Part shown: piece after piece, positions 1 through 64,000 of the stretch
Layout of the letters: every line of letters starts with the position of its first letter
Position numbering within the stretch: position 1 is the stretch's first letter
DNA from: Microcaldota archaeon
GTDB lineage: Archaea; Micrarchaeota; Micrarchaeia; Anstonellales; Bilamarchaeaceae
DNA: 64,000 bases
Reading direction: 5' to 3'
Assembly (NCBI GenBank): GCA_016932815.1
Contig: JAFGCC010000020.1
Location: 1 to 64,000, forward strand
Program-made: the position numbers and the translations under genes
The notes under the pieces: generated by a model
Seen by the model: only the letters and a program-made list of their open reading frames with translations
Database searches by the model: none
Told to the model about the DNA's origin: nothing

Positions 1-41
1 CATATAAGACCGTCGCTCTAACCAGCCTGAGCTATGGGCCC
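1..41 (-). tRNA. tRNA-Ile(UAU), 5' part, cut by window edge
   Basis: Read on the minus strand, position 41 begins an acceptor strand GGGCCCA, then UA, a D stem GCUC/GAGC with loop AGGCUGGUUA, G26, and an anticodon arm starting ACGGU. The sequence then runs CUUAUAU before the window ends. With C32 and U33 in place, positions 34-36 read UAU, which would be an isoleucine tRNA for AUA. The 3' half is outside the window, so the anticodon stem cannot be closed and an intron after position 37 cannot be excluded. Archaea normally read AUA with an agmatidine-modified CAU anticodon, so a UAU tRNA would be uncommon. Confidence 0.75.
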
Positions 42-70
42 GTTTAGGAGATTGTTTTAGCTCCAACACA

Positions 71-78
71 TTTTTAAA
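71..78 (-). promoter_or_regulatory. TATA box of the tRNA-Ile gene
   Basis: The minus strand reads TTTAAAAA, centred about 33 nt upstream of the tRNA 5' end at 41. That is the usual spacing for an archaeal TBP site serving a tRNA transcribed with little or no leader. Confidence 0.6.
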
Positions 79-100
79 CGTGCCCAAGGAGCCAGTCGAA

Positions 101-322
101 TTACGAATTAGAGAGACAAACCCCAATGCCTGCCACTATTCCTACTACCTCTTCCATTGCCTTGCTTACCTGGGTGCTTATTTTGGTTTTTTCTTTCATG
201 CTATCTTCCTCCTTTTTCTTATTCCGTTCTCTGCATTTGCATCTGTCCATTTCACCAATCACCACATTTATTGCGGCTTTTGCAAGCATTGGGAGCATGT
301 CTTCGTATGCCTTTGGCACCAT
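101..322 (-). CDS. small hypothetical protein
   Basis: This 73-residue ORF starts MVPKAYEDML. It has a Lys/Glu-rich, Cys-containing centre (residues 27-45, with CKC) and a mildly hydrophobic C-terminus. I recognise no family. It is favoured over the overlapping plus-strand ORFs because it has a typical soluble composition and because a TATA-like CTTTAAAAAGG (362-372, minus sense) and a 17-bp palindrome lie just upstream. The plus-strand alternatives look like hydrophobic antisense shadows. It stands alone, oriented like the tRNA-Ile and divergent from the gene at 433. Confidence that it is expressed is modest. Confidence 0.4.
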   Translation of the reverse strand: MVPKAYEDMLPMLAKAAINVVIGEMDRCKCRERNKKKEEDSMKEKTKISTQVSKAMEEVVGIVAGIGVCLSNS

Positions 323-326
323 GAGA

Positions 327-343
327 CGGTGAAAATATCACCG
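327..343. promoter_or_regulatory. 17-bp palindrome, operator-like
   Basis: CGGTGA-AAATA-TCACCG is a perfect 6-bp inverted repeat around an AT-rich 5-nt spacer. It lies between the TATA-like site at 362-372 and the start of the minus-strand small ORF, where a dimeric repressor would block transcription. It could equally form a 5' hairpin in the RNA. No regulator is identified. Confidence 0.4.
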
Positions 344-407
344 CTCTTTTTACGCAACCCTCCTTTTTAAAGGTAGTTACGTGCCGCGCAAAAACCGGCA
401 ACCTTTA

Positions 408-416
408 AAAACCTAA
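408..416 (+). promoter_or_regulatory. TATA box for the gene at 433
   Basis: ACCTTTAAAAACC lies about 20-25 nt before the ATG at 433, with no Shine-Dalgarno sequence in between. This arrangement predicts a leaderless or nearly leaderless transcript. Confidence 0.5.
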
Positions 417-432
417 GAACAGGATACCACCC

Positions 433-915
433 ATGGGCCTAATAGATTTCCCTGCGTTCGCCGAGAAGGTGCTCTCCGCGGTAAAGGGCAAGCTCACCGT
501 GAAGGAAGAGGGCATACTAAGGCGGCTATTTAGCCGGGTGAAAAAGAGGAACAACATCCTGGCAGCAGGCCTCCTCTCCGCGCTGCAGGCGGGAGGCTCA
601 TCCAAGGAGGACATAAAGGTATTCTCCGAACTCCTAGAAAAAGCAAACGAGCGCATACTAGAAGGCAAAAAGCCCTTCACGATTGCGGACGATAGGGAAC
701 TCTCAAAGATATTTGAGCGGGCAAACCTCCCAAAAAAGGCGGAGGCCAAATTCAACCACAACGTAAAATCCGACGAGGACGACCTGCTGGTTTCAAGAAT
801 AACCGAATCAATCCACATAAGCGAGAAGAAAGGATTGAGGCGCTTCGTCCCGGAAAAGAGCGCGGCAAAAAAAGAGGAAGCCGCGGAAAAAGCAGCAACA
901 AAACGGAGAGCGTGA
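433..915 (+). CDS. hypothetical basic helical protein
   Basis: This 160-residue protein is of no recognised family. Residues 1-110 look helical with alternating basic and hydrophobic stretches. The last 25 residues form an Ala/Lys/Glu-rich tail (KSAAKKEEAAEK) typical of flexible nucleic-acid-associated tails in archaea. No signal peptide or membrane segment is visible. A TATA box about 20 nt upstream makes the ATG at 433 a leaderless start. The LAGLIDADG-fold gene follows 4 nt after the stop, so the two are probably cotranscribed. Confidence 0.75.
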   Translation: MGLIDFPAFAEKVLSAVKGKLTVKEEGILRRLFSRVKKRNNILAAGLLSALQAGGSSKEDIKVFSELLEKANERILEGKKPFTIADDRELSKIFERANLPKKAEAKFNHNVKSDEDDLLVSRITESIHISEKKGLRRFVPEKSAAKKEEAAEKAATKRRA

Positions 916-919
916 GGAG

Positions 920-1456
920 ATGAAGCTCAAGCTCACCCCCCAACTTTCATATTTCATCGGCCTCTGGAAGGAGAAGAGGGGCAAGGAGGGAATAGGCGTT
1001 TACGGGGACGAGGAGTTCCTCTCAATTTTCGCAAAGGCCGCCCTTGAATTCAAACTGACAGAACCCAACAAGCTCCTTACCGCGCAGGAAGAAGGGGAAG
1101 AGGAGCAGGGAACGCTCTATTTCTACAACAGCGCATACCGCAAGTTCTTCCAGGGCATAATAAACGATGAATTAGAGAGGTTCAAGTACCGAAACGAGTA
1201 TAGCGCAAGCTTCCTGGCCGGGCTCTTTGATGCGACAGGCGGAATCTCAAAAGACGGCAAGGTATTCCTCTCAAGGTGCACCCAGAAAGACGAGATGGTG
1301 CTCTACCGCCTGGGATTCAACCCCGTAAAGAGGATGGGCAAGTTATACTTCACAAAGCCCCTCAAATTCCTAGCCTATATAGGCCCCTTCACAAAGAAAT
1401 ACGGGGACCACCCAATCCTAAAGAAGATACAAAAGGGCGCAGCGCAAGTGGAATGA
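920..1456 (+). CDS. LAGLIDADG-fold protein (stand-alone)
   Basis: This 178-residue protein has two spaced copies of a LAGLIDADG-like helix. A weak one is near residues 9-27 (LSYFIGLW followed by GIGVYG). A clear one is near residues 94-106 (SASFLAGLFDATGGIS), followed by the beta-rich stretch usual in the family. Homing endonucleases carry an acidic residue at the end of each motif. The second copy keeps Asp (FDATGG), while the first has no obvious acidic residue, so DNA cleavage is doubtful. It is not inside an intron or intein. It starts 4 nt after the preceding gene with GAGGAG before the ATG. A domesticated DNA- or RNA-binding role is possible but is inference. Confidence 0.65.
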   Translation: MKLKLTPQLSYFIGLWKEKRGKEGIGVYGDEEFLSIFAKAALEFKLTEPNKLLTAQEEGEEEQGTLYFYNSAYRKFFQGIINDELERFKYRNEYSASFLAGLFDATGGISKDGKVFLSRCTQKDEMVLYRLGFNPVKRMGKLYFTKPLKFLAYIGPFTKKYGDHPILKKIQKGAAQVE

Positions 1457-1506
1457 AAAGGGTTATATTCTTTCTTTGCCCCACACAAAAGCAAGGTGCG
1501 CAAAAG

Positions 1507-2199
1507 ATGAAGGCCAGAATATTCCACAACGCGAAGAAGAAATGGGCGGCCGCCCTCGCAAGGGAGGTCGGGGCATTCCTGGGGCAGAAGGGAATCGCGC
1601 TGGGGGCGAAGAAGGCCGATTTCACCGTGGTAATCGGGGGAGACGGCACCATTCTCTACAACCGCGACATCCTAGAAGGAGCGGTATTCGGGATAGGCAG
1701 CAAGAGGAGCTTCATCTGCCAGTGCACAAAGGAGAACTGGGAAGAAGCACTCTCCGCCTTCATAGCCAAGCCCGCATACGAGGAGCGCATGATGCTATCC
1801 GTATCGGTGGGCAAGAAAAAATACAGCGCGCTAAACGACGTTGCAATCCTCTCAAAGGCGCACGAAGTCCTAACCCTGGCAGTGGATATCGGAGAAGACA
1901 GCTGCACCTTTGATGCGGATGGAGTGGTGCTATCCACCCCCACAGGCTCAACCGCCTATGCCTACGCGGCAGGAGGCCCGGTAATAGAGCCCACCCTAGA
2001 AGTATTCAGCATCGTCCCGGTTGCACCGGACAAGCGCCTCTTTGACCCGATGGTAATCTCGTCTTCGCACAAGGTGGCAATATCCTCACAGAGCCCCGCG
2101 CACATGGTAATAGATGGCGCAAAGCCCATCCTCCTAAAGAAGGGGGAGGCTGTGAGGATTTCCAAGAACAGTAAAAAAATCCTCTTTGCCATAAAGTGA
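1507..2199 (+). CDS. nadK: NAD kinase
   Basis: This enzyme phosphorylates NAD to NADP in the cytosol. The 230-residue protein shows the diagnostic GGDGT at residues 44-48 and the ALND motif near 108-111. It also has the long nucleotide-binding signature DGVVLSTPTGST...GGP at 139-158. It is shorter than many family members because the N-terminal Rossmann part is trimmed. The ATG at 1507 was chosen over the longer ORF start because a GGTG ribosome site lies 9 nt before it and a TTATATT box lies further upstream (about 1461-1467). It converges on the alpha-2-macroglobulin gene with only 3 nt between stop codons. Confidence 0.93.
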   Translation: MKARIFHNAKKKWAAALAREVGAFLGQKGIALGAKKADFTVVIGGDGTILYNRDILEGAVFGIGSKRSFICQCTKENWEEALSAFIAKPAYEERMMLSVSVGKKKYSALNDVAILSKAHEVLTLAVDIGEDSCTFDADGVVLSTPTGSTAYAYAAGGPVIEPTLEVFSIVPVAPDKRLFDPMVISSSHKVAISSQSPAHMVIDGAKPILLKKGEAVRISKNSKKILFAIK

Positions 2200-2202
2200 G
2201 CC

Positions 2203-5200
2203 TCACTTTTTCTTCCATAGGTATGCAAATGCCACAATCACCACGGCGGCGAGTATGAAGGGCATGATATTTGCGGCTTCCTCCGAAACCTGCGCGCCCC
2301 GCCCATAGCCTTCAACCTCGAAGTATTCTTCCTCCGATTCGAAGGAATAGGAGAGTTCCCCGCTCCCTTCAACCACGATTGTGTTCGCGCCGGGGAGCAC
2401 CTCATGCTCGCTCTCAATTCCGCCAAGGCTCACGCGCAAGAGCGCAGGGCCATCCCCCTCCCAATAAACCTCAATGGTGGTGTTGTATTCTGTGATGTGC
2501 GGCTCCACGTACGCCTTTTCGTAGAACACAAAGTGCGTGAAATCCGAATACCCCGAATGCTCCGGGGCATACATCGCATAAGCATGGGTGGGAAGCGCGG
2601 TAAAGTCCCCCTTGTGCGTAACCCTCAGCGTGTATTCCAGCTCAACTCCCCCTTCAAGCGAATTGAGGAAGAATACTGCCCTATCCTCCCGTGCTTCCAT
2701 CCGGTATCCCCCATAATAATGCCAGTACCTGCCCGCTTCCTCGCGCACTATCTCTGAGCCAAGGGGAATCGGGTCCTCAATTGCAACGTATTCTCCGCTC
2801 CCATTTACTGTGAGCTTTACCTTTATCTCATCTCCAACACGCGAAACAGTCCTCTCGTATTCGCGCGAAACCGCTATTTCCCCTTCGGGTATCTCATCTG
2901 AGTAGTGCGCAATCCCGAGAGTATAGTATAGGGGCCCGAATCCGTCGCGCTCAAGTGTTAGCTTATGGCTCCCATCAATAAGCGCAATTTCCACGCTGCC
3001 AACGCCCTCATCCCCCATCCTTCCCTCATAAACTTTCTCCCCGTCCAGATAAACCGTTGCAATGTAATCCGAGCGCAATTCCCCGCTCACTTTCGCATAT
3101 TCCGTCAAAGCGAGAACCGTGCGCGCGGTATCCTTTGTGCTAACCCAGTACCTGCCCTTTTTCTCAAGCATGAGCCAGTTGACGCACTTCCTCGCATATT
3201 CCATCTCGCCATTTTTGGCAAAGGCTTCTAGCGCATAGGAAGTAAGCTCGGTGTCGCTGTGGTACCAGCGGTATCCCTCATCGTATTCAAGCCTGCAGTA
3301 ATCCCCGAAGCACTCAAGAGAGGAAATGAGCCCTGAGCACTCCCCGTCCGTGCACTTTGATAATTCGCCAAACACCCCCTCTGGATACGAGGATGCTTCC
3401 CCCCCGGCAATCCTGTTCAACACGAAGAGGGCATACGGGCTTTGCGCACCCCTTAGCCATTTGAGCCCGGATTCGTAAACCTCAAAATCAACGGAAATTC
3501 CCGCATTTTCCGCAATGAAGAGCCCGTCCATCACGTATGCGCTAATGCGCTCATCCTGCCCGTTAAACCAGCCCCAGCTGCCATCAGTGTTCTGGTGGGC
3601 GTATATGCGCCCTAGGCCGTCGTCTATCAATGCGGAGAGGTTCTCTTCCCCCGCGTATTCTAGCCCAAGTTCATCAAGCGCATAAATAAGCACGACATCC
3701 GGAAGGAACCCGCTCATAGTCTGCTCTATGCACCCATAAGGATAGCTAACAAGGTAGTCCAGGCTCTCGAAAGCCGAGGCCAAAACCGATGAATGCAGCG
3801 AAAGCGAGACCTCCGCACCTTCTGGCGAATCGTAATCAACGCTCCCAGAATCATCCACTGCCCCGGATTCTCCTTCGAACACTTCTATTCCCATTTCCTT
3901 TATCTGGAGAGGAAGCTTTACCGCGTCCCCTTCGCCGCCTTCAACCCAAAGCAGGAGCTCCCCATCCCCCCTCCCAATTGCCTTGAGCGGGAAATACGCG
4001 GTAACATCTTCCCCGCTCTCCAGGCTTAAGTATCGCACCGGGCTCCCCAGAACCTCTATTCCCCCCGCGGTTTCCAAAGTGGCCTTGAAAGTAACCCTCT
4101 CATTCCCGTAATTAAATAGGGTTGCGGGGATTGCCGCAACGTCCCCGACCACCAATGCCGCAGGAGGGCTCAGCCTGCCTATTACGTCCTTTGTGACTAT
4201 TGCGGAACTAGTTCCCATGCCCACGCTCGTTCCCCTGGAAGCGACCGCGGTTATGTTCCATGTGGTAAGGGTGTCTGGTATGTGCCAGACCACTTCCGCT
4301 TCCCCACCTTCTAAAAACACATAAGGAATCCAGAGCGCGGTTTCTATGAACTTCTCGCGCACCCTTATCTCGTCCTTGGTCGGAGAAGGCGCATCCTGCG
4401 CGGATTCTTCCACAATGCCCCCTGCCGCATAAACCAGCCCGTCTGAGCGGTATGGGTAGATGTTTGAGTCCCAGCTAAAGAGGATGGTGTAGTCTTCAAG
4501 CGGATAGCCATAGAAATACGAATAGACGTCCCTCCATTGCGCATCCGAGAGGTCTATTATCGCCTGGTCCACGATTGCTACCGAGGCTGTTGCATCTGAA
4601 GCCTCCCCCCCGCTTTGCGCGCTTATTTGGATCGTAGCGGTGTCTCCTGGCCCATATACCTCGTTGTGCCCAAGCCCCACTTCCAGCCATTCTTCGCCGC
4701 GCACAAGGTAATTGGCGTACCCGGAATACCTTTCCCCGCCTTTTATCGCATAGAAATTTATGCTGCTAGTCTCCCCCGCCTCCATGTAAAGCGAATTCAC
4801 CCCGGGCTCTATTTCAAAGAATGAAATCCCAAGCCCTCCTCCTTCGGAGATTGCAATGAGCCTGCCCGCAACCGGGGAGGTTAGGGTAACTTCCATCCGT
4901 TCTCCCGCAGAGTATTCCTCCTTGTCCAGCGAAACTTCCAGGTAGCTCCAGCTCCAATAGCTCCATTCCGAAACATAGAAATACTCAAATGCCTCCGCTG
5001 AGCCGGCTTCTGCGTAAACTACGTATTGCCCGGTTTCGGTTGGGGTAAATGAGAAGCTGTATTGCCCATCCTGAGTTTCAAATTCATCTTCGAAGATTGG
5101 AGTTGCGTTCTCCATCCATTCATTCCTGCTCCGGTAATAATAGTAATCCTCCTCGTGGTATATGCGTATGCTCCCGGAAGTGTCAAGCGCCTCCTCGTTT

Positions 5201-6528
5201 TCGTCGTAGGAGAGGATTGTAACCAGGCCGCTCTCGTTTGCCTGCATATCCTCTGCAATTATGTTGAGGTTTTCCTTTTCTAAGACCGCAACGACCAGTG
5301 ATTCCTCGCTCACTACCTCACTATCGTCGGCAACTTTCACGCCTATCTCGTACATCCCGGTCTCGTTTGCCCCCCTCCACTCAATTTTGCCCGTTCCGTT
5401 TACGGTATATACGGTTCCCTCCGCAACCTTCACTTTGTTGTAGTAGGGTATGCACATGCAATCAAGGTAGTAAGGCGACCAGTAATAAGGGGAAGCGTAA
5501 ATCTCAAAATCCGCCTGGGCGGATGCGCTCTGCCCAAAATAGTATTGGGTATCCACTTCAACCCAGATTGTTTCGTTTACAACGAACCTCTCCTTGTTAG
5601 CAGAAAGCGACACCTTTATCTCGGGCCGCTTGTATTCTTGCACCTCAAAGGAATGCCAGCCCACGTAATCCTCCCCCTTGCGCATGGAAACCGAATACCT
5701 CCCTAGTGCAGCCTCCTCATCCAGCACGAAATCCAGGCTTACGCGAGAGTTCACAACCCCCACGGGCTTAGAATAAACGACTCCGTAGTCCGGGTCGCGT
5801 ATTTCCACATCCACTTCCCCTTCTATCGTTTCGTAGGAATCCCCGTTGTCCAGGAAAATTACCGACGAAAAATGCACCGTTTCCCCAGGCTGGTATAGCT
5901 CCTTGTCGCTAAAAGCGTAGGCCGCATAATCCTCATAATAATACATCTCCCTCTCGTAAATAGGGTAATCGTAGCTGTATATCTCCATGCTGGTTTCTTC
6001 TCCCACGTATTCTGCGGAAATCGCACTCAGGTTTTCCGTTTCAAAATTGAATATCCCCCATGCCCCGGAAACGGTTTCCACGATTGTCTCGTTTTCCTCT
6101 TTCCCATAATGCAGGAAAATGTTCCCCCCTTCTATCGCGCTCCCATCCTCCTTGTACAAGAACAGTCCCTTCCCCTCCTTTCCTATCGCTGCGGCAATCC
6201 CTATTGAAGTTACCCTGAATTCCTCCTCTTCGTCTTCTAGGTCGTCGCGCACCCTCACGGTGTAATCCCCAGAAGGCAGCGAGAATTCAAACGATTCGTA
6301 GGAGTAGCGGTAATACCCCCATTCGTCCCTCCCGCTCCCTTGCACCGCGCGCAATTCCGAATATGCCTCTTCCCCCCCTTCTGCGTAAATTGTAAAGACA
6401 ATGGTGCCTTCGGCTCCGCTTACCCCTATTTCTATGTTCTCATAGGGAGCGTATTCTGAGGCGGCGTCAATCCAGAGTGCATTTGCGCACCCTGCCAAAA
6501 TAAGCAATGCGAGGAAGAACCTGTTCAT
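2203..6528 (-). CDS. alpha-2-macroglobulin-like surface lipoprotein
   Basis: This 1441-residue protein is of the alpha-2-macroglobulin family, which traps proteases in animals and bacteria. The N-terminus is a lipoprotein-type signal (LLILAGC, Cys about residue 14). The body has beta-rich MG-like domains. The intact thioester motif YGCIEQ sits near residue 933 and is followed by an alpha/alpha-toroid-like region with Trp/Gly repeats (GSWGWFNG). A C-terminal receptor-like domain ends in one membrane helix (FILAAVVIVAFAYLW) and KKK. A dual lipid plus C-terminal anchor is unusual. A TATA box (TCTTTAAAT) and a GGAG site precede the start. No penicillin-binding-protein 1C partner, usual beside bacterial homologues, is present. 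A defensive or adhesive role at the cell surface is inferred. Confidence 0.88.
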   Translation of the reverse strand: MNRFFLALLILAGCANALWIDAASEYAPYENIEIGVSGAEGTIVFTIYAEGGEEAYSELRAVQGSGRDEWGYYRYSYESFEFSLPSGDYTVRVRDDLEDEEEEFRVTSIGIAAAIGKEGKGLFLYKEDGSAIEGGNIFLHYGKEENETIVETVSGAWGIFNFETENLSAISAEYVGEETSMEIYSYDYPIYEREMYYYEDYAAYAFSDKELYQPGETVHFSSVIFLDNGDSYETIEGEVDVEIRDPDYGVVYSKPVGVVNSRVSLDFVLDEEAALGRYSVSMRKGEDYVGWHSFEVQEYKRPEIKVSLSANKERFVVNETIWVEVDTQYYFGQSASAQADFEIYASPYYWSPYYLDCMCIPYYNKVKVAEGTVYTVNGTGKIEWRGANETGMYEIGVKVADDSEVVSEESLVVAVLEKENLNIIAEDMQANESGLVTILSYDENEEALDTSGSIRIYHEEDYYYYRSRNEWMENATPIFEDEFETQDGQYSFSFTPTETGQYVVYAEAGSAEAFEYFYVSEWSYWSWSYLEVSLDKEEYSAGERMEVTLTSPVAGRLIAISEGGGLGISFFEIEPGVNSLYMEAGETSSINFYAIKGGERYSGYANYLVRGEEWLEVGLGHNEVYGPGDTATIQISAQSGGEASDATASVAIVDQAIIDLSDAQWRDVYSYFYGYPLEDYTILFSWDSNIYPYRSDGLVYAAGGIVEESAQDAPSPTKDEIRVREKFIETALWIPYVFLEGGEAEVVWHIPDTLTTWNITAVASRGTSVGMGTSSAIVTKDVIGRLSPPAALVVGDVAAIPATLFNYGNERVTFKATLETAGGIEVLGSPVRYLSLESGEDVTAYFPLKAIGRGDGELLLWVEGGEGDAVKLPLQIKEMGIEVFEGESGAVDDSGSVDYDSPEGAEVSLSLHSSVLASAFESLDYLVSYPYGCIEQTMSGFLPDVVLIYALDELGLEYAGEENLSALIDDGLGRIYAHQNTDGSWGWFNGQDERISAYVMDGLFIAENAGISVDFEVYESGLKWLRGAQSPYALFVLNRIAGGEASSYPEGVFGELSKCTDGECSGLISSLECFGDYCRLEYDEGYRWYHSDTELTSYALEAFAKNGEMEYARKCVNWLMLEKKGRYWVSTKDTARTVLALTEYAKVSGELRSDYIATVYLDGEKVYEGRMGDEGVGSVEIALIDGSHKLTLERDGFGPLYYTLGIAHYSDEIPEGEIAVSREYERTVSRVGDEIKVKLTVNGSGEYVAIEDPIPLGSEIVREEAGRYWHYYGGYRMEAREDRAVFFLNSLEGGVELEYTLRVTHKGDFTALPTHAYAMYAPEHSGYSDFTHFVFYEKAYVEPHITEYNTTIEVYWEGDGPALLRVSLGGIESEHEVLPGANTIVVEGSGELSYSFESEEEYFEVEGYGRGAQVSEEAANIMPFILAAVVIVAFAYLWKKK

Positions 6529-6643
6529 ACGGAAGCTCCTGCGCCAACCAATTTAAAGATTTCATATGCTTTTGCGCAATCTCCCCCCTGCAAATCCTAA
6601 CTATTTATTACCTTTTTGTGCATTCTTAATGCGGTGTGGGACA

Positions 6644-6910
6644 ATGGACAAGAGAATACTAAAAGACGGCTTCTTGCAAATCAAGGTTCGAGTATCCGGA
6701 ATGCTTCAAAACCACAAATTTACCCTCAAAAAAGAGAATTCCGCATTCGGAGACTACTACATCCTGGAGACCGAAGTCCCCATAATGGCGGCAGAAATGA
6801 TGAGGGCTGCAAACGAGGTGGAGATGCCGCTGCGCTCTCCCACGGGGCTGTTTTTCCCGCGGGGCAAATCCCCAAAGGATTTCCCTGCAAAAGCAAAGGA
6901 GGCGGAATAG
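6644..6910 (+). CDS. small hypothetical protein upstream of ThyX-like gene
   Basis: This 88-residue protein is of unknown family. It is rich in charged residues, with a conserved-looking centre (FTLKKENSAFGDYYILETEVP) that suggests a small beta-sheet domain, and a Lys/Ala/Glu tail. There is no signal or membrane segment. The ATG at 6644 is chosen because GGTG lies about 8 nt upstream and a TATTTATT box about 40 nt upstream. Its TAG stop abuts the ATG of the ThyX-like gene, so the two are translationally coupled and may act together. Confidence 0.75.
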   Translation: MDKRILKDGFLQIKVRVSGMLQNHKFTLKKENSAFGDYYILETEVPIMAAEMMRAANEVEMPLRSPTGLFFPRGKSPKDFPAKAKEAE

Positions 6911-8323
6911 ATGCACAAAGAAGGAGAGAAAAAGCACGGGAAAGAGAACGCCCAGGAAGGCGGTTCCACAAAGAGGCGCGTCTATTCGCTAAACGGCTAT
7001 CCTGAGGAAACGGTTTCGGTTGCCTTTGCGAAAACGAGCAGGAGCCCCGAAGCCTTCGACGAAATAATCTCGGAATTGGACAAGGAATCAACGCGCAAGT
7101 TCCACGAGACCTGGGTAATAAAATTCGGCCACGGGAGCGTGGCGGAGCACGCTTCAGTGCACCTGGCAGCCGAGAACGTCTCCCGCCTCGCAGTAGAGTG
7201 CATAGAAGGCAACAGGCTTGGGGCCTACACCGAGAAATCAACCCGCTACCAGGAGCTGGACATTGCGCACACGCACTTCCCAACCGAGCTTGAGGGAACA
7301 GAATACGCGGAACTCTACGAGCAGGCAATAGGCGAGCTGTTTTCCGCCTACGATTCCTGCCTCGCAGGGCTAATAGAATACTACAGGAAAAACACCCCTA
7401 AGAAGGAAGACGAGCCCGAAAAGAGGTATGAGGCGAACCTGAAGCTCATGGCGCTGGACAATGCGCGCTTCCTCCTTCCAAACGCGACGCTTGCGAATGT
7501 GGGAATAACCTTCAACGCAAGGGTGCTAATCCACGCAATAAGGAAGATGCTCTCTTCCCCGATAGATGAGGTGCGCGAAATAGGGCGGGAGATGGAAAAA
7601 GCCGCAAGGGATTCGCTTCCCACTCTCGCAGGGGACCCCCAGCCAAGCAAATACGCAGAAAACGTGCGCATCTCCTTCCACTCCGAGCTCTGGGACCAGA
7701 GGGCGCCTTTCAAGAGCAAGGTGGAGCTTGTGCATTATGAGAAGGAGGCCCTGGACAAGGTCGTTGCCGCATTCTTGTACCGCTACTCCGCACTCTCTTT
7801 TGAAGAGGCCAGGCACAGGGCGCAGAAGATGGGGGTTGCAGAGAAGCGCAAAACCCTTGAGAAAGCGCTTGAGGGAATCTCAAGGGAGCCCCCGCTGCGC
7901 GAATTTGAGCACGCATACTACACTTTCGACCTTGTAATGGACCAGGGGGCTTACTGCGAATTCAAGAGGCACAGGATGCTTACCCTCACCCCGCAGGAGC
8001 CAACCGTGCACCTGGGCTACCTAATCCCAGAAGACATAAAGAAAGCCGGGCTTGAGGAAACCTTCCGCAAGGCCTTGGATGCAAGCACCGAGGCGTTCAA
8101 GAAAATGGAAGCAGACTTCCCATACGCTGCGGGCTACCTAGCAACAAATGCGCACTATAGGCGCTGCCTTGCAACTATGAACCTGAGGGAATTAAACCAC
8201 TTCATACGCCTGCGCTCAAGCCCGTGGGCGCACTTTACGATAAGGGAGGTGGCAAAGGGAATGCTGGAGAAAATACAGAATGCCCATCCAATCCTCACTT
8301 TCTGGATTGAGGCAAAAAGCTAG
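6911..8323 (+). CDS. tandem ThyX-like (flavin-dependent thymidylate synthase family) protein
   Basis: The 470-residue protein contains two ThyX-like halves, where ThyX itself is about 220-250 residues and forms tetramers. Half one (about 20-240) has HGSVAEH near 74-80, then VSR and EKSTRYQ, but NRL where ThyX has RHR. Half two (about 310-470) has EHAYYTF and RHRMLTLTP near 352, but lacks the following Ser and SxR. Each half therefore keeps a complementary part of the RHR-x7-S-type signature. Similar double proteins occur in archaea and bacteria as thymidylate synthase-like proteins. Whether it makes dTMP is open. The start abuts the preceding stop. Confidence 0.75.
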   Translation: MHKEGEKKHGKENAQEGGSTKRRVYSLNGYPEETVSVAFAKTSRSPEAFDEIISELDKESTRKFHETWVIKFGHGSVAEHASVHLAAENVSRLAVECIEGNRLGAYTEKSTRYQELDIAHTHFPTELEGTEYAELYEQAIGELFSAYDSCLAGLIEYYRKNTPKKEDEPEKRYEANLKLMALDNARFLLPNATLANVGITFNARVLIHAIRKMLSSPIDEVREIGREMEKAARDSLPTLAGDPQPSKYAENVRISFHSELWDQRAPFKSKVELVHYEKEALDKVVAAFLYRYSALSFEEARHRAQKMGVAEKRKTLEKALEGISREPPLREFEHAYYTFDLVMDQGAYCEFKRHRMLTLTPQEPTVHLGYLIPEDIKKAGLEETFRKALDASTEAFKKMEADFPYAAGYLATNAHYRRCLATMNLRELNHFIRLRSSPWAHFTIREVAKGMLEKIQNAHPILTFWIEAKS

Positions 8324-8368
8324 CCCCCATTCCCCCCTACTGCGCAGGCAGCCCAAATATGCGTTTAT

Positions 8369-10543
8369 CTAGCGGTAAACGTAATTTAGCAGCGCTTCCC
8401 CGGGGCTCCACACCTGGAGGATTTCGGTGTCCCCTCCGTGCTTTTCTATCTCCTTTCTTCCTTTTTCTATTATCTGCCCGAACGTTGCCTTCTCCTGGCC
8501 CTGGCTCCCAATTAGGAGGTCCACAAGCGAGTTGGTGACCTGCCCCCTCCCGGTTGCGGTGTTGCTAATAAAGCGCAAATCCGTGCCCCCCCTTTCTTCT
8601 ATGTAGGAAGCGATGTCCCCGCTGCTCCCGCAGCTTCCGGGGATGAACAAAACGTGCCCCTTTTTCCCCTTGAATATCCCGCTTGGGAAGTTCTTTCCCA
8701 GGCTGTAGCTGTGCCCGCGGAAAGTGATTATCCGGTTTGGGTTCTTCTTTAGCTCCCTTGAAACGAATTTCACATTCTCTTCTTTGGTTTCCCCCATAAA
8801 CAGCACTATCCTCGCAGTGGGCGTTTCGTAGATTAGTTCCCCACCCTCCCCCGTTTTGGGCTTGCCGTATTTTGCAAACCACCTCTTGCTTGCAGGATAG
8901 TGGTCACTCCCCGTATCCTCCTTGTCGAAGACCTGCAATATCTGCAGCTTCCCGTCTTTAGTGTAGAGTGCCGGGTCGAAGTACGCATTCTCCCCCAATT
9001 TCCTAACCTCCGCAAAGTGTTCTTTGATAAGCGGGGCTTCCTCCCCGTATAGCTCGTAGAGCAGGTACTCTATCCCGCTAAGGATTTTTTCCTCCCCGTA
9101 TCCTTTAGCCTCCCCGAGTTTTCTTAGCTTGTCCCTGAACCTGAGGCCAAGCTTGTATTTTGCACTCGGAAGGCCCTTTATCTTGTGCACCGCGTTTGCC
9201 ATGAGGAAGAAGTCGCCGCCATTGAAAAAGTCCTTTTTAAGCGGCCACAGAACAGAATCGATGACTTCCACGGCTTCCTTTTCGGTAAACAGGGAGTTCT
9301 TCCTGCCGTAGAACCGGTCGTAGTTTACCGCCCGCAGCACCAGGTTGCTGCATTCTTTGGTGCCCAGCAAATTGTACCTCTTTAGCAGGTACCCAACCCC
9401 CTTCTTCCCGATTCCCGCTTTGAGCCGGTCGAAGAGCAGGTGGTTGGTGGAAGTGTAAAAATTTTTCGGATCGCTAAGGAGGAGGGTAAAGACCTGCATG
9501 TCCGATAGGCTATTGAGGTACTCCATGCGCTTTGGGGTATCATCGTGCAGTTCGTCCAGGGGCGCCCCGAGGTCGCTTGCCGCCGGGTTCTCAGAGAGCA
9601 TGCTTATGACAAGGTTTTCAAGCTTCCCCTTCCCATGGCAGTATTCTGCGAATTTCCGGGATACCCCAAGGTCCCACATGGACTGGAACGCCCTGGCGCT
9701 TTTGACCTGTTCTGCCACATCCAGCAGTGCGCTTATGATGGTCTCCGGCTTCCGGGCAAACATCTCGCGCAGTTCGTCGTTTGACCTTATGCCCCCCAGC
9801 ACCGCTCTCGTTCCCTTCATGCATATCCGCTTGATTGTGAGCAGGGTTTTCGTGAAATCCTGCGGATTCATGCGGAATACCTCCATCATCCATGCATTTT
9901 CAAAGAGCCTGAAAGCCTCCGGTGCCGCCTCCCCGACCTCCCTTGCAACTCCCACTAGCTCATCCTCATGCTTTTCCAAGAGCTCCTGCAGTTTGCTGCC
10001 TGATAAGACCGTGAGTGCATCCCCTATTTCCATGCTCCCGCCATCCTCGCGCATTGCCTTTGCAACCTCCACAAATGCGCTCCTGTGTTCCCTTAAGGCG
10101 CGCTCGACTTTCGGTTCCTTCATGGCCTCAAAAGCCCAATTCGCCTGCTTCCCGCAGGCTTTTGCAATCTCCACGAACGCCCCGGAATCTTTGTGGAAGA
10201 ACTCCTTGGCCTCCCCGATTGCTTCAAAAGCATCCTCAGTATTTGATTGGGCGGCTATTGCAATCTCCACGAATGCATCCGTATGCGCTACGAACAGCCT
10301 TGCAACATCGGCGTTCCCAAGGGCGGATAATGCCTCATCCGCCCAGTGCCCAGCAGCCTTCCCGATTTCTTCCCGCGCGTCCATTACCTCCCGCAGTTTT
10401 TCCCGCGGATTTTCGGTTTTCATGATTTCGGATATGAGGTTTGCGCTGCAGTAGCGGCCCAGCTCGCCTATTACCTCCTTTTCCGTAATTGCTACTTTGG
10501 GAATCTCTTCTTTTTCCTTAACAGCCTTCTTGAACGCGCACAT
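8369..10543 (-). CDS. helical-repeat protein with caspase-like (clan CD) C-terminal domain
   Basis: This 724-residue protein matches no family I recognise. Residues about 70-290 hold at least five imperfect repeats of 35-40 residues with the pattern aFVEIAkA...AFEAm, suggesting a HEAT- or TPR-like solenoid. Residues about 290-540 are helical without clear repeats. The C-terminal 180 residues alternate strands and helices: ARIVLFMG, then IITFRGHS (His about 611), then VLFIPGSCGSSG (Cys about 638), then LRFISNTATG. The order strand-His, strand-Cys-Gly resembles caspase/gingipain/CHAT peptidases. The catalytic reading is inference. A GAATAAATAG box lies upstream, so it has its own promoter. It converges on the ThyX-like gene. 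Confidence 0.7.
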   Translation of the reverse strand: MCAFKKAVKEKEEIPKVAITEKEVIGELGRYCSANLISEIMKTENPREKLREVMDAREEIGKAAGHWADEALSALGNADVARLFVAHTDAFVEIAIAAQSNTEDAFEAIGEAKEFFHKDSGAFVEIAKACGKQANWAFEAMKEPKVERALREHRSAFVEVAKAMREDGGSMEIGDALTVLSGSKLQELLEKHEDELVGVAREVGEAAPEAFRLFENAWMMEVFRMNPQDFTKTLLTIKRICMKGTRAVLGGIRSNDELREMFARKPETIISALLDVAEQVKSARAFQSMWDLGVSRKFAEYCHGKGKLENLVISMLSENPAASDLGAPLDELHDDTPKRMEYLNSLSDMQVFTLLLSDPKNFYTSTNHLLFDRLKAGIGKKGVGYLLKRYNLLGTKECSNLVLRAVNYDRFYGRKNSLFTEKEAVEVIDSVLWPLKKDFFNGGDFFLMANAVHKIKGLPSAKYKLGLRFRDKLRKLGEAKGYGEEKILSGIEYLLYELYGEEAPLIKEHFAEVRKLGENAYFDPALYTKDGKLQILQVFDKEDTGSDHYPASKRWFAKYGKPKTGEGGELIYETPTARIVLFMGETKEENVKFVSRELKKNPNRIITFRGHSYSLGKNFPSGIFKGKKGHVLFIPGSCGSSGDIASYIEERGGTDLRFISNTATGRGQVTNSLVDLLIGSQGQEKATFGQIIEKGRKEIEKHGGDTEILQVWSPGEALLNYVYR

Positions 10544-10593
10544 TGATTCAATTAGGGGGCGCCAAACTATTTATTCGTTAGCAAAAGACGCCT

Positions 10594-11046
10594 TCATACC
10601 GGGGAAATCCGCACGCTCCCCCCATCATTCTCAATTAGGAACTCCGTGCCGGTAGCCCCGGAGCAATAAACATCGCAGTGCCCAAGCGAAACCACCGCGC
10701 GCTCCCCGGAAACAGATGCCCCAATTACATCATTTGAGCATTCCAGGGAAACCTCCCATGAAAATTCGAGAGACCGCGAGTTCCCATTCCCCAGGGCGCA
10801 AACCTCATCCGAAGCCCCCTTGAGGGAACCGGCAGTGAGCTTTGCCATCTGCAAGGAGGTGAGTTCTCCCTCCATCTCCTTTATCAAGGAAAGCGCCCCA
10901 AGCGAAAAACCAATCAAAACTATGCCTATTGCAACAATTAGCAGATATTCAATCGTCGCCTGGCCTCTCCTTCCACTTTGCCCTGGGGAAACCACGTGCA
11001 CATCCGCCTTGTGCGGAGGCACACCGTGCCTGTTGCAGCCTCCCAT
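10594..11046 (-). CDS. class III signal peptide pilin-like protein
   Basis: This 150-residue protein has RRGQATIEYLLIVAIGIVLI near residues 25-45. That is a class III (archaeal pilin) signal cut by an EppA/PibD-type peptidase after Gly, leaving Gln+1 and Glu+5, followed by the hydrophobic assembly helix. The mature part is about 120 residues with four or more cysteines (CALG, ECSN, CDVYC) that could form disulfides. The leader from the ATG at 11046 is unusually long (about 28 residues), so an internal GTG start is possible. The ATG directly abuts the stop of the upstream pilin gene, which supports translational coupling. Confidence 0.82.
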   Translation of the reverse strand: MGGCNRHGVPPHKADVHVVSPGQSGRRGQATIEYLLIVAIGIVLIGFSLGALSLIKEMEGELTSLQMAKLTAGSLKGASDEVCALGNGNSRSLEFSWEVSLECSNDVIGASVSGERAVVSLGHCDVYCSGATGTEFLIENDGGSVRISPV

Positions 11047-11286
11047 CTAAGTGCATCTGTTGGAAGTGTCGCAGTTGCCGGATTTGCAGCCATCATCGTC
11101 TAAGCAGGGCTCCCCGGTGTCCCCCTTGGAGGCTTCTTCGACGCTCTCTAGGATGTCGTGCCCCCCTTCCTGCACCTGCTCCCCCGCGTCCTTTCCCAAG
11201 CCCACAAGGTAGGTTGCCGCAATCGCAACAACTGCAACAACCACCGCAAGCATTATCAGCATTTCAGCGGATACCTGGCCTTTCAT
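11047..11286 (-). CDS. class III signal peptide pilin-like protein, Cys-rich tail
   Basis: The 79-residue precursor starts MKGQVSAEMLIML, a canonical class III prepilin: cleavage G3|Q4, Glu+5, then about 20 hydrophobic residues. The short mature tail is acidic and ends in a Cys-rich knot (EPCLDDDGCKSGNC...CT), which is unusual for a pilin and resembles small extracellular Cys-rich repeats. The ATG at 11286 is preferred over that at 11298 because GGTG lies 6 nt before it. A CTTATATAAGG box at about 11320-11330 gives the pair its promoter, overlapping the end of the PAC2 gene. The peptidase and ATPase are not in this window. Confidence 0.85.
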   Translation of the reverse strand: MKGQVSAEMLIMLAVVVAVVAIAATYLVGLGKDAGEQVQEGGHDILESVEEASKGDTGEPCLDDDGCKSGNCDTSNRCT

Positions 11287-11317
11287 CGTTCTCACCATTG
11301 TTTGATGCTATTTGCAC

Positions 11318-12073
11318 TTACCTTATATAAGTAATGTCTTTTTTGGGCGGGCCGCTCATCTGCTGCTCCACTTCCTTTTCTATTTTCCTAATTACCTTCT
11401 CGCGCCCCTTTGCCTCCTTGTCGAGTTCATCTAGGGAAATCTCAAATCCAAGAAGCTCTGAGAGCTTCTCAATAACGTTCCTGGCGGAAGTGTGGTCAAC
11501 GTAATTGCCGTGGGTCTCGCCCATTATGCAAATCCCGTCCATCTTCCGTAAGGCGGCAAGCCCGGGCAAAAGCCCCGCAACGCCCACTATGGAGCCGCGG
11601 GTTTCCCCGAAGATGATTCCCTTCTCCCTGAAGTCGGCCATCAGCCTCTTGTTGTTCGCCGAGCCGAAAACCCTTCTGTTCTCGGCAACCTTGCCCGTGC
11701 TGTAGCCCCCTATCGTAATCATGAGCGAAACCCCTTTCTTGGAGCAGTAATCCAGAATCGTTTCGGCAACCTCGTATTGCCCCACACTCGATACTGCCTG
11801 CACGTCCCCTATTACAACAAGCAGGTCCCGCACTTTCCCCTTGAGGAGGTAGATGCTGTTTTTTAGGAGCCTTAATCCCCCCTTTTTGCTCATTAGGACC
11901 TGGTGGGGGAAATGCGGCGAATAAACTTCTGCAACCTTGGTTCCCCCCATCTTCTTTATCATGTATTTTGCGGCAACCTGGCCCACAAGCCCGATTCCCG
12001 GGAGCCCGGTAACCATTACCGGGTTGCGCAATTTCCCATGCTTCTTCTTTTCAATTATCGTGGTCTTCTCCAT
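11318..12073 (-). CDS. PAC2-family proteasome assembly chaperone
   Basis: This 251-residue member of the PAC2 family acts as an assembly or activator-like partner of the 20S proteasome in archaea (PbaA/PbaB). Visible family features are VTGLPGIGLVG near residues 21-31, the strand YLLKGKVRDLLVVIGD, and GYSTGK and GVAGLLPGLA further on. The C-terminus ends DITYIR, a hydrophobic-Tyr-x type ending that could dock into the proteasome alpha ring (inference). It is the last gene of the L44e-S27e-aIF2alpha-Nop10-PAC2 operon, whose order is conserved in many archaea, and its start overlaps nop10 by 23 nt. Confidence 0.9.
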   Translation of the reverse strand: MEKTTIIEKKKHGKLRNPVMVTGLPGIGLVGQVAAKYMIKKMGGTKVAEVYSPHFPHQVLMSKKGGLRLLKNSIYLLKGKVRDLLVVIGDVQAVSSVGQYEVAETILDYCSKKGVSLMITIGGYSTGKVAENRRVFGSANNKRLMADFREKGIIFGETRGSIVGVAGLLPGLAALRKMDGICIMGETHGNYVDHTSARNVIEKLSELLGFEISLDELDKEAKGREKVIRKIEKEVEQQMSGPPKKDITYIR

Positions 12074-12221
12074 CTTGTATCCCCTTCTCCTTTCTCCGAT
12101 AAGTTGCGTATCTATCGTTAGGGTTATATTTGGGTGGGTGGGCAGGATTCGTTTTTGCCCCGCAGTGCTCCAAAAGCAGCGTGTATTCGGTGCACACGGG
12201 GCATTTGCGCATGCGCTTCAT
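12051..12221 (-). CDS. nop10: ribosome biogenesis protein Nop10
   Basis: This 56-residue protein is the small Zn-ribbon subunit of the H/ACA pseudouridylation complex with Cbf5, Gar1 and L7Ae. It has RKCPVC at the N-terminus, where the second zinc pair is reduced to a single later Cys (LLEHCG). It also has the hallmark NPAHPPKYNPNDRYATYRR segment that wraps Cbf5. It is hidden inside a longer ORF-track entry; the ATG at 12221 overlaps the aIF2alpha stop as ATGA. A four-Cys zinc site is common in archaeal Nop10, so the partial site here is notable. Confidence 0.93.
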   Translation of the reverse strand: MKRMRKCPVCTEYTLLLEHCGAKTNPAHPPKYNPNDRYATYRRKEKGIQDGEDHDN

Positions 12222-12964
12222 TTTTCTTCCTCGGCAGAGAATTCGCAGTCTTTTCCCTTGAGGCCCTTCTCCACGGTCTGCACGATTTTGTCCATCTGCT
12301 TGTTTGCGTCCTTGTAGTCCTCGGCGGACACCCTCACGCGGTATTTGCCAGGGCCAAGGTAATGCGCCCCGATTTTCCCAAGGACTAAGCGCAGGACTCC
12401 CACGCCGTCTGATTCGTAGCATTTTACTTCGAGCACCTTGCTCACTTCTACTATCGGCTTTTTCACCGACTTCTTTACGGTAGCCTCAATCTCGTCTCTG
12501 AGAGCGCCCTTGGCGTCAATCCCGTCGAATGCACTATCCGGGGAATCGCGCACCTCTTCTAGAAAATCGTAAAGCGTTTCGTATTCCTCTAGTATCTCGG
12601 CTTCGAGCTTCTCGAAAGTCTTCTTGGACTTGGATTTCCTTATTGCGACCTCCAAGAGTTTCCTGGCGCGCGTGCCCCTCTTTACTTCCTCAAGCTTGCG
12701 CTTGCGCTCCTCCTCGTTAACCCTCTTTAGGGAAACGTCCACCTGGTGCTTTTCCGCGTCTATCCTGTGGACCCGCACTACCAATGTCTGGTTTAATGAG
12801 ATGAATTCGTGGATGTTCTTTATCCAGCGGGGAGCCACTTCGGAAATGTGCATGAAGGCTTCCAGGCCCTCGTATTCTTTTAGGGTAAGAAATGCCCCAT
12901 AAGGGAGTATCTTGGTTACCGTTGCAAGAACCAGCTCATCTCGCTTGGGCATTTCCACTCCCAT
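12218..12964 (-). CDS. translation initiation factor aIF2 alpha subunit
   Basis: This 248-residue alpha subunit belongs to the heterotrimer that brings initiator Met-tRNA to the ribosome. Residues 1-85 form an S1/OB domain (VTKILPYGAFLTLKEYEGLEAFMHISE), followed by the helical domain (VNEEERKRKLEEVKRGTRARKLL). The C-terminal alpha-beta domain binds the gamma subunit. The ATG at 12964 lies 2 nt after the S27e stop. A second ATG at 12952 (MPKRDE) is the alternative. It sits in the conserved archaeal order between S27e and Nop10. Confidence 0.93.
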   Translation of the reverse strand: MGVEMPKRDELVLATVTKILPYGAFLTLKEYEGLEAFMHISEVAPRWIKNIHEFISLNQTLVVRVHRIDAEKHQVDVSLKRVNEEERKRKLEEVKRGTRARKLLEVAIRKSKSKKTFEKLEAEILEEYETLYDFLEEVRDSPDSAFDGIDAKGALRDEIEATVKKSVKKPIVEVSKVLEVKCYESDGVGVLRLVLGKIGAHYLGPGKYRVRVSAEDYKDANKQMDKIVQTVEKGLKGKDCEFSAEEEK

Positions 12965-12966
12965 AT

Positions 12967-13134
12967 TCAATCTAACTCTTTTACGACTGTGCCGTTTGTA
13001 ATTATCGCCTTTCCCCCAGAGGAGGATGCGAGCCTCTTTCCACACACCTTGCAGTCAACCGGGCTGGATGCGTTGCTAAATACGTTCTGCTCGTTTCCGC
13101 AAACGCATTTTACCCTTAGGAATTTGCTTGCCAT
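12967..13134 (-). CDS. rps27e: ribosomal protein S27e
   Basis: This 55-residue small-subunit zinc-ribbon protein is too short for the ORF track. The sequence begins [10 protein letters not shown] and contains [16 protein letters not shown] and [10 protein letters not shown], all typical of eS27. The second zinc pair is C-x2-C (CKVC, 28 and 31). The first pair reads C-V-C (10 and 12), one residue shorter than the usual C-x2-C, so metal binding may be altered. It lies between L44e and aIF2alpha, with 7 nt and 2 nt spacers. Confidence 0.93.
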
Positions 13135-13141
13135 TGATTAT

Positions 13142-13423
13142 TCACCTTTGTATCTCCACTTTCTTCTTTGTCCGCCCGCGCAGCACCCTGGGGGTTTTCT
13201 TGCTGCACTCTGGGCAAGTTAGCATGAGCTTCTGCCTCTTCCCCTGCTTCTTCACGGTCTTTTCTCCTGCCCTCTTTCCCCCGTGCCCAAGCAGTGAGCG
13301 CTCGTGCTTCCTGTTTCCAATCGCCATGCTCCTTGCCCTTCCCTTGCTTGCAGTCTTCACCTTCATCTTTACGTGCTTCCTGCAGTGCGGGCAATACGCG
13401 TTAACCTCTTTTGGGAATTTCAT
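13142..13423 (-). CDS. rpl44e: ribosomal protein L44e
   Basis: This 93-residue large-subunit protein lies near the E site. It starts MKFPKEVNAYCPHC, has the first zinc pair CPHC, a basic middle (RKHERSLLGHGGKRAGEKTVKKQGK), and the second pair CPEC followed by KKTPRVL, as in eL42/L44e. The ATG at 13423 is preferred over the track start at 13441 because AGGTG lies 5 nt before it. It heads the ribosomal part of the operon, 18 nt after GINS. Confidence 0.95.
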   Translation of the reverse strand: MKFPKEVNAYCPHCRKHVKMKVKTASKGRARSMAIGNRKHERSLLGHGGKRAGEKTVKKQGKRQKLMLTCPECSKKTPRVLRGRTKKKVEIQR

Positions 13424-13441
13424 AAAAACACCTGTCTTCAT

Positions 13442-13963
13442 TCAAGCGAGCAGTTCTGCCATCTTCTCCTTAAGAAGCCATTGAGCCTCAGCCGCCGGCA
13501 GTTCCGCAACTTCCCCCTCATTGAAAGGCCCATAAACGTTTTCGTCAAGGCCTTTATAGGGGCTTATGTTTTTGAGCAGCCTAATCCTTTTAATATTATC
13601 CTTTTTCGGGCCCGTGCCGTTTTCCTCAAAAATGAATGCCAATTGCGCATCGTTCTCCTCGATGTCATGGGAGAGGTGGCCCAGGAAATCCGCCTCCTCG
13701 GCGGTCATGCCCATGGTTTCCTTTTTCCCGCGGAGTGCCAGGAGGACTAGCTTCTCGTTTCTTTTGTTCACGATTGCGCGCGCAATCTTGCGCAGGTTCT
13801 CGTACTCTTTTATCACGAGCAGGTTCTGGGTTTCCAATGCCTCCCCCCTTTTTTCCTCCAGGAACCCTTTTAGCTGGGTATAGAAGTCCTCTTCCACGGG
13901 GCAAAGCTCGCTTGAAGCGATTTCGCTTCGCTGCATTTCCCTTAGCCGTGAATAATTGAGCAT
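13442..13963 (-). CDS. gins51: GINS complex subunit (Gins51/Gins15 type)
   Basis: This is a subunit of GINS, which with Cdc45/RecJ and MCM forms the replicative helicase complex. The 173-residue protein has the N-terminal helical A domain (LNYSRLREMQRSEI...YTQLKGFLEEK). The C-terminal B domain is PYKGLDENVYGPFNEGEVAELPAAEAQWLL, a strong match to the Sld5/Gins51 class. The track start is a TTG; the ATG at 13963 fits better. A TATTTAAG box lies at 14001-14008. It leads the operon GINS-L44e-S27e-aIF2alpha-Nop10-PAC2, linking replication and translation. Confidence 0.88.
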   Translation of the reverse strand: MLNYSRLREMQRSEIASSELCPVEEDFYTQLKGFLEEKRGEALETQNLLVIKEYENLRKIARAIVNKRNEKLVLLALRGKKETMGMTAEEADFLGHLSHDIEENDAQLAFIFEENGTGPKKDNIKRIRLLKNISPYKGLDENVYGPFNEGEVAELPAAEAQWLLKEKMAELLA

Positions 13964-14129
13964 CTTAACCCTAACCCAGAGCAACTTATGCGGGGAAGTC
14001 CTTAAATACCCCTGCGGCTTTCCCCGCAGTTCCCTCGTTCATGGGCCCTTTCTGGGAGGAACATTTAAATTCATAATAGTCTTATACTTAACCTGCCGTA
14101 TCAGAAGATGGGTGGGAAGGAATTTGGGT

Positions 14130-14795
14130 ATGTCCGCGAGTGGTAAGGCTAGGGAAGTTGAGATTCTCCCGGCCATCCTGGTAAAATCAAGGGAGAGCTT
14201 CCTAGAGAGCGTGGAGAAGGTCACTCCTTTCGTAAAACAGGTCCACGTGGACGTAATGGACGACATATTCGTGCCCAACGAAACAATCGGCCCCGATGAA
14301 TTGAACCCCCTTCCTGCGGGCATTGGCTATTCTTTCCACTGGATGGTGGAAGCCCCGGAGCAGGAAATCGTGAAGATGAAGGGCACCCACATGCACCTGC
14401 TCCACATAGAAACCGTAAAATCCGACGCTCATTTTGAGAGGATGAGGGAAGCGATAAAATCCTCCGGAGGGAGGATGGGGATTTCCCTTAGCCCCGACAC
14501 CCAGCTTAGCGAGGTTCTCCCGTATGCGGATTCGGTTTCCCGCTTCCTTGTGATGTCGGTGGTCCCAGGATTCTACGGGCAGACATACATCCCGGAAGTT
14601 GAGCCCAAGATTGCGAGGCTTCGCGAGGAATGCCCCTCCCACGACATAGAGGTGGATGGCGGGATAACCTTTGAAACCGCAAAAAGGGCCGCGCATGCCG
14701 GGGCGAACATGCTAGCAAGTGCGAGCACCCTGTTCAACGCCTCCGATATCGGAGAGGCAATCAGGGAGATGAAAAGGGCGGCAGAAGAGGCGTGA
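14130..14795 (+). CDS. rpe: ribulose-phosphate 3-epimerase
   Basis: This enzyme interconverts ribulose-5-P and xylulose-5-P. The 221-residue TIM barrel has PAIL at strand 1, VHVDVMDDIFVPN (metal His and Asp) near 39-51, SFHWMV (metal His) near 70, VMSVVPGFYGQ near 140-150 and EVDGGI (catalytic Asp) near 175. The ATG at 14130 is taken because the family begins a few residues before ILPAIL and because a CATTTAAAT box lies at 14062-14070. It opens an operon of non-oxidative pentose-phosphate genes; the transketolase start follows after 4 nt. Confidence 0.93.
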   Translation: MSASGKAREVEILPAILVKSRESFLESVEKVTPFVKQVHVDVMDDIFVPNETIGPDELNPLPAGIGYSFHWMVEAPEQEIVKMKGTHMHLLHIETVKSDAHFERMREAIKSSGGRMGISLSPDTQLSEVLPYADSVSRFLVMSVVPGFYGQTYIPEVEPKIARLREECPSHDIEVDGGITFETAKRAAHAGANMLASASTLFNASDIGEAIREMKRAAEEA

Positions 14796-14799
14796 AGAG

Positions 14800-15657
14800 A
14801 TGGCGTTTGAAAAAACAACGGATATAAAGGAACTCAGGCTTGCGGCAAATTCAATCCGCAGAGACATAGTGGAAATGATTACTGCAGCGGGCTCCGGGCA
14901 TCCTGCTGGCTCCCTGGGGCTTGCAGACGTTTTCTCCGCCCTCTTTTTCGGGGTAATGGAGCATGACCCGCAGAATCCGGGCTGGGAAGGGCGCGACCGC
15001 TTCGTGCTCTCAAACGGCCATGTGTGCCCGGTTTTGTATTCCGCCCTTGCGGAAACCGGGTATTTCCCCAAAGAGGAGTTAATTACATTGCGCAAGATGG
15101 GTTCCAGGCTCCAGGGCCACCCGCACAAGGGCGCGCTCCCTGGAATAGAGAACTCCTCAGGGCCCCTTGGGCAGGGACTGCCAATTGCAGTGGGGATGGC
15201 CCTTGTTGCAAAGCGCGAAGGAAGGCCCCAGAGGGCATACTGCGTGGTATCAGATGGGGAGCAGCAGGAGGGGCAAATCTGGGAAGCGGCAATGCTCGCC
15301 GCAAAATACAAGCTTTCCAACCTGATTGTGACAATGGACCGCAACTACATCCAGATTGACGGGAGCACGATGGAAGTGAACCCGCTTGACCCAATATCCG
15401 ACAAATACCGCGCGTTCAACTGGAACGTGATTGAAGTTGACGGCCATGACATGGAGGCCCTCCTCCTTGCATACTCAAAGGCGCAGAAAGAGCAGGAGAA
15501 GCCCACGATGATTATAGCCAGGACCGTCCCCGGAAAGGGGGTGCCCTTCATGGAGGGCCTGGTGGGCTGGCACGGGAAAGCTCCCAAGGAAGATGATGCG
15601 CAGAAGGCTTACGCGGCACTTGAAGATGAGCGCAAAAAGATAACTGAGGGTGCTTGA
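14800..15657 (+). CDS. transketolase, N-terminal (TPP-binding) subunit
   Basis: This 285-residue half-transketolase is split as in many archaea. It binds thiamine diphosphate and Mg and moves two-carbon units between sugar phosphates. It shows SGHPAGSLGLADV near 28-40, SNGHVCPVLYS, GPLGQGLPIAVGMAL, and the TPP motif SDGEQQEGQIWEA...NYIQIDG around 147-186. The N-terminal region ends before the pyrimidine-binding domain, which is encoded by the next gene 2 nt downstream. Confidence 0.94.
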   Translation: MAFEKTTDIKELRLAANSIRRDIVEMITAAGSGHPAGSLGLADVFSALFFGVMEHDPQNPGWEGRDRFVLSNGHVCPVLYSALAETGYFPKEELITLRKMGSRLQGHPHKGALPGIENSSGPLGQGLPIAVGMALVAKREGRPQRAYCVVSDGEQQEGQIWEAAMLAAKYKLSNLIVTMDRNYIQIDGSTMEVNPLDPISDKYRAFNWNVIEVDGHDMEALLLAYSKAQKEQEKPTMIIARTVPGKGVPFMEGLVGWHGKAPKEDDAQKAYAALEDERKKITEGA

Positions 15658-15659
15658 AC

Positions 15660-16631
15660 ATGGCAGTCGAATTCATCGAAAACCCGGAAGCAAAAAAATC
15701 CACCCGCGACGGCTTTGGGCGCGCGCTTGAGGAAATAGGGGAAAAAGACGGGAACGCATGGGCCCTTACTGCCGATGTTTCCGAATCCTCGCGCACCCAC
15801 TGGTTTGCAGAAAAATTCCCCGCAAGGTTCGTGCAGGTTGGGGTTGCGGAGCAGAACCTCGCCTCGGTTGCGGCAGGGATAGCAACATGTGGCAAGCGCC
15901 CGTTCATTTCCGCCTTTGGCGCATTCTCGCCTGGGAGGAACTTTGACCAGATTCGCGTTTCAATATGCTATAGCAACCTGCCGGTTGTAATCCACGCATC
16001 GCATACCGGCCTTACCGTGGGCCCGGACGGGGCGTCGCACCAGATTCTAGAAGACGTTGCGCTAATGCGCTCGCTTCCGAACATGAACGTGCTTGTCCCA
16101 TCGGATTTTGAGCAGGTAAAAAAGGCAACCCACGCGCTCTACGAGGCCAAGGCCCCAGGGTATTTGCGCACTTCCAGGGAGAAAGTACCCGTATTTACCA
16201 CTCCGGAAACCCCGCTTTCTTTAGGAGGCTCAAACACCTTCCTAGAGGGCGGAGATGCGGCAATCCTTGCCTGCGGGCCGCTGGTTCCCTATGCGCTTGA
16301 AGCGGCCAGGGAATTGAAGAGTGAAGGCATCTCCTGCTCGGTAGTGGACATGTATTCAATCAAGCCGATTGACCGCGCAAAAATCGAGGAGATGGCAAAG
16401 AAAACCGGCGTTCTCGTAACCGTTGAGGAGCACCAGGTGCACGGCGGCATGGGAAGCGCGGTTGCAGAAGTGTTCTGTTCCTTGAAAATCGATGCGACCT
16501 TGCGCATCCACGGAATGTACGATAGGTTCGGCGAGTCCGGAGGCGCAAAGGAGCTCCTCAAAAAATACAAGCTGGATGCTGCGGGCATAAAGGAAGTCGT
16601 TTCAGAGGAAGTGAAGAAAAATAAGGGCTGA
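15660..16631 (+). CDS. transketolase, C-terminal subunit
   Basis: The 323-residue partner of the previous gene has the pyrimidine-binding domain (ADVSESSRTHWFAEKFPARFVQVGVAEQNLASVAAGIA, with the catalytic Glu in AEQN near 63). It also has the C-terminal domain (GGDAAILACGPLVPYALEAA, VVDMYSIKPID, EEHQVHGGMGSAVAE). The track begins at a TTG overlapping the upstream stop. The ATG at 15660, 7 nt after GGTG, is the better start. Together the two chains make one full-length enzyme. Confidence 0.94.
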   Translation: MAVEFIENPEAKKSTRDGFGRALEEIGEKDGNAWALTADVSESSRTHWFAEKFPARFVQVGVAEQNLASVAAGIATCGKRPFISAFGAFSPGRNFDQIRVSICYSNLPVVIHASHTGLTVGPDGASHQILEDVALMRSLPNMNVLVPSDFEQVKKATHALYEAKAPGYLRTSREKVPVFTTPETPLSLGGSNTFLEGGDAAILACGPLVPYALEAARELKSEGISCSVVDMYSIKPIDRAKIEEMAKKTGVLVTVEEHQVHGGMGSAVAEVFCSLKIDATLRIHGMYDRFGESGGAKELLKKYKLDAAGIKEVVSEEVKKNKG

Positions 16632-16769
16632 GTGCGGATTCCCCTGGCTCATAAGTGTGCTTTCCCGCGTAGTGCAGCCGGCTTCCCCTAAGTTCTCCAC
16701 CAGAACATCTTATAGTTTTAAATTATGCGCGTTCTAGAATTCCTTAGTTTAAACTGTGGGTGGAAGCAA

Positions 16770-17417
16770 ATGAAATTCTTTTTGGATACTGCGAAAGTCG
16801 AGGAAATAAGGGCGGCAACCGAGCTGGGAATCTGCGATGGGGTAACTACCAACCCGACTCTGATTATGAAGTCCGGGCGCAGCCAGGAGGAAGTCGTAAA
16901 GGAAATCGCGCAGATTGTGCGCGGCCCTGTAAGCGTGGAGGTAATAGCAGAAGACGCCCCGGGCATGGTAAAAGAGGCCGAGGAATTTAGCGCCTGGGCA
17001 TCCAACATAGTAATCAAGGTCCCCATGACCAAAGAGGGCATGAAGGCCGTGCGCATCCTCTCTGAGAAGGGAATAAAGACCAACGTAACCCTCGTTTTCT
17101 CTGCCACGCAGGCATTAATCGCCGCAAAGGCCGGGGCAACCTACATCTCCCCGTTTGTGGGAAGGCTCGACGACGTCTCAAGCGACGGCATGGAGCTAAT
17201 TGAGCAGATAATGGACATCCTTGACAATTACGAATTCGAAACCGAGCTAATAGTTGCCTCGGTGCGCGACCCAATCCACGTGGTTGAGGCCGCAAGGCTC
17301 GGCGCCCACATAGCGACAATCCCCGCAGGAGTCCTAGAGAAGATGTGGAACCACCCCCTAACAGACAAGGGAATAGCGCAGTTCCTAGAAGACTACGAAA
17401 AGTCCAAGAAGGAATAG
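16770..17417 (+). CDS. tal: transaldolase (fructose-6-phosphate aldolase-like, short type)
   Basis: This 215-residue protein belongs to the short transaldolase/FSA (MipB/TalC) subfamily. It moves a dihydroxyacetone unit and so closes the non-oxidative pentose-phosphate pathway. It shows [11 protein letters not shown] at the start, GVTTNPTLI near 26-34, IVIKVPMT with the Schiff-base Lys near 82, [13 protein letters not shown], and SPFVGRLDD near 127. The ATG at 16770 has GGGTGG about 8 nt before it. A TTTTAAATT box at about 16716-16724 gives it its own promoter, 138 nt after tkt. Confidence 0.93.
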
Positions 17418-17499
17418 GCGAGACCTCCGGAGCGTTCCGGATAATCCTGCAGGCAACAACTGCCCCTGGCTTTGGGAACCCAAGGCTGGCGCAGGCATT

Positions 17500-18219
17500 T
17501 TGGCTGATTCAATGGCACAGGCAATTGAGGATACGAGGCACAAATTCGCAAGGCCCAGCAGGATTAGGGGCCCTCACCTGCGCGTTTTTGCAAGGGAAGC
17601 TGACGGGATTCCCTTTAGGAAGGCAATAGCGCGAGCAAACCGCAGGGACCTTGTTTTCGCATCATATAAAAGGCTGGGGGGAGCCCCGGGCTCAAGGGGG
17701 AAAGAGGGGCTTGGAGGGGAGTTTCCCTGCTGGAGCGGAACGATGAGTGCATACGCGGAGCCGGGAATTCCCTTCAACAAAAGCAGGTTTTTTAGCCCCT
17801 CCGAGAGGGCGCTCGCATACACTGACCCTGCCGATAAGAGGGTGTGGCTATTCCCCATACCCATAGCGCTTCTTGGCGAAAAAGATGCGATCCTCATCTT
17901 AGAGCACCCAAATTATTCGCTCGTTGAAGATGATAAGGAGGTTTTCGTGCATCCTCTGGATGCTAGCCTCATAGCCTGCATAAGCGCATTCGCGCAGAAA
18001 GAAGGCTGGTATTTCAGAGAAGAAGGGCACCGAATCCCCTGCGGGGAGGAAATCGGCTACACTTATTTCAACATGGGAACAAGCTACATCCACAGGCTGG
18101 AAGCAAGGGTGGGCCCCGTTGCGTGCGGAGGCTTGTGCGTTGGCAGCAACCCGAAAAGATATGCGGATTTCTGCTGCAACCCCTCCACTCCCCTGGGCAT
18201 CCTAGTTGAATCCCCCTAA
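17500..18219 (+). CDS. hypothetical protein, orphan
   Basis: This 239-residue protein is of no recognised family. The N-terminal 75 residues are basic. Residues 80-239 look like a compact alpha/beta domain with several Cys and Gly-rich loops (FPCWSGTMSAYAEPG, RIPCGEEIGYTYFNMG, VACGGLCVGSNP, DFCCNPS). Three Cys-containing motifs near the C-terminus suggest metal binding. The track start is TTG; an ATG at 17512 is an alternative and no clear ribosome site is seen. It follows the transaldolase gene by 82 nt and ends just before the palindromic element. Confidence 0.6.
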   Translation: MADSMAQAIEDTRHKFARPSRIRGPHLRVFAREADGIPFRKAIARANRRDLVFASYKRLGGAPGSRGKEGLGGEFPCWSGTMSAYAEPGIPFNKSRFFSPSERALAYTDPADKRVWLFPIPIALLGEKDAILILEHPNYSLVEDDKEVFVHPLDASLIACISAFAQKEGWYFREEGHRIPCGEEIGYTYFNMGTSYIHRLEARVGPVACGGLCVGSNPKRYADFCCNPSTPLGILVESP

Positions 18220-18227
18220 GAACACAA

Positions 18228-18353
18228 GGGGGTATGGCGCAAATTCATTCACAAATTGTGGGTTTGATGCCCCGCTGCTCGCAGCGTCCACAATTTGTGA
18301 AGTAGTGACCGAATGAGGCATACCCCACTGCTTGCAGTGGGGACTCTTTAGTC
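18228..18353. repeat. nested palindromic element (IS200/IS605-end-like or structured RNA)
   Basis: This is a compound inverted repeat. Outer arms GGGGTATG and CATACCCC (18229-18236 and 18319-18326) and CATTC/GAATG enclose a perfect 14-bp pair, TTCACAAATTGTGG with CCACAATTTGTGAA (18248-18261 and 18288-18301). These in turn enclose the small hairpin CGCTGC-TC-GCAGCG. A second hairpin, CCCCACTGC-TT-GCAGTGGGG (18323-18342), shares bases with the outer arm, so two alternative folds compete. GACT-CTTT-AGTC follows and runs into the rnz stop. The style resembles the subterminal palindromes of IS200/IS605 elements or derived MITEs. No transposase is present. Confidence 0.65.
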
Positions 18354-19302
18354 ACTTTGATTTTCCGGGTTTTTCCTTTTCCCCCTTCTCATCCGTGCCT
18401 TTCTTGCCTTCGGGCACAACCTCTATTTCCATCCCGTCCTGCGCCACAAACGAATCCGCAAAAACCTCCCGCGCTTCTTCTTCAAGCTGCCCGCCCGCAT
18501 TGTACCTCCCGCTAATGTGGGTTAGGGCAAGCCTTTTGGCCTTCGCCTTCTTCGCAATCTTCGCAGCCTCTTTGGCAGTGGAGTGCCCCCTCTCAACTGC
18601 TTCATCTTTCAAATCCTCCCCGAAAGTGGAATCGTGAATCAATAAATCCGCACCCAAAGAAATTTCAGCGGTGGAATCAAGGGGAATCGTGTCCCCCGAA
18701 TAAACGATCTTTAGCCCCTTGCGCACCCGCGAAACCTCGGAGAGCAGTACCTTCTTGCCCTCAACCACGACCTCCCCCTTTTCCTGTATCTCGCGGAACA
18801 TGCGCCCACGGAGCCCAAGCCCCTTGGCTTTCGCCTCGTTGAACTTGTTCTTGTCATCTTCTATGAACGCGAGCCCGAATGCCGCGCGCTTCTGGTGCTG
18901 CACCCTAAAGCCGAGAATAGAATAATCACGCCCCCTATAAAGCTCCCCTTCGCGCATCTCGCGTATGTCCAAAAACGAAGGGTTCCATCCCATGCTAGGG
19001 CTTATTTCTTCTACAATCCGCGAAAACCCGCGAGGGGCAAAAATGAGCAGGCTCTCGCGTTGCGTGTTCATGCGTATGGTCTCAATTAGCCCGAATATCC
19101 CCAAAAAATGGTCAAGGTGCAAATGGGTAATGAAAATCGCCTTCACAGAGCCATAGCCAAGCCCCCGCCTCATCATCTCGCGCTGGCACCCTTCGCCGCA
19201 GTCCCACAAAAAAAGCTCATCGTATTTGAGGGCGATTGAGGGCATCGAGCGCCTTGCGCTGGGAATTGCGCCGCTGGTCCCAAGAAAAGTAACAGTAATC
19301 AT
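18352..19302 (-). CDS. rnz: ribonuclease Z
   Basis: This enzyme removes 3' trailers from tRNA precursors. The 316-residue metallo-beta-lactamase-fold protein begins TVTFLGTSGAIPSARR, the usual RNase Z start. It carries the zinc motif THLHLDH near 61-67, YSGDT near 211 (metal Asp), HDSTFGED and the late histidine in LTHISGRY. The exosite arm region is shortened to about 45 residues. The last 25 residues are a Lys/Glu/Gly tail not seen in the core family. The stop overlaps the palindromic element. Confidence 0.94.
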   Translation of the reverse strand: MITVTFLGTSGAIPSARRSMPSIALKYDELFLWDCGEGCQREMMRRGLGYGSVKAIFITHLHLDHFLGIFGLIETIRMNTQRESLLIFAPRGFSRIVEEISPSMGWNPSFLDIREMREGELYRGRDYSILGFRVQHQKRAAFGLAFIEDDKNKFNEAKAKGLGLRGRMFREIQEKGEVVVEGKKVLLSEVSRVRKGLKIVYSGDTIPLDSTAEISLGADLLIHDSTFGEDLKDEAVERGHSTAKEAAKIAKKAKAKRLALTHISGRYNAGGQLEEEAREVFADSFVAQDGMEIEVVPEGKKGTDEKGEKEKPGKSK

Positions 19303-19341
19303 GAAGGAAAATTAAGCAAAGAAGAATTAAAAAGGAGAAAC

Positions 19342-19716
19342 CTAAGCCCGTGATTTGGGCTTAGCCTTGCTCTTTACGATTTTTACCTTGGAAGGAGTGA
19401 GGATGACCAGGTCCGCTGTGAGGAGTGCGATGTCCCCGTTTGCCTTGTCGCAGGTCGCCTTCATCTTCCCGATTATGTTCTTGAGCCTGTTGGGCTGCTT
19501 TGAGAGCGGCTGGACGTTTAGGATGATTATGTTCTTGGAGGTCAATTCCTTTAGGGCAAGGTTCGCGTCCCCTTCGTTCCTAAGGTCAATCCTCTTTACG
19601 TAGAAATCCGCAGGAGGATTTACGGCATCCCCCTCCTCTTCGAGGTCCAGATAGTGCTCAAGGTCCGGAACTTCTTCCTTCTCCTTCCCGCCTAGAATGT
19701 TGTCGAATATGCCCAT
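19342..19716 (-). CDS. sepF: SepF, FtsZ membrane anchor
   Basis: The 124-residue protein (counted from the second ATG) starts MGIFDNILGG, an amphipathic membrane-targeting helix. It then has an acidic linker and the SepF core (FYVKRIDLRNEGDANLALKELTSKNIIILNVQPL...KATCDKANGDIALLTADLVILTPS). Archaeal SepF tethers FtsZ filaments to the membrane. GGTG stands 6 nt before the ATG at 19716 and only 3 nt before that at 19719, which decides the start. A palindromic ATATTTAAATAT box lies near 19758-19769. Two ftsZ genes are in the same window at 28.9-31.3 kb. Confidence 0.9.
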   Translation of the reverse strand: MGIFDNILGGKEKEEVPDLEHYLDLEEEGDAVNPPADFYVKRIDLRNEGDANLALKELTSKNIIILNVQPLSKQPNRLKNIIGKMKATCDKANGDIALLTADLVILTPSKVKIVKSKAKPKSRA

Positions 19717-19854
19717 CATAACACCTGTTTCTTAGAGCAGTTAGCATATTGGATGGGCATATTTAAATATCTTGTCCCGCACCGCCGTTTCCAGAATACC
19801 GGAACAGAAGCTTTATTAAGTATTTCCGCTAATCTCCCCTCCTAGGTGGCGTTC

Positions 19855-21036
19855 ATGCCTTCTTTTGACGAGTTCATTACCGAATCCAAGATTTTTTCCG
19901 ACAGGGACGTGCTCTCTCCGCACTACATCCCGGATACCCTCCACTTTAGGGAGCACCAGATACGCGAACTAATGGGCTCCCTTGCCCCCGCGCTAATGGG
20001 CAAGAAGCCGCGCAACACGTTCATCTACGGAAAAACCGGGACGGGCAAGACTTCCTCGGTTAAGCAGATAACCAAGAAATTTGAGGAAAAAGCCAAGGGC
20101 AATTCCCGCATAGTATACATCAACTGCAGGATACACAACAAGCCGTATCGGGTAATGCTCAAAGTCGCAAAGGCGGTAATGGAGGGCTTTGACAAGCAGG
20201 GCTACGGCCTGCCCCACATATACGAGAGGCTCCTGGAGTGGGCAGGAGAAGGCAAGCAGCTAATAATAGTCCTAGACGAGATAGACATGGTAAAGCACCT
20301 AGATGAACTGCTCTACACATTAACCCGTGCAAACGACGAGCTTGAGGTTGGCGGAGTCTCTATCCTGGGGATTTCCAACAAGCTCCTCTTCAAAGAGGAA
20401 TTAGACCCCAGGAGCAAGAGCAGCCTCTATGAGCGCGAGATGGTGTTCCCGCCTTATACCGCAAACCAGCTCCAGAAAATATTGGAGCAGAGAGTGGAGC
20501 TTGGGATGCACCCGAATGCGTGCAGCAGCGGGGCAGTCAACCTAGCAGGCGCGATAGCGGCGCAGGAATCAGGCGATGCAAGGTACGCGCTAAAAATCCT
20601 CTTCCGCGCAGCCGAAATCGCAGAGGAATCCGCAAAGCCGCGCATTACCGACAAGGAGGTCCAGCAGGCGCGCGACCTGGTGGAATTTGACATAGTAAAA
20701 GAGGCAATAGAAAAGCTCCCAGAAAACCACCAGGCGGTCTTGTACGCGGTTGCGAGGCTGTCCATTTCCGGAAGCAAATACGCAAGGCTGGACGAAGTTA
20801 AGGACGGATACCTCTTCTCAGGAGAAGTCTATGAGGAATACACCGAGCTCTGCAAGAAGCTAAGAAAGCAGTCAAAGACCGCAAGGAGTTACCGGAGCTA
20901 CCTAAACGACCTTGAGATGCTAGGGCTCCTGACTTCGGTTGAGAGCGGAAAGGGGATCCGCGGGCACACCAAGCTAATAAAGCTCGGGCACCCCCCGCAC
21001 GAAGTGATAAAAATAGTCTCAAAGAGCAACGGGTGA
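19855..21036 (+). CDS. cdc6: Orc1/Cdc6 replication initiator
   Basis: The 393-residue AAA+ origin-binding protein has Walker A GKTGTGKTS near 58-66, Walker B IIVLDEIDM near 135-143, the sensor region ILGISNKLLF and an arginine-containing DARYALKIL segment. A C-terminal winged helix (SYRSYLNDLEMLGLLTSVESGKGIRGHTKLIKL) follows. The track start is a GTG inside the AGGTGG ribosome site; the ATG at 19855, 5 nt downstream, is the real start. Archaeal orc1/cdc6 genes often lie beside an origin. The 138-nt upstream region is AT-rich with one TTCC...GGAA inverted repeat but no full origin recognition box. Confidence 0.95.
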   Translation: MPSFDEFITESKIFSDRDVLSPHYIPDTLHFREHQIRELMGSLAPALMGKKPRNTFIYGKTGTGKTSSVKQITKKFEEKAKGNSRIVYINCRIHNKPYRVMLKVAKAVMEGFDKQGYGLPHIYERLLEWAGEGKQLIIVLDEIDMVKHLDELLYTLTRANDELEVGGVSILGISNKLLFKEELDPRSKSSLYEREMVFPPYTANQLQKILEQRVELGMHPNACSSGAVNLAGAIAAQESGDARYALKILFRAAEIAEESAKPRITDKEVQQARDLVEFDIVKEAIEKLPENHQAVLYAVARLSISGSKYARLDEVKDGYLFSGEVYEEYTELCKKLRKQSKTARSYRSYLNDLEMLGLLTSVESGKGIRGHTKLIKLGHPPHEVIKIVSKSNG

Positions 21037-21042
21037 AGCAAT

Positions 21043-21564
21043 ATGGACATCGTGGATTTCCTATACCAGGCCGGCTCCCTCAAGGACGTTGCGCGCTCGG
21101 GCTGGAAAACGGTGGGGATTGAGCCTGAGAGCGTCTCCGAGCACAGCTACCGCACCGCATTAATCGCATACGTCCTTGCAAAAGAGGCTGGGGTGGAGAA
21201 CACAGAAAAGGCCCTCCTAGCCGCCCTGCTCCATGACATCCACGAGGCGCGCACAACCGACTTGCACTTAGTTGCCAAGAAATACGCAAAAGTGGACGAG
21301 GATTCCGCAAGGAAGGACAGCATGGGCGCATTCGAATATTTCAACTCGCTCTTCTCTGATAAGGCGATAATGGAGATAGTGGATGACGCGGACAAGCTAG
21401 AATGCATAATGCAGGCAAAAGAATACCAGGACCTGGGCAACCCGTATGTAAAAGACTGGATAAAAAACGGGAGCGCCCAATTAAAAACCGAAGCCGCGAA
21501 AAAACTATGCAAAAGGGCCCTGGAAAGGGATTCTTTCAACTGGCTCTTTGAGGCGAGAAAATGA
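21043..21564 (+). CDS. HD-domain phosphohydrolase (HDDC2/YfbR-like)
   Basis: The 173-residue HD-superfamily enzyme resembles 5'-deoxynucleotidases of the HDDC2/YfbR group. Metal ligands are visible as SEHSYRTALIA (His near 34), LLHDIHEA (HD near 64-65) and VDDADKLECIMQAKEY (Asp near 113). The likely role is dephosphorylation of (deoxy)nucleoside monophosphates, although substrates vary in the family. It begins 6 nt after cdc6 and overlaps the next gene by ATGA, so the three genes form an operon. Confidence 0.82.
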   Translation: MDIVDFLYQAGSLKDVARSGWKTVGIEPESVSEHSYRTALIAYVLAKEAGVENTEKALLAALLHDIHEARTTDLHLVAKKYAKVDEDSARKDSMGAFEYFNSLFSDKAIMEIVDDADKLECIMQAKEYQDLGNPYVKDWIKNGSAQLKTEAAKKLCKRALERDSFNWLFEARK

Positions 21565-22058
21565 AAACCGCAACGATTGCATTCTGCATCATGGCACTCC
21601 TCTTCCTCTGCGGATGCGTTACGCTTCCCGATGCCTCCAAATGCGAGAGTCTCAACGAGCAGGAAATATTGTCCGGGGCGGGATGGGGCGAAGTCGTGGT
21701 GACAGATGAGAGCTACGTCCTAAAATCCAGGATAGGCTGCTGGCACTCGGTAGCACTTGCGGATGCGGCAAGGGAAGACCCGGGGTCCGCGGCCGCGCAC
21801 TGCACAAAGATCCTGGACCTCCAGCTTGATTACCCTGATTATGAGGACCTCCTAAATTCCGAATTCAATACCTGCGTGGATGCGGTTGCAAGGAGGATGC
21901 GCGACCCGGGCCTGTGCGCCAACATGGATGAAGAAGAATCCGCATTCGAGTACAATAGGTGCGTTGCGCACGCAACGCCTCCGCAGTCAATGTGCACCGG
22001 GGCATTCATACTGTTTGCGGCTGCCGCAACATTGATGGTGCGCGCTGGCAAGAACTAA
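21561..22058 (+). CDS. secreted Cys-rich lipoprotein-like protein
   Basis: The 165-residue protein has a lipoprotein-type signal (IAFCIMALLFLCGC, lipobox Cys about 19). A mature domain follows with spaced cysteines (KCES, GCWHS, HCTK, TCVD, LCANM, RCVAH, MCTG), and a final hydrophobic helix (GAFILFAAAATLMV) could be a C-terminal membrane anchor. The Cys spacing suggests several disulfides. No family is recognised. Its ATG overlaps the HD gene stop. Carriage in a cdc6-led operon is unexpected and probably incidental. Confidence 0.75.
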   Translation: MKTATIAFCIMALLFLCGCVTLPDASKCESLNEQEILSGAGWGEVVVTDESYVLKSRIGCWHSVALADAAREDPGSAAAHCTKILDLQLDYPDYEDLLNSEFNTCVDAVARRMRDPGLCANMDEEESAFEYNRCVAHATPPQSMCTGAFILFAAAATLMVRAGKN

Positions 22059-22059
22059 A

Positions 22060-22128
22060 TTGGCAAAAAGAGCCCCCGCAAAAAAGCCGCGGGAAAATGA
22101 AAAACAAGCGAAAAACAAAAACGGAAGC
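22060..22128 (-). terminator. U-rich 3' tail of the DUF1805/eS26 transcript
   Basis: On the minus strand the 55 nt after the DUF1805 stop are pyrimidine-rich, with repeated TTTTT runs separated by one or two other bases. This is the signature of archaeal U-tract termination. Similar tails follow spt4 and the gene at 42983, also on the minus strand. Confidence 0.45.
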
Positions 22129-22425
22129 TTATTCCTTTTCTTCGGTGTCCATGATTTCAAGGGCCTTGCGCACGCTCATTCCCTCGCGTATCCCAAGGTC
22201 CTCCGCCCAGCTTGTGGCACCGCGTATTTTCGCGTTGAAAAATTCCGAATATTCGCGAACCCCGGAAACGAACGCCGCAACGTCGCCTATTTTTTCCGCA
22301 GTGTCCCTGCTCACGTAGCTGCACGCAACGTACCCTCTTTTTGCGCGCACCACAATTAACGGCAGGTTTCCCAAATCCTTCCGAAGGCCCATGTACGTTT
22401 TTTCACCAAACTCCACCGGTTCCAC
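22129..22425 (-). CDS. DUF1805 family protein
   Basis: This 98-residue protein has the DUF1805 (YunC-like) layout: strand LPLIVVRAKRGYVACSYVS, then DTAEKIGDVAAFVSGVREYSEFFNAKI, and the closing motif AEDLGIREGMSVRKALEIM. Members are small alpha/beta proteins of unknown function. The Cys in ACSY is a typical position. It follows eS26 after 11 nt on the same strand and ends before a U-rich terminator, so it is probably the second gene of a short operon. Confidence 0.85.
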   Translation of the reverse strand: MEPVEFGEKTYMGLRKDLGNLPLIVVRAKRGYVACSYVSRDTAEKIGDVAAFVSGVREYSEFFNAKIRGATSWAEDLGIREGMSVRKALEIMDTEEKE

Positions 22426-22436
22426 GTTACCCGACC

Positions 22437-22688
22437 TCAGATGCCTTCTTCGCGCCTTGCTCTCCGATTGGCAGCCTGCTTCTTCAATTTTTCAGTAATC
22501 CTCCTGTGCTTGCCGCAACTAATGCAATACTGTTCCACGTTGCTAATGAATGCGGAAACGTTGTTCTCATCCCTTAGGTCAGTGCTTATCCTGCTCCTTC
22601 TTTCGTATTCAATTGCCTTGTTTTTGGGAACGGCGCGCCCGCATGAAATGCAGGTAACAAGCCGATCTCTTCCCCTTCTTTTTCCCAT
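22437..22688 (-). CDS. rps26e: ribosomal protein S26e-like
   Basis: The 83-residue basic zinc protein resembles eS26. It has an N-terminal GKRRGRDR, zinc pair CISC, then GRAVPKNKAIEYERR (compare the C..C.R.VPKDKAI signature), a central variable part, and the second pair QYCISCGKHRRI (compare YCVSCAIHS). eS26 binds the 3' end of 16S rRNA near the mRNA exit. It is known from TACK archaea and eukaryotes but not from most euryarchaea, so its presence here is informative. It is a short version of the family. A TTTAAATAT box lies upstream near 22721-22730. Confidence 0.75.
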   Translation of the reverse strand: MGKRRGRDRLVTCISCGRAVPKNKAIEYERRSRISTDLRDENNVSAFISNVEQYCISCGKHRRITEKLKKQAANRRARREEGI

Positions 22689-22789
22689 GTGAATACCTCA
22701 CTCCTACTATTGCCCTAATTAGTTTAAATATCTTCTTCCTAAAAACCGCGTTTTTGCGTGCATTTGTCCGGGTTTGGGGAAGTTGCAAA

Positions 22790-22885
22790 CAAAAAACGGG
22801 GTGCGCATTTTTTTAGTTGCGCAAAGAAAAATTCTGGAAAAAATGAAAAACGAAATGAAAAGCGAAAACGAATCCAAAAAATAAT
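22790..22885 (-). terminator. U-rich 3' tail after spt4
   Basis: On the minus strand the 70-90 nt after the spt4 stop contain many TTTTT or TTTTTT runs (for example ATTTTTTGG, CATTTTTTCC). This fits U-tract termination. The plus strand is correspondingly A-rich, and no ORF is visible. Confidence 0.45.
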
Positions 22886-23068
22886 TCACTTTACGTTTAC
22901 CGCATACCTTCCGGGCGCCTTGACTTCTGCAATCTTCGCGATTTCAGACTTTTCGGCATCAAGCACGATTAAGAGCCCGGAGAACCTCTCGCTCAATTCC
23001 TCCGAGTTGCACGCGGGGCAGGTATTGCTGTCTTCTATTAGCCTTTTGCATTCGCGGCAAGCTTTCAT
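22886..23068 (-). CDS. spt4: transcription elongation factor Spt4 (RpoE'')
   Basis: The 60-residue zinc-binding partner of Spt5/NusG has the N-terminal zinc sites CREC (4-7) and CPAC (17-20), followed by SEELSERFSGLLIVLDAEKSEIAKIAEVKAPGRYAVNV, the canonical Spt4 fold. It overlaps the RpoE' stop by ATGA, the usual archaeal arrangement. It increases RNA polymerase processivity with Spt5. Confidence 0.95.
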   Translation of the reverse strand: MKACRECKRLIEDSNTCPACNSEELSERFSGLLIVLDAEKSEIAKIAEVKAPGRYAVNVK

Positions 23069-23652
23069 TTTTTGTCCGCCTCCTTCTTGGCCTTGGTTGC
23101 CTTCTTGGCGGGCGCGGCTTTCTTCTCGGATTTCCAGCTCTCAACTCCCAGCCCCTCGGTCCTCATCGTAAGCCCAATCTTGGTGTCGGAAGTGGTGCCC
23201 TTTAGGCTCACAGTGGAAACCTTCACTAGCACCTTGTCGCCTTTTTTTAGCCCCTTGCCCCTCTTGGTTCCAAGGCCCTTGGTTTTCTTGTCGTAGAAGA
23301 ATTTCTCGTTGCCAATCTGGGAGATGTGTATTAGCCCATCAAGCGGGCCGATTGAGGCGAATGCCCCGAATTCCACTATCTCGCGGACCTGGCCCAGGAA
23401 TACTTCGTTTATGTGTGGCAAGAACGAATAAGCGTCGAATTTAACCTTGTAGTAAATCCCGCCGTCTCCGGGGATTACGGTTCCCTGCTCGCCCGCTTCC
23501 ACATTCTCAATTGCGACTATGATTCCCAGTTCCCGAAAAATCCTCCTCTCGTATTTCTCGCGGAGTATTTTCGTTATGGCATCGTTTAGCTTCATTACGA
23601 GCATTCCCGGGGGCAGGCGCACCGTATCTTCGGCTTTTAATTCATAATACAT
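23065..23652 (-). CDS. rpoE1: RNA polymerase subunit RpoE' (Rpb7-like)
   Basis: The 195-residue stalk subunit E' of archaeal RNA polymerase pairs with RpoF and binds nascent RNA. Residues 1-80 form the RNP-like tip domain (MYYELKAEDTVRLPPG...RELGIIVAIENVE). Residues 80-165 form an S1/OB domain (GQVREIVEFGAFASIGPLDGLIHISQIG). The final 30 residues are an Ala/Lys tail that is longer than usual. It leads the rpoE'-spt4 operon. Confidence 0.95.
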   Translation of the reverse strand: MYYELKAEDTVRLPPGMLVMKLNDAITKILREKYERRIFRELGIIVAIENVEAGEQGTVIPGDGGIYYKVKFDAYSFLPHINEVFLGQVREIVEFGAFASIGPLDGLIHISQIGNEKFFYDKKTKGLGTKRGKGLKKGDKVLVKVSTVSLKGTTSDTKIGLTMRTEGLGVESWKSEKKAAPAKKATKAKKEADKK

Positions 23653-23716
23653 AATGAGTCACCAATAAGCTTGGTTATTTTAGTTGCGTAAAGCTTAAAA
23701 ATGCCCTTTCCCGCTT

Positions 23717-24064
23717 TCAGCCAAGCTCATTTGCGCTCTTTGCTCCCCTTTCCCTTAGGAAACTTGTGAGGGCGGGATTCCCGCTTTCTTTTGCCACATC
23801 CAGCACGCTTTTGCCTTCCTTATTTACCGCGTTGATTTCGGCTCCTGCCCTGAGCAGGTCCTCAGCATCCCAGAGGAATCCCCTATTGGCTGCGGCAAAC
23901 AGCTTCGCATTCAGGCCATCTCTTATCCCGTGCAGGGTTGCCCTCGTCTTCTCGGTTGCGTTGCATTCCTCCCCAAGAGGGCTCTTTGGCATCCGGGGCT
24001 TTCCTGCCCCTCTTGCGCCTGCGGCATCCTGCTTCTGCAAAAGCGGCTTTTTGTGCATGGACAT
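23717..24064 (-). CDS. small ankyrin-repeat protein
   Basis: This 115-residue protein has a basic, disordered N-terminus (1-45). Two ankyrin repeats lie near 50-110: LFAAANRGFLWDAEDLLRAGAEINAVNKEGKSVLDVAKESGNPALTSFLRERGA has the helix-turn-helix, GADIN and G-x-TPLxxA-like positions. Such short ankyrin proteins mediate protein binding. An alternative ATG lies at 24058. It stands alone between rpoE' and the divergent endonuclease IV gene. Confidence 0.75.
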   Translation of the reverse strand: MSMHKKPLLQKQDAAGARGAGKPRMPKSPLGEECNATEKTRATLHGIRDGLNAKLFAAANRGFLWDAEDLLRAGAEINAVNKEGKSVLDVAKESGNPALTSFLRERGAKSANELG

Positions 24065-24207
24065 ATTCCCACCGCATTACCTTGGATGCCGATTATTTTA
24101 TAAATTGGGCTTGCCGCGCGGAATCCTCCCTGCCCAGGCTCCATGCCCGCGCTCCCCCATGGCCGTTGAACCAACATTTAAATCACTAGCTTTCCTACTC
24201 AGTTTTC

Positions 24208-25050
24208 ATGCCCAAAAAGGAAAAGGTGCGATTCGGCTCTGCGGGAATCCCCCTGCAATGCAAGGGAAGCAGCCTGGACGCAATTGAGTGCTCAAGGGAA
24301 CTTGGGCTTCGCGCAATGGAGCTTGAATTCGTCCGCGGGGTGAAACTCAAAGAAGAGAACGCGCGCCTCCTAAAACCCGCTGCAAAGGAAGCTGACGTTT
24401 CCCTTTCCTCCCATGCGCCTTATTGGGTAAACTGCTGCTCAGCTGATTTGGAAAAGCGCGAAACGAGCAAGCGCAACATATTCGCGGCGGCGCAGGCGAG
24501 TTCCTGGGCGGGGGCAAGGGTTGCGGTTTTCCATCCCGGCTACTACCAGAAAAAAACCCCAAAGGAATGCTTCATTCTTGCAAAGGAAACTCTGGAGGCA
24601 ACGCTGGATTCCATGGAGAAGCACAAGGTGGAAGGGGTAAAGCTCGGAGCCGAAACCGTGGGCAAGAAATCCCAGTATGGAAGCCTGGATGAATGCATAG
24701 AGCTCCAGCAAAAAATAGACGGGGTAATGCTGGTTTTTGATTTTGCCCACCTGCACGCGCGCGGCGACTGGCCTTTCAAGACCGAAAAGGATTATTCTTC
24801 CCTCTTTTCAAAAGTGGAAAAAGAACTGCCAGGATACCTCAAGGATTTCCATGCGCATTTTTCCTGCATCAACTATTCGGACAAAGGCGAATTAAACCAC
24901 CTCCCCCTAGAAGGCAAAAACCAGCCCCCCTACAAGCCGCTAATGAAGGTGCTAGCAGAAAACGGCTATGGGGGAACGATAATTTCCGAATCCCCTAAAC
25001 TTGAATACGACGCGGTGAAAATGAGGAAGGAATACCTAAAACACTTATAG
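24208..25050 (+). CDS. nfo: endonuclease IV-like AP endonuclease
   Basis: This 280-residue TIM-barrel AP endonuclease cleaves DNA 5' to abasic sites in base excision repair. Metal-binding motifs of the family appear in order: SSHAPYWVN (His near 70), VFHPGYY (His near 111), GAETVGKKSQYG (Glu near 148), LVFDFAHLHARG (Asp and His near 179-182), DFHAHFS (His near 217) and ISESP (Glu near 265). A CATTTAAATCAC box lies near 24175-24184, about 25 nt before the ATG, suggesting leaderless expression. Confidence 0.88.
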   Translation: MPKKEKVRFGSAGIPLQCKGSSLDAIECSRELGLRAMELEFVRGVKLKEENARLLKPAAKEADVSLSSHAPYWVNCCSADLEKRETSKRNIFAAAQASSWAGARVAVFHPGYYQKKTPKECFILAKETLEATLDSMEKHKVEGVKLGAETVGKKSQYGSLDECIELQQKIDGVMLVFDFAHLHARGDWPFKTEKDYSSLFSKVEKELPGYLKDFHAHFSCINYSDKGELNHLPLEGKNQPPYKPLMKVLAENGYGGTIISESPKLEYDAVKMRKEYLKHL

Positions 25051-25130
25051 GGAAACAGGAAACCCGCGTGCAGCAGGCATCCGCGCGCATGCCCACCCTT
25101 TAAATTCGTTGTGGCACCCAATCTTTCTTT

Positions 25131-26270
25131 GTGGTCAGTAATAATTCAAAAGACGGAAAACTTCCCCGCACCCTCAGCGAGGCTCTTGCGGATTTGCCTG
25201 CCCGTGAGGCGGCAAGGAGAGCCGAAACCTCCAGAAAGCTAGCAGAGGCAGAACCCAAGTTCACCGAAATCAGCTTTGAAGAAGGCGTTATCCTCTCCCA
25301 CATGCTAAATGGGGAATACGAAGAGGCCGCAGAAAAAGCGAGGAAGCATGGGTTTGATGAACTTGCCAAAGATGCCGCAACCAGCCTGGTAAACGCCCAC
25401 TTCCGAGTCGGGGATTTCCCCTCCGCAGCCAGGGACGCAAAGCGCTATGGGCTAGGCAACCATGCGGCAAACGCGGCGTTGTTCTGGACTTATGCAGAAG
25501 CCAAAAAAGGCACCAGGGAAGATTACATCCGCGCCCTTGGCATCCTAAAAAGATATGCAAAGCTTGCAACCGGCTCCCACCGGCGCAACATCGATGAAGT
25601 GATAGCGGGGATGAAAGAAAGACTTGCGCCTTCCCGCGAAAAAAGCGCACTCCAATCCTGCGGGTACATAATAATTTCGCTTTCCGCGGTGGTCTCAGCT
25701 TGGGCAACTACAGGATTCCTCTTTAGCAATGGCTGCGGATCAGAGGCTGAATATAAGATTCACGAAAAGGCCTTCACAAGGGAAAACCCCGCGGAGCCTG
25801 CCCCTGCCAACTACAAGCCGCTAAGGGAGAAGCTCAGGGAGGAGGCTTTTGCATACATTGAACTTACGATGTACTCAAAGAAACTCGTAAGCGGCATTCC
25901 CCTAAAGGTAACGCAGATGGAAGTCAAAGCGCTTCCCAACCCCAGGGATTTCCATGTGGAGGCTGATGGCAGATGCACGGGCGGAAACTCTTCCGCACTC
26001 TTTAGTGCGACCCTGTTTGGGATGGATAAGAATCATAAGGGCGTTAGCAGGGAAGCGGCAATCTTCCTCCGTTTCGTTTGCAGCCCCGAAGGCTGGATAA
26101 GCAGCTCTGATGAGTGGAGCATACGCAAAATGGGGGAAACGGGCAGCCTGCTCCAGGGAAAGCCCGGAGCCGCGCAGCCTTTCTCCGACAAGCGCTTCCC
26201 GCACAAGAAGGGGATAGCAGTCCCCAAGGCTCCAAAGCACATGCACAGGAAAATGAGGCGCTCCTGCTGA
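25131..26270 (+). CDS. TPR-like membrane protein of unknown function
   Basis: This 379-residue protein is of no recognised family. Residues 1-170 are helical with TPR/SEL1-like spacing (EYEEAAEKARKHGFDELAKDAATSLVNAHFRVGDFPSAARDAKRYG). One membrane helix lies near 180-200 (CGYIIISLSAVVSAWATTGFLF). The remaining 180 residues, probably outside the cell, contain a compact domain with Cys residues (ADGRCTGG, FVCSPEGWISSSDEWSIRK) and a basic end. The GTG start is supported by a CTTTAAATT box about 25-30 nt upstream, as for a leaderless transcript. The DNA ligase gene follows 54 nt later with its own TATA box. Confidence 0.7.
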   Translation: MVSNNSKDGKLPRTLSEALADLPAREAARRAETSRKLAEAEPKFTEISFEEGVILSHMLNGEYEEAAEKARKHGFDELAKDAATSLVNAHFRVGDFPSAARDAKRYGLGNHAANAALFWTYAEAKKGTREDYIRALGILKRYAKLATGSHRRNIDEVIAGMKERLAPSREKSALQSCGYIIISLSAVVSAWATTGFLFSNGCGSEAEYKIHEKAFTRENPAEPAPANYKPLREKLREEAFAYIELTMYSKKLVSGIPLKVTQMEVKALPNPRDFHVEADGRCTGGNSSALFSATLFGMDKNHKGVSREAAIFLRFVCSPEGWISSSDEWSIRKMGETGSLLQGKPGAAQPFSDKRFPHKKGIAVPKAPKHMHRKMRRSC

Positions 26271-26324
26271 TTATACGGGGAAACCCCCGCACCATTTATA
26301 TTCCTTATATGAGTTCGCGTATCC

Positions 26325-28037
26325 ATGCTTTTTGAGGATGTCGCAAAAGCTTTCGATGAAATAGAGGGAAAGAGCGGCAGGCTGGAGATGACCGACCTCC
26401 TAGCAAGAATCTTCGAAAAAGCAAGCCCCGAAGAAGCAGAGCGAATAGCATACATAACCCAGGGGGAACTGCGCCCGCCCTATGACGGAATCGATTTGGG
26501 ATTGGGGGAAAAATTCGCAATAGAGGCGATAAGGAAGGCTTCGGGCTACCCAAAGAGCACGGTGGAAAAGGAATTTGAAAAGGAGGGCGACCTTGGGGTA
26601 GTAGCGGAAAAACTGTTCTCTGAAAAGAAGCAGCAGTCCCTATTCAGGAAATCCCTCAGCGTATTATCCGTTTACAATTCAATGTTCAAAATTTCCAGGG
26701 CAACTGGCAGCGGCTCCCAGACAATGAAAATCAACAGGCTGGTAGAACTCTACAACAACGCAACCCCGCTTGAAGCAAGGTACGTAACCCGCTTTGTATT
26801 GGGGCAATTGCGCCTGGGAGTTGGAGACCCTACAATACTAGATGCATTGAGCGTTTCCCACACCGGAGACAAATCCCTGAGAGAGGAAATAGAGCGCGCA
26901 TACAACCTATGCTCTGACATAGGCTACGTTGCAAGGCTCTTCATAGAAGACCCGAAGAAAATGAAGGAGTTCAAAATAGAGGTGTTCAAGCCCATAATGC
27001 CTGCACTCGCAGAGCGCCTCCCAACCCCAAAGGAGATAATCGCGAAACTCGGAAAGTGCGCAGTGGAATACAAATACGACGGCTTCCGCATCGCAATTCA
27101 CAAGAAGGGAAACCGCGTGGAAATCTACTCAAGAAGGCTTGAGAAAATGACGCACATGTTCCCGGATGTGGTAGAGGGGGTGCAGAAGCTAAAGCCAAAG
27201 GAAGTCATTTTCGAAGGGGAAGCCCTCGCATTCAACGAGGATGAAAAGCGCTTCTACTCATTCCAGGAAACCATGCATCGGAGGCGCAAATACGGGCTAA
27301 AGGAAGCATCCGGAAAATACCCGCTGCACGTTTTCGCATTCGATTTGCATTATCTTGAGGGAGAAGATTGCACGCAGCTTCCCTACCTGGATAGGAGGAA
27401 GAAGCTGGAGTCCTTCCTCCCAACCGGAGTAATAAAACTCAGCAGGATGCGCATAGTATCCACGCCCAAGGAGCTTGATTCGCTCTTCCAGAACGCGCTC
27501 ACAATGAGGCTGGAGGGGATAATGGCAAAGGATTTGAAAGCAAAATACACAGCCGGGAAAAGGAAGTTCGCCTGGATAAAGCTCAAGAAATCCTATGGGA
27601 AGGAGATGGACACAATAGATGCTGTAATAGTGGGCTACTATAGGGGAAAAGGTTCGCGTGCAAAGTTCGGCTTCGGCGGGATTCTCGTTGCGGTATACAA
27701 TGATGAAACCTCCCGCTTCGAAACGATTGCGAAAGTGGGAAGCGGATTTACCGAAGAGGAAATGGAAAAGTTCCAGAAGATGCTAGATGAGGACAAGGTG
27801 AAGCGCCCGCCCTCCAATTTGGATTATGCAATGGAGCCGGATTTCTGGGTGCACCCCAAATATGTGGTGGAAGTCGCATACGACAACATTACCCGCTCGC
27901 CCACGCACACCTGCGGGAAGGAGGAAGGCAAAGGGCTCGCACTCCGCTTCCCGAGAATGGTAAGAATAAGGGACGACAAGGGCCCGTTCAATTCCACAAC
28001 CACAAAGGAAGTAGAGGAAATATTCAGATTCTCTTAA
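26325..28037 (+). CDS. lig: ATP-dependent DNA ligase
   Basis: The 570-residue replicative ligase seals Okazaki fragments. The N-terminal DNA-binding domain spans 1-220 (VTRFVLGQLRLGVGDPTILDAL). The nucleotidyltransferase core has motif I EYKYDGFR (active Lys near 249), motif III (IFEGEALAFN) and motif IV (EGIMAKDL). The OB domain carries motif V/VI-type sequences (KFAWIKLKK and GLALRFPRMVRIRDDK). Length is normal for archaeal LigI-type enzymes. A CATTTATATTCC box lies near 26290-26301, so it is expressed from its own promoter. Confidence 0.96.
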   Translation: MLFEDVAKAFDEIEGKSGRLEMTDLLARIFEKASPEEAERIAYITQGELRPPYDGIDLGLGEKFAIEAIRKASGYPKSTVEKEFEKEGDLGVVAEKLFSEKKQQSLFRKSLSVLSVYNSMFKISRATGSGSQTMKINRLVELYNNATPLEARYVTRFVLGQLRLGVGDPTILDALSVSHTGDKSLREEIERAYNLCSDIGYVARLFIEDPKKMKEFKIEVFKPIMPALAERLPTPKEIIAKLGKCAVEYKYDGFRIAIHKKGNRVEIYSRRLEKMTHMFPDVVEGVQKLKPKEVIFEGEALAFNEDEKRFYSFQETMHRRRKYGLKEASGKYPLHVFAFDLHYLEGEDCTQLPYLDRRKKLESFLPTGVIKLSRMRIVSTPKELDSLFQNALTMRLEGIMAKDLKAKYTAGKRKFAWIKLKKSYGKEMDTIDAVIVGYYRGKGSRAKFGFGGILVAVYNDETSRFETIAKVGSGFTEEEMEKFQKMLDEDKVKRPPSNLDYAMEPDFWVHPKYVVEVAYDNITRSPTHTCGKEEGKGLALRFPRMVRIRDDKGPFNSTTTKEVEEIFRFS

Positions 28038-28125
28038 ATTGGGGGGGAGGAGCCGGGGATGCGCATAAGCGCAGAGCCCCGCTGGCCGCCTTCCACCCAA
28101 GTTACGGGAGCATATTCAAATTTTC

Positions 28126-28506
28126 CTAAACGAACTTCAATCCATTCACTCCTTCGTACTGCCGCCGCTCCGAAGTCAAAAGCAGCGCATTGTTTGAGAT
28201 GCAGATTGAGGCATTCACGATTTCCCTCATCCCCATCTCAATATGCGCATCTTCTGCCTGCTCATAAATCTTCGCGGCACGCACTGCCGCCTTGCGGTCG
28301 AAGTTGAGCATCTCCAGTTTATCTATTACCTTGAGCACGTCCCAGCGCCCCTGCCCCCTTATCACGCTAAGAAGCTCAAGATACGAAACCGAGGTTATGC
28401 AAAGTATGTCCGCTTCCGAATACTGCTTTATCTTCTGCACCGTCTTGATGTCGCCCTTGAAGAAGTCGAGCACCATGCTGGTATCCAGGCAGATTTTAGT
28501 CGCCAG
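28126..28506 (-). CDS. vapC: PIN-domain toxin VapC, probable CTG start
   Basis: This 126-residue PIN-domain RNase is the toxin of a VapBC pair. The track start (28476) lies after the first catalytic Asp and cannot be right. Reading upstream gives ATKICLDTSMVLDFFKG, with the PIN Asp in CLDTS. In that open stretch there is no ATG, GTG or TTG, but a CTG at 28506 stands 5 nt after GGAGGTG. I therefore call a CTG start. Other acidic positions are visible (SYLELL near 44, EMGMREIVNASIC near 98). It follows the antitoxin by 41 nt. Confidence 0.78.
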   Translation of the reverse strand: MATKICLDTSMVLDFFKGDIKTVQKIKQYSEADILCITSVSYLELLSVIRGQGRWDVLKVIDKLEMLNFDRKAAVRAAKIYEQAEDAHIEMGMREIVNASICISNNALLLTSERRQYEGVNGLKFV

Positions 28507-28547
28507 AACCCCACCTCCCCGAACCGCGAAGGGGGACAGCTACGGTG

Positions 28548-28763
28548 TCAATCCCCACCGCCCCACCTCCTCAGTTTATAGAGCGCTCTCCGGTCAATGT
28601 CCCTCTCTTTTAGTGAGCCCGCGTGCTCAATTAGCCCTTCGCGGCTAATCCTGCTCTCGTTTAGCAGCATGTCTATTGCCTCGGAAAAGCTCATCGCGTG
28701 CCTCTTTTTGAGGGTGTCCAGGCGGGAGTACACGTCGTCCCGGATGGTGATGACCTTGACCAT
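28548..28763 (-). CDS. vapB: antitoxin VapB-like (DUF217-type)
   Basis: This 71-residue antitoxin starts VKVITIRDDVYSRLDTLKKRHAMSFSEAIDML, a ribbon-helix-helix-like DNA-binding part. The C-terminal third (ISREGLIEHAGSLKERDIDRRALYKLR) is the likely toxin-binding tail. The start has no Shine-Dalgarno and follows a TATA box (AATATAAATG, 28784-28793) by about 22 nt, so it is leaderless. Two tandem 12-bp palindromes overlap that box and probably mediate autorepression. It is transcribed divergently from ftsZ1. Confidence 0.85.
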   Translation of the reverse strand: MVKVITIRDDVYSRLDTLKKRHAMSFSEAIDMLLNESRISREGLIEHAGSLKERDIDRRALYKLRRWGGGD

Positions 28764-28764
28764 G

Positions 28765-28789
28765 TAAATACATTTACTAAATACATTTA
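28765..28789 (-). promoter_or_regulatory. vapBC promoter with tandem operator
   Basis: Two copies of TAAATACATTTA, itself an inverted repeat (TAAAT-AC-ATTTA), lie at 28765-28776 and 28778-28789. The second overlaps the minus-strand TATA box. Tandem sites at a 13-bp interval fit cooperative binding by ribbon-helix-helix dimers such as VapB. Confidence 0.7.
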
Positions 28790-28915
28790 TATTCCTTTCG
28801 ACGTTAGCCCCCGAACCAAGTTTTAGTTCCTGTATCCTTGTGAATGAACCCCTCCGACGTGAAGCTAAAAGTATTTAAATGCCCTCCTGCCCACCCCTTC
28901 AACAAGGCGATATAT

Positions 28916-29995
28916 ATGGACGACCTGGTAAAATCGGTAGTCGGAGAAAAGGTGCCCGAAGCGTCCCACATGGACGAATCGGACAGCTCGGAGACGATTA
29001 AAATCGTCACAGTCGGTGTAGGTGGTGCGGGAAACAACACCATCAACAGGCTGATAAAGTCCGGGGTAAAGGGAAGCCAGCTTATTGCGGTCAACACCGA
29101 TAAGCAGCACCTAAAGCAGGTCCACGAGAAGGCCAACAAGGTCCTAATCGGGCGCAGCATCACCAAAGGGCTCGGCGCAGGAGGCTACCCAGACCTCGGA
29201 GCAAAATCCGCGGAAGTGGATCGGCCCCTCATAGAAAGGGAACTCGAAGGCGCGCACTTAGTCTTCATCTGCGCAGGAATGGGAGGCGGAACCGGAGGCG
29301 GAGCCGCACCGATTACCGCACAGATTGCAAAGGAGCAGGGGGCAATCACCGTTGCGATGGTGACCTACCCGTTCGCCCTTGAGAGGGCAAGGAGGAAGAA
29401 GGCAGACGAGTCAATCGCAAAGCTCAGGCAGAACTGCGACTCGGTCATCATCCTAGACAACAACCGCCTTGTGCAGTTGGTGCCGAACCTGCCAATGTCC
29501 GAGGCATTCGCGGTTGCAGACGAAATCCTGGCCCGCGCAATCAGCGGGCTTGTATGGACGATTACCCAGCCTTCCCTCATTAACATCGACTTCGCGGACG
29601 TCCGCGCAATCATGCAGGGCGGAGGCGTAGGGTTCATCGCAGTAGGCGAAGGCAAGGGGACCGACAAGGTCACCGGAGCAGCCGATGCGGTAATCAAGAA
29701 CCGCCTCCTCGACGTAGATTTCGAGGGCGCAAAGGGCGCAATCATCCACATTTCCGGTGGAAGCGACCTCTCGCTCGGGGATGCGATCAAGGCCGGTGAA
29801 ATCATCACCGAAAGGATGGACGCAGAGGCCAACGTGAAATGGGGTGCCCGCATAATGCAGAACTACGAGGGCAAGCTCGAAATCGTGGCCATCGTTACCG
29901 GGGTAAAGGGCGCTTCTATTCTCGGAAGGGACTACGAAGCGGAAGAGGAATCCTCCCTCCCCTCCTTCGGCAGCGACCTTGAGATGCTCGGCTGA
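28916..29995 (+). CDS. ftsZ1: cell division protein FtsZ1
   Basis: The 359-residue tubulin-like GTPase has VGVGGAGNNTINR near 27-39, the GTP signature GMGGGTGGGAAP near 122-133, NNRLVQL and the T7 loop NIDFADVRAIM near 225-235. The C-terminal tail is short and acidic (EEESSLPSFGSDLEMLG). The ATG at 28916 is chosen over the longer ORF because AAGTATTTAAATG, a TATA box, lies inside that extension. SepF at 19.3 kb is the likely membrane tether. ftsZ2 follows after a hairpin terminator. Confidence 0.95.
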   Translation: MDDLVKSVVGEKVPEASHMDESDSSETIKIVTVGVGGAGNNTINRLIKSGVKGSQLIAVNTDKQHLKQVHEKANKVLIGRSITKGLGAGGYPDLGAKSAEVDRPLIERELEGAHLVFICAGMGGGTGGGAAPITAQIAKEQGAITVAMVTYPFALERARRKKADESIAKLRQNCDSVIILDNNRLVQLVPNLPMSEAFAVADEILARAISGLVWTITQPSLINIDFADVRAIMQGGGVGFIAVGEGKGTDKVTGAADAVIKNRLLDVDFEGAKGAIIHISGGSDLSLGDAIKAGEIITERMDAEANVKWGARIMQNYEGKLEIVAIVTGVKGASILGRDYEAEEESSLPSFGSDLEMLG

Positions 29996-30025
29996 GCATC
30001 CCTCGGAGCAAAACTCCCAAAAAGT

Positions 30026-30047
30026 CCCGCTTTCTTCGGAAAGCGGG
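30026..30047 (+). terminator. hairpin after ftsZ1
   Basis: CCCGCTTTC and GAAAGCGGG form a 9-bp stem closed by a TTCG tetraloop, 31 nt after the ftsZ1 stop. A CTTTTTATATC tract follows that also serves as the TATA region of ftsZ2. It probably separates or attenuates transcription between the two paralogues. Confidence 0.55.
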
Positions 30048-30093
30048 CATAACCTTTTTATATCTTCTTTTACAATTTCCATCAGGTGACCCC

Positions 30094-31293
30094 ATGCTAG
30101 ATGGCATCGTAAAAGACGTACTGTCTGAAAAATCCGCATCCTCCTCTGCGGAAAAAGTGGAAGCAGCAGAGCCCGCCCCAGGCGATTTCGAAGAGATTAT
30201 CCGCAATCCCTTAGAGAAAAAACCGGGATTTGAAAATCCGGCTTCCGAACTTCCCCCGTCTTTTAGCGGGAAGAGGGAAGTCGAAGAGAACTCTTCTATC
30301 CGCATCTCCGTAATCGGAGTTGGCGGGGCAGGATGCAACAGCGTAAACCGCATCAAGAAAAACGGGATAAAAAGCGCCCGCACGATTGCGGTAAACACCG
30401 ACAAGCTCCACCTGGGGGTGGTGGAAGCGCATGAAAAACACCTTCTTGGACGCGTAGTCACCCGCGGATTGGGAAGCGGAGGGGACCCTAGCGTGGCCGC
30501 AAAAGCGGCGGACGCGGACAAGGACTCGCTTAGAAAGCTAATCGGGGAAAATGAAATCGTATTCGTATGCGCGGGAATGGGCGGGGGAACCGGGACCGGT
30601 GCCTCGCCCGCAATCGCGAAAATCGCAAAGGAGCAGGGCGCAACGGTAATCGGGGTGGTCACCTATCCCTTTGGCATAGAGCGCTCAAGAATCCACCGCG
30701 CAAGAGACGGGCTCAAGAACCTGATGAGGGAAGCGGACACCGTAATCGTAATTGAGAACGACCGCCTCCTAAGCTACGCGCCCAACCTCCCAATCGACAA
30801 GGCATTCGCGATCGCAGATGAAATCGCATCCCGCGCAGTAAGGGGAATCTCCGACCTCGTAGTCTTCCCAAGCCTCATGAACGTGGATTATGCGGACGTG
30901 CGCGCAATCATGAAAGACGGCGGCCTTGCGATGATTTCAATTGGCAAGGGAAGCGGCACGGGGGCAGGAATGGTCGAAGAGGCGGTTTCTAGCACCCGCA
31001 ACAACCCGCTGCTCCAGGTTTCCTATGAAGGCGCAAAGGGCGCACTCATACACGTTGAAGGAAGCGCAGGCTTGTCCCTTGGGGATGCAACCCAGATTTG
31101 CTGCGGAATAAGCGAGGACTTCCATGAAGATGCGGAAGTGAAGATGGGAGCCAGGGTGAATGACGACCTCTCAGGGATAGCCGTGACCGCGGTAATAACC
31201 GGAGTGAGCGCACCGCATCTCTTTGAGGATGTGCCCAAGGCGGCTGCGCCTATGGAAGCTGCAGAGAGCGAGATTCTAGCTTCCATCCTCTGA
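30094..31293 (+). CDS. ftsZ2: cell division protein FtsZ2
   Basis: The 399-residue FtsZ paralogue has an extra 65-residue acidic, disordered N-terminal extension before the GTPase core (SVIGVGGAGCNSVNR near 72-86). The signature GMGGGTGTGASP is near 166-177 and the T7 loop NVDYADVRAIM near 269-279. Archaea with two FtsZ use them sequentially, FtsZ1 for assembly and FtsZ2 for constriction. The ATG has GGTG 5 nt upstream and a TTTTTATATC box about 40 nt upstream. The C-terminus keeps a conserved-looking ESEILASIL tip that may bind SepF (inference). Confidence 0.95.
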   Translation: MLDGIVKDVLSEKSASSSAEKVEAAEPAPGDFEEIIRNPLEKKPGFENPASELPPSFSGKREVEENSSIRISVIGVGGAGCNSVNRIKKNGIKSARTIAVNTDKLHLGVVEAHEKHLLGRVVTRGLGSGGDPSVAAKAADADKDSLRKLIGENEIVFVCAGMGGGTGTGASPAIAKIAKEQGATVIGVVTYPFGIERSRIHRARDGLKNLMREADTVIVIENDRLLSYAPNLPIDKAFAIADEIASRAVRGISDLVVFPSLMNVDYADVRAIMKDGGLAMISIGKGSGTGAGMVEEAVSSTRNNPLLQVSYEGAKGALIHVEGSAGLSLGDATQICCGISEDFHEDAEVKMGARVNDDLSGIAVTAVITGVSAPHLFEDVPKAAAPMEAAESEILASIL

Positions 31294-31388
31294 GTCTTCA
31301 TCTTTCCATTTCTTTGCTTTTTGCCTTCTTTCGAGGGCGTTGCCCCCAATGCCCCATTTAAATTCTTTTGCCCCCATAATCTAACACT

Positions 31389-33206
31389 ATGGCCATCCAT
31401 AGGACCCTCTCATTCCCTTGCGTAAAACCGGAGCGCGAAGCAAAGGCCAGAAGGCCCGTGCGCGGATGCAGCCCCCTGCGCAATCCCCCGCCATTTGAGA
31501 AGGCTTACCTTAGGCACCCCGTATCTGAGATATACCATAGCCGCAGGCACAAGGCAAAGGTTCTCCTCTTGGTCCCGCCTTATACGCGCATAGAGAAACC
31601 TTATTCATGGCAGCAGGCCAACTACCTCCTGGGCAGCTCGGCCAACAACCTGAAGCTGGATTCTAAAATCATAAGATGGTTTGAGCAAAACGGGCTCCTG
31701 CTCTCGGAGATGAAGCGCGTTGGCCCCCCAATGGGCCTTTTGCGCATAGGAAGCGCCGCAAAAAAGGCGGGTTGCGAAGTGAGGATAATAGATGCCGCAA
31801 AGGAGGGGTTTGACAACGAGGAAACCCTGATTCCGGAAATCGGGCTCAAAAGATACGGCCTGCCCGTGCGGGACATGATGAGGTGGACGAGCAACTTAAG
31901 CCTGCAGGTAGTGGGAATAGCCGCCTCCTACACCCACCAGTGGGGCAACGTGCGGGAGCTTGCAGAAGAAGTGAAGCGATTAAACCAGCGTGCGGTCGTG
32001 GTCGTGGGCGGAGCGCACGCAACCGGGGATTACCAGAGGGTGCTCCTAGATTCCAGCGTGGATTTCGTGGTGGTGGGCCAGGGCGAGGAAACGTTTGTTG
32101 AGCTAATAAGCGCACTAGAGGGCAGGCGCAGCATAGGAGACGTGCGCGGAATCGCATTCCGCAGCGGCCGGCACAGGGACGAAGTGGTATTCACCGGCCA
32201 CAGGCCGTTTTCGAAGAATCCATCCAACCTAATCCTAGACTACAGCCTCCTGGACCTCTCAAAATACAGCGGCCTAATCCACACCGCGGGAGCCAGGAAG
32301 AAGAGGGACGGGCTCCTAGCTTACGTTTCAACTAGCTCAGGCTGCAACCAGAACTGCGGCTTCTGCGCAATACCGAAAGTGCAGGGGCCCTTCCTGGGAG
32401 CCGGAATCGACCAACTCAATGCCGAACTAGCAGGGCTCAAGAAAAATGGCGTTACCGAACTAATAGTCGAAGACGACAACTGGCTTTACAATCCCATGTG
32501 GGCGCTTGAAACCTGCGCGCTCTTTAAGAAATACGATTTTGCGTGGATGGAAGAAGGCGGGCTCGCCCTCTCAGCCCTCATCGCCCTGAACCTGGGATAC
32601 GGAGCCAGGAACGTAATGGGAAGCGAGCTGGAGAAGCCCTCATTCAAGCACATTCGCGAAGCAATAGGCAAGGGGATAACCGCGGAGCGCCTGATAACGG
32701 CGATGGCGCAGAGCGGCTGCTACTCTGTGTATCTCGCAGTGGAATCCGCAAACGAGGCTGCCATGGAAATTTCCGGCAAGCCCAAAGCCAACATCATGCA
32801 GGAGCAGGCAGCCCAAATCGTGAGGCTCTTTAAGAACCGCGGAATATCGGTAACCGGGGGATTCATGCTCGGCTTCTGCGGCCAGCAGGGAAAAGGCGTT
32901 TATTCAGAATCCGCACGCGAAATGATAAACACGATGGAGTATGCGGGAGAACTCATGCGGGCGGGCATGGATTACGCGAACCCTTTCATAGTAACCCCTC
33001 TTCCGGGAACCAGGATGGGGGAGTTCCAGATGCAGTATGCTTCCACCAATTACGATACCGGCTTCTCCCACGAGCTTGGCACCTTCGACCTCCCAGGCTC
33101 GCTAACAGCCGAGCAGATGGGCCTGCTCCGCCAGATAATGATTGCAAAGATAAACGGGATAGAAAAAATGGAGCGGATGCTTGAAACCGGAAGCTGGCCC
33201 GTCTGA
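31389..33206 (+). CDS. B12-binding-type radical SAM protein
   Basis: This 605-residue protein has a cobalamin-binding-like N-terminal domain (about 55-250; VLLLVPPY, VVGIAAS, AVVVVGGAHAT, VVGQGEETFVEL). A radical SAM domain has the cluster motif GCNQNCGFC (C-x3-C-x2-C, near 318-326), followed by ELIVEDDNW, YLAVESA and GFMLGFCG. This is the usual architecture of methylthiotransferase-unrelated B12 radical SAM enzymes (BchE/MagE-like). The substrate cannot be told. Residues 1-50 are a basic extension. It lies between ftsZ2 and aglB, each with its own promoter, so context gives no firm hint. Confidence 0.88.
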   Translation: MAIHRTLSFPCVKPEREAKARRPVRGCSPLRNPPPFEKAYLRHPVSEIYHSRRHKAKVLLLVPPYTRIEKPYSWQQANYLLGSSANNLKLDSKIIRWFEQNGLLLSEMKRVGPPMGLLRIGSAAKKAGCEVRIIDAAKEGFDNEETLIPEIGLKRYGLPVRDMMRWTSNLSLQVVGIAASYTHQWGNVRELAEEVKRLNQRAVVVVGGAHATGDYQRVLLDSSVDFVVVGQGEETFVELISALEGRRSIGDVRGIAFRSGRHRDEVVFTGHRPFSKNPSNLILDYSLLDLSKYSGLIHTAGARKKRDGLLAYVSTSSGCNQNCGFCAIPKVQGPFLGAGIDQLNAELAGLKKNGVTELIVEDDNWLYNPMWALETCALFKKYDFAWMEEGGLALSALIALNLGYGARNVMGSELEKPSFKHIREAIGKGITAERLITAMAQSGCYSVYLAVESANEAAMEISGKPKANIMQEQAAQIVRLFKNRGISVTGGFMLGFCGQQGKGVYSESAREMINTMEYAGELMRAGMDYANPFIVTPLPGTRMGEFQMQYASTNYDTGFSHELGTFDLPGSLTAEQMGLLRQIMIAKINGIEKMERMLETGSWPV

Positions 33207-33352
33207 GGAGCCTCCCGCATAATGGGGCCCAACCCCGATATTCCGCCGTGCCCATTTCCCCTTTCCAGCCCTTTCCCGCAATTTTCCCGCCCAATAGCCT
33301 TCTTTTTAAAGTTTTTCAGATATTAGCTTCCCTTAGTTCGTGGGTGTATTGA

Positions 33353-36352
33353 ATGTTTGAATTCAGTCCGTTTTTGCTGCTATTCTGGGTGTTCGTTGGG
33401 CTTTTTGTGCCCGGCATGCTTTTCTCGCTTGCAATTCTTAAGAAGAAGGAACTCCCCCTATTCGACAAGGCCGCAATAGGCCTTGGGGCGGGGCTTGCAA
33501 TCCCTTCCCTTTTTGCGTTCCTGCTATTCCTAATCGGGGTCCCTTTCAGCTATGAGATGGCAATAGGCTGCATAGCGTTATTCTACATAATATCAATCGC
33601 CCTCTTCGCAAAAGAGAAGGCGTGGGAAGGAATCTCCCTTCCAAAAGACTACAACAAGCTTGCACCCTCGGCGGCACTTGCGCTCATAATGCTCCTCTCT
33701 TTCTGGATAAGAGTCGGGACTTATGGCCCGGTGTTCATGGAGCTTGACCCGTATTTCTACATCCAGCATACCGCACTAATCCTCCAGGACGGGGGCGCGC
33801 CCCTTGAGGATTTCTCGGCCTGGTACCCGTATCCGGTTTCGCATAGGACCATGCCGGAAAAAGCCTATCTTGAAGCCATAGCCTACACCCTATACAACGG
33901 GGGCACAGATTTTGACTTATACCTCCTCTCAACCGTTGCGGGAATGCTCCCGCCCATAATGGCCGCCCTCGCGGTGTTCTTCTTGTACCTGCTGGTTTCT
34001 TCCGAATACAAGCGCATTTTCGGGATAGCCGCAGCGGGCGTTGCGGCGTTCATGCCCATGTTCATAATGAAGCTGATGGCGGGAGAGAGCGAAGTCCAGC
34101 CATACGCGTTTTTCGGAATAGCATTCACGCTTGCAATGTATGCGCTTGCGACAAAAAGGAAGGACCTGGCCTTCGCATTCCTTGGCGGGATTGCACTAAT
34201 GGCAACCTTCCTTGGTTCGGCTTCCGGAGTGGTCATAACGACCGCACTCCTGATATTCATCCTGCTCCAGGCGCTCTTCCTATTCTACATGAAAAAGGGC
34301 CTGCTAGAAACCGTGCAGGTAAACGGGATAATAATCGGGCTTGGCGCGGTTTTCCCCCAGATTCTCCAAAACCTATTCCACGATTCGTTCATCCTAGATG
34401 GAATACTCTCCGGGCAGGTGCTCCTGCTCCTTTGCGCATACGCGCTCTCCTTAGTGCTCTTTGCAATCCAGAAAAACCCCCCGCAGCTTAAGAAGCTGAA
34501 CCTGGATTTGGACCTCAAGCAGGCATACGTTCCCGCTGCCATCATCTTAATCGCGGTGGTCCTGCTAGTCGCATTCACCCCGGTAGGGGGCGTCCTGTTC
34601 TCAATCGTAAAAGGCGTATTGGGAACAGCAGAATTCAAGGTCCCCCTTGAGCGCACGATTGCGGAGCAGGGAGTTGCGGGAGCCGCATTCGAAAGCGAAC
34701 TCGGATTTGCCGCAATGGATTTCAACGGCCTTCCCACACTTGAGCAGCTCCTAGAAAAGTTCTCTTCCGAGAACGTGGTAATCGCCCTCTTTGGGCTCAT
34801 AGTGGGGCTCCTCCAGCACGTATTCGCGTTATTCTCCGGAATCCTGACCGCAGTATCCAACCTCATACTATCGGTAATGGTGTTAGTGCTCAACGCGGTT
34901 TTCGGAACCGGCCTTGAGTATTCGGACAAGAACAACAGCATGCTCATGGTAATAATCTTCGCGGTATTCGCATCCGTCTTGTATTCCGCATTCGGGATGT
35001 TCAAGAAAAAGGAGGAGCGCTTAGCCCTCCTCTTTGCCGCATTCATCTTCCCGGTTTCCATAATCGGCCTGATGAAGACCAAATACGCAATATACCTTGG
35101 CTTCGCAATCGCCGCGGGCCTGGGAGTCTCCCTAGGAGAACTCCAGGGCGTCGTGGACAAGCTAATAGGGAACCTAAAAGACGAGGAGAAGAGGAAGAAG
35201 TACGCAAACTATGCAATGCTCGGCTTTACCCTAATTAGCTTCCTGTTCATATTCTTTGAATGGAACAACGGCCTTGCGGGGAACCTCTTTGCAAGCTCGT
35301 TTACGCAGAGGTTCGGGGACAATCCGGCTGCCCTGCAGGAAAAGATGGAGAACCTGTGCGCGGTAAGCGGGTATTCCCCGGCGTGCGAAGCCGCAGCGGA
35401 CCCCGAAGCCTATGCTTCAGGGGGGATGAAGTACCAATACGACCCGGTACTCTGCGCATACTCAATCTACGCAGACCCCGCAGCGCCCACAGCAGGCGAG
35501 CAGGCATCCGCCTCGCTGCGCTGCAACGTGTTAACTTCGTATTGGATAGAGTTCCTAGAATGGGAGCATGACGAGTCCCCGGAGAATGCGCGCTTTACCT
35601 CCTGGTGGGACTATGGCCACTGGACCAATTATTTTGGCCAGAGGAACACGGTGCTGCGCAACGACCACGCCCGCCACGACATGATACTGGAAGTCGCGCA
35701 CGGCTACATCTACGGAACGCCAGAAGAGCTCAGGCAGTTCATGCTCTCCCACGATTCAGAATACGCCTTCTTTGATAGGGAAATCCTAATCAACAGCGAC
35801 GGCAGTTTCGGCATGAAATTCAGCGCGCTAAACTACCTCGCGTGCTCGCGCAACAACGAAACAGGCGTGGACAACGCCCCCGGGACTTCGGTTTGCGAGA
35901 GCGAGCACACCTGGGAGAGGCTCGCAATCCCGGCAGCCACGCAAGGATGCGTGCTCTCGCCTTTGACCGGGGAGACCGGGCTCCTAGTCTACGATGCCTT
36001 TACCGGAACCCGGAAGTATTGCCTTGGGGAGGAAACGCTCCTTAGCGGGGAGACTATTCCCGCATTGCACAAGCTCAACGAAACCTACGCAAACGGGGAC
36101 CTCAAGCTCCAGAAGGCCTTCTTAAAGCAGATTGCAACCTTATCAGACGGAACGAGGGTACTTGATGTCTACTACACAAAGGACCTCCTCTGGCTTGAGA
36201 ACGGGGAGGCCAAGACCGGCTGGGAGGACCGCACCACGAAGTTCTACGACTCGGTGCTCTACCAGGCGTTCGTGCTAGAAGACGTTGAAGGGTTCACGCA
36301 GGTCTTCAAGACGAGTGACGGGGCGGTAAAAGTCTACAAGATTTCCGAATGA
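33353..36352 (+). CDS. aglB: oligosaccharyltransferase AglB (STT3)
   Basis: The 999-residue catalytic subunit of N-glycosylation transfers a lipid-linked oligosaccharide to Asn in N-x-S/T. The N-terminal half has about 13 membrane helices, with the first acidic motif ELDPYFY near 131-137 and a TIAE motif (TIxE class) near 433. The C-terminal extracellular domain carries WWDYG near 748-752 followed by HWTNYFGQRNT. The start has GGTG 6 nt upstream and a TTTTTAAAG box upstream. The nucleotidyltransferase and Alg7-like genes at the window end could supply its glycan donor. Confidence 0.95.
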   Translation: MFEFSPFLLLFWVFVGLFVPGMLFSLAILKKKELPLFDKAAIGLGAGLAIPSLFAFLLFLIGVPFSYEMAIGCIALFYIISIALFAKEKAWEGISLPKDYNKLAPSAALALIMLLSFWIRVGTYGPVFMELDPYFYIQHTALILQDGGAPLEDFSAWYPYPVSHRTMPEKAYLEAIAYTLYNGGTDFDLYLLSTVAGMLPPIMAALAVFFLYLLVSSEYKRIFGIAAAGVAAFMPMFIMKLMAGESEVQPYAFFGIAFTLAMYALATKRKDLAFAFLGGIALMATFLGSASGVVITTALLIFILLQALFLFYMKKGLLETVQVNGIIIGLGAVFPQILQNLFHDSFILDGILSGQVLLLLCAYALSLVLFAIQKNPPQLKKLNLDLDLKQAYVPAAIILIAVVLLVAFTPVGGVLFSIVKGVLGTAEFKVPLERTIAEQGVAGAAFESELGFAAMDFNGLPTLEQLLEKFSSENVVIALFGLIVGLLQHVFALFSGILTAVSNLILSVMVLVLNAVFGTGLEYSDKNNSMLMVIIFAVFASVLYSAFGMFKKKEERLALLFAAFIFPVSIIGLMKTKYAIYLGFAIAAGLGVSLGELQGVVDKLIGNLKDEEKRKKYANYAMLGFTLISFLFIFFEWNNGLAGNLFASSFTQRFGDNPAALQEKMENLCAVSGYSPACEAAADPEAYASGGMKYQYDPVLCAYSIYADPAAPTAGEQASASLRCNVLTSYWIEFLEWEHDESPENARFTSWWDYGHWTNYFGQRNTVLRNDHARHDMILEVAHGYIYGTPEELRQFMLSHDSEYAFFDREILINSDGSFGMKFSALNYLACSRNNETGVDNAPGTSVCESEHTWERLAIPAATQGCVLSPLTGETGLLVYDAFTGTRKYCLGEETLLSGETIPALHKLNETYANGDLKLQKAFLKQIATLSDGTRVLDVYYTKDLLWLENGEAKTGWEDRTTKFYDSVLYQAFVLEDVEGFTQVFKTSDGAVKVYKISE

Positions 36353-36405
36353 TATGAATGAGGGGCCCTCCTAGTTCCCAAAGGGGTGGGGAGCGCCCCC
36401 TCCCT

Positions 36406-37578
36406 CTAGAACCCAATAAACATGGCGGGGTATTCTTCGGAAACGCGCTCGATTGCGCCAAAGAGCTCGCGCAGCCTCCGCAATGCGGGGGAGAATTCCC
36501 CCCGCTCCATCATCCCGTATACCCCCATCAGGGAAACGTTTCCCCCCGCGTGCTTCTTGAATGATGCGAGCATTTCCGCGCCCTTCTTCCCAAACGAGCG
36601 CTTCCTCTCCCCCATGTAAACGTACTGGTTCCTGCATTCTTTTAGGGCGAAGCGGCACATTTCCCCTAGCGCCTCGGATTCCCTTCCCGAATCCATGAGC
36701 CTTGCAATCTCCATCGCCTTGGATTCTTCAAGCCCCTTTCCCAGGAAATACTCAAGGTATTCCTCTGCGGGCACCGCTGCAACCCCCCTCCTTGCAGCAG
36801 CTTTGGCCTCGTATATCTTCTCGCGCAGGCCGAGCGTTACGTGGTTCCCGCTTGGGAGGATGTCCACTACCCCGGAATCAAAGAGGATGCGCGCAACGCT
36901 TTCCGAGGCGGCCTTGTCCCTGAAAGTGAGCTTGGTTAGCTTCCCTGTTTCCAGGTATTCTCTTATCCTGCCCATGGCCGCGCTTCCCGCTAGCCTGCCC
37001 TTTGGGGCGTGGATTCTGGCTTCAAGCGCGCCCATATTGACCGCCATCCTGGATGAGAGGAGCTCTTTTGCGCTGCTTATGCTAATCGGGATTGGCCCCC
37101 TGCCCGGAGCCTTTTTTTCATCCGAGCCGAATTCTCCTGCAAACCATTGGTAGTACTCCTTCCCGATTCCCTCCTTGTCCATCTCTACTAGGATTTTTGC
37201 GAGCCTTCCCCTTCCATGCTCAAGCTCCTTCTCCTGGTTCTGCAGTACGTATTCGTAGAGTTCCCCCATCCTTGCCCCGCCTTCTGCCATCTCAAAAATT
37301 ATGCTAGCAAGGCTCGAGCACGCCTCTTTTCCCCCTCCGGCGGCATAAACGAAACGCATCGCGCATTTTAGGAAGAGCATCCTCTCCCCCTTATTGGCCA
37401 TCTTGTACTGTGCCCGGATTTTCCTGCACGCAGTTGTCCCGAGAGTCTCCACAAAGCACTTCCTGAACGCCTTCTGCGCCTTATTGGTTTCCGCCCATGC
37501 TTCAAGCCCCTTTGCAAAGCTCCGAGCTTCGTTCCAGCGAAGCTCTTCCTTTGCTTTCTCGGCCTTGTTTCCCGCCAT
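36406..37578 (-). CDS. hypothetical helical protein
   Basis: This 390-residue protein is of unknown family, mostly helical and basic, with no signal or membrane segment. Residues 20-130 contain several Cys-bearing helices (FRKCFVETLGTTACRKIRA, LFLKCAMRFVYAAGGGKEACSSL). Residues 190-270 look like a winged-helix-like domain (RIREYLETGKLTKLTFRDKAASESVARILFDSGVVDILPSGNHVTLGL). The C-terminal third resembles helical repeats (GKGLEESKAMEIARLMDSGRESEALGEMCRFALK). The ATG at 37578 is preferred over the longer ORF because a TTATAAACC box lies about 25 nt upstream. It points away from the tRNA-Arg gene. Confidence 0.7.
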   Translation of the reverse strand: MAGNKAEKAKEELRWNEARSFAKGLEAWAETNKAQKAFRKCFVETLGTTACRKIRAQYKMANKGERMLFLKCAMRFVYAAGGGKEACSSLASIIFEMAEGGARMGELYEYVLQNQEKELEHGRGRLAKILVEMDKEGIGKEYYQWFAGEFGSDEKKAPGRGPIPISISSAKELLSSRMAVNMGALEARIHAPKGRLAGSAAMGRIREYLETGKLTKLTFRDKAASESVARILFDSGVVDILPSGNHVTLGLREKIYEAKAAARRGVAAVPAEEYLEYFLGKGLEESKAMEIARLMDSGRESEALGEMCRFALKECRNQYVYMGERKRSFGKKGAEMLASFKKHAGGNVSLMGVYGMMERGEFSPALRRLRELFGAIERVSEEYPAMFIGF

Positions 37579-37722
37579 CGCTTTTCCATAACTACTCTTT
37601 GGTTTATAAGTTTTGCAGTAATTGCGGATTCCCCCCTCTAATTCCGGGCTCCGCTCTTCTGGGGAACGGTGGCGTGCCCATGCAAAAGCTTTTAATTCTC
37701 TATTGAGTAATTGCCGCCACAC

Positions 37723-37828
37723 GGGCCCGTAGCGCAGCCTGGACAGCGCGGCTGCCTTCTAAGCAGTAGGCCGTGGGTTCAAAACATTTTTTGGAAATCC
37801 AGGAAATGTGAAAATCCCACCGGGCCCG
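37723..37828 (+). tRNA. tRNA-Arg(UCU) with a 31-nt intron in the T loop
   Basis: The acceptor arms GGGCCCG and CGGGCCC pair perfectly. The D stem is GCGC/GCGC and the anticodon arm is GCTGC-CTTCTAA-GCAGT (anticodon TCT, Arg). The T stem halves GTGGG and CCCAC are separated by TTCAAAACATTTT...GTGAAAAT instead of a 7-nt loop. Removing 31 nt (about 37784-37814; the exact edges are ambiguous by up to 3 nt because of flanking A runs) restores a TTCAAAT loop. The insert folds as ACATTT...AAATGT with an inner TGGA/TCCA, a bulge-helix-bulge-like shape for the archaeal splicing endonuclease. A TTTTAATT box lies near 37689-37697. Confidence 0.9.
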
Positions 37829-37853
37829 TTTATTTTTGGGAGGTGCACTCAAC

Positions 37854-38099
37854 ATGGGAAAAGTAGAGGAAATCATTGAGCTAATGACTGCGGTTATAGA
37901 GGATTCGTCTGTGCCAAAGAACATAAGGAAGGCTTTGAGCGACGCCAAGGAGCGCCTTAGGAGCGATGATGAACTTACCGTGAAAGTGAGTGCCGCCATC
38001 TATTCTCTTGAGTCCGTTGCAGAGGACGTCAATATGCCCCCTCATGCTAGGATGCAGATATGGAGCATAATGAGCGAACTAGAATCCCTCAAGGAGTAG
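37854..38099 (+). CDS. UPF0147 family protein
   Basis: This 81-residue protein is all helical and matches UPF0147 (IIELMTAVIEDSSVPKNIRKALSDAKERL...VSAAIYSLESVAEDVNMPPHARMQIWSIMSELE). Function is unknown; the family is archaeal. The start at 37854 has GGAGGTG about 9 nt upstream; the track start (TTG 37836) overlaps that site. It sits directly before the DP1 gene, whose ATG is 2 nt after this stop, so it is translated with PolD, as in other archaea. Confidence 0.9.
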   Translation: MGKVEEIIELMTAVIEDSSVPKNIRKALSDAKERLRSDDELTVKVSAAIYSLESVAEDVNMPPHARMQIWSIMSELESLKE

Positions 38100-38101
38100 C
38101 C

Positions 38102-39544
38102 ATGGATTCCCTGAAAGCCTTGGGGATAAGGGTTTCGCTTGATGCGGAGAAGGCGATTTCGGAAAATTCGATAACCTCCGACGAATTGCTCTCCCTCAAG
38201 AAAACCTTCATTTCCCCAGAGGACCTAGAGCCAATACTCAAGAAGAGGGAAGAGGCAAAGGCACAAGAGATGCAGGCCGCGCAGGCTGAAGTTTCCCGCG
38301 CATCGGATTACAAGCCCCTTGCAAAAGAGTACTCCCCGGAGTTTCGCGTGCACGAATCCCTGGATGTTACCGGCAAGTCCCGCACAGAAGGCGGTGTTGC
38401 GGATTTCGTCTCCCACTTCCAAAACCGCTTTGAGCGCATATCCTCCATGCTGCGCACAGTTGGGGGGAAATACCCCGAAGCCGACCTCTATGGAATCTCC
38501 AAGCTAGCGGGGCAGAAAGTCCGCACAATCATCATGGTCTCGGATATCCGCACGACCAAGAAGGGGAACATGCTTCTTGAAGCAGAAGACCTCACAGGGC
38601 AGTTCAAGGTGGTAATTTCCCAGAGGGACGAAGAAGTCTTTGACAAGGCGAAGAACCTGGTCCGCGACGACATAATCCTCCTATTCGGGAAGGTTTCGCA
38701 GGCATTCCTGATTGCCGAGGATTTTGAATGGCCCGACCTCCCCGTTGCAAGGGAAAAAAAGAAAGCCGAGCGCGACCTTGCGGCAGTCTATCTTTCCGAT
38801 TTGCATTTTGGGAGCAAGGAGTTCCTAGGCGACCACCTTGCGCGCTTCTCCGAATGGATAAAGGGAAAAGGCGACAATCCGCACCTTGCCGGAAAAGTCA
38901 AATACCTCTTCATTGCAGGCGACATAGTAGACGGAATCGGCATCTACCCAAACCAAGAAAAAGACCTGACCGAGCTTGACATCTTCAAGCAGTATGGGAT
39001 GTTCGCAAAGTTCGTTGAAGGCCTGCCCGATTACATAGAAGTGGTTGTCTCCCCGGGAAACCACGATGCGGTAAGGAGGGCCGACCCCATGCCCGCATTG
39101 TCCAAGGAGATACTAGGATGCAGTGTTACAAGCATTGGCAGCCCCTCCTATTTTTGCGCCGAGAACAGCGAGCACCTAATCTACCATGGAACGTGCGCGG
39201 ATGGATGGATATCAACCCTCCCGCACCTAAGCTATGATGAGCCGGAAAAAGTGATGATTGAATGCCTAAGAAGGCGCCACCTCTCGCCCATTTTCGGGGG
39301 AAACGCAATCGTCCCGGAAAAGCTCGACTACATGATTATAGAGAAGGAGCCGGACATCGTGCATTTTGGGCACGTGCACAAGAACGGCTATGCGAGGTAC
39401 CGCGGGACTACGATAATCAATTCCGGCACCTTCCAGGACACGACAGATTTCCAGAGGAGGCAGGGGCACATACCCACCCCGGCAAAAGTGCCAATCTATG
39501 AATTTGCCCAAGACAAGCTTAGGACGCTTGACTTTACAAGGTGA
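38102..39544 (+). CDS. polB: DNA polymerase D small subunit DP1
   Basis: The 480-residue exonuclease subunit of family-D polymerase has an N-terminal helical part, an OB domain (KVRTIIMVSDIRTTKKGNMLLEAEDLTGQFKVVI) and a calcineurin-like phosphoesterase core. The metal motifs are intact: LSDLHFGS, FIAGDIVDG, SPGNHDA and HFGHVHKNG, so proofreading 3'-5' activity is expected. The ATG at 38102 is coupled to the UPF0147 stop. DP2 follows 6 nt later. Confidence 0.96.
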   Translation: MDSLKALGIRVSLDAEKAISENSITSDELLSLKKTFISPEDLEPILKKREEAKAQEMQAAQAEVSRASDYKPLAKEYSPEFRVHESLDVTGKSRTEGGVADFVSHFQNRFERISSMLRTVGGKYPEADLYGISKLAGQKVRTIIMVSDIRTTKKGNMLLEAEDLTGQFKVVISQRDEEVFDKAKNLVRDDIILLFGKVSQAFLIAEDFEWPDLPVAREKKKAERDLAAVYLSDLHFGSKEFLGDHLARFSEWIKGKGDNPHLAGKVKYLFIAGDIVDGIGIYPNQEKDLTELDIFKQYGMFAKFVEGLPDYIEVVVSPGNHDAVRRADPMPALSKEILGCSVTSIGSPSYFCAENSEHLIYHGTCADGWISTLPHLSYDEPEKVMIECLRRRHLSPIFGGNAIVPEKLDYMIIEKEPDIVHFGHVHKNGYARYRGTTIINSGTFQDTTDFQRRQGHIPTPAKVPIYEFAQDKLRTLDFTR

Positions 39545-39550
39545 CCATAA

Positions 39551-42500
39551 ATGGATTATTTTGACGACCTCAAAGTTGGCCTTGATGCGGTCTACTCCCT
39601 TGCGCAGGAGGCACGCTCAAAGGGCCTAGACCCCAAAGAGGAAGTCGAAATACCCATTGCAAAAGACGTTGCGGCGCGCGTAGAGGGGCTAGTGGGCCCC
39701 AGGGGAATAGCATCCGTAATCCGGGATTTGGAGCAGGGGGGCATGTCCCGCCCGGAAATCGCATTCAACGTGGCGGAAAAACTGGCTTCGGGGGACATAA
39801 TACAAGGAGACCGCAGGACGCTAATAGAGCAGGCGATAAGGACAAGTGTCGGCATACTCACCGAAGGGGTGCTCGTAGCCCCCACAGAGGGAATTGCGGA
39901 CGTTAAAATCTGCGAGAACCCCGATGGGAGCGAATATGTAGCCGTACTTTTTGCAGGCCCAATTAGGAGCGCGGGGGGAACGGTTGCCGCCCTCAGCGTA
40001 GCCCTTGCCGACCATGCAAGGAAGCGCGCGGGCGTTGCGGATTTTAGGCCCACGGACACCGAGATTTCGCGCTACGTTGAGGAAGTGAACGTTTATGAGA
40101 ACCGCTGCGTGCACCTCCAGTACAAGCCCCCGGATGAGCACGTTGCCCACATAGTGCGCAACTGCCCAGTCTGCATAGACGGGGACCCCACAGAAGAGGT
40201 GGAAGTGTCCGTGCACAGGGACCTTGAGCGCATACCAAGCAACAGGATAAGGGGGGGCGTGCCGCTTGTAATCTGCGAAGGTATTGCGGCAAAGGCCCCC
40301 AAAGTGCTAAAATTCACCCGCAAGTTCGGGCTGGAGTGGGAATGGCTCTCCGAAGTAATCAAGGTCAAGAAGAAAGCGGACAAGGTTGAGATAAAGCAGG
40401 ATTTTACCTACCTTGAAGGGCTGGTTGCCGGAAGGCCGGTATTCTCCTACCCCATGGGCAAGGGGGGATTCAGGCTCCGCTACGGCCGCAGCCGCACAAA
40501 CGGGATAATGGGCCGCAACGCCCATCCCGCCACAATGGTGCTGCTGGACTCCTTTATCGCAAACGGCACCCACGTGAAAGTGGAGCGCCCGGGAAAAGGC
40601 GCAATCATAACCGCGTGCGATTCCATTGAGCCCCCGGTAGTAAAACTGAACGATGGCTCGGTCGTGAAGCTGCGCACAAGCGAGGATGCAGACGACCTAA
40701 AAGATGAAGTGGAGGAAATCCTCTTCCTAGGCGACATGCTAATAACCTACGGGGATTTCTCCAAGTCCAACCATCCCATGATGCCAGGAGGCTACTGCCA
40801 TGAATGGTGGGTGCAGGAAGCCGGGGAAAAAGGGGTTTTGGAAACCCCGCAAAACGCAAAGGAGGCATTTGAGCTCTCAAGGAAATCCGGAATCCCCCTC
40901 CATCCGGATTACACCTACAATTGGAACGACATATCCTCATCCGAACTATCCTCGCTTGCATCGCTGCTCTTTAGGGGAGAATTAAAGATGGATGCCGGGG
41001 AAATAACCGGGATGGAGCTCCCCGCGGATTCTGCAGAGGCAAAGAGGGCTCTTGAGAAGCTGCTAGTTGAGCACAAGGTTTTGCCGCAGAGGTGCATACT
41101 CCTTGGTGCGGATGAAACCGTTGCGCTCCTCTCTTCAGTGGGAATGCTAAAAGGGAGGGAAGTGGTTTCTGCGGGAAATATCTCCAAGGATTCCCCGGCG
41201 CTTGAAAACGTCTGCGCCCTATCCGGGATAACAATACGCGACAAGGCGCCAACATACATAGGGGCGAGGATGGGCAGGCCCGAGAAGGCAAAAGAGCGCA
41301 TGATGGAGGGAAAGCCCCATGTGCTCTTCCCCACCGCTTCGCCCAAGGACCGCAGCCTCACTAAAAGGTACAAGAGCCTAAAAGCGCGCGACAAGGAGCG
41401 CACGATAAACGTGGAGATTGCACGCTACCGCTGTGAAGGGTGCGGCGCGCCCACAATCTACCCGCGCTGCCATTCCTGCGGCGCGCACGCAAAGCCGGAG
41501 AGAATCTGCCCCAAGTGCAACGAAGTCACAATCCACAAGGAGCACTGCGGCGTGCCTTCCCTATTCTACGACCGCCGCCCAATCCCGTTGGTTGAGCTCT
41601 ACGAAAAAGCCAAGTCCGCAATGGATTATGCCCCCACGGAAGTAAAGGGGGTAAAGGGGCTAGTTAGCGAGGGCAAGATACCTGAGCTGCTAGAAAAAGG
41701 GTTCTTCCGCGCAAAGAACGAGGTTTACGTGTTCCGCGACGGAACCTGCCGCTTCGACGCAACGGATGCGCCAATTACCCACTTTAGGATTTCGGAAATC
41801 GGGCAGACCCCGGAAGGCATAAGGAAGCTCGGCTACGCAACCGACCACCTGGGCAAGCCGATAGAGCATGGCGCGCAGGTAGTGCCCCTGATGTGCCAGG
41901 ACATAATCGTCTCCTCGCATTGCCTAAACTACATGATGAGGGTTGCCGCATTCATAGACGACCTGCTCGTGAACGTTTATGGGATGCCCCCCTACTACTC
42001 CCTAAAAACCCCGGAGGAGCTCCTTGGGCACCTAATCGTGGGATTGTCCCCGCACACTTCCGGAGGGGTGCTTGGCAGGATAATAGGCTACTGCGATGCC
42101 AACGTTGGGTATGCGCACCCGTATTTCCATACTGCAAAACGCCGTAATTGCGACGGCGATGAGGATTGCATAATACTCCTTGCAGACTGCCTCATAAACT
42201 TCTCGCGCTCCTATTTGTCCGAGCGCCGCGGGGGGACGATGGACGCTCCCCTCACCCTCACTCCGCAGCTAAACCCCAGCGAGGTGGACGATGAAGTCCA
42301 TTGCATGGAGGTAATAGAAAAGTACCCCCTGGAATTCTACCGCGCCTGCGAAAAAAACGTTTACCCCGGCGAAATCAAGCTAAAGACCGTGCAGGATTTG
42401 CTAGGAAAAGACGAGCAGTACATGGACCTCCATTTTACCCACGACACCTCCACAATCAACGATGGGCCCATGCGCACGCGATACGTAACCCTGGGTTCAA

Positions 42501-42895
42501 TCCCGGAAAAAATAGAAGCGGAATTCGCATTGCACAAGAAGCTGCGCGCAGTGGACGCAAAGGATGCGGCAATGCGCCTGATTCTCAGCCACTTCATCCC
42601 GGACTTATATGGAAACCTGCGCTCATATTCAAGGCAGACTTTCAGGTGCGTAACCTGCAACACGATTTACCGCAGGACTCCCTTGTGCGGAAAATGCACC
42701 CGCTGCGGGGGCAAGCTCACCCTCACAATACACAAGGGGGGAATAATGAAATACCTGGAAATCTCCAAGAGGCTCGTTGAAGAATACGGGCTCCCCAACT
42801 ACATGGCGCAGAGGCTCCTGCTCCTAGAAGAGGAAATATCAAGCATATTTGAAGACGAGAAGGTAAAGCAGACCGGCCTCTCGGATTTCATGTAG
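39551..42895 (+). CDS. polC: DNA polymerase D large subunit DP2
   Basis: This 1114-residue catalytic subunit lacks the intein found in many homologues. Visible parts are the N-terminal domain (IPIAKDVAARVEGLVGPRG) and AGPIRSAGGTVAALS near 137-150. The first zinc module is CEGCG...CHSCG...CPKC near 625-660, and the catalytic Asp region NCDGDEDCIILLADCLINFSRSYL is near 867-890. A C-terminal zinc module CVTC...CGKCTRCGGK follows near 1035-1060. The final QTGLSDFM is a PCNA-interacting (PIP) box. The operon is UPF0147-DP1-DP2. Confidence 0.97.
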   Translation: MDYFDDLKVGLDAVYSLAQEARSKGLDPKEEVEIPIAKDVAARVEGLVGPRGIASVIRDLEQGGMSRPEIAFNVAEKLASGDIIQGDRRTLIEQAIRTSVGILTEGVLVAPTEGIADVKICENPDGSEYVAVLFAGPIRSAGGTVAALSVALADHARKRAGVADFRPTDTEISRYVEEVNVYENRCVHLQYKPPDEHVAHIVRNCPVCIDGDPTEEVEVSVHRDLERIPSNRIRGGVPLVICEGIAAKAPKVLKFTRKFGLEWEWLSEVIKVKKKADKVEIKQDFTYLEGLVAGRPVFSYPMGKGGFRLRYGRSRTNGIMGRNAHPATMVLLDSFIANGTHVKVERPGKGAIITACDSIEPPVVKLNDGSVVKLRTSEDADDLKDEVEEILFLGDMLITYGDFSKSNHPMMPGGYCHEWWVQEAGEKGVLETPQNAKEAFELSRKSGIPLHPDYTYNWNDISSSELSSLASLLFRGELKMDAGEITGMELPADSAEAKRALEKLLVEHKVLPQRCILLGADETVALLSSVGMLKGREVVSAGNISKDSPALENVCALSGITIRDKAPTYIGARMGRPEKAKERMMEGKPHVLFPTASPKDRSLTKRYKSLKARDKERTINVEIARYRCEGCGAPTIYPRCHSCGAHAKPERICPKCNEVTIHKEHCGVPSLFYDRRPIPLVELYEKAKSAMDYAPTEVKGVKGLVSEGKIPELLEKGFFRAKNEVYVFRDGTCRFDATDAPITHFRISEIGQTPEGIRKLGYATDHLGKPIEHGAQVVPLMCQDIIVSSHCLNYMMRVAAFIDDLLVNVYGMPPYYSLKTPEELLGHLIVGLSPHTSGGVLGRIIGYCDANVGYAHPYFHTAKRRNCDGDEDCIILLADCLINFSRSYLSERRGGTMDAPLTLTPQLNPSEVDDEVHCMEVIEKYPLEFYRACEKNVYPGEIKLKTVQDLLGKDEQYMDLHFTHDTSTINDGPMRTRYVTLGSIPEKIEAEFALHKKLRAVDAKDAAMRLILSHFIPDLYGNLRSYSRQTFRCVTCNTIYRRTPLCGKCTRCGGKLTLTIHKGGIMKYLEISKRLVEEYGLPNYMAQRLLLLEEEISSIFEDEKVKQTGLSDFM

Positions 42896-42982
42896 GCTTC
42901 CGCTAATCCAATTTGGGGAATTAGAAAAGCAAAAACGAAAAAGGGGAAAAAACAAAAAAGGAAAAAGGAAATTTCGGGGAAG
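42896..42982 (-). terminator. U-rich 3' tail after the gene at 42983
   Basis: The minus strand after the stop at 42983 contains CCTTTTTCCTTTTTTGTTTTTTCCCCTTTTT, a run of U tracts typical of archaeal termination. It lies between two convergent genes; the plus strand is A-rich and non-coding. Confidence 0.5.
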
Positions 42983-43429
42983 CTATACCTGCTTCCTCGC
43001 CATTGCCCCAAAGTGCGGCAGTTCGTAGTCTTCTCCGTTGAAGACCTTGTACGCTGCATAGAGCCCCGCTATCGCCGCCGCGCAAAGCACGAGGAACGAA
43101 GCAAGCCCGGTAACGCACGCTAGGACCGCAAGCGGGCCGAGCATCCCAAGCACCATACTAATTACCTGTAGCACTCCGAAAACGAACCATGTTGCAAGCC
43201 ATAGCAACATCGACTGCAAGGAGTGGAACTTGACGAACCTGTCGTCTTTTTTTACCAGGTAGATGAGCAGGGGAATTACGAACCCTGCACCCGTAAGGTA
43301 CCCGAATGCGGCAATGAGGTTGCTGTCATTGCCCTTTCCGCCTCCTGCTGCGGGTTTTGGAGCCGCCGCAGGCTTTTCGGCCTCAGGAGCTGCCTGCTCT
43401 GTTGCAGGCTTTTCTTTCTTTTCAGCCAT
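42983..43429 (-). CDS. DUF4870/Tic20-like membrane protein
   Basis: This 148-residue protein has a 40-residue Ala/Pro/Lys-rich cytoplasmic N-terminus, then about three membrane helices near 40-58, 75-95 and 98-125. The intervening motif KKDDRFVKFHSLQSMLLWLA is characteristic of the DUF4870/Tic20-like family, where the conserved F-x-x-F-H-x-x-Q-s segment sits between helices. Function is unknown. It is a single gene facing the PolD operon. Upstream the TTTAAA-like box and then the IS-like relic begin. Confidence 0.82.
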   Translation of the reverse strand: MAEKKEKPATEQAAPEAEKPAAAPKPAAGGGKGNDSNLIAAFGYLTGAGFVIPLLIYLVKKDDRFVKFHSLQSMLLWLATWFVFGVLQVISMVLGMLGPLAVLACVTGLASFLVLCAAAIAGLYAAYKVFNGEDYELPHFGAMARKQV

Positions 43430-43589
43430 TCATATCACCGTATTCTCAAACTAAATGGGCTGGGATGTTTTTAAACCTTTCTTGGTTGCGCCCCCTGCGG
43501 AAAACCGCTTGCGCGCGCACTGAAAAATGGGCGCGACAGGGGCTTATTGCATTCCGGTTGCGCTTTGGGGAACCCCGTTTGCACAAAGA

Positions 43590-43715
43590 AAGCTTTTTAG
43601 TGAACCTCCCCGCCCTAAAGGGCAGGGATTCCTGCTTCATTGAGGGCGCTTACGCTTATAGGCGCAGAGGCTTTCCTCTCCACGGGCTTGGCATCCCGCA
43701 GTTCCTGCGGTAGAT
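43590..43715 (-). mobile_element. IS200/IS605 (tnpB-type) right-end relic
   Basis: On the minus strand the tract ends with GCAGGAATCCCTGCCC TTTA GGGCGGGG AGGTTCAC. This closely resembles the 3' end of tnpB-carrying IS200/IS605-family elements, where the transposon end, the last TnpB codons and the omega-RNA scaffold overlap. Several hairpins precede it: CCGCAG-TTC-CTGCGG (43695-43709), AGAGG-CTTT-CCTCT, and a GCGC pair. No tnpA or tnpB ORF remains. The family assignment rests on sequence style remembered from such elements and was not searched. Confidence 0.5.
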
Positions 43716-43915
43716 TTTTATGTATGGAAGCTATCGTTTATAGGCAAGCGGAGAGGGCAGGTTTCCGTTGTTCCGCTGCCAAACGAAATTTTACAGAACA
43801 GGGGGCGGCACAATAATTTTCTCTTCCCATGTGCAGCGCCCAATTCATCCGCGATATGGCCCCTATGGATTTCTTGGCTGCAAGAAGCAAAAAGCGAATG
43901 TTTTATTAAACAAGT
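43716..43915. other. non-coding stretch before the giant gene
   Basis: With the relic to its left, this completes a 490-nt gap without a gene. I see short inverted pieces (for example GCGGAGAGGGCAGG and GGCGGCACAATA) but no ORF or tRNA. A TTTTATTAAAC box near 43901-43911 probably drives the 43931 gene. Confidence 0.5.
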
Positions 43916-43930
43916 ATGCCTAGTTTATAC

Positions 43931-46900
43931 ATGAGCGCCCAGGCCACAAAGAGGAAGAGGGAGGCTCCGGAGGAATCCGGCCTGACCTCAGCGGTCTATT
44001 CCAAATCCGAAACCGCCATGGGCGAATCGCTTATTAGCGGAGAAGAGTCCGCGCTCGTGCGCTCTGAGGCTGCCCGCATAATCTCCCAGCTAGAGGGGGA
44101 GGGCGTGGACATCACTGATGCGGGATATTTGCTAATCCAGAAGATGAACGTCAAAAAGGGCGTTCCCAGCGACGAATTCATGGATGGAACGAGGCTCCAG
44201 GAAGTAGTGGAGCTCCCCAACCCCAAAGAGGACAGGGAGCATTTTGCAAGGAAACTCTCGGAATTTGCCCAGGCCCAGCAGGAACTCCCCCCGGAAGAGC
44301 GCTCGCACATCCACGTGGAGGTGCTCGAAAAAGAGGGGATTGCAATAATCACCAACACCTTCTTCCTGCCCGCCCCAATCCTCAAGAAGAAAGAAGAATT
44401 CGCACAGCTCTTTAGGGACATAGAAAAAACTGGCAACGCAGAATCCCTGCTCTGCGCAATAGGCTGCTGGAGTGCGCTAAAAGCAAGCGTGCAAAAGAGC
44501 CTGGAACTATCCTACCGCGTGGAATATTATGGGAGGGCGGGCGAGCGCAGGCTCGCCATGCTCGGTGAAGAGCTAGTCTCCATACACCGCGAGGTTGCAA
44601 AGGAGACCTACTCCCGCCTCAAGCTCCTCTCGGAGGGAACCTCCCCCGATTCTGCGGCAATTACGAATTCCGCAATGCGCACAGAGGAATTGATGAAGAA
44701 GGAGAAGCGCATATACTCAAAGATTGAGGAAATCCAGCTCTCAGCACTCTCAAACCGCCTGCTTGGGAAATGGGCCATGAACAGGATTGAAGCGGGCATA
44801 AAGGAGGGCTATTACACCCAGCTAGAAGTTGCGGCATACGAGGGAGTAAAGCGCGAAATAGAACTCCTCTCACAATCGATGCGCTCGCTATCCACCGCCG
44901 GCATCCAGAAGGTCCTGACAAAGGGGATGGAGGGGCTCAATTCCAAGGAGAAAGAGGCATTTGAGAAGCTAGAATCCCTCGTTGCCCACCTTGAATTCAT
45001 AGCATACAAGGCTGACATGCACGAACTAGACGAGAGGATGCACAAGGAATCCCATGAATACATGCAATCCCCGCGCACCCCTCTTTCCAATTACGCCAAG
45101 CTCAGCAAGATGCCAATGAGCCAGCTTGCAATGCCCAATATAGAGAGGGTTGAGGAAATTTCCTTTAGGGCGAAAAAGCACACGGAGATGCTAAAGAAGC
45201 TTGTGGGCTCCCTAGAAGATCTCACGCATGCAGAGAAATCAAAATACAAAAAAGAGATTGATTCGCTTGCGCAGGAGCTGGAAACCGGGGTGCTCTCTTC
45301 CCTGGAAGCGGCTTCGGCAAAAGCCGACAGGGTGCTGGGGGGCATAGAAGCGCTCCTAGGAGAGCGCGTTCTGGAGAAGCGCGCGGCAGACAAGGACAAT
45401 CCCTGGAACGTCCGGGCTTCAAGCTACGTTAAAATCTACTCCCTCCGCTACAGCCTCGAAGTAATTGCGGCATCCGCAGCCGCAGGCGGGGCGATAGGGG
45501 GGTTCGCCACCCGCAGCCCCGGGGGCGTGTGGGCAGGGGCAAAAGTTGGCGCAAAAGTGGGCGGCCTCATAGTCGCTTCCGCAGGCGCCTTCCTAACCGG
45601 GGAGGCAATGTACCACTACCTTGCAGGGGAGGGAAACATGGAACAGGCGGTAGAGGACATGAGGATTGGCTCAACCTACCTCGCATTTGGGCTGCTGGGA
45701 GCTCCCATGAAGGCATTGAGCATCCCAGTAAAGCTCGCAACCGGAGGGGGGCTTGTAGCTTCCAATTCATTGCTAATCTATGAGCACCTAAAAGCGGGAA
45801 GGTACTGGGAAGTCCCAGAAGACGTCGCTTATGTGGCATTGGGAAGCGTCGCATTCATCCGCACCGCAACCGGGGTTTTCCGCGCAATAAGGCTAGCAGA
45901 GCCGGCAGAGAGCCTGGCAATAGCAAACGCCTCTGGGGCAGCCAAAATCAAAATCGGAACCAAGCTTGCCGAGCGCATGGTAAAAGTGCACAAGGCGGGG
46001 TACAGCCCGGTCTGGGTAGGGGTAAACGCGGGTTTTGCAACCCTCGGCAACTGGGGCGAAATATCAGAATCAATAGACAAAGGCAATTACAACGTTGCCC
46101 TAAGCCAGCTCGGGCGCGGATTCGTGGACATGACGCGCGGCATGGTGACTTTCGAATTCGCGCTTGCCGGAGTTGCCGGAGGCGCCAGGGGAGGCGTGCG
46201 CTTTTTTAGCGCAAGGATTTCCTCTGCAAACGCAAGGGCGGTTGCGATACTCCAGAAAACGGGCCTCTTTGAGCGCGTATCCGACATGGCTTATGGGGCG
46301 GGCTTTGAGGCTTCGGGCACCGAGGCAAGCGCGCGCCTGCTGCAACTGACATTCGCAGAAGGCAGGGTTTCCGCGCGCTACGTGCAAGAATACCTGGGCC
46401 TAAAATCGCTCTCCGAAGCCGGAAAGATTTCCGAAGCGATAAACTCGGACTGGAAGCTTGCGCGCACCCTCCTTAGCAAGGGGAAGAAGGCGGGGAAAGC
46501 TTGGGAGAGGTTTTCTGCAAAGGTGGAGAGGGCCGCGAAATCCCGCAAGGCACGCTTCGGAAAGGCGGCCCTGCTAGTTGGCGCAGTCTATTATCTTGAG
46601 AAGAGGAGCGTGGAGGAGCAGCTTAACGCAAAGGCGCTTGAGCAGGTGATAACCCCCTACGAATTCGAATTCATCTCTTCCGCTTTCGCTTCCGCAAATG
46701 CCCGGATAAAGGTTTCGGAGGTAGGGCAGGAGGATTTCTATAATGCCGTGGGCATTGCAAAGGAAATCTCGGACGAGGTGGATGCCGGAGCAGGCTCTCC
46801 TAGCCTGCAGTTTGGGATGGATTCGCAAAAGCGCCTCTGGGTGCTTTCCGCCTGCGCGTACGCGCTCCTCCTAAACGGGCAGAAGGCAACAAAGGCCCGG

Positions 46901-47353
46901 ATTTCCTCCCTCGCTTCCAAGGTTCATGATGCAACGCAGGAAAACGGCATAAGCCTCGTTTACCGCCCGGTTGCGCAGAGGGAAAAGGGAGGCTCATACA
47001 GCACGCATTTTGGGAGCGTCGCGATGATGGCCTCGATGCTCCTGCGCGATGGCGTGCAGGGGTTCTCGGATGCCTATTCTTATGTTTCCGCGGCAGGGGA
47101 ACAGCCCCCGGAGTTCCTGGATTACGCAATAACTTCCATGTATGCCGCTTCAATTTACGATAAGGGATACGAGTGGGGCTCGGAAGCCGCCTCCTCCGTT
47201 TTTGATGCTACCAGGGAAACCCCGGAGCACGCGACACTAGGATGGGAACTCCTCTTCGCCTTAGGAGCGCTAAACTCCCCAACCCCTTCAAAGAGGGAAG
47301 TGGAAGGGGCATTCGCAGCAAGCAGGAGGCAGGCGGCCCTCTGGGGAGAATAA
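43931..47353 (+). CDS. giant hypothetical protein with glycine-zipper membrane region
   Basis: The 1140-residue protein (1145 from the first ATG) is of no recognised family. Residues 1-500 are helical, highly charged and coiled-coil-like. Residues about 510-560 are Ala/Gly-rich with small-xxx-small spacing (AAAGGAIGGF, GAKVGAKVGGLIVASAGAFL), as in glycine-zipper membrane hairpins. More hydrophobic segments follow near 590-625 and 650-690. Residues 900-1140 form a second soluble, possibly all-helical domain (FGMDSQKRLWVLSACAYALLLNGQKATKARI). No signal peptide is seen. The ATG at 43931 fits the TATA distance better than that at 43916. It is followed 84 nt later by another large unknown gene. 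Confidence 0.75.
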   Translation: MSAQATKRKREAPEESGLTSAVYSKSETAMGESLISGEESALVRSEAARIISQLEGEGVDITDAGYLLIQKMNVKKGVPSDEFMDGTRLQEVVELPNPKEDREHFARKLSEFAQAQQELPPEERSHIHVEVLEKEGIAIITNTFFLPAPILKKKEEFAQLFRDIEKTGNAESLLCAIGCWSALKASVQKSLELSYRVEYYGRAGERRLAMLGEELVSIHREVAKETYSRLKLLSEGTSPDSAAITNSAMRTEELMKKEKRIYSKIEEIQLSALSNRLLGKWAMNRIEAGIKEGYYTQLEVAAYEGVKREIELLSQSMRSLSTAGIQKVLTKGMEGLNSKEKEAFEKLESLVAHLEFIAYKADMHELDERMHKESHEYMQSPRTPLSNYAKLSKMPMSQLAMPNIERVEEISFRAKKHTEMLKKLVGSLEDLTHAEKSKYKKEIDSLAQELETGVLSSLEAASAKADRVLGGIEALLGERVLEKRAADKDNPWNVRASSYVKIYSLRYSLEVIAASAAAGGAIGGFATRSPGGVWAGAKVGAKVGGLIVASAGAFLTGEAMYHYLAGEGNMEQAVEDMRIGSTYLAFGLLGAPMKALSIPVKLATGGGLVASNSLLIYEHLKAGRYWEVPEDVAYVALGSVAFIRTATGVFRAIRLAEPAESLAIANASGAAKIKIGTKLAERMVKVHKAGYSPVWVGVNAGFATLGNWGEISESIDKGNYNVALSQLGRGFVDMTRGMVTFEFALAGVAGGARGGVRFFSARISSANARAVAILQKTGLFERVSDMAYGAGFEASGTEASARLLQLTFAEGRVSARYVQEYLGLKSLSEAGKISEAINSDWKLARTLLSKGKKAGKAWERFSAKVERAAKSRKARFGKAALLVGAVYYLEKRSVEEQLNAKALEQVITPYEFEFISSAFASANARIKVSEVGQEDFYNAVGIAKEISDEVDAGAGSPSLQFGMDSQKRLWVLSACAYALLLNGQKATKARISSLASKVHDATQENGISLVYRPVAQREKGGSYSTHFGSVAMMASMLLRDGVQGFSDAYSYVSAAGEQPPEFLDYAITSMYAASIYDKGYEWGSEAASSVFDATRETPEHATLGWELLFALGALNSPTPSKREVEGAFAASRRQAALWGE

Positions 47354-47437
47354 GCGGGCCAGCTTACTTCTAGAACTCCCCGTTTGCGGGCAAATCGTTT
47401 TAAACTCACTATGAGTAAAATTTATAGGTGAAGATTC

Positions 47438-49648
47438 ATGGCAGGACCACAGTACATGGGAAGGGACGCTAAGGGGGCAACCGCACTCAAAGAGACTACT
47501 CTGGAAAAATTGTACAACACTTATGCCAAGCAATTCAGGATTGAATTGAGGGATAAATTCGGAGGGCTTTTCCCGTCCAAGCCGCTAAGCGAATACAGTG
47601 AAGCGGAAATCGCCAACATAAGCGGCGAACTCATGGAATCCAAGGAGTACTGGAAGGCACTAGATGACGCTTACAAGGGTTTTGAAGAGAGCATGAAGGC
47701 CCTTAGTTCCCAGGGAAAGCTGCAGCTAGACGGAATGAAGCTTCCGGCAAACGAGGCAATCGCCAAGGCGGAACTGCTGCTTAGGACCGAATACGCGATG
47801 GCGGCAGAAGGGCTAAACTCGCTTGGGCTAGAAGGCGCCTGGAAGAAATTGGGCAAGGAACTGAAAGCCAACATGAAGGCCAAGAAGGGCAGGAGGCAGA
47901 TGGGGGTGGCCAGGCAGAGCGATTACGAGAAGCTCCTAGAGGACCCGGACCGCTTTGCGCAGAGCTTCAAGGAATCAAAAAACCTCCTGGAGTTCCTAAA
48001 CAAAGTTACGCAGAACGAAGGGATGGCCAGGAAGATTTACCAGAAACTAAGCAAGGGCAGCCCGACAGATTTCAAGCTGCTAGAAGCCGCAGTAAAGCTC
48101 AAAATCGTTCCGGACGTTGCGGAACTCCCAAAGGTCACAATCAGGGGCAAGCTCGCCGACAAGCTCTTTGAGGCGGGCAGGATGAACCTCGCTTCAATGT
48201 GGGGAGGCGTAAAGGGGATGGCCAAGCTCATAAAGATGGTGAGGGAGCAGGCGACCATGGCCGCCCGCGCCGCCGCATTGGGCTCAAGGACAATCCGCCA
48301 GGAAGCATACAGGGAATTCGCTCAGAGCGAGTGGCTCCACAAGGCCACCACAACCAAGCTGGTAATAGGCTTCATCGCACTCTGGGCGCTAAAATCCTGC
48401 GTCGGCTCCAAAGTGGAGAAATCACTCGGGCTTGATTCCACTCCCAAGAAGGACCCGATGAGCGATGCCCTGCGCGGGGTAGCCGCGTCTAACCTCAACC
48501 GCAAGAACATAACGAAAATGCTGGATGCGCTTGAAGTAGAAGGCAGGAAACTCTCCGAAGAAGAGAAGATGCGCGCACTAAGGATTGCAGGGGGAAGCAA
48601 GCAGGACACCTCCGACAAAACCCTCACCGAGTACGTGAAGATTGCCGCAATACTGCAGTTCATGCCTAATAAGAAGGCAAACGAGATTGCGAAACTCTCA
48701 AAGGCGGTTTATGCATACGTGGACCCCAAAAAGCAGGAGGAATTCGCAAGGAAGGCACTTGAGTTTTCCAAGAAAGAGCCAAAGCTGGATGCCGGCGCGC
48801 TCTTTGCAAAAACCATGGCTTCTTCCGAAGCCCTAAAAGGAGCGGTCCTAGAGTCATACTGGGGAAGGGAGTTTTCGCCCAGGCTCTTTGTGGGCTTTGC
48901 AGAAGGGGGCAAGGCTAACCCCAACCTGTCTCCTTTGCGCTCAATGCTGCGCAAGGCCGCAGTGGACAAAAAGATTACCCAGCAGCAGATGGTTAATCTC
49001 GCCAAGATGTTCGCTTCGCTCTACACGGCAACCAACAAGAAGGGGGAGCAGGAAGGCTACGTCCCCAAGACCTACGAATCGGATTTCGAGGCAGCACTAA
49101 ACCTCACTTCCAGGGGATTCACCCCCATGGCAATAAGGGCATCACTCTCCGGGATGAGCGGGTATTTCGACTACTACCAGCAAGGAAAGGCCCAGCAGGC
49201 AATCTCCGAAGTGATGGAGAGGCTCCCCAAGGCGGCAAGCGGCGCGCAGGTGCGCGGGATGCTCCTAGATTACATGCAGGAGCACAAGGGCTGGCTCAAG
49301 AAGGGCTCACTTGCCAGGTACACTTCGTTTGCAATAGGGAAACTGCTAGATGAGAATTCTTCTTTGGAAAAGCTCCTGGACTCTGACAAGCGCAAGGGGC
49401 TTGCTAACTACCTCTCGCGCAGGTATCTCGGAACAAAGGGGGCAGAACTCCTCACATACGAGCAGATAGTGAATGTCGCGGCCGCCCTTGGGAAATACGC
49501 TTCCGCAAACGACGAGAACCTAATGGGGGTGCGCAACTCCAAGACCAGCGTATTCGGGGCAAACAAATTCATGGACGAATTCGTGGACACCATCTACCCG
49601 CCTGAGCCCAAACCCGAAGCCGCGCAGGATGCGGGCCCCGAATCCTAG
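47438..49648 (+). CDS. large hypothetical helical protein
   Basis: This 736-residue protein is not recognised. Residues 1-300 are helical and basic (repeated KxLGKELKANMKAKKGRRQM type stretches). One hydrophobic helix lies near 308-325 (KLVIGFIALWALKSCVG). Residues 340-710 are helical with a repeat-like rhythm (YVDPKKQEEFARKALEFSKKEPKLDAGALFAKTMASSE). The tail is Pro/Glu/Ala-rich (PEPKPEAAQDAGPES). GGTG stands 7 nt before the ATG and an AATTTATAGG box just upstream, so it can be expressed independently. Size, composition and location suggest it works with the 1140-residue protein upstream, perhaps as a structural pair. Confidence 0.75.
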   Translation: MAGPQYMGRDAKGATALKETTLEKLYNTYAKQFRIELRDKFGGLFPSKPLSEYSEAEIANISGELMESKEYWKALDDAYKGFEESMKALSSQGKLQLDGMKLPANEAIAKAELLLRTEYAMAAEGLNSLGLEGAWKKLGKELKANMKAKKGRRQMGVARQSDYEKLLEDPDRFAQSFKESKNLLEFLNKVTQNEGMARKIYQKLSKGSPTDFKLLEAAVKLKIVPDVAELPKVTIRGKLADKLFEAGRMNLASMWGGVKGMAKLIKMVREQATMAARAAALGSRTIRQEAYREFAQSEWLHKATTTKLVIGFIALWALKSCVGSKVEKSLGLDSTPKKDPMSDALRGVAASNLNRKNITKMLDALEVEGRKLSEEEKMRALRIAGGSKQDTSDKTLTEYVKIAAILQFMPNKKANEIAKLSKAVYAYVDPKKQEEFARKALEFSKKEPKLDAGALFAKTMASSEALKGAVLESYWGREFSPRLFVGFAEGGKANPNLSPLRSMLRKAAVDKKITQQQMVNLAKMFASLYTATNKKGEQEGYVPKTYESDFEAALNLTSRGFTPMAIRASLSGMSGYFDYYQQGKAQQAISEVMERLPKAASGAQVRGMLLDYMQEHKGWLKKGSLARYTSFAIGKLLDENSSLEKLLDSDKRKGLANYLSRRYLGTKGAELLTYEQIVNVAAALGKYASANDENLMGVRNSKTSVFGANKFMDEFVDTIYPPEPKPEAAQDAGPES

Positions 49649-49694
49649 GCAATCCTTTCCTTTTTTATATTATTTCTTATATCCGTAAGGAATT

Positions 49695-51095
49695 GTGGAG
49701 AACGTGAAGATATACAATTCGCTAACCAGGGAAAAAGAGGACTTCGCGCCCGTGGGAGAGGGAAAGCTCTACTTCTACGTGTGCGGGCTAACCCCCTACG
49801 ACCATGCGCACCTGGGGCACGCTCGGACGTACATCTCCATGGACCTAATAAAGCGCTACCTGCTCCACAAGGGCTACAAGGTGTTCCACATCCAGAACAT
49901 AACGGATGTAGAAGACAAGATTTTCGCCCGCGCAAAAAAAATTGGCACATCGCCTTTGGAACTAGCAGAAAAGTTCCAGGATGAGGCGATGGAGGAATTC
50001 GGGAAACTCAACATCCTTAGCGCGGATGCATACCCGAGGGTGAGCGCCCACATCCCGCAGATAATAAGCATGATAGAAAAGATAATTGAAAACGGGTATG
50101 CATACGAAACCGGGACAGGGGTTTATTTCTCGGTTTCCTCTTTCAAAGGATACGGGAAGCTCTCCGGGCAGAAGCTTGACGAAATAAAAAAGGGTGCCAG
50201 GGTGGAGCCCGATGAAACGAAAAAGGACCCGGCTGATTTTGCGCTCTGGAAAAAAGGGGAAGACGTTCTCACATTCGATAGCCCATGGGGGAAGGGCCGC
50301 CCCGGCTGGCACATAGAGTGCTCCGCGATGGCGATGGAATACACAAAGGGAAGGGCGCTTGACATCCACGGCGGAGGCATGGACCTCTCTTTCCCGCACC
50401 ACGAAAACGAGATTGCGCAGGCCGAAGCCGCAAGGGGAGAGCAGTTTGCAAAGTACTGGATGCACACGGGCTTCTTAACGGTAAACGGGGAAAAAATGGG
50501 AAAATCCCTTGGGAACTTCATAGTCATAAATGAAGTGCTGGAGCGCTGCCCGCCCTATGCATTGAGGCTCTTTTTCCTGCATAGCCATTATAGGAGCCCC
50601 GTTGATTACAACGCGGAAGCTGTGTGCTCGGCGCAGGTTGCAGCCGAGAGATTGTTCAACTTCATGGACAAGGCCGGGGAACTTCCCAAAGAAGGCGGGG
50701 CGGAAAACCATGAACTTCGCGCGAAACTCATAGCCGAAAAAGAATCATTCTACTTTGCAATGGACGACGATTTTGACACCCCCTCCGCCCTTGCGCACAT
50801 GTTCGCCTACATGAACGCGTGCTTCTCCGAATTGCGCGGGGAATCCCCGGATTATCCTGCGATTGCGGATGCAAGGGAGGAATTCTCCAAGATGCTCTGG
50901 ATTTTCGGGCTCAAAAAAGAGGAGAAAAAGCTCGGCTCCAAAGAGGGGAAGGAAATAGATTCCCTAATTGCACAGCGCGAAGAGGCAAGGGCGAAAAAGG
51001 ATTTTGCCAGGGCCGATGAGATACGCGGCAAGCTCTCGGAATTAGGCGTGGCCCTTGAGGATACCGATGGCGGGCCCAGATGGAGGCTAAAATGA
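49695..51095 (+). CDS. cysS: cysteinyl-tRNA synthetase
   Basis: The 466-residue class I synthetase charges tRNA-Cys. It has YVCGLTPYDHAHLGHART (zinc Cys and HIGH-like HLGH, near 28-45), WHIECSAMAMEY (zinc Cys near 209), GGGMDLSFPHHENEIAQ, and KMGKSLGN (KMSKS-type) near 270-277. The GTG start at 49695 gives the expected N-terminus (VKIYNSLTREKEDF). A TTTTATATTA box lies about 25-30 nt upstream. The final ATGA overlaps the start of the lipoprotein gene. Confidence 0.97.
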   Translation: MENVKIYNSLTREKEDFAPVGEGKLYFYVCGLTPYDHAHLGHARTYISMDLIKRYLLHKGYKVFHIQNITDVEDKIFARAKKIGTSPLELAEKFQDEAMEEFGKLNILSADAYPRVSAHIPQIISMIEKIIENGYAYETGTGVYFSVSSFKGYGKLSGQKLDEIKKGARVEPDETKKDPADFALWKKGEDVLTFDSPWGKGRPGWHIECSAMAMEYTKGRALDIHGGGMDLSFPHHENEIAQAEAARGEQFAKYWMHTGFLTVNGEKMGKSLGNFIVINEVLERCPPYALRLFFLHSHYRSPVDYNAEAVCSAQVAAERLFNFMDKAGELPKEGGAENHELRAKLIAEKESFYFAMDDDFDTPSALAHMFAYMNACFSELRGESPDYPAIADAREEFSKMLWIFGLKKEEKKLGSKEGKEIDSLIAQREEARAKKDFARADEIRGKLSELGVALEDTDGGPRWRLK

Positions 51096-52279
51096 TGGGA
51101 TGCCATTCCGATAATTTCGGAGCGAAAATCCGCAGCCCCCTGCTGGCAATAATGCTTTTTTCAATCCTCCTTCTTGCAGGCTGCCCCCAGGATAACAGGG
51201 TGCCTCCTGCGCAGGAGGATGATGGGGAAGTAGAATACGTGCAGCCGGAACCGGAACCTGGGCCGGAGCCGCTTGTTACCAAAGTGGGATTCATAGGCCC
51301 CCTAACCGGGGAGAATGCGTCTTTGGGCCAAGAAGCCCTCAATGCCCTCAGGCTTGCGGCATCGGAACTATCAGACAACCTTTATTCGTATGAGATAATA
51401 GAGCAGGATGGAAAGTGCAGCTACACTAATGCAGCCGAGGCCCTAGAATACCTCGTCGATTTTAGGGGCGTGGGCGCGGTTATAGGCGGGCTCTGCCCGG
51501 ATGAAGTGGACGGGATGGCGGCATCCTTGGAAGAGCGGAGCGCCATACTAATTTCCCTCTCCAAAGGAACAATGGACAACGGGCAGGTAATGTCCTTTGC
51601 CCCGCCCGAAGGCTCATCCGCGGATGCCCTAGCATCCTTGTGCGCATCCCGCGGGATGAAGAGGGTTCTCGTAGTAAGCGATGGAAGCGCGGCCGCGCTT
51701 GCAAAAAAATCCCTATTCGAATCCTCCGCCAGGAAAGCGGGGCTCTCGGTCCTGCCCGCGCAGGTATGCGCTTCGGACTTTTCGTCTGCCGCCCTCCTAA
51801 TAAGGGGATACAACCCGGAAGCGATAATAGTCACGGCGCAGGATTCTTCTAATGCCGCAAAGGTGGTAAACACCCTGCGCTCTTATGGGATAAGCGCGAA
51901 GATAGCGGGGGATTCGCTCCTAATCACTTATGAGGCACTCTCCGCAATGGGGGATAATTCCGAGGGCATTTACTCCCTGGATTCCGGCCCGGATTATATG
52001 GAGGGCAGATTAGCCTATTTCCTAAACGAATACTCTTTTGCCTACGGGGAGCCGCATGATGCTGAACTCGTGGTAAATGCCGCAAACGCCCTCTACCTCC
52101 TTGCGCAGGCGCAGGATTTCTATTCCTACCGCGCAACGCCGCAGGATTTTAGGAACTACTGGATTAGCCTCGATAGCTGGGAGGGCTTTGGGGGAGCGCT
52201 CTTTTTTGAGCATGGGGACCGGACTTCGCCTTTTAGGGAGGTAACGGTGTCCGGCGGAAGCGTTGAAATCCTCTCCTAA
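51092..52279 (+). CDS. extracellular ligand-binding lipoprotein (Leu/Ile/Val-binding type)
   Basis: The 395-residue protein has a lipoprotein signal (LLAIMLFSILLLAGC, Cys about 33) and a Pro/Glu-rich linker (EPEPGPEP). A type I periplasmic-binding fold of the branched-chain amino-acid receptor class follows (VGFIGPLTGENASLGQEALNALRLA, then AVIGG, VLVVSDG and EAIIVTAQDSSNAAKVV). Such proteins feed ABC importers, but no permease or ATPase of that class is nearby, so it may be a sensor. The ATG at 51092 overlaps the cysS stop as ATGA; an in-frame ATG at 51080 is the alternative. Confidence 0.85.
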   Translation: MMGCHSDNFGAKIRSPLLAIMLFSILLLAGCPQDNRVPPAQEDDGEVEYVQPEPEPGPEPLVTKVGFIGPLTGENASLGQEALNALRLAASELSDNLYSYEIIEQDGKCSYTNAAEALEYLVDFRGVGAVIGGLCPDEVDGMAASLEERSAILISLSKGTMDNGQVMSFAPPEGSSADALASLCASRGMKRVLVVSDGSAAALAKKSLFESSARKAGLSVLPAQVCASDFSSAALLIRGYNPEAIIVTAQDSSNAAKVVNTLRSYGISAKIAGDSLLITYEALSAMGDNSEGIYSLDSGPDYMEGRLAYFLNEYSFAYGEPHDAELVVNAANALYLLAQAQDFYSYRATPQDFRNYWISLDSWEGFGGALFFEHGDRTSPFREVTVSGGSVEILS

Positions 52280-52367
52280 CCCTTTTTATTCCTTTTTGCG
52301 CATTTTATCCCTCACCAGTTTTATTCCCAGCAGGGTCGGCGCCGTGCTTTCCCCGCAGGATGAAAAT

Positions 52368-52442
52368 GGGCTTGTAGCTCAGCTTGGCTAGAGCACCGGA
52401 CTCTTAATCCGGGTGTCGGGGGTTCGAATCCCCTCAAGCCCG
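52368..52442 (+). tRNA. tRNA-Lys(CUU)
   Basis: The cloverleaf is complete. The acceptor is GGGCTTG/CAAGCCC with discriminator G. The D stem is GCTC/GAGC and the anticodon arm is CCGGA-CTCTTAA-TCCGG (anticodon CTT). The T arm is GGGGG-TTCGAAT-CCCCT, with one G-T closing pair. No intron is present. CCA is not encoded. A TTTTATT box lies about 45 nt upstream. Confidence 0.96.
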
Positions 52443-52793
52443 CTTCTGCCCTTTCGTTTTCCAAATCTGTGCAACCTTCGGTTGCATCTCTTGAGCAGAG
52501 CTCAAGAAAGAAAGGGCCGGTTCCCCCAAAGAAAAAGGATTTTGAGGTATTACTCTTTCTTTTTCTTCCCACTCCCGCTTTTGGGTTTCGTGTTTTGGAT
52601 TCTGGGTTTTGGGTTTTGTACGGATACGTCTGATAATTTAGGGTTTCCGGTTTCGGGTTCTGGTTGTTTGGATTTTTCCCCAAAGAAAAAGAATTATGGG
52701 CATTATCCCTTTTCCTATTCCTTCTTCCAGTTTTCCAGATGGATGCGCTCTGTTTCCCATGCTCTTTAAAAATCGGAATGCGCTAAGCAGGTT
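52443..52793. repeat. heptamer-repeat island flanked by 14-bp direct repeats
   Basis: This 351-nt gene-free stretch starts with two hairpins, GCAACC-TTCG-GTTGC and CTTGAG-CAGAG-CTCAAG. Next come CCCCAAAGAAAAAG at 52524-52537 and the same 14 bases at 52678-52691. Between these copies lie two blocks of degenerate 7-nt units related to TTTTGGG (52577-52620 and 52635-52675), with units such as TTTCGTG, TTCTGGG, TTTAGGG and TTTCCGG. The ORF on the minus strand here is an artefact of the heptamer. A TCTTTAAAAAT box at 52762-52772 precedes the next gene. Confidence 0.7.
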
Positions 52794-53105
52794 GTGGATT
52801 CGAAAACCAGGCTCCTCCACTGGATGCTAAATGCGTCGAGGGGAGGGCCAACGCGCATACGCATACTGCGCACTATAAGCAGCAACCCACAGAATACCCG
52901 CGCACTCGCAATGGAGCTAAAGCTCGACTACAAGACCGTGCAGTCGCACATGGAAATGCTCCTTGGGCATGGGATAATCTACACCCCCAAAAGGGGCTAT
53001 GGCTCTGTTTATTTCATAGGCCCCGAATGGGAAGGCAATGAATTCTTAAATGATTTGCTAAGAGGTAATGACGATGGCAAAAAAAAGCGAAAAAGGAAAA
53101 AATGA
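52794..53105 (+). CDS. winged-helix DNA-binding protein
   Basis: This 103-residue ArsR/MarR-like regulator has a helix-turn-helix (TRIRILRTISSNPQNTRALAMELKLDYKTVQSHMEMLLGHGIIYTPKRGYGSVYFIG) near 20-80. The beta wing is GYGSVYF, and the C-terminus is highly basic (KKKRKRKK), unusual for the class. The GTG start is about 22-25 nt after a TATA box, so the transcript is leaderless. The next gene, a small membrane protein, begins inside its 3' end. It is a likely local regulator of the envelope genes that follow. Confidence 0.8.
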   Translation: MDSKTRLLHWMLNASRGGPTRIRILRTISSNPQNTRALAMELKLDYKTVQSHMEMLLGHGIIYTPKRGYGSVYFIGPEWEGNEFLNDLLRGNDDGKKKRKRKK

Positions 53106-53523
53106 AGCTCGCGCAAGCACCGCGCCAAAGGCGGCAGCGGGGACGATACTTATAGTCGCCCTCTCAATAGGGATATTCTTAGCGGCAGACGCGCTATTCC
53201 CCTTCCGCGGGCTTGGCGACCGCAGGGAGGTAATGGAATTGATGCAGAGCTTCTTTACGATAACGACAATCCTCTCTTCTGCGATGTTCCTGGTTTCCGT
53301 TTACCTCCTCTACATCTACCTCAAGGATTACCTGGAACTGCGCAGCGGCTTCACCCTCGGCATACTATTGGCGGTGGCCTCGTTCCTCCTCTTCTCAATC
53401 ACTTCAAACCCCATATTGCACATGGTGTTTGGGATATTCGGCAAGGAGGGGATTTTCTCCATAATCCCCATGATTTTCGCAACACTGTCCCTGATAATCC
53501 TTGCATGGGTAAGTTCAAGGTAA
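53074..53523 (+). CDS. four-helix membrane protein
   Basis: This 149-residue protein has a basic 20-residue N-terminus. Four hydrophobic helices lie near 22-42, 60-82, 92-110 and 124-145 (ILIVALSIGIFLAADALF, ITTILSSAMFLVSVYLLYIYL, GILLAVASFLLFSI, IIPMIFATLSLIILAWV). No family is recognised. It overlaps the wHTH gene by 32 nt, so the pair is tightly coupled, as for DNA-binding/membrane sensor pairs. The ATG at 53074 is preferred to 53068 because GAGGT is then 7 nt away. Confidence 0.75.
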   Translation: MAKKSEKGKNEARASTAPKAAAGTILIVALSIGIFLAADALFPFRGLGDRREVMELMQSFFTITTILSSAMFLVSVYLLYIYLKDYLELRSGFTLGILLAVASFLLFSITSNPILHMVFGIFGKEGIFSIIPMIFATLSLIILAWVSSR

Positions 53524-53626
53524 TCCAGGAATACGCCCGATTACGGGGGAATTTGGGGGATATTCTGGGATTATTCCGGCGAAACTATTTATAAACGGAA
53601 ATCCAGCACAGATGCGGTGTTGGATA

Positions 53627-54319
53627 ATGGATGGAAAAATCATCGCAGCAGCCGCGTTGGTATTAATGTTCAGTGCGGGATTTGCGTTTTTCGGAATTGG
53701 GAGCCTGGGGGAATCCCCCCACGATGGGACCGGATTCATGCGGGGCATGCATTACCAGAACGAAAGCCCCGCCTTGCCCATGGGGGACTGGGGGCAGATG
53801 CCCCGGTGTGATGGGCAAGACTGCGCGCCCATGATGGGGCCGCACGGAATGGGGCACAAGGGAAACCTTACTATGGGCGAGCCCCAGGAAATCCCAGACG
53901 AATGCAGGCAGGCCCTTGAGAGCGGGGAAGCCTCCTCCCTGCTAGAAGAAATCCGCTCCGCAATGGAGGAGCAGGATTTCGAATTTGCAAAAGAGCTTCG
54001 CGAAGAATTAATTGAACTCATGCCAGATGGATGCGCGTTTGCCCAACACAGTATGCCCCAAAAGATGAACGAGCAGGGACGGGAAGCACCTCCCATACAC
54101 GGAATGTCCGAAGAATGCAGGCAGGCCCTTGAGAGCGGGGAATTCTCCTCCTTAATGGGGGAACTGCATTCAGCCTTGGAATCCGGGGATACTACACTGG
54201 CAACCGAACTCAAAGAAGAGATTAGGGAGCTCATGCCAGATGGATGCGCGGGTTTTCCTCTTGCGCATGGGATTTGGGGGGCACACGGATGCCCATTTAG
54301 CGAGGATGAGGCATCCTAA
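53627..54319 (+). CDS. secreted Met/His-rich protein with duplicated Cys-helix module
   Basis: The 230-residue protein has a signal peptide (KIIAAAALVLMFSAGFAFFG), then a Met/His/Gly-rich stretch (MRGMHYQ, MMGPHGMGHKG) that looks suited to copper or another soft metal. Two copies of a 45-residue module follow (ECRQALESGE-SSL...ELMPDGCA near 87-135 and 158-206), each with one Cys at either end, as in helical hairpins closed by a disulfide. The duplication is recent at DNA level. GGTG lies 7 nt before the ATG and a TATTTATAAAC box upstream. It opens the ABC-transporter operon. Confidence 0.75.
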   Translation: MDGKIIAAAALVLMFSAGFAFFGIGSLGESPHDGTGFMRGMHYQNESPALPMGDWGQMPRCDGQDCAPMMGPHGMGHKGNLTMGEPQEIPDECRQALESGEASSLLEEIRSAMEEQDFEFAKELREELIELMPDGCAFAQHSMPQKMNEQGREAPPIHGMSEECRQALESGEFSSLMGELHSALESGDTTLATELKEEIRELMPDGCAGFPLAHGIWGAHGCPFSEDEAS

Positions 54320-54354
54320 CCCCCCTCTTATCTTCTTTTTGGGAGTGGCTATAG

Positions 54355-55071
54355 ATGGACAGGGAAGGGGCGGGCACGGTAATGGAGCTGCGCAATGCGT
54401 GGAAGACCTACCGCATGGGAAAGGAAAAGGTGCATGCCCTCTCGGATTTTAGCCTCAAGATACACAAGAACGATTACATGACGATTGTGGGGCCTTCTGG
54501 AAGCGGGAAGAGCACCCTGCTGCACATGCTCGGCCTTCTGGATGTCCCCACAAGGGGAAGCCTCCTTATTGGGGGCAGGGACATCTCAAGGATGGGAATT
54601 GATGAGCGCGCGATAATCCGCGGCAGGAAAATAGGGTTCGTGTTCCAGGTTTTCAACCTGGTTCCTTCTCTTACCGCAATCAGGAACGTCGCCCTCCCAA
54701 TGATGATACAGGGCGTTCCCAAGCAAGTGCGCGAAGAGAGGGCGGCAAGAATACTATCTAGTCTTGGGATGGGGCACAGGCTCGACCACCTCCCAAGCGA
54801 ACTCTCAGGTGGGCAGAGGCAGAGAGTCGCAATGGCCAGGGCACTAGTAAACGACCCGGAGCTAATCCTAGCAGACGAGCCTACGGGCAACCTGGATTCC
54901 AAGACCGGCGAGGAAGTCGTGAAGCTTTTTGACAAATTGCACAAAGACGGCAGGACATTGGTCGTAGTAACGCATGACCCCTCTATTGCGAGGCATGGGG
55001 AGAGGACGGTCTGGATAAAAGACGGAAGGATAGAGCGTGACACTACAAAGGATACTAACAAACCAAAATGA
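54355..55071 (+). CDS. MacB/LolD-type ABC transporter ATPase
   Basis: The 238-residue ATPase is of the MacB/LolD class. It has Walker [10 protein letters not shown] near 44-52, Q-loop FVFQVFNL, signature [15 protein letters not shown] near 145-159, Walker [14 protein letters not shown] and switch His in VVVTHD. These ATPases drive mechanotransmission rather than substrate passage through a channel. The permeases are the two genes at 57.0-59.5 kb. An ATG at 54382 is an alternative start. The next gene begins after 25 nt. Confidence 0.94.
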
Positions 55072-55096
55072 AACAAGGCAAAACGATGGTGTGAAA

Positions 55097-56614
55097 ATGA
55101 AACGAAGTTATTTGTTGTTTGCAGTAATGCTGCTTGGGCTCTCCTTTGCGGGGCTTAGCGTGGATGATTATTCGCTCTCGCCGCAGGTAGTGGAGCCAGG
55201 CGATTCCGGAGTATTGGAGATTACGATTTCCAATGGGGCAGATAGCGACACGGTGGAAAACGTTGCGATAACCGTTTCATCCGCCAGTACCCTGGGAATA
55301 GACCGCAGTTTCCTAGTCGGGGACCTGGAGGCAAAATCCTCGGTCGTGGTGTCGCTGCCCTTTACCGCCTCAGAGAACGTAACGAGCGGTTATTACGTGG
55401 TTGAAGTCCATGCAGTGGGCAGGACCAAGGAGTATTATCTTGACTCCAACAACCAGCTAAAATCCAAGACCGAAACGTTTGAAAAAAGCGCGTCAATACC
55501 AATCCAGATTGTCGAGCAGCCGGTAATCTCGGTTGCAATTTCCGAGAAGGTCGTAGATGAATTGACACAAGAGGAATTCGTCTTCACCAATTCCGGAGGG
55601 GACGCAAAAAGGATACAGGTTACAATCCTCAACGACGGAATAGGGTTCTCCAACATGGGGAAAGTTTACCTTGCCTCTTTAGAAGATGAAGCAACCGTGA
55701 GCGCAACGCTGGATGCGCGCGGAGCAGAAGACGGGGCGGCCAAGCTAAGGCTCCAGCTAACTTACTACAATGAAATCGGGACCGAACAGGCCGAAGTGAT
55801 GGAAATCCCCATCACAGTAAAGAAGGGGGGAGGAAACTTCCTCTTCGTTCAGGATGGGGCGATGCTAGCAGGCGAAAACGGCAAGCTGGATTTGGAACTA
55901 ACCAACGTGGGGCCATCGGTTTCGGATTTGAGCATCACTTCCGGCACCGACGGAGTGAGCCTAAAAGGGCTAAATGAATACACCCTAGGGGACCTTGCAG
56001 AAGGCGAAACCACGACTTTCGAGCTCTCAATCGTCTCGGATTTGGACCCTGGGACGCAGAACGTTGAGTTTGACCTTAGCTGGGAGGAAAACGGGGAAGA
56101 GAGGAGCGGAAGCGTAACGATACCGATAAAGGTAATTCCGGATTCCGCAATAAGCGTATACCTGGAGGCAAAGACCACCCCCCTGGCCGCGAACTCGGAG
56201 AACACGCTCTCGGTTACGGTTTCCAACCTGGGAGTCTATGACATACAGGGGACCACGCTGAGAATCGAGAGCGAGGCTTTCACGCTGGAGACCATACAGG
56301 CAGAGCAGTTTATGGGAGAGCTTGAGAGCGACGATTTTAGCAGCGTCCAGTACGACATAACCGTGGAGAACGTGCCCGCAGGGGAATACCCCGTGCTGGT
56401 TACGGTCTCCTTCAGGGACGCTTCGGGAGAATGGTCGAGTGTGGAGCGGGAAATCCCCATTACGGTAAGGGGATTTGGCTCTTCAATGTCCGAATCCGGC
56501 ATGGGCAGCCGGGGAGGCCTTAATATCCCCGTGATAGCGGGAACCGTCGCAATAGGCGCGGGAGCCTACTGGCTCTGGAAAAAGAGGAAGAAGAAATCGC
56601 ACTATGGAGGGTGA
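55097..56614 (+). CDS. CARDB/S-layer-like envelope protein
   Basis: The 505-residue protein has a signal peptide ([20 protein letters not shown]). Four or so tandem beta-sandwich modules of about 110 residues follow, with the CARDB-type pattern [13 protein letters not shown], then [21 protein letters not shown] and SGYYVVEV. These resemble COG1361-type S-layer domains. A C-terminal membrane helix ([18 protein letters not shown]) is followed by KKRKKK. It is probably the extracytoplasmic adaptor of the MacB-type transporter, replacing the MacA-type partner (inference from position). The ATG at 55097 is chosen for the signal peptide. It overlaps nothing and lies 25 nt after the ATPase. Confidence 0.8.
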
Positions 56615-56620
56615 GGAAGA

Positions 56621-56932
56621 ATGAGGAAGAACTTTTGGCTTGCATTGCTGGCGTTTGCGGTAATCGGGATTTCCTTTGCCGGGCCCATGATGATGCCCGG
56701 AGGGGGAATGGGCGCAGGCCCCGGACAGGAAACCGGCAGCGGGGGGGATGCGGATTCCTCCTATGCCTCTTCATCCTTTGTTGGAGGGGCAAGCCCAGGG
56801 CTTCCCCTTACCGAAGTGGGCATAGGGCTTGCGATACTCGCAGCAGGATACTGGTGGTTTGAAGTGCGCAAAAGCCGCAAGAGGAAGCCCCCGGAAGGCG
56901 AGGAGGATTCCCCGGATGAACGGGAGGAGTAG
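56621..56932 (+). CDS. small secreted Gly/Met-rich membrane protein
   Basis: This 103-residue protein has an N-terminal signal (LALLAFAVIGISFAG), then a Met/Gly-rich segment (PMMMPGGGMGAGPGQ), a Ser/Gly linker, one membrane helix (TEVGIGLAILAAGYWWF) and a charged cytoplasmic tail (RKSRKRKPPEGEEDSPDEREE). Met-rich segments also occur in the secreted protein that opens the operon, which suggests a shared ligand. GAGGAAGA precedes the ATG, and it starts 6 nt after the CARDB gene. Confidence 0.75.
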   Translation: MRKNFWLALLAFAVIGISFAGPMMMPGGGMGAGPGQETGSGGDADSSYASSSFVGGASPGLPLTEVGIGLAILAAGYWWFEVRKSRKRKPPEGEEDSPDEREE

Positions 56933-56939
56933 GCAGGGC

Positions 56940-57023
56940 ATGATGGACGCTTCGCTAGCTGCCATGCTCGCGGTATTGCTCATTGCGGCATGCACCTACT
57001 GGTATTTCGGATGGAGGCGCTAG
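56940..57023 (+). CDS. 27-residue single-span membrane peptide
   Basis: This microprotein (MMDASLAAMLAVLLIAACTYWYFGWRR) is one hydrophobic helix with an aromatic, basic end. It is too short for the track's own entry and is hidden in a longer frame. It sits 7 nt after the previous stop with GGAGGAGT about 15 nt upstream, and its TAG ends 1 nt before the TTG start of the first permease. Position and composition suggest a small accessory subunit of the transporter. It may also be a spacer ORF. Confidence 0.5.
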   Translation: MMDASLAAMLAVLLIAACTYWYFGWRR

Positions 57024-57024
57024 G

Positions 57025-58239
57025 TTGGAATTCTCGGACCTAATAGAGTACTCCTTTGTGCACCTTAAGCACAGGGGGATACGGACCTGGCTCACCCTCC
57101 TGGGAATAGTGGTGGGCATCTCCTCGTTCATACTGCTAGTGGGCATAGTAGATGGCATGAATGCGAGCATCCAGGAGAAGATGGGCGAATTCGGCTCGGA
57201 CATATTCACAATAAGCCCTGGGGGAAACGCAAGGGAGGGAGGCCCCCCAGGAATGGGCAGCTCAATGTCTGCGGACAAGCTATATTTGGATGATGTTGAG
57301 ACAATTGAGAAGGTGGATGGAGTGGGGACGGTTTCCCCGGTCCTCAGCGTTTCAGTGGAGCTTGAATACAGGGACAAGACCTCCGAGCGCACGGTAACCG
57401 GCGTGGACCTGGAAACCTATGAGGACACCAACGTGATGTCCGACCTGCTGGAGGGAAGGTACCTGGTTTCCTCTGACAAGGGGGCCGTGCTCGTGGGAAG
57501 TTCCCTAATAGAGCGCACGTTCTCAGGGAAAGTGGGGCTCAATTCCCGCATAGAAATAGACGATAAGCAATTCAAGATAATAGGAATCCTAGATGAGAAT
57601 AGCAGCATGGGCGGCATGGGGGGAGGCAGCATATACATTCCCATAGACGATGCGCGGGACTTGGCAGGGGATTCCATAGCTTCGGAGGAAGTGAGCAAGA
57701 TACAGGTAAAGATAGATAATGGATACAACCTGACTGCGGTGGTTGATGATGTGGAGGAGGCCCTGATGGAGGACCATGGAGTCAGCAAAGACGACATGGA
57801 TTTCACGATTACAAGCTCGGTCCTAATGGAAGCGCAAAGGACGGAGATACTAGGAACCCTCACGCTTTTCCTGGGCCTGGTTTCCGCCGTTTCGCTCCTA
57901 GTTGGCGGAATAGGCATTTCCAATACGATGTTCATGAGCGTCCTTGAGAGGACAAGGGAGATTGGGCTGCTAAAAGCGCTTGGGGCGACATCTTCGCAGA
58001 TACGCAACATCTTCCTCGTTGAGGCGGTGGTTATCGGGCTGCTTGGCGGAATACTGGGAATCCTGGCCGGATACCTCCTGCTCCAGGCGGTGTCCCTTCT
58101 TGGCTATGAAGGCCACATTTCAGAATTCATGCTGGCAATATCCTTTGGGGTGTCCCTGGGGGTGGGCGCGGCAGCGGGCACATATCCTGCAAGGTCCGCC
58201 ACGCGGGTTCCGGCAATAGAAGCATTGAGGTATGAGTGA
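57025..58239 (+). CDS. MacB-type ABC permease 1
   Basis: The 404-residue permease has an N-terminal helix (IRTWLTLLGIVVGISSFILLVGIVDGM) and a large extracytoplasmic MacB_PCD domain (about 50-270). Three C-terminal FtsX helices follow near 275-400 (ILGTLTLFLGLVSAVSLLVGGIGISNTMFMSVLERTREIGLLKALGATSSQIRNIFL). The TTG at 57025 follows the preceding stop directly and gives a family-like start (EFSDLIEYS). It overlaps permease 2 by ATGA-type fusion of reading frames. Confidence 0.9.
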   Translation: MEFSDLIEYSFVHLKHRGIRTWLTLLGIVVGISSFILLVGIVDGMNASIQEKMGEFGSDIFTISPGGNAREGGPPGMGSSMSADKLYLDDVETIEKVDGVGTVSPVLSVSVELEYRDKTSERTVTGVDLETYEDTNVMSDLLEGRYLVSSDKGAVLVGSSLIERTFSGKVGLNSRIEIDDKQFKIIGILDENSSMGGMGGGSIYIPIDDARDLAGDSIASEEVSKIQVKIDNGYNLTAVVDDVEEALMEDHGVSKDDMDFTITSSVLMEAQRTEILGTLTLFLGLVSAVSLLVGGIGISNTMFMSVLERTREIGLLKALGATSSQIRNIFLVEAVVIGLLGGILGILAGYLLLQAVSLLGYEGHISEFMLAISFGVSLGVGAAAGTYPARSATRVPAIEALRYE

Positions 58240-59461
58240 CATGAGGATGGGAGACCTTTTAGAATACAGCGTGGAGCACCTCTTCCATAGGAAGCTTCGC
58301 TCATGGCTCACCGTAATCGGCATCCTGCTGGGCATTGCGACAATCGTTGTGCTAGTCTCAATAGGGGATGGGGTAAGTGCCAGCATAAGCGAGAGCCTGG
58401 ATGCTTTTGGGGACGACATGGTAACAGTCACCCCCGGAGGGGGATTTGCCTTCCGCAACATGGAGGAGGTGGATTCGGATTATGGGAAGCTCTACGAAAA
58501 GGACGCTTCCAAGGCAAGGAGGGTAATGGGGGTAAGCGACGTTTCCATGTCGGTTTCATCAAACGTGGAAATCTCCTTTGCGGACAAGGAAACGGCGGCA
58601 TCGGTAACCGCTACGGAATCCAACATATTCACAATGTTCCCCTCCTCCTACCCGCTTGAGAAGGGGAGGTATTTCTCCGATTCGGAGCAGAATGTCGCGG
58701 TAATAGGCTACGGAGTTGCAAACGACATGTTCGGCTCCGATGAGGTTGAAGTGAACAGCTACATCTACCTTGAAAACGAGCGCTACAAGGTCGTGGGGAT
58801 ACTAGAGGAAACAGGCTCTATGTTCTCAGGGGCCGGAGACAGCGCGATATACGTCCCTTTCGAAGACAAGGACTCCCTCTTTAGCGAAGACGACCTTGCC
58901 GAAGGGGAAATCGGGGAAATAACAATCAAGGTTTACGAGGGGACCAACACGACCGAAGTGGGAGAGGGCGTAACCTCCCTGCTCTCACTCTCGCACGGAG
59001 TTGACGAGGACAATCCGGATTTCAGCGTTACCACTTCCGAATCCACATCAGAGAGGATATCGGAAGTTACCAGCACCCTGAGCACCGCGCTCCTGCTAAT
59101 CGGGATGATTTCCGCCATAGTCGGGGGCATAGGGGTTGCGAACACCATGTACATGAGCGTGGTTGAGCGCACAAAGGAAGTCGGAATCCTAAAATCCATA
59201 GGCGCCACATCCCTGCAGATACTAGCCCTATTCATAATGGAAGCGGCAATGGTCGGGGCAATCGGGGGCATAACGGGATTGCTGCTGGGAGCCGGGGTGA
59301 TACAGCTAATAACCTCTCTTGGGATAATGACTCCGTGCCTGAAGCTTGAAGTGGGGCTTGGCGCAATACTGTTCTCCACTTTCGTTGGGGTAGTGGCTGG
59401 GGCGCTTCCGGCCCGCAGCGCATCCAGGATTCCCGCAGTAGAAGCATTATCTTATGATTGA
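58232..59461 (+). CDS. MacB-type ABC permease 2
   Basis: The 409-residue paralogue of permease 1 is similar along its whole length (LEYSVEHLFHRKLRSWLTVIGILLGIATIVVLVSIGDGVSASI, then GGIGVANTMYMSVVERTKEVGILKSIGAT). The PCD domain differs most, so the two probably form a heterodimer with distinct outer surfaces. The start overlaps permease 1 by 8 nt. Together with the ATPase at 54.4 kb this gives a full MacB-like unit in an operon with the CARDB protein and two small membrane proteins. Confidence 0.9.
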   Translation: MSDMRMGDLLEYSVEHLFHRKLRSWLTVIGILLGIATIVVLVSIGDGVSASISESLDAFGDDMVTVTPGGGFAFRNMEEVDSDYGKLYEKDASKARRVMGVSDVSMSVSSNVEISFADKETAASVTATESNIFTMFPSSYPLEKGRYFSDSEQNVAVIGYGVANDMFGSDEVEVNSYIYLENERYKVVGILEETGSMFSGAGDSAIYVPFEDKDSLFSEDDLAEGEIGEITIKVYEGTNTTEVGEGVTSLLSLSHGVDEDNPDFSVTTSESTSERISEVTSTLSTALLLIGMISAIVGGIGVANTMYMSVVERTKEVGILKSIGATSLQILALFIMEAAMVGAIGGITGLLLGAGVIQLITSLGIMTPCLKLEVGLGAILFSTFVGVVAGALPARSASRIPAVEALSYD

Positions 59462-59574
59462 TGCGTTGCGCTCTATTCCGTGGCAAAAAGGTGCGAGGCA
59501 AGCCGCACACCCTTGCCGTGCCTGGTTTATAAAACATGGGAGGCATAATTTCCAAATAGAAGAGGAAGCTGAAA

Positions 59575-60258
59575 ATGGAAGGAGAGCGCGAAGGGGAGAA
59601 TACATCGCCCATGAGGCTTACTATCATCCCAGTGGCACACGTTTCCAAAAAAAGCGCGGAGCTTGTGCACAAGACCATCCTGGAGGAAAACCCCGAAGTA
59701 GTCGGATTGGAGCTATGCCGCGAGCGCCTAGCTTCCCTATCGGCTAGGGAGCGCAGGGGAATGGACATTCGCACCGCAATCTCGCACCCCACATCCGCAT
59801 TCTTGTATCTTGCCCAGCAGGCCCTGGGGAAATTCTGGAGGATAACCCCCGGCTCGGAGATGGTCGCAGCGCTCCGCGCAGCGGCACTCTCCAACAAGCC
59901 CGTATTGCTCTTGGATAGGCCAATTAGGCTTACCGCCAGGGAACTAGAGAAAATCCCGCTTGGGGAAAAGCTTGGAATGCTATTCTGGGACATCCCCCTG
60001 GGGCGCAAAAAGGGCGTGAAGCTTGAGCACCTGATGGATCCTGCAGCCCTGCGCCCGCTTCTATCTAGCATGAAGGAAAAATTCCCCAAATCATACGAGG
60101 TTTTCGTGGAATCGCGCAACAGGTACATGCTTGCAATGCTCCTAAAGAGGAACCCGCAGAGCGCGGTAATAGTGGTAGGCGCAGCGCACTCAGAAGGCAT
60201 AAAAGAGTTGGCGGAGCAGTCCGGAGCAAAGATGGAAATAACGATAAAGAGGTATTGA
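59575..60258 (+). CDS. TraB/PrgY-family protein
   Basis: This 227-residue protein belongs to the TraB/PrgY/GumN group: strand LTIIPVAHVSKKS, then PEVVGLELCRERLASL, helices with PVLLLDRPIRLTARELEKI, and the closing motif SAVIVVGAAHSEGIKEL. The conserved Glu, Arg and His positions of the family (GLELCRER, GAAH) are present. The C-terminal membrane part found in some members is missing, so this is a soluble short form. Family function is uncertain, possibly a metal-dependent peptidase-like activity. A GTTTATAAAAC box lies near 59524-59534. wHTH and MBL genes follow in one operon. Confidence 0.82.
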   Translation: MEGEREGENTSPMRLTIIPVAHVSKKSAELVHKTILEENPEVVGLELCRERLASLSARERRGMDIRTAISHPTSAFLYLAQQALGKFWRITPGSEMVAALRAAALSNKPVLLLDRPIRLTARELEKIPLGEKLGMLFWDIPLGRKKGVKLEHLMDPAALRPLLSSMKEKFPKSYEVFVESRNRYMLAMLLKRNPQSAVIVVGAAHSEGIKELAEQSGAKMEITIKRY

Positions 60259-60262
60259 AAAA

Positions 60263-60517
60263 ATGGAATTGCTCTTGCGAAAGAAACAGGCCGCGGTTTT
60301 TTTGTTCCTAAAATCCCATGAGGAGCCGGTTTACCTAACCCAGATAGCCAGGGAGACTAAGACCACTTACGTTTACATAACCAATTTCATCTCCTTCCTA
60401 GCAGATAAGGGAATAGTCTCCATAGCCCCCCGCTCAAAAAAGAAGCTAGTAAGGTTAACCGAGAAGGGGAGGGAAATCTCGGTGCGCATTGAGGCTTTGA
60501 GGGAGGCTCTGGAATGA
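60263..60517 (+). CDS. small winged-helix regulator
   Basis: The 84-residue MarR-like wHTH protein has KKQAAVFLFLKSHEEPVYLTQIARETKTTYVYITNFISFLADKGIVSI as the helix-turn-helix and LVRLTEKGREI as the wing and last helix. It lacks the dimer helices of full MarR proteins. It starts 4 nt after the TraB-like gene and overlaps the next gene by 4 nt, so it may regulate its own operon. Confidence 0.8.
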   Translation: MELLLRKKQAAVFLFLKSHEEPVYLTQIARETKTTYVYITNFISFLADKGIVSIAPRSKKKLVRLTEKGREISVRIEALREALE

Positions 60518-61122
60518 TAGAGGTTTTCCGCGGCAAGGCCAAAGACCCAAAGGACGCATTGCGCGCAACGCTCGCAACCGGTTACCTGATAGGGAAGTTC
60601 GCGGTGGATTCCCCAGAAGGAGTGGCCTATCCGGGAAACCCCCTAATCCTCATAACGCACGCCCATTGCGACCATGTCTGCGGCCTCAATACCCATAACC
60701 TGGATTATGCGTGCTCAGGGTTCTGCGCAAAGGCGATTGAAGGTTCTATTGAGAGTGCTCTGCTCTGTTCGCACCTTGGGTTATCGCCCCCCAGGCGCCC
60801 GCCCAGGGAAGTCTTGTCCGAAGGGCAGGTGCTAGAAAGCGAAGGCTTCTCCATAGAGGTAATAGAAACCCCGGGGCACGCAGAAGGCGCGCTCTGCTTC
60901 TACATCAGAGAGCACAAGGCGCTATTTAGCGGAGACACTGTTTTTGGGGAAGGCTTCCTCCCATCGCTCTCGCTTCCTACTAGCAGCAAGGAGGCCCTCC
61001 TAGAGAGCTATGAGAAGCTATCCAATTACGAAATACGAAAAATCTATCCTGGGCATGGCTCCCCCTTTGAAGCCGAAGGCTACATAAGGAGCCTAATCCC
61101 GATAGCAAAAGAATTCATATGA
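60514..61122 (+). CDS. metallo-beta-lactamase-fold hydrolase
   Basis: The 202-residue MBL-fold enzyme has the zinc motif THAHCDHVCG near 49-58, later ligands in ETPGHAEGALCFY (His near 116), LFSGDTVFGE (Asp near 137) and the last His in YPGHGSPFE near 182. The length and GHxxG pattern resemble glyoxalase II-like hydrolases, but substrates cannot be predicted. The ATG overlaps the wHTH stop. It converges on the gene at 61115 with an 8-nt overlap. Confidence 0.88.
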   Translation: MIEVFRGKAKDPKDALRATLATGYLIGKFAVDSPEGVAYPGNPLILITHAHCDHVCGLNTHNLDYACSGFCAKAIEGSIESALLCSHLGLSPPRRPPREVLSEGQVLESEGFSIEVIETPGHAEGALCFYIREHKALFSGDTVFGEGFLPSLSLPTSSKEALLESYEKLSNYEIRKIYPGHGSPFEAEGYIRSLIPIAKEFI

Positions 61123-61540
61123 CGCGCAGCTTTGCGCTCTTTGATGCCTGCTCCAGGACCTTGTTGTAGTTTAGGTAATGGGAGTATGCGGTGATTTTCA
61201 TTGGCACATCCCCCGCCTTGGTCATGGGGCCGCTGTGCACGCTGACGCTGAACGTCTTGGTTGCACCGGGAGGGAGTTCCCCAAGCCTCTCCTCGTGGTG
61301 CTTCTGCATTGAGGTTACGTCGAATCCCACCTTGTTGCCCCTCCCGATTTCGATATCCACGGAGGTTAGCATCTTCGCGTTTGAGGTGTTCTCCACCGTG
61401 ACGTTCATCCCGATTTTGGAGTCCTTGTGCGCTTTTAGGCGCAGGGGGTTGAATTCGTAGGAAATCCTGAATGCCCCTCCCCGCGCTGCGGGTGCCGATT
61501 CGGCGCTTTTGCTCCCTTTTAGCCAGTCAAGAATTCCCAT
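61115..61540 (-). CDS. beta-sandwich protein of unknown function
   Basis: This 141-residue protein has a short N-terminal amphipathic segment (MGILDWLKGSK). A single CARDB/arrestin-like beta-sandwich follows (FRISYEFNPLRLKAHKDSKIGMNVTVENTSNAKMLTSVDIEIG, then ELPPGATKTFSVSVHSG and VPMKITAYSHYLNYNKVLE). There is no signal peptide, so it is probably cytosolic, perhaps membrane-associated. The MGI..WL start resembles the SepF and ESCRT-like amphipathic anchors, which is inference only. Its stop overlaps the MBL gene. Confidence 0.7.
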   Translation of the reverse strand: MGILDWLKGSKSAESAPAARGGAFRISYEFNPLRLKAHKDSKIGMNVTVENTSNAKMLTSVDIEIGRGNKVGFDVTSMQKHHEERLGELPPGATKTFSVSVHSGPMTKAGDVPMKITAYSHYLNYNKVLEQASKSAKLRVI

Positions 61541-61699
61541 AATATCACAAAAAGAGAATTGGCTGATTATCTTTAAAAATCTGTGCGTGCCCGCATTTTC
61601 CGAGGGATTTCCCCTATGGGTTCCACAGTGGCAAATCCACGATATCCCATAAGGAAACCCTATAATGGAAACATTTAAATAGGTGTTGTAATACTATAA

Positions 61700-61785
61700 G
61701 AAGCTGCGTATTTTGGGGAGGAAAGAAATTGGTCGCCTTGCCAGCCAGCGCGGAACGTTGCGCTGGCCTAATTCTTTTTCTTCTT
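61700..61785 (+). ncRNA. candidate small RNA ending in a strong hairpin
   Basis: A CATTTAAATAGG box at 61671-61682 predicts transcription from about 61703. The following stretch lacks an ORF. It ends in an 8-bp GC stem, GCCAGCGC-GGAACGTT-GCGCTGGC (61744-61767), followed by the U-rich CTAATTCTTTTTCTTCTTG. This layout fits a short independent RNA with a terminator, or an untranslated leader. Confidence 0.35.
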
Positions 61786-61964
61786 GTTGAATTGTAAATC
61801 GCATCCACATTTGGGGATATTACTTGCAATTTACAATAGCTAAAAAAGTTTGCGAACTTTTTTATGCCCCGCGGGCGCTCTTGCCCGCGAGAGTGAAGCT
61901 TTAAAACTTCCTCTCTAAAGACATACGTACGCTATTGCCCAGATAGGTGCAGGTGGATTGATTT
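61786..61964. other. row of hairpins upstream of DUF92 gene
   Basis: Three stems follow each other: ATTGTAAAT/ATTTACAAT (61791-61799 with 61829-61837, extended by GCA/TGC), AAAAAAGTT-TGCG-AACTTTTTT (61842-61863) and CGCGGGC-GCTCTT-GCCCGCG (61870-61889). A CTTTAAAAC box at 61898-61907 lies within a small GAAG/CTTC repeat, and GGTG precedes the ATG at 61965. The part from 61541 to 61700 shows nothing identifiable. Confidence 0.5.
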
Positions 61965-62582
61965 ATGGTTGCAATGCTGGACAAGCCCGGAGTGGTCCTG
62001 ACCCTGGTTTTCGGGGCGGTGATAGTGCTCTTTGGGAGCTTTTCCCAGCTCCTGCTAATGTTCGTCTTCTTATTCCTCTCGGTCATGGTGACCAAGTTCG
62101 GCTACCAGGAGAAAAAGGAGATGGGCATATACGAGCATGACCGCAGCTGGGAGAACGTCCTCTCAAACGGGCTAATCCCCACATTGAGCGTGATTGCTTC
62201 GTTCTTCCTGGGCCTTGGCCCGCTTCCTTTCATCTGCTCGGTTTCCGCTGTGGCATCCGACAAGTTCGCTTCGGAATTGGGCGTGCTCGGAGGCTCCCCA
62301 TTGACTCTTGCGGGCTTTGGGGAAGTCAAGCCCGGAACCAGCGGGGCGGTAAGCGTTACCGGGACTCTGATGTCAATCCTGGGCGCAGCCCTCGTGGGAG
62401 TCGCATCGGTTTTCCTCTTTGGGATTACCCCGACTACCGCAATACTAGTGGCCCTTGCCGGATTTGCCGGAAGCGTTGCGGACACCCTCTTTGGGGTGTT
62501 TGAGGAGAAAGGGCTTGGGACCAAGGGCACAACAAATATAATCTGTTCCATAGTAGGAGCATTAATCGGAATGGTGATATGA
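61965..62582 (+). CDS. DUF92 family membrane protein
   Basis: The 205-residue protein has about five membrane helices and the DUF92 signatures RSWENVLSNGLIPTL near 62-76, VASDKFASELGVLGG near 96-110, GTSGAVSVTGT and FAGSVADTLFG. The family includes plant phytyl-phosphate kinase VTE6 and CTP-dependent prenol/dolichol kinases, so a role in isoprenoid-lipid phosphate metabolism is plausible. It precedes a sugar nucleotidyltransferase gene by 25 nt, consistent with a lipid-carrier glycosylation pathway. Confidence 0.85.
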   Translation: MVAMLDKPGVVLTLVFGAVIVLFGSFSQLLLMFVFLFLSVMVTKFGYQEKKEMGIYEHDRSWENVLSNGLIPTLSVIASFFLGLGPLPFICSVSAVASDKFASELGVLGGSPLTLAGFGEVKPGTSGAVSVTGTLMSILGAALVGVASVFLFGITPTTAILVALAGFAGSVADTLFGVFEEKGLGTKGTTNIICSIVGALIGMVI

Positions 62583-62607
62583 GAAATGAGAATAAAATGG
62601 TGATTCA

Positions 62608-63348
62608 ATGAAAGCAGTAATACTTTGCGGAGGGGAAGGAACAAGGCTCCGGCCTTACACGTATACCGTCCCCAAGCCCATGCTCTGGCTGGGCAACCGG
62701 CACATACTAGAATACACAGTAGAGCATCTTAAGAACAGCGGAATAACCGAAATAATACTCTCTGTGGGGTACCTAAAAGAACAAATAATGGACCACTTCG
62801 GAGACGGAGCGGAATTCGGGGTAAATATAGAATATTTCGTGGAGGATTCCCCCCTCTTTACCGCTGGGGCGATATACCCTTACAAGGAAAAATTCAAGGA
62901 GACATTCCTCGTTTTCATGGGAGACCACGTAACCAATATAGACATACCCAAGTTCGTGGAAACCCACCGCAAATCCGGGGCAATAGCCACAATCGCGGCC
63001 AAAAAGCGCAAGATTTCAATAGAATACGGGGTAATAGATTCCTCCGATGAAAAATTCGTGGAGGATTTCAGGGAGAAGCCCGTAATCAACTACCTAATAA
63101 ACACTGGGATGTACCTTCTTGAGCCAAAGGCGCTAGACTACATCGGGGAAAAAGAGGATTTCGCAAAGCACGTCTTCCCCAGGATGCTCGCTTCCAAGGA
63201 GAAAATCGCCCTGCACAAATTCAGCAGGGGCTACTGGATAGATATCGGGCGCGTAAAAGACTATGAGCGCATGCGCGAGCTATTCAGCGTCGCAGACCTC
63301 GCAAGGGGGCTGCCCCCCCTAGAACTGGACAAAGAGCGCGACTACTAA
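62608..63348 (+). CDS. sugar-1-phosphate nucleotidyltransferase
   Basis: The 246-residue enzyme activates a sugar-1-phosphate with NTP. It has VILCGGEGTRLRPYT near 4-18, VPKPMLWLGNRHILEYTVEHL with the catalytic Lys, FMGDHVTNID (metal Asp) and EYGVIDSSDEKFVEDFREKP. The short length and lack of a beta-helix C-terminus place it with small RmlA/GCD1-like enzymes; substrate (glucose, mannose or GlcNAc phosphate) cannot be read. It overlaps the 3' end of the convergent GT gene by 30 nt. Confidence 0.93.
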   Translation: MKAVILCGGEGTRLRPYTYTVPKPMLWLGNRHILEYTVEHLKNSGITEIILSVGYLKEQIMDHFGDGAEFGVNIEYFVEDSPLFTAGAIYPYKEKFKETFLVFMGDHVTNIDIPKFVETHRKSGAIATIAAKKRKISIEYGVIDSSDEKFVEDFREKPVINYLINTGMYLLEPKALDYIGEKEDFAKHVFPRMLASKEKIALHKFSRGYWIDIGRVKDYERMRELFSVADLARGLPPLELDKERDY

Positions 63349-64000
63349 GAGCCCAAGGAGCAGTTGTGCGCCAATCATTAGCATGACCAGCTTTTGCTCT
63401 TTTATCCCATTTGAGTATTTCATAATCAACTGGCAGAGGCTGCGCACTTTTCCATCCAGCGGATAGAGCTTCCCATCCTCTCTTAGTTCGCCCCACCAGT
63501 TGCTGCTTGGGAAGCGGTTTGCCAGCTTTATGAAGAAATCCGCCACAAAGAGCAGGAGGATGAGGGCACCAGCACTCTCAAAGTTTCCTATGATTACCCC
63601 GGTTGCGAGGACCGCACCGATTGGAAGAGTCCCAACATCTCCGGGGAACACCTTTGCGGGGAACCAGTTCCTAGGAAGGAATCCAAGGAGCGCACCTAGC
63701 ATCGGAAGGAAGAGGACTAGCATCTCCACGTTCCCATGCAGGAGTGCGAGCAATGCCATGCAGGCGAAAATAACCGCGCCCATCCCCGCTTCCATGCCGT
63801 TGAATCCCGCTAGCATGTTAGTGAGGTTGGATGATACTGCAACCCCCACGGGAACGAGCAGGAGGATGTAGAACACCCCGAAATCCACCACTCCCAATAG
63901 GGGTATCGCCATTGATGTGCTGCCTGCGGCCTTTACCGCAATCAGCGGGACCGCGGAAGCTAAGGGAATGAATGCCTTTGCCCATTGCGGCACATCCAGC
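63319..64000 (-). CDS. Alg7/MraY-type UDP-sugar:polyprenol-P transferase, C-terminal part
   Basis: This is the C-terminal 227 or so residues of a polytopic GT4-superfamily phosphotransferase; the N-terminus lies outside the window. The first GTG in the track (63993) is internal, since the frame stays open upstream. Motifs are SNLTNMLAGFNGMEAGMG (compare NxxNxxxGxNGxExG of Alg7), WFPAKVFPGDVGTLPIGA (GD-x-G substrate motif) and WGELREDGKLYPL. Six or more membrane helices follow the family topology. It starts the lipid-linked glycan that AglB would transfer. Confidence 0.88.
   Translation of the reverse strand, partial: LDVPQWAKAFIPLASAVPLIAVKAAGSTSMAIPLLGVVDFGVFYILLLVPVGVAVSSNLTNMLAGFNGMEAGMGAVIFACMALLALLHGNVEMLVLFLPMLGALLGFLPRNWFPAKVFPGDVGTLPIGAVLATGVIIGNFESAGALILLLFVADFFIKLANRFPSSNWWGELREDGKLYPLDGKVRSLCQLIMKYSNGIKEQKLVMLMIGAQLLLGLLVVALFVQF

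Follow-up and report, generated by a model that had tools for sequence, protein, structure and literature searches.

The gene analysed here lies in a 64,000-nucleotide stretch of a Micrarchaeota contig (hereafter the window) and encodes a protein of 724 residues that is probably a solenoid-regulated, single-chain cysteine endopeptidase of the clan CD type, with a His611/Cys638 dyad and with the solenoid choosing the trigger or the client. The open reading frame is located on the minus strand, starting with an ATG at window position 10543 and ending with a stop codon at 8369-8371. In the proposed mechanism, His611 and Cys638 would form the catalytic dyad, the solenoid would bind a partner or a substrate, and the middle module would relay this binding to the peptidase active site, in a manner similar to the TPR and CHAT parts of Csx29. 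Rather than degrading proteins in bulk, the enzyme would probably make a single specific cut in a partner. The positions of the individual parts, together with those of related loci, are given in Table 1.

Table 1. Parts of the gene (rows on the minus strand, window coordinates) and related loci (coordinates of the locus or contig named).
Feature	Position	Strand	Basis
Whole gene, single ORF, 724 aa	8369..10543	minus	
N-terminal alpha solenoid, residues 46-302, seven units of 32-39 aa	9638..10408	minus	AlphaFold2, repeat scoring, homology to the solenoid of the DUF4347/CHAT-like paralogues
Helical middle module, conserved, residues 305-480, LGxPLDxLH...FYTSTNHLLFDRLK	9104..9631	minus	conservation, AlphaFold2
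C-terminal alpha/beta domain, predicted clan-CD-like, residues 484-724	8372..9094	minus	AlphaFold2, structural matches
FRGHS motif, residues 608-612; proposed catalytic His611, codon 8711-8713	8708..8722	minus	
PGSCGS motif, residues 635-640; proposed nucleophile Cys638, codon 8630-8632	8624..8641	minus	
Strand after Cys and conserved TGxGxVT turn, residues 656-671	8531..8578	minus	conservation
His-to-Asp copy, then intact partner, L090	7630-9486 and 9503-11380		
His-to-Asp copy, then intact partner, L092	12125-13522 and 9673-12063		
His-to-Asp copy, then intact partner, L093	5008-6132 and 6148-8973		
Seven type B paralogues in tandem, contig 25 (G000:C25:100231-114500; L078, L079)	about 100.2-114.5 kb		
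Single type B paralogue, contig 25 (G000:C25:166728-168820)	near 167 kb		
Single type B paralogue, contig 13	G000:C13:53584-55200		

In the AlphaFold2 model of the full-length protein, the solenoid region is all-alpha, with pLDDT values mostly between 84 and 96. The seven units (residues 51-301) have a mean pairwise BLOSUM62 score of 15.4, to be compared with 0.19 +/- 1.38 for 500 shuffles, i.e. a Z of 11, which is somewhat flattering because the unit borders were picked by hand from the predicted helices. The helical repeats described in the earlier note are thereby confirmed. The units match none of the Pfam repeats. TALE-like repeats were considered because the canonical unit has 34 residues and because AvrBs3 was matched with an E of 0.015, but this lone phmmer match was lost with a unit profile and with a four-unit query, and the assignment was rejected. 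Also rejected were the Pfam matches of L030 and L007, which have near-perfect repeats (XPC-binding, Phenol_monoox etc.), as these are single-repeat fragments and artefacts of the repetition. In two homologues whose 34-residue units are nearly perfect, the replacements cluster at positions 13, 14, 16, and 17, where pN is 0.44 and 0.51, compared to 0.15 and 0.07 elsewhere. Since the choice of positions was made post hoc from the alignment, and since the units are not independent of one another, the pattern only suggests that they constitute a recognition surface.

The solenoid is followed by the middle module, in which LGxPLDxLH and SDPxxFYTSTNHLLFDRLK are strongly conserved and which invariably precedes the C-terminal domain of this kind (called type A in the following). 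The AlphaFold2 model of the last 241 residues, calculated with 14 homologues, has a pLDDT of 90.8 and a pTM of 0.90. In the numbering of the domain, the strands are found at 49-56, 94-100, 121-126, 147-151, and 172-177, with the His at 128 and the Cys at 155. The strand 604-609 ends in the FR of FRGHS, while the strand 630-634 leads into the loop PGS, after which a helix starts at Cys638, such that the alpha/beta domain proposed earlier, with one strand leading into FRGHS and the next into PGSCGS, is reproduced by the model, and the residue numbers given for the His and the Cys are correct. The hallmark of clan CD, namely a His after one core strand and a Cys after the next, is present in the predicted secondary structure, where no other His or Cys of the domain is near-invariant, and the spacing between the two residues is 27, compared to 26 in human separase, as counted between positions 25 and 51 of its aligned stretch. 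The caspase-haemoglobinase fold is characterized by the sheet order 2-1-3-4-5-6.

Structural realignment of the model gives human separase as the top match (9hma, Z 9.4, rmsd 3.5, 158 residues), not far above unrelated rows, and SAVED-CHAT as the second (8tl0, Z 8.8, 155 residues). Caspase-3, -6, and -7 are found at Z 7.5-7.9 over about 150-171 residues, and a similar picture emerges with the full-length model, which matches the Chaetomium-type separase 5fc2 with Z 8.4 over 171 residues. According to the tool's own warning, a Z of about 8 is a common level, so that the evidence for the fold is moderate, and it is with moderate confidence that we assign the predicted domain to the clan CD type. 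A Foldseek search of the domain model against the PDB yielded nothing at E <= 1e-3, with Arf GTPases ranked first, and a search against viral proteins gave no E below 1e-3. The caspase-like fold put forward in the earlier note thus agrees with the closest predicted matches, separase and SAVED-CHAT, but the Arf GTPases score almost as high.

This last point bears on an alternative in which the domain adopts a different Rossmann-like alpha/beta fold, similar to P-loop GTPases or to hydrolases, and shares with clan CD only a common sheet arrangement. Such an assignment would account for the Arf GTPases interleaving with the caspases in the realignment (Z 7.5-8.7) and leading the Foldseek list. 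However, their alignments cover only 124-138 residues, separase and SAVED-CHAT being the two longest top matches, the invariant residues fall at the positions of the clan CD dyad, and the paralogues that share the same solenoid are CHAT/DUF4347-like. In addition, the Walker A motif is absent in all 25 type A domains, on which ground the GTPase reading of the domain was rejected. We consider a fold of this kind quite improbable.

The sequence searches against known families were all negative. The 724-residue protein has no match in Pfam, NCBIfam, PADLOC, or the PDB sequences, and 15 homologous type A domains have none in Pfam, including CHAT (PF12770) and caspase/metacaspase (C14, PF00656). The type A profile does not match separase among the PDB sequences, and the profile comparison with human separase (C50) gives a non-significant E of 0.41. 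Regarding the earlier assignment to clan CD, it draws support from the CHAT/DUF4347-like paralogues on the same solenoid, but for the domain itself no sequence homology to any family of the clan was found.

Type A homologues are present in 20 of the 301 searched genomes of the phylum, and their distribution is patchy: they are lacking from five genomes of the same genus. A scan of a named genome collection, in which one short peptide pattern was used, gave 13 type A loci, all of them in records of Micrarchaeota, Candidatus ainarchaeum, or uncultured archaeon, in line with the archaeal origin assumed at the outset. No type A relatives were found in IMG/VR or in the phage and plasmid collections, and no type B relatives in IMG/VR, on which grounds a viral origin was rejected. 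As far as searched, the type A family appears to be specific to Micrarchaeota. In a first set of 13 to 17 sequences, F608, R609, G610, H611, S612, G636, C638, and Y647 are invariant. The conservation of the His/Cys pair, which the earlier note had proposed as a check, also holds when the set is enlarged to 25 homologous domains, which all come from Micrarchaeota: the Cys is found in 25/25 and the His in 22/25, the exceptions being paired, pseudoenzyme-like copies.

In these three His-lacking domains (G011 contig 47, G037, and G041), the His is replaced by Asp, and each copy is followed, after 16-62 bp and on the same strand, by an intact type A gene. As seen from the sequences and their hydropathy, the His-to-Asp copies start with a signal-peptide-like stretch, while their intact partners do not, and the tree indicates that the His was lost at least twice independently. 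All three retain the Cys, which means that conservation of the Cys by itself need not imply catalysis. It could accordingly be argued that the domain is a pseudo-peptidase with a caspase/separase-like fold, serving in peptide binding or scaffolding, in which the conserved His and Cys are structural; the preservation of both the Cys and the fold motifs in paralogues that have no His is what one would then expect. We find this improbable, as the His is kept in 22 of the 25 domains, from several families within the phylum, and is lost only in copies adjoining an intact one. A comparable arrangement is known from Csx29, where an inactive caspase-like unit (the pseudo-caspase CHAT1) and an active one (CHAT2) are part of one chain (PMC10028731). 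The pairs of pseudoenzyme and enzyme genes described here can be compared to CHAT1/CHAT2 by analogy, the two units being encoded here by separate genes.

The genome from which the window derives (1,246,214 bases in 25 contigs) encodes nine further solenoid proteins that carry a second C-terminal domain (type B). The type A and type B solenoids are homologous (E 4e-13; profile E 8e-37 for the window protein). The type B domain contains His-Gly and SC[SFL]T motifs (HG...SCST), with the His and the Cys kept in 38/38 domains. Pfam DUF4347 matches 9 of 12 type B proteins, with a best E of 4.5e-4, and CHAT matches one (E 0.17). Against PDB chains, a DUF4347 protein is matched with E 0.013 and SAVED-CHAT with E 0.018, and in these alignments IGgHG is paired with IGHG and the Cys motif with NACCT. 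Each of these matches is weak but they agree with each other, and together they weakly suggest that the type B domain is DUF4347/CHAT-like. Type B is found in 36 of the 301 genomes of the phylum, and some of its domains occur in very long ORFs (L120, 2505 aa; L127, 2183 aa; L122, 1374 aa).

The type A and type B proteins thus have in common the kind of solenoid and the order of His and Cys, but their C-terminal profiles do not align: comparisons with both the small and the enlarged sets gave no significant alignment, that of the enlarged set being roughly collinear but insignificant. The module preceding the C-terminal domain also differs, having GIEYFARY in type B and LGxPLDxLH in type A. The family, specific to Micrarchaeota as far as searched, would have two alternative candidate peptidase domains on one type of solenoid. 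Among the nine type B paralogues, the C-terminal domain has a mean identity of 52%, compared to 35% for the solenoid and the rest of the protein, as would be expected if a constant effector were attached to a variable recognition part. A more far-reaching proposal, which we put forward tentatively and regard as rather unlikely, is that Micrarchaeota, as ultra-small symbiotic archaea, own an NLR- or caspase-like repertoire of sensor peptidases for recognition and proteolysis, in which a repeat solenoid with hypervariable positions is combined with either of two unrelated-looking clan-CD-type domains. This repertoire would have grown to ten genes in a single 1.2 Mb genome, while three others would encode an exported His-to-Asp pseudoenzyme as a partner. 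A minor observation on the termini is that L002, L005, L008, L017, and L025, which include both type A and type B proteins, share the N-terminal start M[FL][IV]FQ/H, absent from the window protein.

It is instructive to compare the protein with known systems. Separase (C50), the best structural match, shares the helical repeats before a C-terminal domain, a protease in separase and a candidate protease here, as well as a GH[GS] motif and a Cys motif that follow two successive strands. On the other hand, the WxVxD that separase has after the following strand is lacking in the type A domain, where the TGxGxVT turn may occupy the position equivalent to the WxVxD of separase and CHAT, and there is no detectable sequence similarity between the two. 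Separase is a eukaryotic enzyme, far larger than the window protein, and acts on cohesin. Csx29, the TPR-CHAT protease of type III-E CRISPR, and SAVED-CHAT combine, as proposed here, a sensor and a C-terminal caspase-like domain in one chain. Unlike in these systems, no CRISPR or SAVED part was found, the repeats are not Pfam TPR, and there is no sequence match at the level of CHAT. The prokaryotic metacaspases/orthocaspases (C14) match at the level of the predicted caspase-like fold and of the putative HC dyad, but type A has no Pfam match. In a 2012 HMM survey, metacaspases were detected in 5 of 114 archaeal genomes, all of them Euryarchaeota (PMC3501461), and proteins with repeats plus a caspase-like domain are already known from bacterial conflict systems (PMC7159879).

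The combination of repeats and a caspase-like domain is accordingly a known architecture, as in Csx29 and separase, of which the Micrarchaeota family, with a domain that the libraries do not recognize, represents a further variant; we found no report of caspase-like enzymes in Micrarchaeota or DPANN in the open-access literature. If the protein is indeed a peptidase, it represents a clan-CD-type enzyme missed by every curated family in the searched libraries, for which homologues and pseudoenzyme pairs are already at hand, along with a repertoire of ten genes in a genome of ~1.2 Mb. Regulated proteolysis in DPANN archaea would then become testable, and data would be gained on where the separase/CHAT branch arose.

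Finally, the genomic surroundings were considered. The neighbours of the gene encode an alpha-2-macroglobulin-like protein, ThyX, a PAC2 protein, ribulose phosphate epimerase, and two small proteins, one of them pilin-like with a class III signal peptide. PADLOC gave no defence match, and there is no defence neighbourhood around the type A genes. With housekeeping neighbours and nothing from PADLOC, the role in immunity or cell death that had been suggested for the protein receives no contextual support. Across the 20 genomes, the type A genes have no recurrent neighbour beyond shared housekeeping stretches, and a conserved operon partner was rejected.

These surroundings could instead point to a clan CD peptidase for housekeeping or cell-surface maturation, in which the solenoid is a mere docking arm for fixed clients. 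Neighbours such as ThyX, class III signal peptide proteins, PAC2, and sugar phosphate genes, with no defence genes among them, are in accord with such a function, and the hydrophobic N-termini of some homologues suggest export or anchoring. Recognition by the solenoid, however, is a better fit to the patchy presence in 20 of 301 Micrarchaeota genomes, to the array of seven diverged type B paralogues in the source genome, and to the repeat positions that vary most in two homologues (13, 14, 16, and 17). We therefore judge the maturation role to be rather unlikely and favour the solenoid-regulated endopeptidase.

Two further observations concern the neighbourhood. The alpha-2-macroglobulin-like protein (1441 aa, window 2203-6528, minus strand) has a TED domain and a thioester-like motif, YGCIEQ, and this protein of the protease-trap type is encoded two genes from the proposed protease. 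In another genome of the same family, a type A gene (L050 5732-8846) is located beside an epimerase-transketolase stretch like that at window 13956-17414; the stretch is 3.4 kb from the window gene, and its being shared with L050 is a trace of common gene order.

Follow-up and report, generated by a model that had tools for sequence, protein, structure and literature searches.

Does a tRNA gene whose T loop is broken up by 31 nt still provide the cell with a tRNA? The question is raised by a locus in the window, which is the whole 64,000-nt stretch of DNA that was analyzed and which derives from a Micrarchaeota metagenome-assembled genome (MAG; 1.25 Mb on 25 contigs, 91.5% complete). At 37723-37828 on the + strand a complete tRNA-Arg(UCU) gene is found, in which the T loop is interrupted by 31 nt at position 59/60; the halves of the T stem, GTGGG (37773-37777) and CCCAC (37816-37820), are spaced 38 nt apart instead of the normal 7. 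The initial annotation had taken the insert for an intron within the T loop, and this reading stands: the arms, the T-stem halves and the spacing are all present, and so is the hairpin it described within the insert. Its claim that removal of 31 nt restores the loop TTCAAAT holds as well, as the in silico deletion of 37784-37814 restores a complete cloverleaf of 75 nt, which is typed as tRNA-Arg(tct) by ARAGORN, a call obtained only after the removal. On the unspliced locus ARAGORN called no tRNA and the Rfam tRNA model gave only a truncated match (37723-37781, 31.0 bits), in keeping with the earlier warning that gene finders may miss or truncate the gene; with general gene finders of this kind an essential tRNA is here missed or cut short. 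Scans for sigma-70 promoters and terminators gave no match, and such matches are not expected in an archaeon.

We estimate at around 0.94 the probability that this gene provides the cell with its tRNA-Arg(UCU) and that the interruption at 59/60 is an archaeal intron removed by protein enzymes. The insert is a real and almost certainly functional, spliced non-canonical tRNA intron and not the mark of a pseudogene. Gene anatomy and conservation were observed directly, and both enzymes are encoded; that the exons are cut and joined is what we infer from these observations. The locus and its surroundings comprise the following features.

37723-37783, + strand: 5' exon with acceptor 5' strand, D arm, anticodon arm, T stem 5' strand and T-loop bases 54-59 (UUCAAA); from the sequence and the Rfam match
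37758-37760, + strand: anticodon TCT, reading AGA/AGG; ARAGORN types the spliced gene as Arg(tct)
37778-37781, + strand: UUCA, 5' half of the central helix of the bulge-helix-bulge (BHB) and T-loop bases 54-57; from orthologue comparison and covariation
37782-37784, + strand: 5' bulge AA^A, with the 5' splice site predicted between 37783 and 37784 by the BHB cutting rule
37784-37814, + strand: 31-nt intron at 59/60 (ACATTTTTTGGAAATCCAGGAAATGTGAAAA); site shared by five orthologues of the same genus
37785-37808, + strand: intron hairpin CAUUUUUUGG-AAAU-CCAGGAAAUG, the 10-bp flanking helix of the BHB; from folding and the shuffle test
37809-37812, + strand: UGAA, 3' half of the BHB central helix; from orthologue comparison and covariation
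37813-37815, + strand: 3' bulge AA^U, with the 3' splice site predicted between 37814 and 37815 by the BHB cutting rule
37815-37828, + strand: 3' exon with U60, T stem 3' strand CCCAC, acceptor 3' strand CGGGCCC and discriminator G, CCA not being encoded; from the sequence
37854-38099, + strand: UPF0147 protein (Pfam PF03685), which opens the conserved neighbourhood (tRNA-Arg, UPF0147, PolD DP1, DP2) used for orthology; the order matches that at locus L109
38102-39544, + strand: DNA polymerase D small-subunit-like protein (OB fold and calcineurin-like phosphoesterase); from domain search
39551-42895, + strand: DNA polymerase D large subunit DP2; from domain search

The junction has the form of a full strict BHB, with two 3-nt bulges and a 4-bp central helix UUCA:UGAA, which had been overlooked in the initial annotation. 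From the T stem GUGGG:CCCAC the motif runs through the 3' bulge AAU, the central helix and the 5' bulge AAA to the helix CAUUUUUUGG:CCAGGAAAUG, closed by the loop AAAU. In a BHB each 3-nt bulge is cut after its second base, and this rule leaves a mature T loop of precisely UUCAAAU, which places the intron at 59/60. When the 31-nt insert was shuffled 10^6 times, a single shuffle gave the motif flanked by a helix of 10 bp or more, against 50 when 6 bp or more were required and 488 when 4 bp or more were required. In the minimum-energy fold calculated with RNAfold a 6x6 internal loop replaces the 4-bp helix (-20.0 versus -17.6 kcal/mol for the BHB, a gap of 2.4). Considering the fact that RNAfold likewise draws no strict BHB for the anticodon-loop introns of the Trp and Tyr tRNAs of the same genome, it is not a good judge of the motif here. 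As the motif is strict, its shape does not demand an endonuclease for relaxed motifs, and only its position is non-canonical.

Within the genus the intron occurs at the identical site in all five other genomes. The exons of the six genomes are 91-100% identical and the introns only 36-86%, and although the introns diverge in sequence and range from 31 to 76 nt in length, the BHB pairing is kept. The orthologues carry non-A bases at the intron end, which fixes the boundary at 59/60. In one genome (G003) two pairs of the T stem are altered on both sides across the intron, from GTGGG:CCCAC to ACGGG:CCCGT. When 14 T-loop introns (11 of Arg UCU, two of Arg CCU and one of Lys UUU) were trimmed to the motif before alignment, so that the proposed motif dictated the register, 97.6% of the T-stem, central-helix and flanking-helix cells paired, and the covariation score was 0.537, against 0.163 +/- 0.027 for shuffles and at most 0.130 for slid controls. 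The Arg(UCU) set was gathered without assuming YGAA; all four central pairs were present in 10 of its 11 members and three in the remaining one. The longest of the orthologous introns, 76 nt in G004 (L090), contains two extra strong hairpins inside the conserved frame. The tRNA-Arg(CCU) gene has a 59/60 T-loop intron of its own in two of the species, of 32 nt in G001 (L093) and 39 nt in G003 (L096), and is without one in the species of the window (L017).

The genome yielded 45 tRNA-like matches, nearly all of which could be typed. The arginine set consists of GCG, CCG, UCG and CCU next to the present UCU; the UCG gene, which has an anticodon-loop intron, was identified by eye and is labelled SeC by ARAGORN. 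A second tRNA-Arg(UCU) was not found among the covariance-model matches or by pattern search in this 91.5%-complete genome, where another complete copy had been named beforehand as grounds for regarding the present one as a pseudogene. A whole-genome pattern search with three mismatches returned the present gene and Arg(CCU) only, while a seven-base anticodon-loop pattern was far too short to be informative. AGA codons, which normally need a UCU anticodon, are present in the neighbouring genes. The interpretation as a tRNA pseudogene, disrupted by chance or by insertion of a mobile element and never spliced, would agree with the blank ARAGORN result and the truncated Rfam match, and with the fact that splicing is deduced here from sequence. 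Given stems that are perfectly paired in six species, a T stem that covaries across the insert, a conserved BHB at a site identical in all five congeners and the failure to find another Arg(UCU) copy, it is very improbable. A tRNA-Lys(UUU) was likewise not found in the genome by covariance model or pattern search, and its gene may be located in sequence that the assembly lacks, or may be broken up more extensively. Just past the window a weak tRNA match of 21 bits (G000:C9:67266-67331, L221) is read by ARAGORN as a gene of 162 nt with a long insert; it looks like a tRNA-Ala(UGC) with an anticodon-loop intron.

Both enzymes that splicing would require are encoded in the genome. A 383-aa endonuclease aligns end to end with the epsilon2 enzyme of ARMAN-2 (4fz2; E 9.5e-127), residues 10-383 matching 11-387 of the 4fz2 chain, and it has the layout that defines the epsilon2 type, alpha-N, alpha and beta-C in one chain of about 390 aa. 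According to the alignment the catalytic residues Tyr236, His251 and Lys282 are conserved, as are Tyr160 and Lys161 of the ARMAN-specific loop and the bulge-clamping Arg275 and Trp384 (for the roles of these residues in the ARMAN enzyme see PMC12397907); the segments FRIY, WVHSKH, SVKKTF and GTYK are kept. The three-unit endonuclease that had been predicted for a DPANN archaeon is thus borne out. As the enzyme is of the broad-specificity epsilon2 type, an endonuclease unable to cut relaxed motifs, which the initial annotation would have taken as the sign of a pseudogene, was not found. An RtcB ligase is present as well (E 4.6e-172). In the precursor, the T-loop UUCA and the UGAA at the intron's 3' end would form the central helix of the strict BHB, with the T stem on one side and the intron hairpin on the other; the epsilon2 enzyme would then cut each bulge after its second base and RtcB would join the exons into the normal T arm GUGGG-UUCAAAU-CCCAC. 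Upstream of the epsilon2 gene, at a distance of around 0.5 kb, a second, EndA-like protein of 188 aa (PF01974) is encoded (L056:865-1431, G000:C16). In all 14 homologues compared from Micrarchaeota genomes (also L224-L236) the catalytic His is missing and an Arg is aligned close by; the Tyr is mostly kept and a single homologue lacks the Lys. The protein may serve the epsilon2 enzyme as a partner subunit without catalytic activity.

Outside the genus the locus takes several forms. In another genus of the family the orthologue (L109, on the same contig as G034) lies in the same neighbourhood order as the window gene, upstream of UPF0147, PolD DP1 and DP2, and has an anticodon-loop intron of the 37/38 type and no T-loop intron. 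In the more distant Micrarchaeota L115, L118 and L134 the gene is similarly found upstream of DP2 and its T loop holds an intron, which measures 27, 27 and 15 nt, respectively, whereas both introns are present in that of G015 and several relatives have an intronless tRNA-Arg(UCU). The hairpin within the insert is very stable and conserved in the genus, and one could therefore imagine that the mature tRNA keeps it, the lengthened T arm then serving a structural or regulatory purpose. However, the T loop is required for the contacts with the D loop and for the identity of T54, Psi55 and A58, UUCA:UGAA and the bulges are kept in introns of varying sequence and length (31-76 nt), a dedicated endonuclease is encoded and the gene is intronless in other genera, which makes retention very improbable. 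An assembly artefact or contamination, which might be suspected as the window comes from a MAG, can practically be dismissed since five separate genomes of the genus carry the intron in diverged form, four of them in the same neighbourhood.

The intron at 59/60 of this tRNA-Arg(UCU) thus has known counterparts: the site is among the known non-canonical positions of archaeal tRNA introns, which are reported to be especially common in Crenarchaeota and Nanoarchaeota (PMC4090602), and 673 non-canonical introns were counted in 217 archaeal genomes with tRNAscan-SE 2.0 (PMC8450103). It resembles the known 59/60 introns in its T-loop site, its BHB-type junction and its presumed splicing by proteins, and is set apart by its host, a genus of Micrarchaeota, by the tRNA concerned, Arg(UCU), and by a BHB that is strict instead of relaxed. 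With the canonical 37/38 introns, which lie in the anticodon loop, it shares the motif and presumably the enzymes, but its own place is the T loop. For ARMAN-1 and -2, tRNAs with multiple introns and the cutting of non-canonical introns at various positions by epsilon2 have been described (Fujishima et al. 2011, as summarized in PMC4033280). The phylum and the three-unit enzyme (4fz2, 9w2k; PMC12397907) are the same and the catalytic and ARMAN-specific-loop residues are conserved, whereas the genus is different and the ARMAN substrates described in the surveyed literature are the pre-tRNAs Cys GCA and Ile UAU. In permuted tRNAs of Thermofilum pendens and Cyanidioschyzon merolae the junction is likewise in the T loop, at 59/60 (PMC3218864). 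A permuted or split tRNA was rejected for the present locus, as the halves lie at one locus in the normal, unpermuted order, 5' then 3', 31 nt apart. As 59/60 introns and epsilon2 enzymes are both already documented, the present gene is a further example. No description of T-loop introns in Micrarchaeota was found in the searched literature, the primary papers Fujishima 2011 and Hirata 2012 lying outside that search. The gene gives a DPANN phylum with an epsilon2 endonuclease a clear example of T-loop tRNA introns that can be compared across species, and the six-species set, with its diverged introns and strict BHB, constitutes a clean series of in vitro substrates for a structurally solved enzyme.

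A T-loop BHB pattern that presupposes YGAA, and whose matches can thus not show the conservation of YGAA, had matches in 32 of the 84 genomes of the order. The T stem was fully paired in 27 of 35 candidates fetched from outside the genus, and 22 of these also had a 7-bp acceptor match upstream, for which the random rate is 6%. Spliced candidates were typed by ARAGORN as Arg, Gly, Asp, Lys and Ser isoacceptors. On the basis of the survey matches and the several isoacceptors typed, T-loop introns are widespread in the order. More tentatively, 59/60 could be a second preferred intron site in the order, gained repeatedly in different tRNAs: the near-invariant UUCR of the T loop already supplies half of the BHB helix, and any insert ending in YGAA plus two bases would then be spliceable. 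The variety of isoacceptors, the introns of 15-19 nt and the one locus that has its intron at 59/60 or in the anticodon loop depending on the genus are in line with this proposal, which we consider possible though somewhat doubtful. The alternation between anticodon-loop and T-loop intron at one orthologous locus in any case bears on the gain and loss of tRNA introns. Larger inserts were also encountered. The tRNA-Arg(UCU) of G027 (L166) has an anticodon-loop intron and a long T-loop insertion, its 3' exon not being found within 260 nt, and those of G077 and G058 (L148 and L149, respectively) have large anticodon-loop inserts, within which a stretch of some 40 nt or more is directly repeated. 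At the other extreme are very short T-loop introns of 15-18 nt (L134:7686-7775; L193, L195, L198-L200 and L213), near the smallest insert that is still able to form a BHB.

What the first reader, a model, noticed from the sequence alone, without database searches (positions are those of the whole stretch)
43931..49648. Neighbouring pair of very large, unrecognised helical proteins
Seen: 1140- and 736-residue proteins 84 nt apart on one strand. The first has a glycine-zipper-like membrane hairpin region between two big helical domains, and the second has one membrane helix in a mostly helical chain. Neither matches a family I know. About 9% of the window is thus unexplained coding DNA next to a transposon relic. 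Inference: a membrane-attached structural or toxin-like machine specific to the lineage.
Basis: partly seen in the sequence, partly recalled or inferred. Interest (0 to 1): 0.7.

Follow-up and report, generated by a model that had tools for sequence, protein, structure and literature searches.

The report
Fast-evolving membrane protein pair in Micrarchaeota
Two large neighbouring genes of a tiny archaeon encode membrane-associated helical proteins that match no known family; they are kept together, even at different chromosomal places, in related genera while their sequences change very fast, so they probably work as one lineage-specific membrane complex of still unknown task.

Summary
P1 (43931-47353+, 1140 aa) and P2 (47438-49648+, 736 aa) are intact genes 84 nt apart in a Micrarchaeota genome. 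P1 has a glycine-rich hydrophobic hairpin between two helical domains; P2 has one predicted membrane helix. P1 and P2 match nothing above cut-off in Pfam, NCBIfam or PADLOC. The pair is not unique to this genome. A profile of the P1 core finds 14 of 301 phylum genomes, all in one family: every genome of five genera and none of the other eight. A second large gene follows P1 in 12 of the 14; G041 is split by a contig end; G051 has a short P1 without partner. The pair sits between the DUF4870 gene and cysS in the window's genus, but between ino1 and STT3 in a neighbouring genus, whose polD-cysS site (one genome checked) lacks it. So the two genes behave as a unit. The membrane core is the conserved part (49% identity, soluble ends about 31%, DNA polymerase 68-77%), which argues against a tip-swapping toxin. 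Best reading: a vertically inherited, membrane-anchored two-protein complex; its activity is not shown. The 'transposon relic' is a tnpB end younger than the pair.

The parts
43931..47353 (+). P1, 1140 aa (in-frame ATG also at 43916). Helical N-domain about 37-480, membrane core about 487-770, weak hydrophobic helix about 878-892, helical C-domain about 896-1136
45362..46240 (+). conserved core of P1 (residues 478-770): Gly-rich hydrophobic hairpin and following amphipathic helices; the part that finds distant relatives
   Evidence: alignment A9 and phylum search; 49% mean identity in the genus against about 31% for the ends
47438..49648 (+). P2, 736 aa; helical, one predicted membrane helix at residues 308-326; C-terminal part predicted as paired helices, low confidence
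43590..43714 (.). about 125-bp relic of the 3' end of an IS605-type tnpB element; not part of the pair and younger than it
   Evidence: gap sizes
42983..43429 (-). DUF4870 membrane protein, left neighbour; next to cysS in genera without the pair at this site
49695..51095 (+). cysS, right neighbour

Best explanation
P1 and P2 are a vertically inherited, lineage-restricted two-gene module whose products form one membrane-anchored complex. Shown: conserved adjacency and order, retention in every sampled genome of five genera, presence at different chromosomal sites in different genera, a conserved hydrophobic core in P1, a predicted membrane helix in most second proteins, and very fast evolution of the soluble parts. 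Inferred: that they bind each other; that P1 is inserted by its Gly-rich hairpin with its helical domains on the cytoplasmic side (no signal peptide seen); that P2 spans the membrane once, perhaps N-in/C-out; and that the complex is an envelope scaffold or contact device whose soluble surfaces evolve freely or under pressure from a partner, while the membrane core sets the function. The actual activity is not shown.
For: P1 in 6/6 g1, 5/5 g4 and the single genomes of g6, g7, g10. P2 in 6/6 g1. A second large gene downstream on the same strand in 5/5 g4, g6 and g10. Different sites, same unit: between the DUF4870 gene and cysS in g1, between ino1 and STT3 in g4; the polD-cysS site holds no large pair in the one g4 genome checked (G046) nor in g2, g8 and g11. 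G044: first seen by synteny as a 1463 + 757 aa pair, then found independently by the core profile at E = 3e-17. Core 49% identity against 32% and 31% for the ends. Most second proteins have one clear hydrophobic helix; in G044, g6 and g10 it is preceded by a positive flank. Native GC.
Against: Second proteins of g1, g4 and g6/g10 are not shown homologous to each other (hhalign probability at most 1.5%), so pairing across genera rests on position and architecture. G051 has P1 without a P2 beside it. Hydrophobic segments are moderate and not found in every member; G038 P2 has no clear one, and in g4 the helix position differs. No interaction, localisation or expression data. Structure models are weak (pLDDT 66 and 49).
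Confidence: 0.5

Rival explanations
1. Antagonism protein with its adaptor or immunity partner: P1 uses a Gly-rich hydrophobic segment to enter or permeabilise a neighbour's membrane, as described for glycine-zipper effectors, and P2 escorts or neutralises it.
For: The hairpin of two distant P1 relatives scores above the Pfam cut-off for DUF6861 (40.0 and 28.5 bits, cut-off 28). Glycine zippers serve effector translocation in Tde1 (PMC10240207). Fast evolution and a large two-gene unit fit an arms race.
Against: No toxin or secretion domain in any library. No hypervariable tip: N- and C-domains diverge equally and align end to end. Zippers not above chance in this P1 and one per protein in g4. 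Fixed, single-copy distribution. DUF6861 does not match P1 itself or any g1 or g4 P1 above cut-off.
Confidence: 0.15
2. Two unrelated fast-evolving genes that happen to be neighbours; P2 in g4, g6 and g10 is not the same thing as P2 in g1.
For: No detectable homology between the second proteins of different genera; G051 P1 stands alone.
Against: The order P1-P2 on one strand with a short gap recurs at different chromosomal sites and in 12 of 14 genomes, with a thirteenth broken only by a contig end; most second proteins share one membrane helix in a helical chain.
Confidence: 0.2
3. Domesticated virion proteins (tape-measure or ejection type): long helical chain with a Gly-rich membrane segment plus a helical partner.
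For: The top Foldseek matches of P1 in the viral library include many tape-measure and minor tail proteins (best E 0.009).
Against: No match at E 0.001 or better and TM-scores near 0.1; no PHROGs match for P1; no tblastn match in 50,697 phage records or in viral contigs; no virion gene seen nearby.
Confidence: 0.07

Closest known systems
DUF6861 (PF21724)
   Same: Gly-rich hydrophobic hairpin; two distant P1 relatives (L040 residues 1348-1433, L041 1012-1064) match above the cut-off in the same region as the P1 core
   Different: P1 itself and all g1 and g4 members do not match above cut-off; rest of the protein unrelated; DUF6861 is not mentioned in the paper library
Glycine-zipper effectors such as Tde1 (T6SS; PMC10240207)
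   Same: GxxxG-containing hydrophobic segment in a protein with an adjacent partner gene
   Different: No secretion system, toxin domain or immunity gene seen; zipper not conserved across the P1 family; compared from the literature only
Phage tape-measure and minor tail proteins
   Same: Long helical chain with hydrophobic Gly/Ala-rich segment; weak Foldseek ranking
   Different: No sequence relation, no virion genes around, fixed chromosomal single copy

Membership tests
DUF6861 (PF21724) | Pfam profile match at or above gathering score (28 bits) | tested here: not met
   Window P1: no match. Two distant relatives do reach it
Glycine-zipper translocating or pore-forming effectors | Consecutive GxxxG motifs conserved in the family | tested here: not met
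   Six motifs in P1 against 3.0 by composition shuffle (p 0.10); one per protein in the g4 members tested
Glycine-zipper translocating or pore-forming effectors | Toxin domain or membrane permeabilisation | tested here: inconclusive
   No toxin domain by profile; activity not testable here
Polymorphic toxins | Conserved N-terminal part with swapped C-terminal tips and immunity gene | tested here: not met
   C-domain homologous within the genus and as conserved as the N-domain, 31% against 32%
Phage tape-measure proteins | Sequence or fold relation, virion gene neighbourhood | tested here: inconclusive
   No sequence match; no fold match at E 0.001, but a weak model; neighbourhood is chromosomal housekeeping
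Known anti-phage defence systems (PADLOC) | Profile match | tested here: not met
   No match for P1 or P2; one 10.5-bit chance-level match in a relative

The most novel reading that the evidence does not exclude
The pair is the core of an undescribed envelope or cell-contact complex of one Micrarchaeota family, whose soluble parts diverge with each host or partner while the membrane core is kept; g6 and g10 versions extend P1 to 1818-2191 aa and carry a further related gene, in one case with a weak peptidoglycan-binding-like domain.
Probability: 0.2. Interest if true: 0.75.

Novelty: new member of a known kind. Interest (0 to 1): 0.42.

Why it matters
Micrarchaeota have small genomes (here 1.25 Mb), yet these genera spend 5.7 kb or more on two proteins without known relatives and keep them as a unit at different chromosomal sites. 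Such genes are candidates for lineage-specific envelope or partner-contact functions, which are poorly known in DPANN archaea. The case also shows how synteny plus a core profile finds relatives that whole-protein searches miss (G044).

Tried and rejected
Pfam, NCBIfam, PHROGs (P1 only) and PADLOC profiles, PDB sequence profiles: nothing credible for P1 and P2. Foldseek against PDB and (P1 only) BFVD, VIA-align 2 against PDB: only generic helical matches; P1 best Z 9.3 over 131 residues with rmsd 4.0, P2 best Z 6.3 over 109 residues with rmsd 3.9, both within the range given for unrelated helical models. No family is excluded by this. P1 and P2 as paralogues: not supported (hhalign 0.8%). Homology of second proteins across genera: not shown. 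Viral contigs, phages and plasmids: no relative of P1; P2 none in phages. STT3 tree: presence of the pair is clustered and one origin is not excluded, but the tree asks for two changes and the middle forks are open. Other phyla were not searched by profile; the genome-contig scan used g1 patterns only.

Full report
What is there. The window lies in a 1.25-Mb genome; public records with the closest relatives are titled Candidatus Micrarchaeota. P1 runs from 43931 (or 43916) to 47353 and P2 from 47438 to 49648, both on the + strand, without stops. Composition by codon position equals that of polD, cysS and STT3 around them, so they are not a recent foreign import by that measure.

Anatomy. P1 has a helical N-terminal domain with a small beta hairpin, a Gly/Ala-rich hydrophobic hairpin from about residue 500, further weakly hydrophobic helices to about 770, another short hydrophobic helix near 880 and a helical C-terminal domain. 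The model is moderate (mean pLDDT 66, the ends about 80, the membrane part 30-65). P2 is predicted all-helical with a membrane helix at 308-326; its model is poor (pLDDT 49). In one relative (L013) P2 carries a 237-bp in-frame tandem duplication, which explains part of the length differences within the genus (736-916 aa). No signal peptide is evident in P1 or P2 (sequence inspection). GxxxG-type motifs in P1 are not more frequent than its composition predicts.

Distribution. Whole-P1 search found relatives in 9 of 84 order genomes, the nine-row profile in 13 of 301, and a profile of the core alone in 14 of 301. All are in the window's own family: g1 6/6, g4 5/5, g6 1/1, g7 1/1, g10 1/1, and none in g2 (17 genomes), g3, g5, g8, g9, g11, g12 and g13. 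Absence means no match at this sensitivity; several of those genomes are incomplete. P2 is recognisable only within g1, in 6 of 6.

The pair as a unit. In g1 the order is polD small and large subunits, DUF4870 gene (reverse), P1, P2, cysS; in G041 the contig breaks between P1 and P2, and a second contig resumes with P2 and cysS. In g2 (three genomes looked at), g8 and g11 polD and cysS lie next to each other with at most a DUF4870-type gene or small frames between. In g4 the one genome checked (G046) also has polD next to cysS, while the g4 pair lies between ino1 and STT3, read from contigs of G045, G046, G047 and G044, and next to ino1 in G048. In G044 the pair (1463 and 757 aa) was first noticed only by position, since the earlier searches had missed it; the core profile then found it independently at E = 3e-17. 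In g6 and g10 a larger P1 (1818 and 2191 aa) is followed by a 469 or 479 aa protein with one membrane helix and, further on, by genes related to each other; one of these has a weak PG_binding_1 match. G051 (g7) has a 675-aa P1 lacking the C-domain and no P2 beside it. So 12 of 14 genomes show a large same-strand second gene downstream, one is split by a contig end and one lacks it. The direction of the move (into or out of the polD-cysS site) is not established.

Rates. Against the other g1 genomes the window's polD-L is 68-77% and cysS 67-71% identical, P1 27-37% and P2 24-28% over the alignable parts only. Within P1 the core is 49% identical on average, the N-domain 32% and the C-domain 31%. 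The membrane core is thus the constrained part, and the ends diverge together rather than being swapped.

The transposon relic. Window 43590-43714 is about 84% identical to two other places in the genome; in one the match covers the end of an IS605-type tnpB gene. The gap between the DUF4870 gene and P1 is 501 bp here but 124-125 bp in the other g1 genomes where both were read (L014, L015, L016, L017), so the relic came after the pair was already in place.

Interpretation. The strongest evidence is positional: two genes of undetectable relationship to anything else stay together at more than one chromosomal site and in nearly all sampled members of five genera. That supports a functional unit at the membrane. 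What it does is inferred. A toxin reading is weakened by the homologous ends, the fixed distribution and the unconserved zippers, but a DUF6861 match in two relatives keeps it open (glycine-zipper effectors: PMC10240207). A viral origin has no sequence support. The cross-genus identity of the second protein remains unproven.

Caveats. The relatives appear to be metagenome-assembled genomes (record titles). The gene calls in the relatives are my longest-frame calls, not annotation. Absence at the polD-cysS site was read in a few genomes per genus, one only for g4.

Noticed in passing
window 2206-6528 (-): 1441-aa alpha-2-macroglobulin-like protein (MG2, A2M, TED, bMG10 domains). Its TED domain is found in all six genomes of the window's genus and in none of the other 37 of the family.
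   Followed up: partly
window 43590-43714: Relic of an IS605-type tnpB 3' end; an apparently fuller tnpB with OrfB_IS605 and Cas12f1-like domains lies at L111 1691-2857.
   Followed up: yes
L015:4610-9334 (-) and L016:11298-16028 (-): polD large subunit carries an intein with LAGLIDADG domain in two relatives; the window's copy (1114 aa) has none. L070 (1665-aa frame) may have one too, not tested.
   Followed up: partly
window 8369-10543 (-): 724-aa protein without a Pfam match above cut-off and not related to P1 or P2.
   Followed up: partly
window 36406-37722 (-): 438-aa protein without Pfam match, about 37% identical in a congener.
   Followed up: no
window 37723-37781 (+): Second, weak tRNA candidate by Rfam (31 bits, cut-off 29), not called by ARAGORN; possibly degenerate.
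   Followed up: no
L041:11179-12141 (+), L040:3-878 (-): Related genes downstream of the g6 and g10 pair; the L041 one matches PG_binding_1 just above cut-off.
   Followed up: partly
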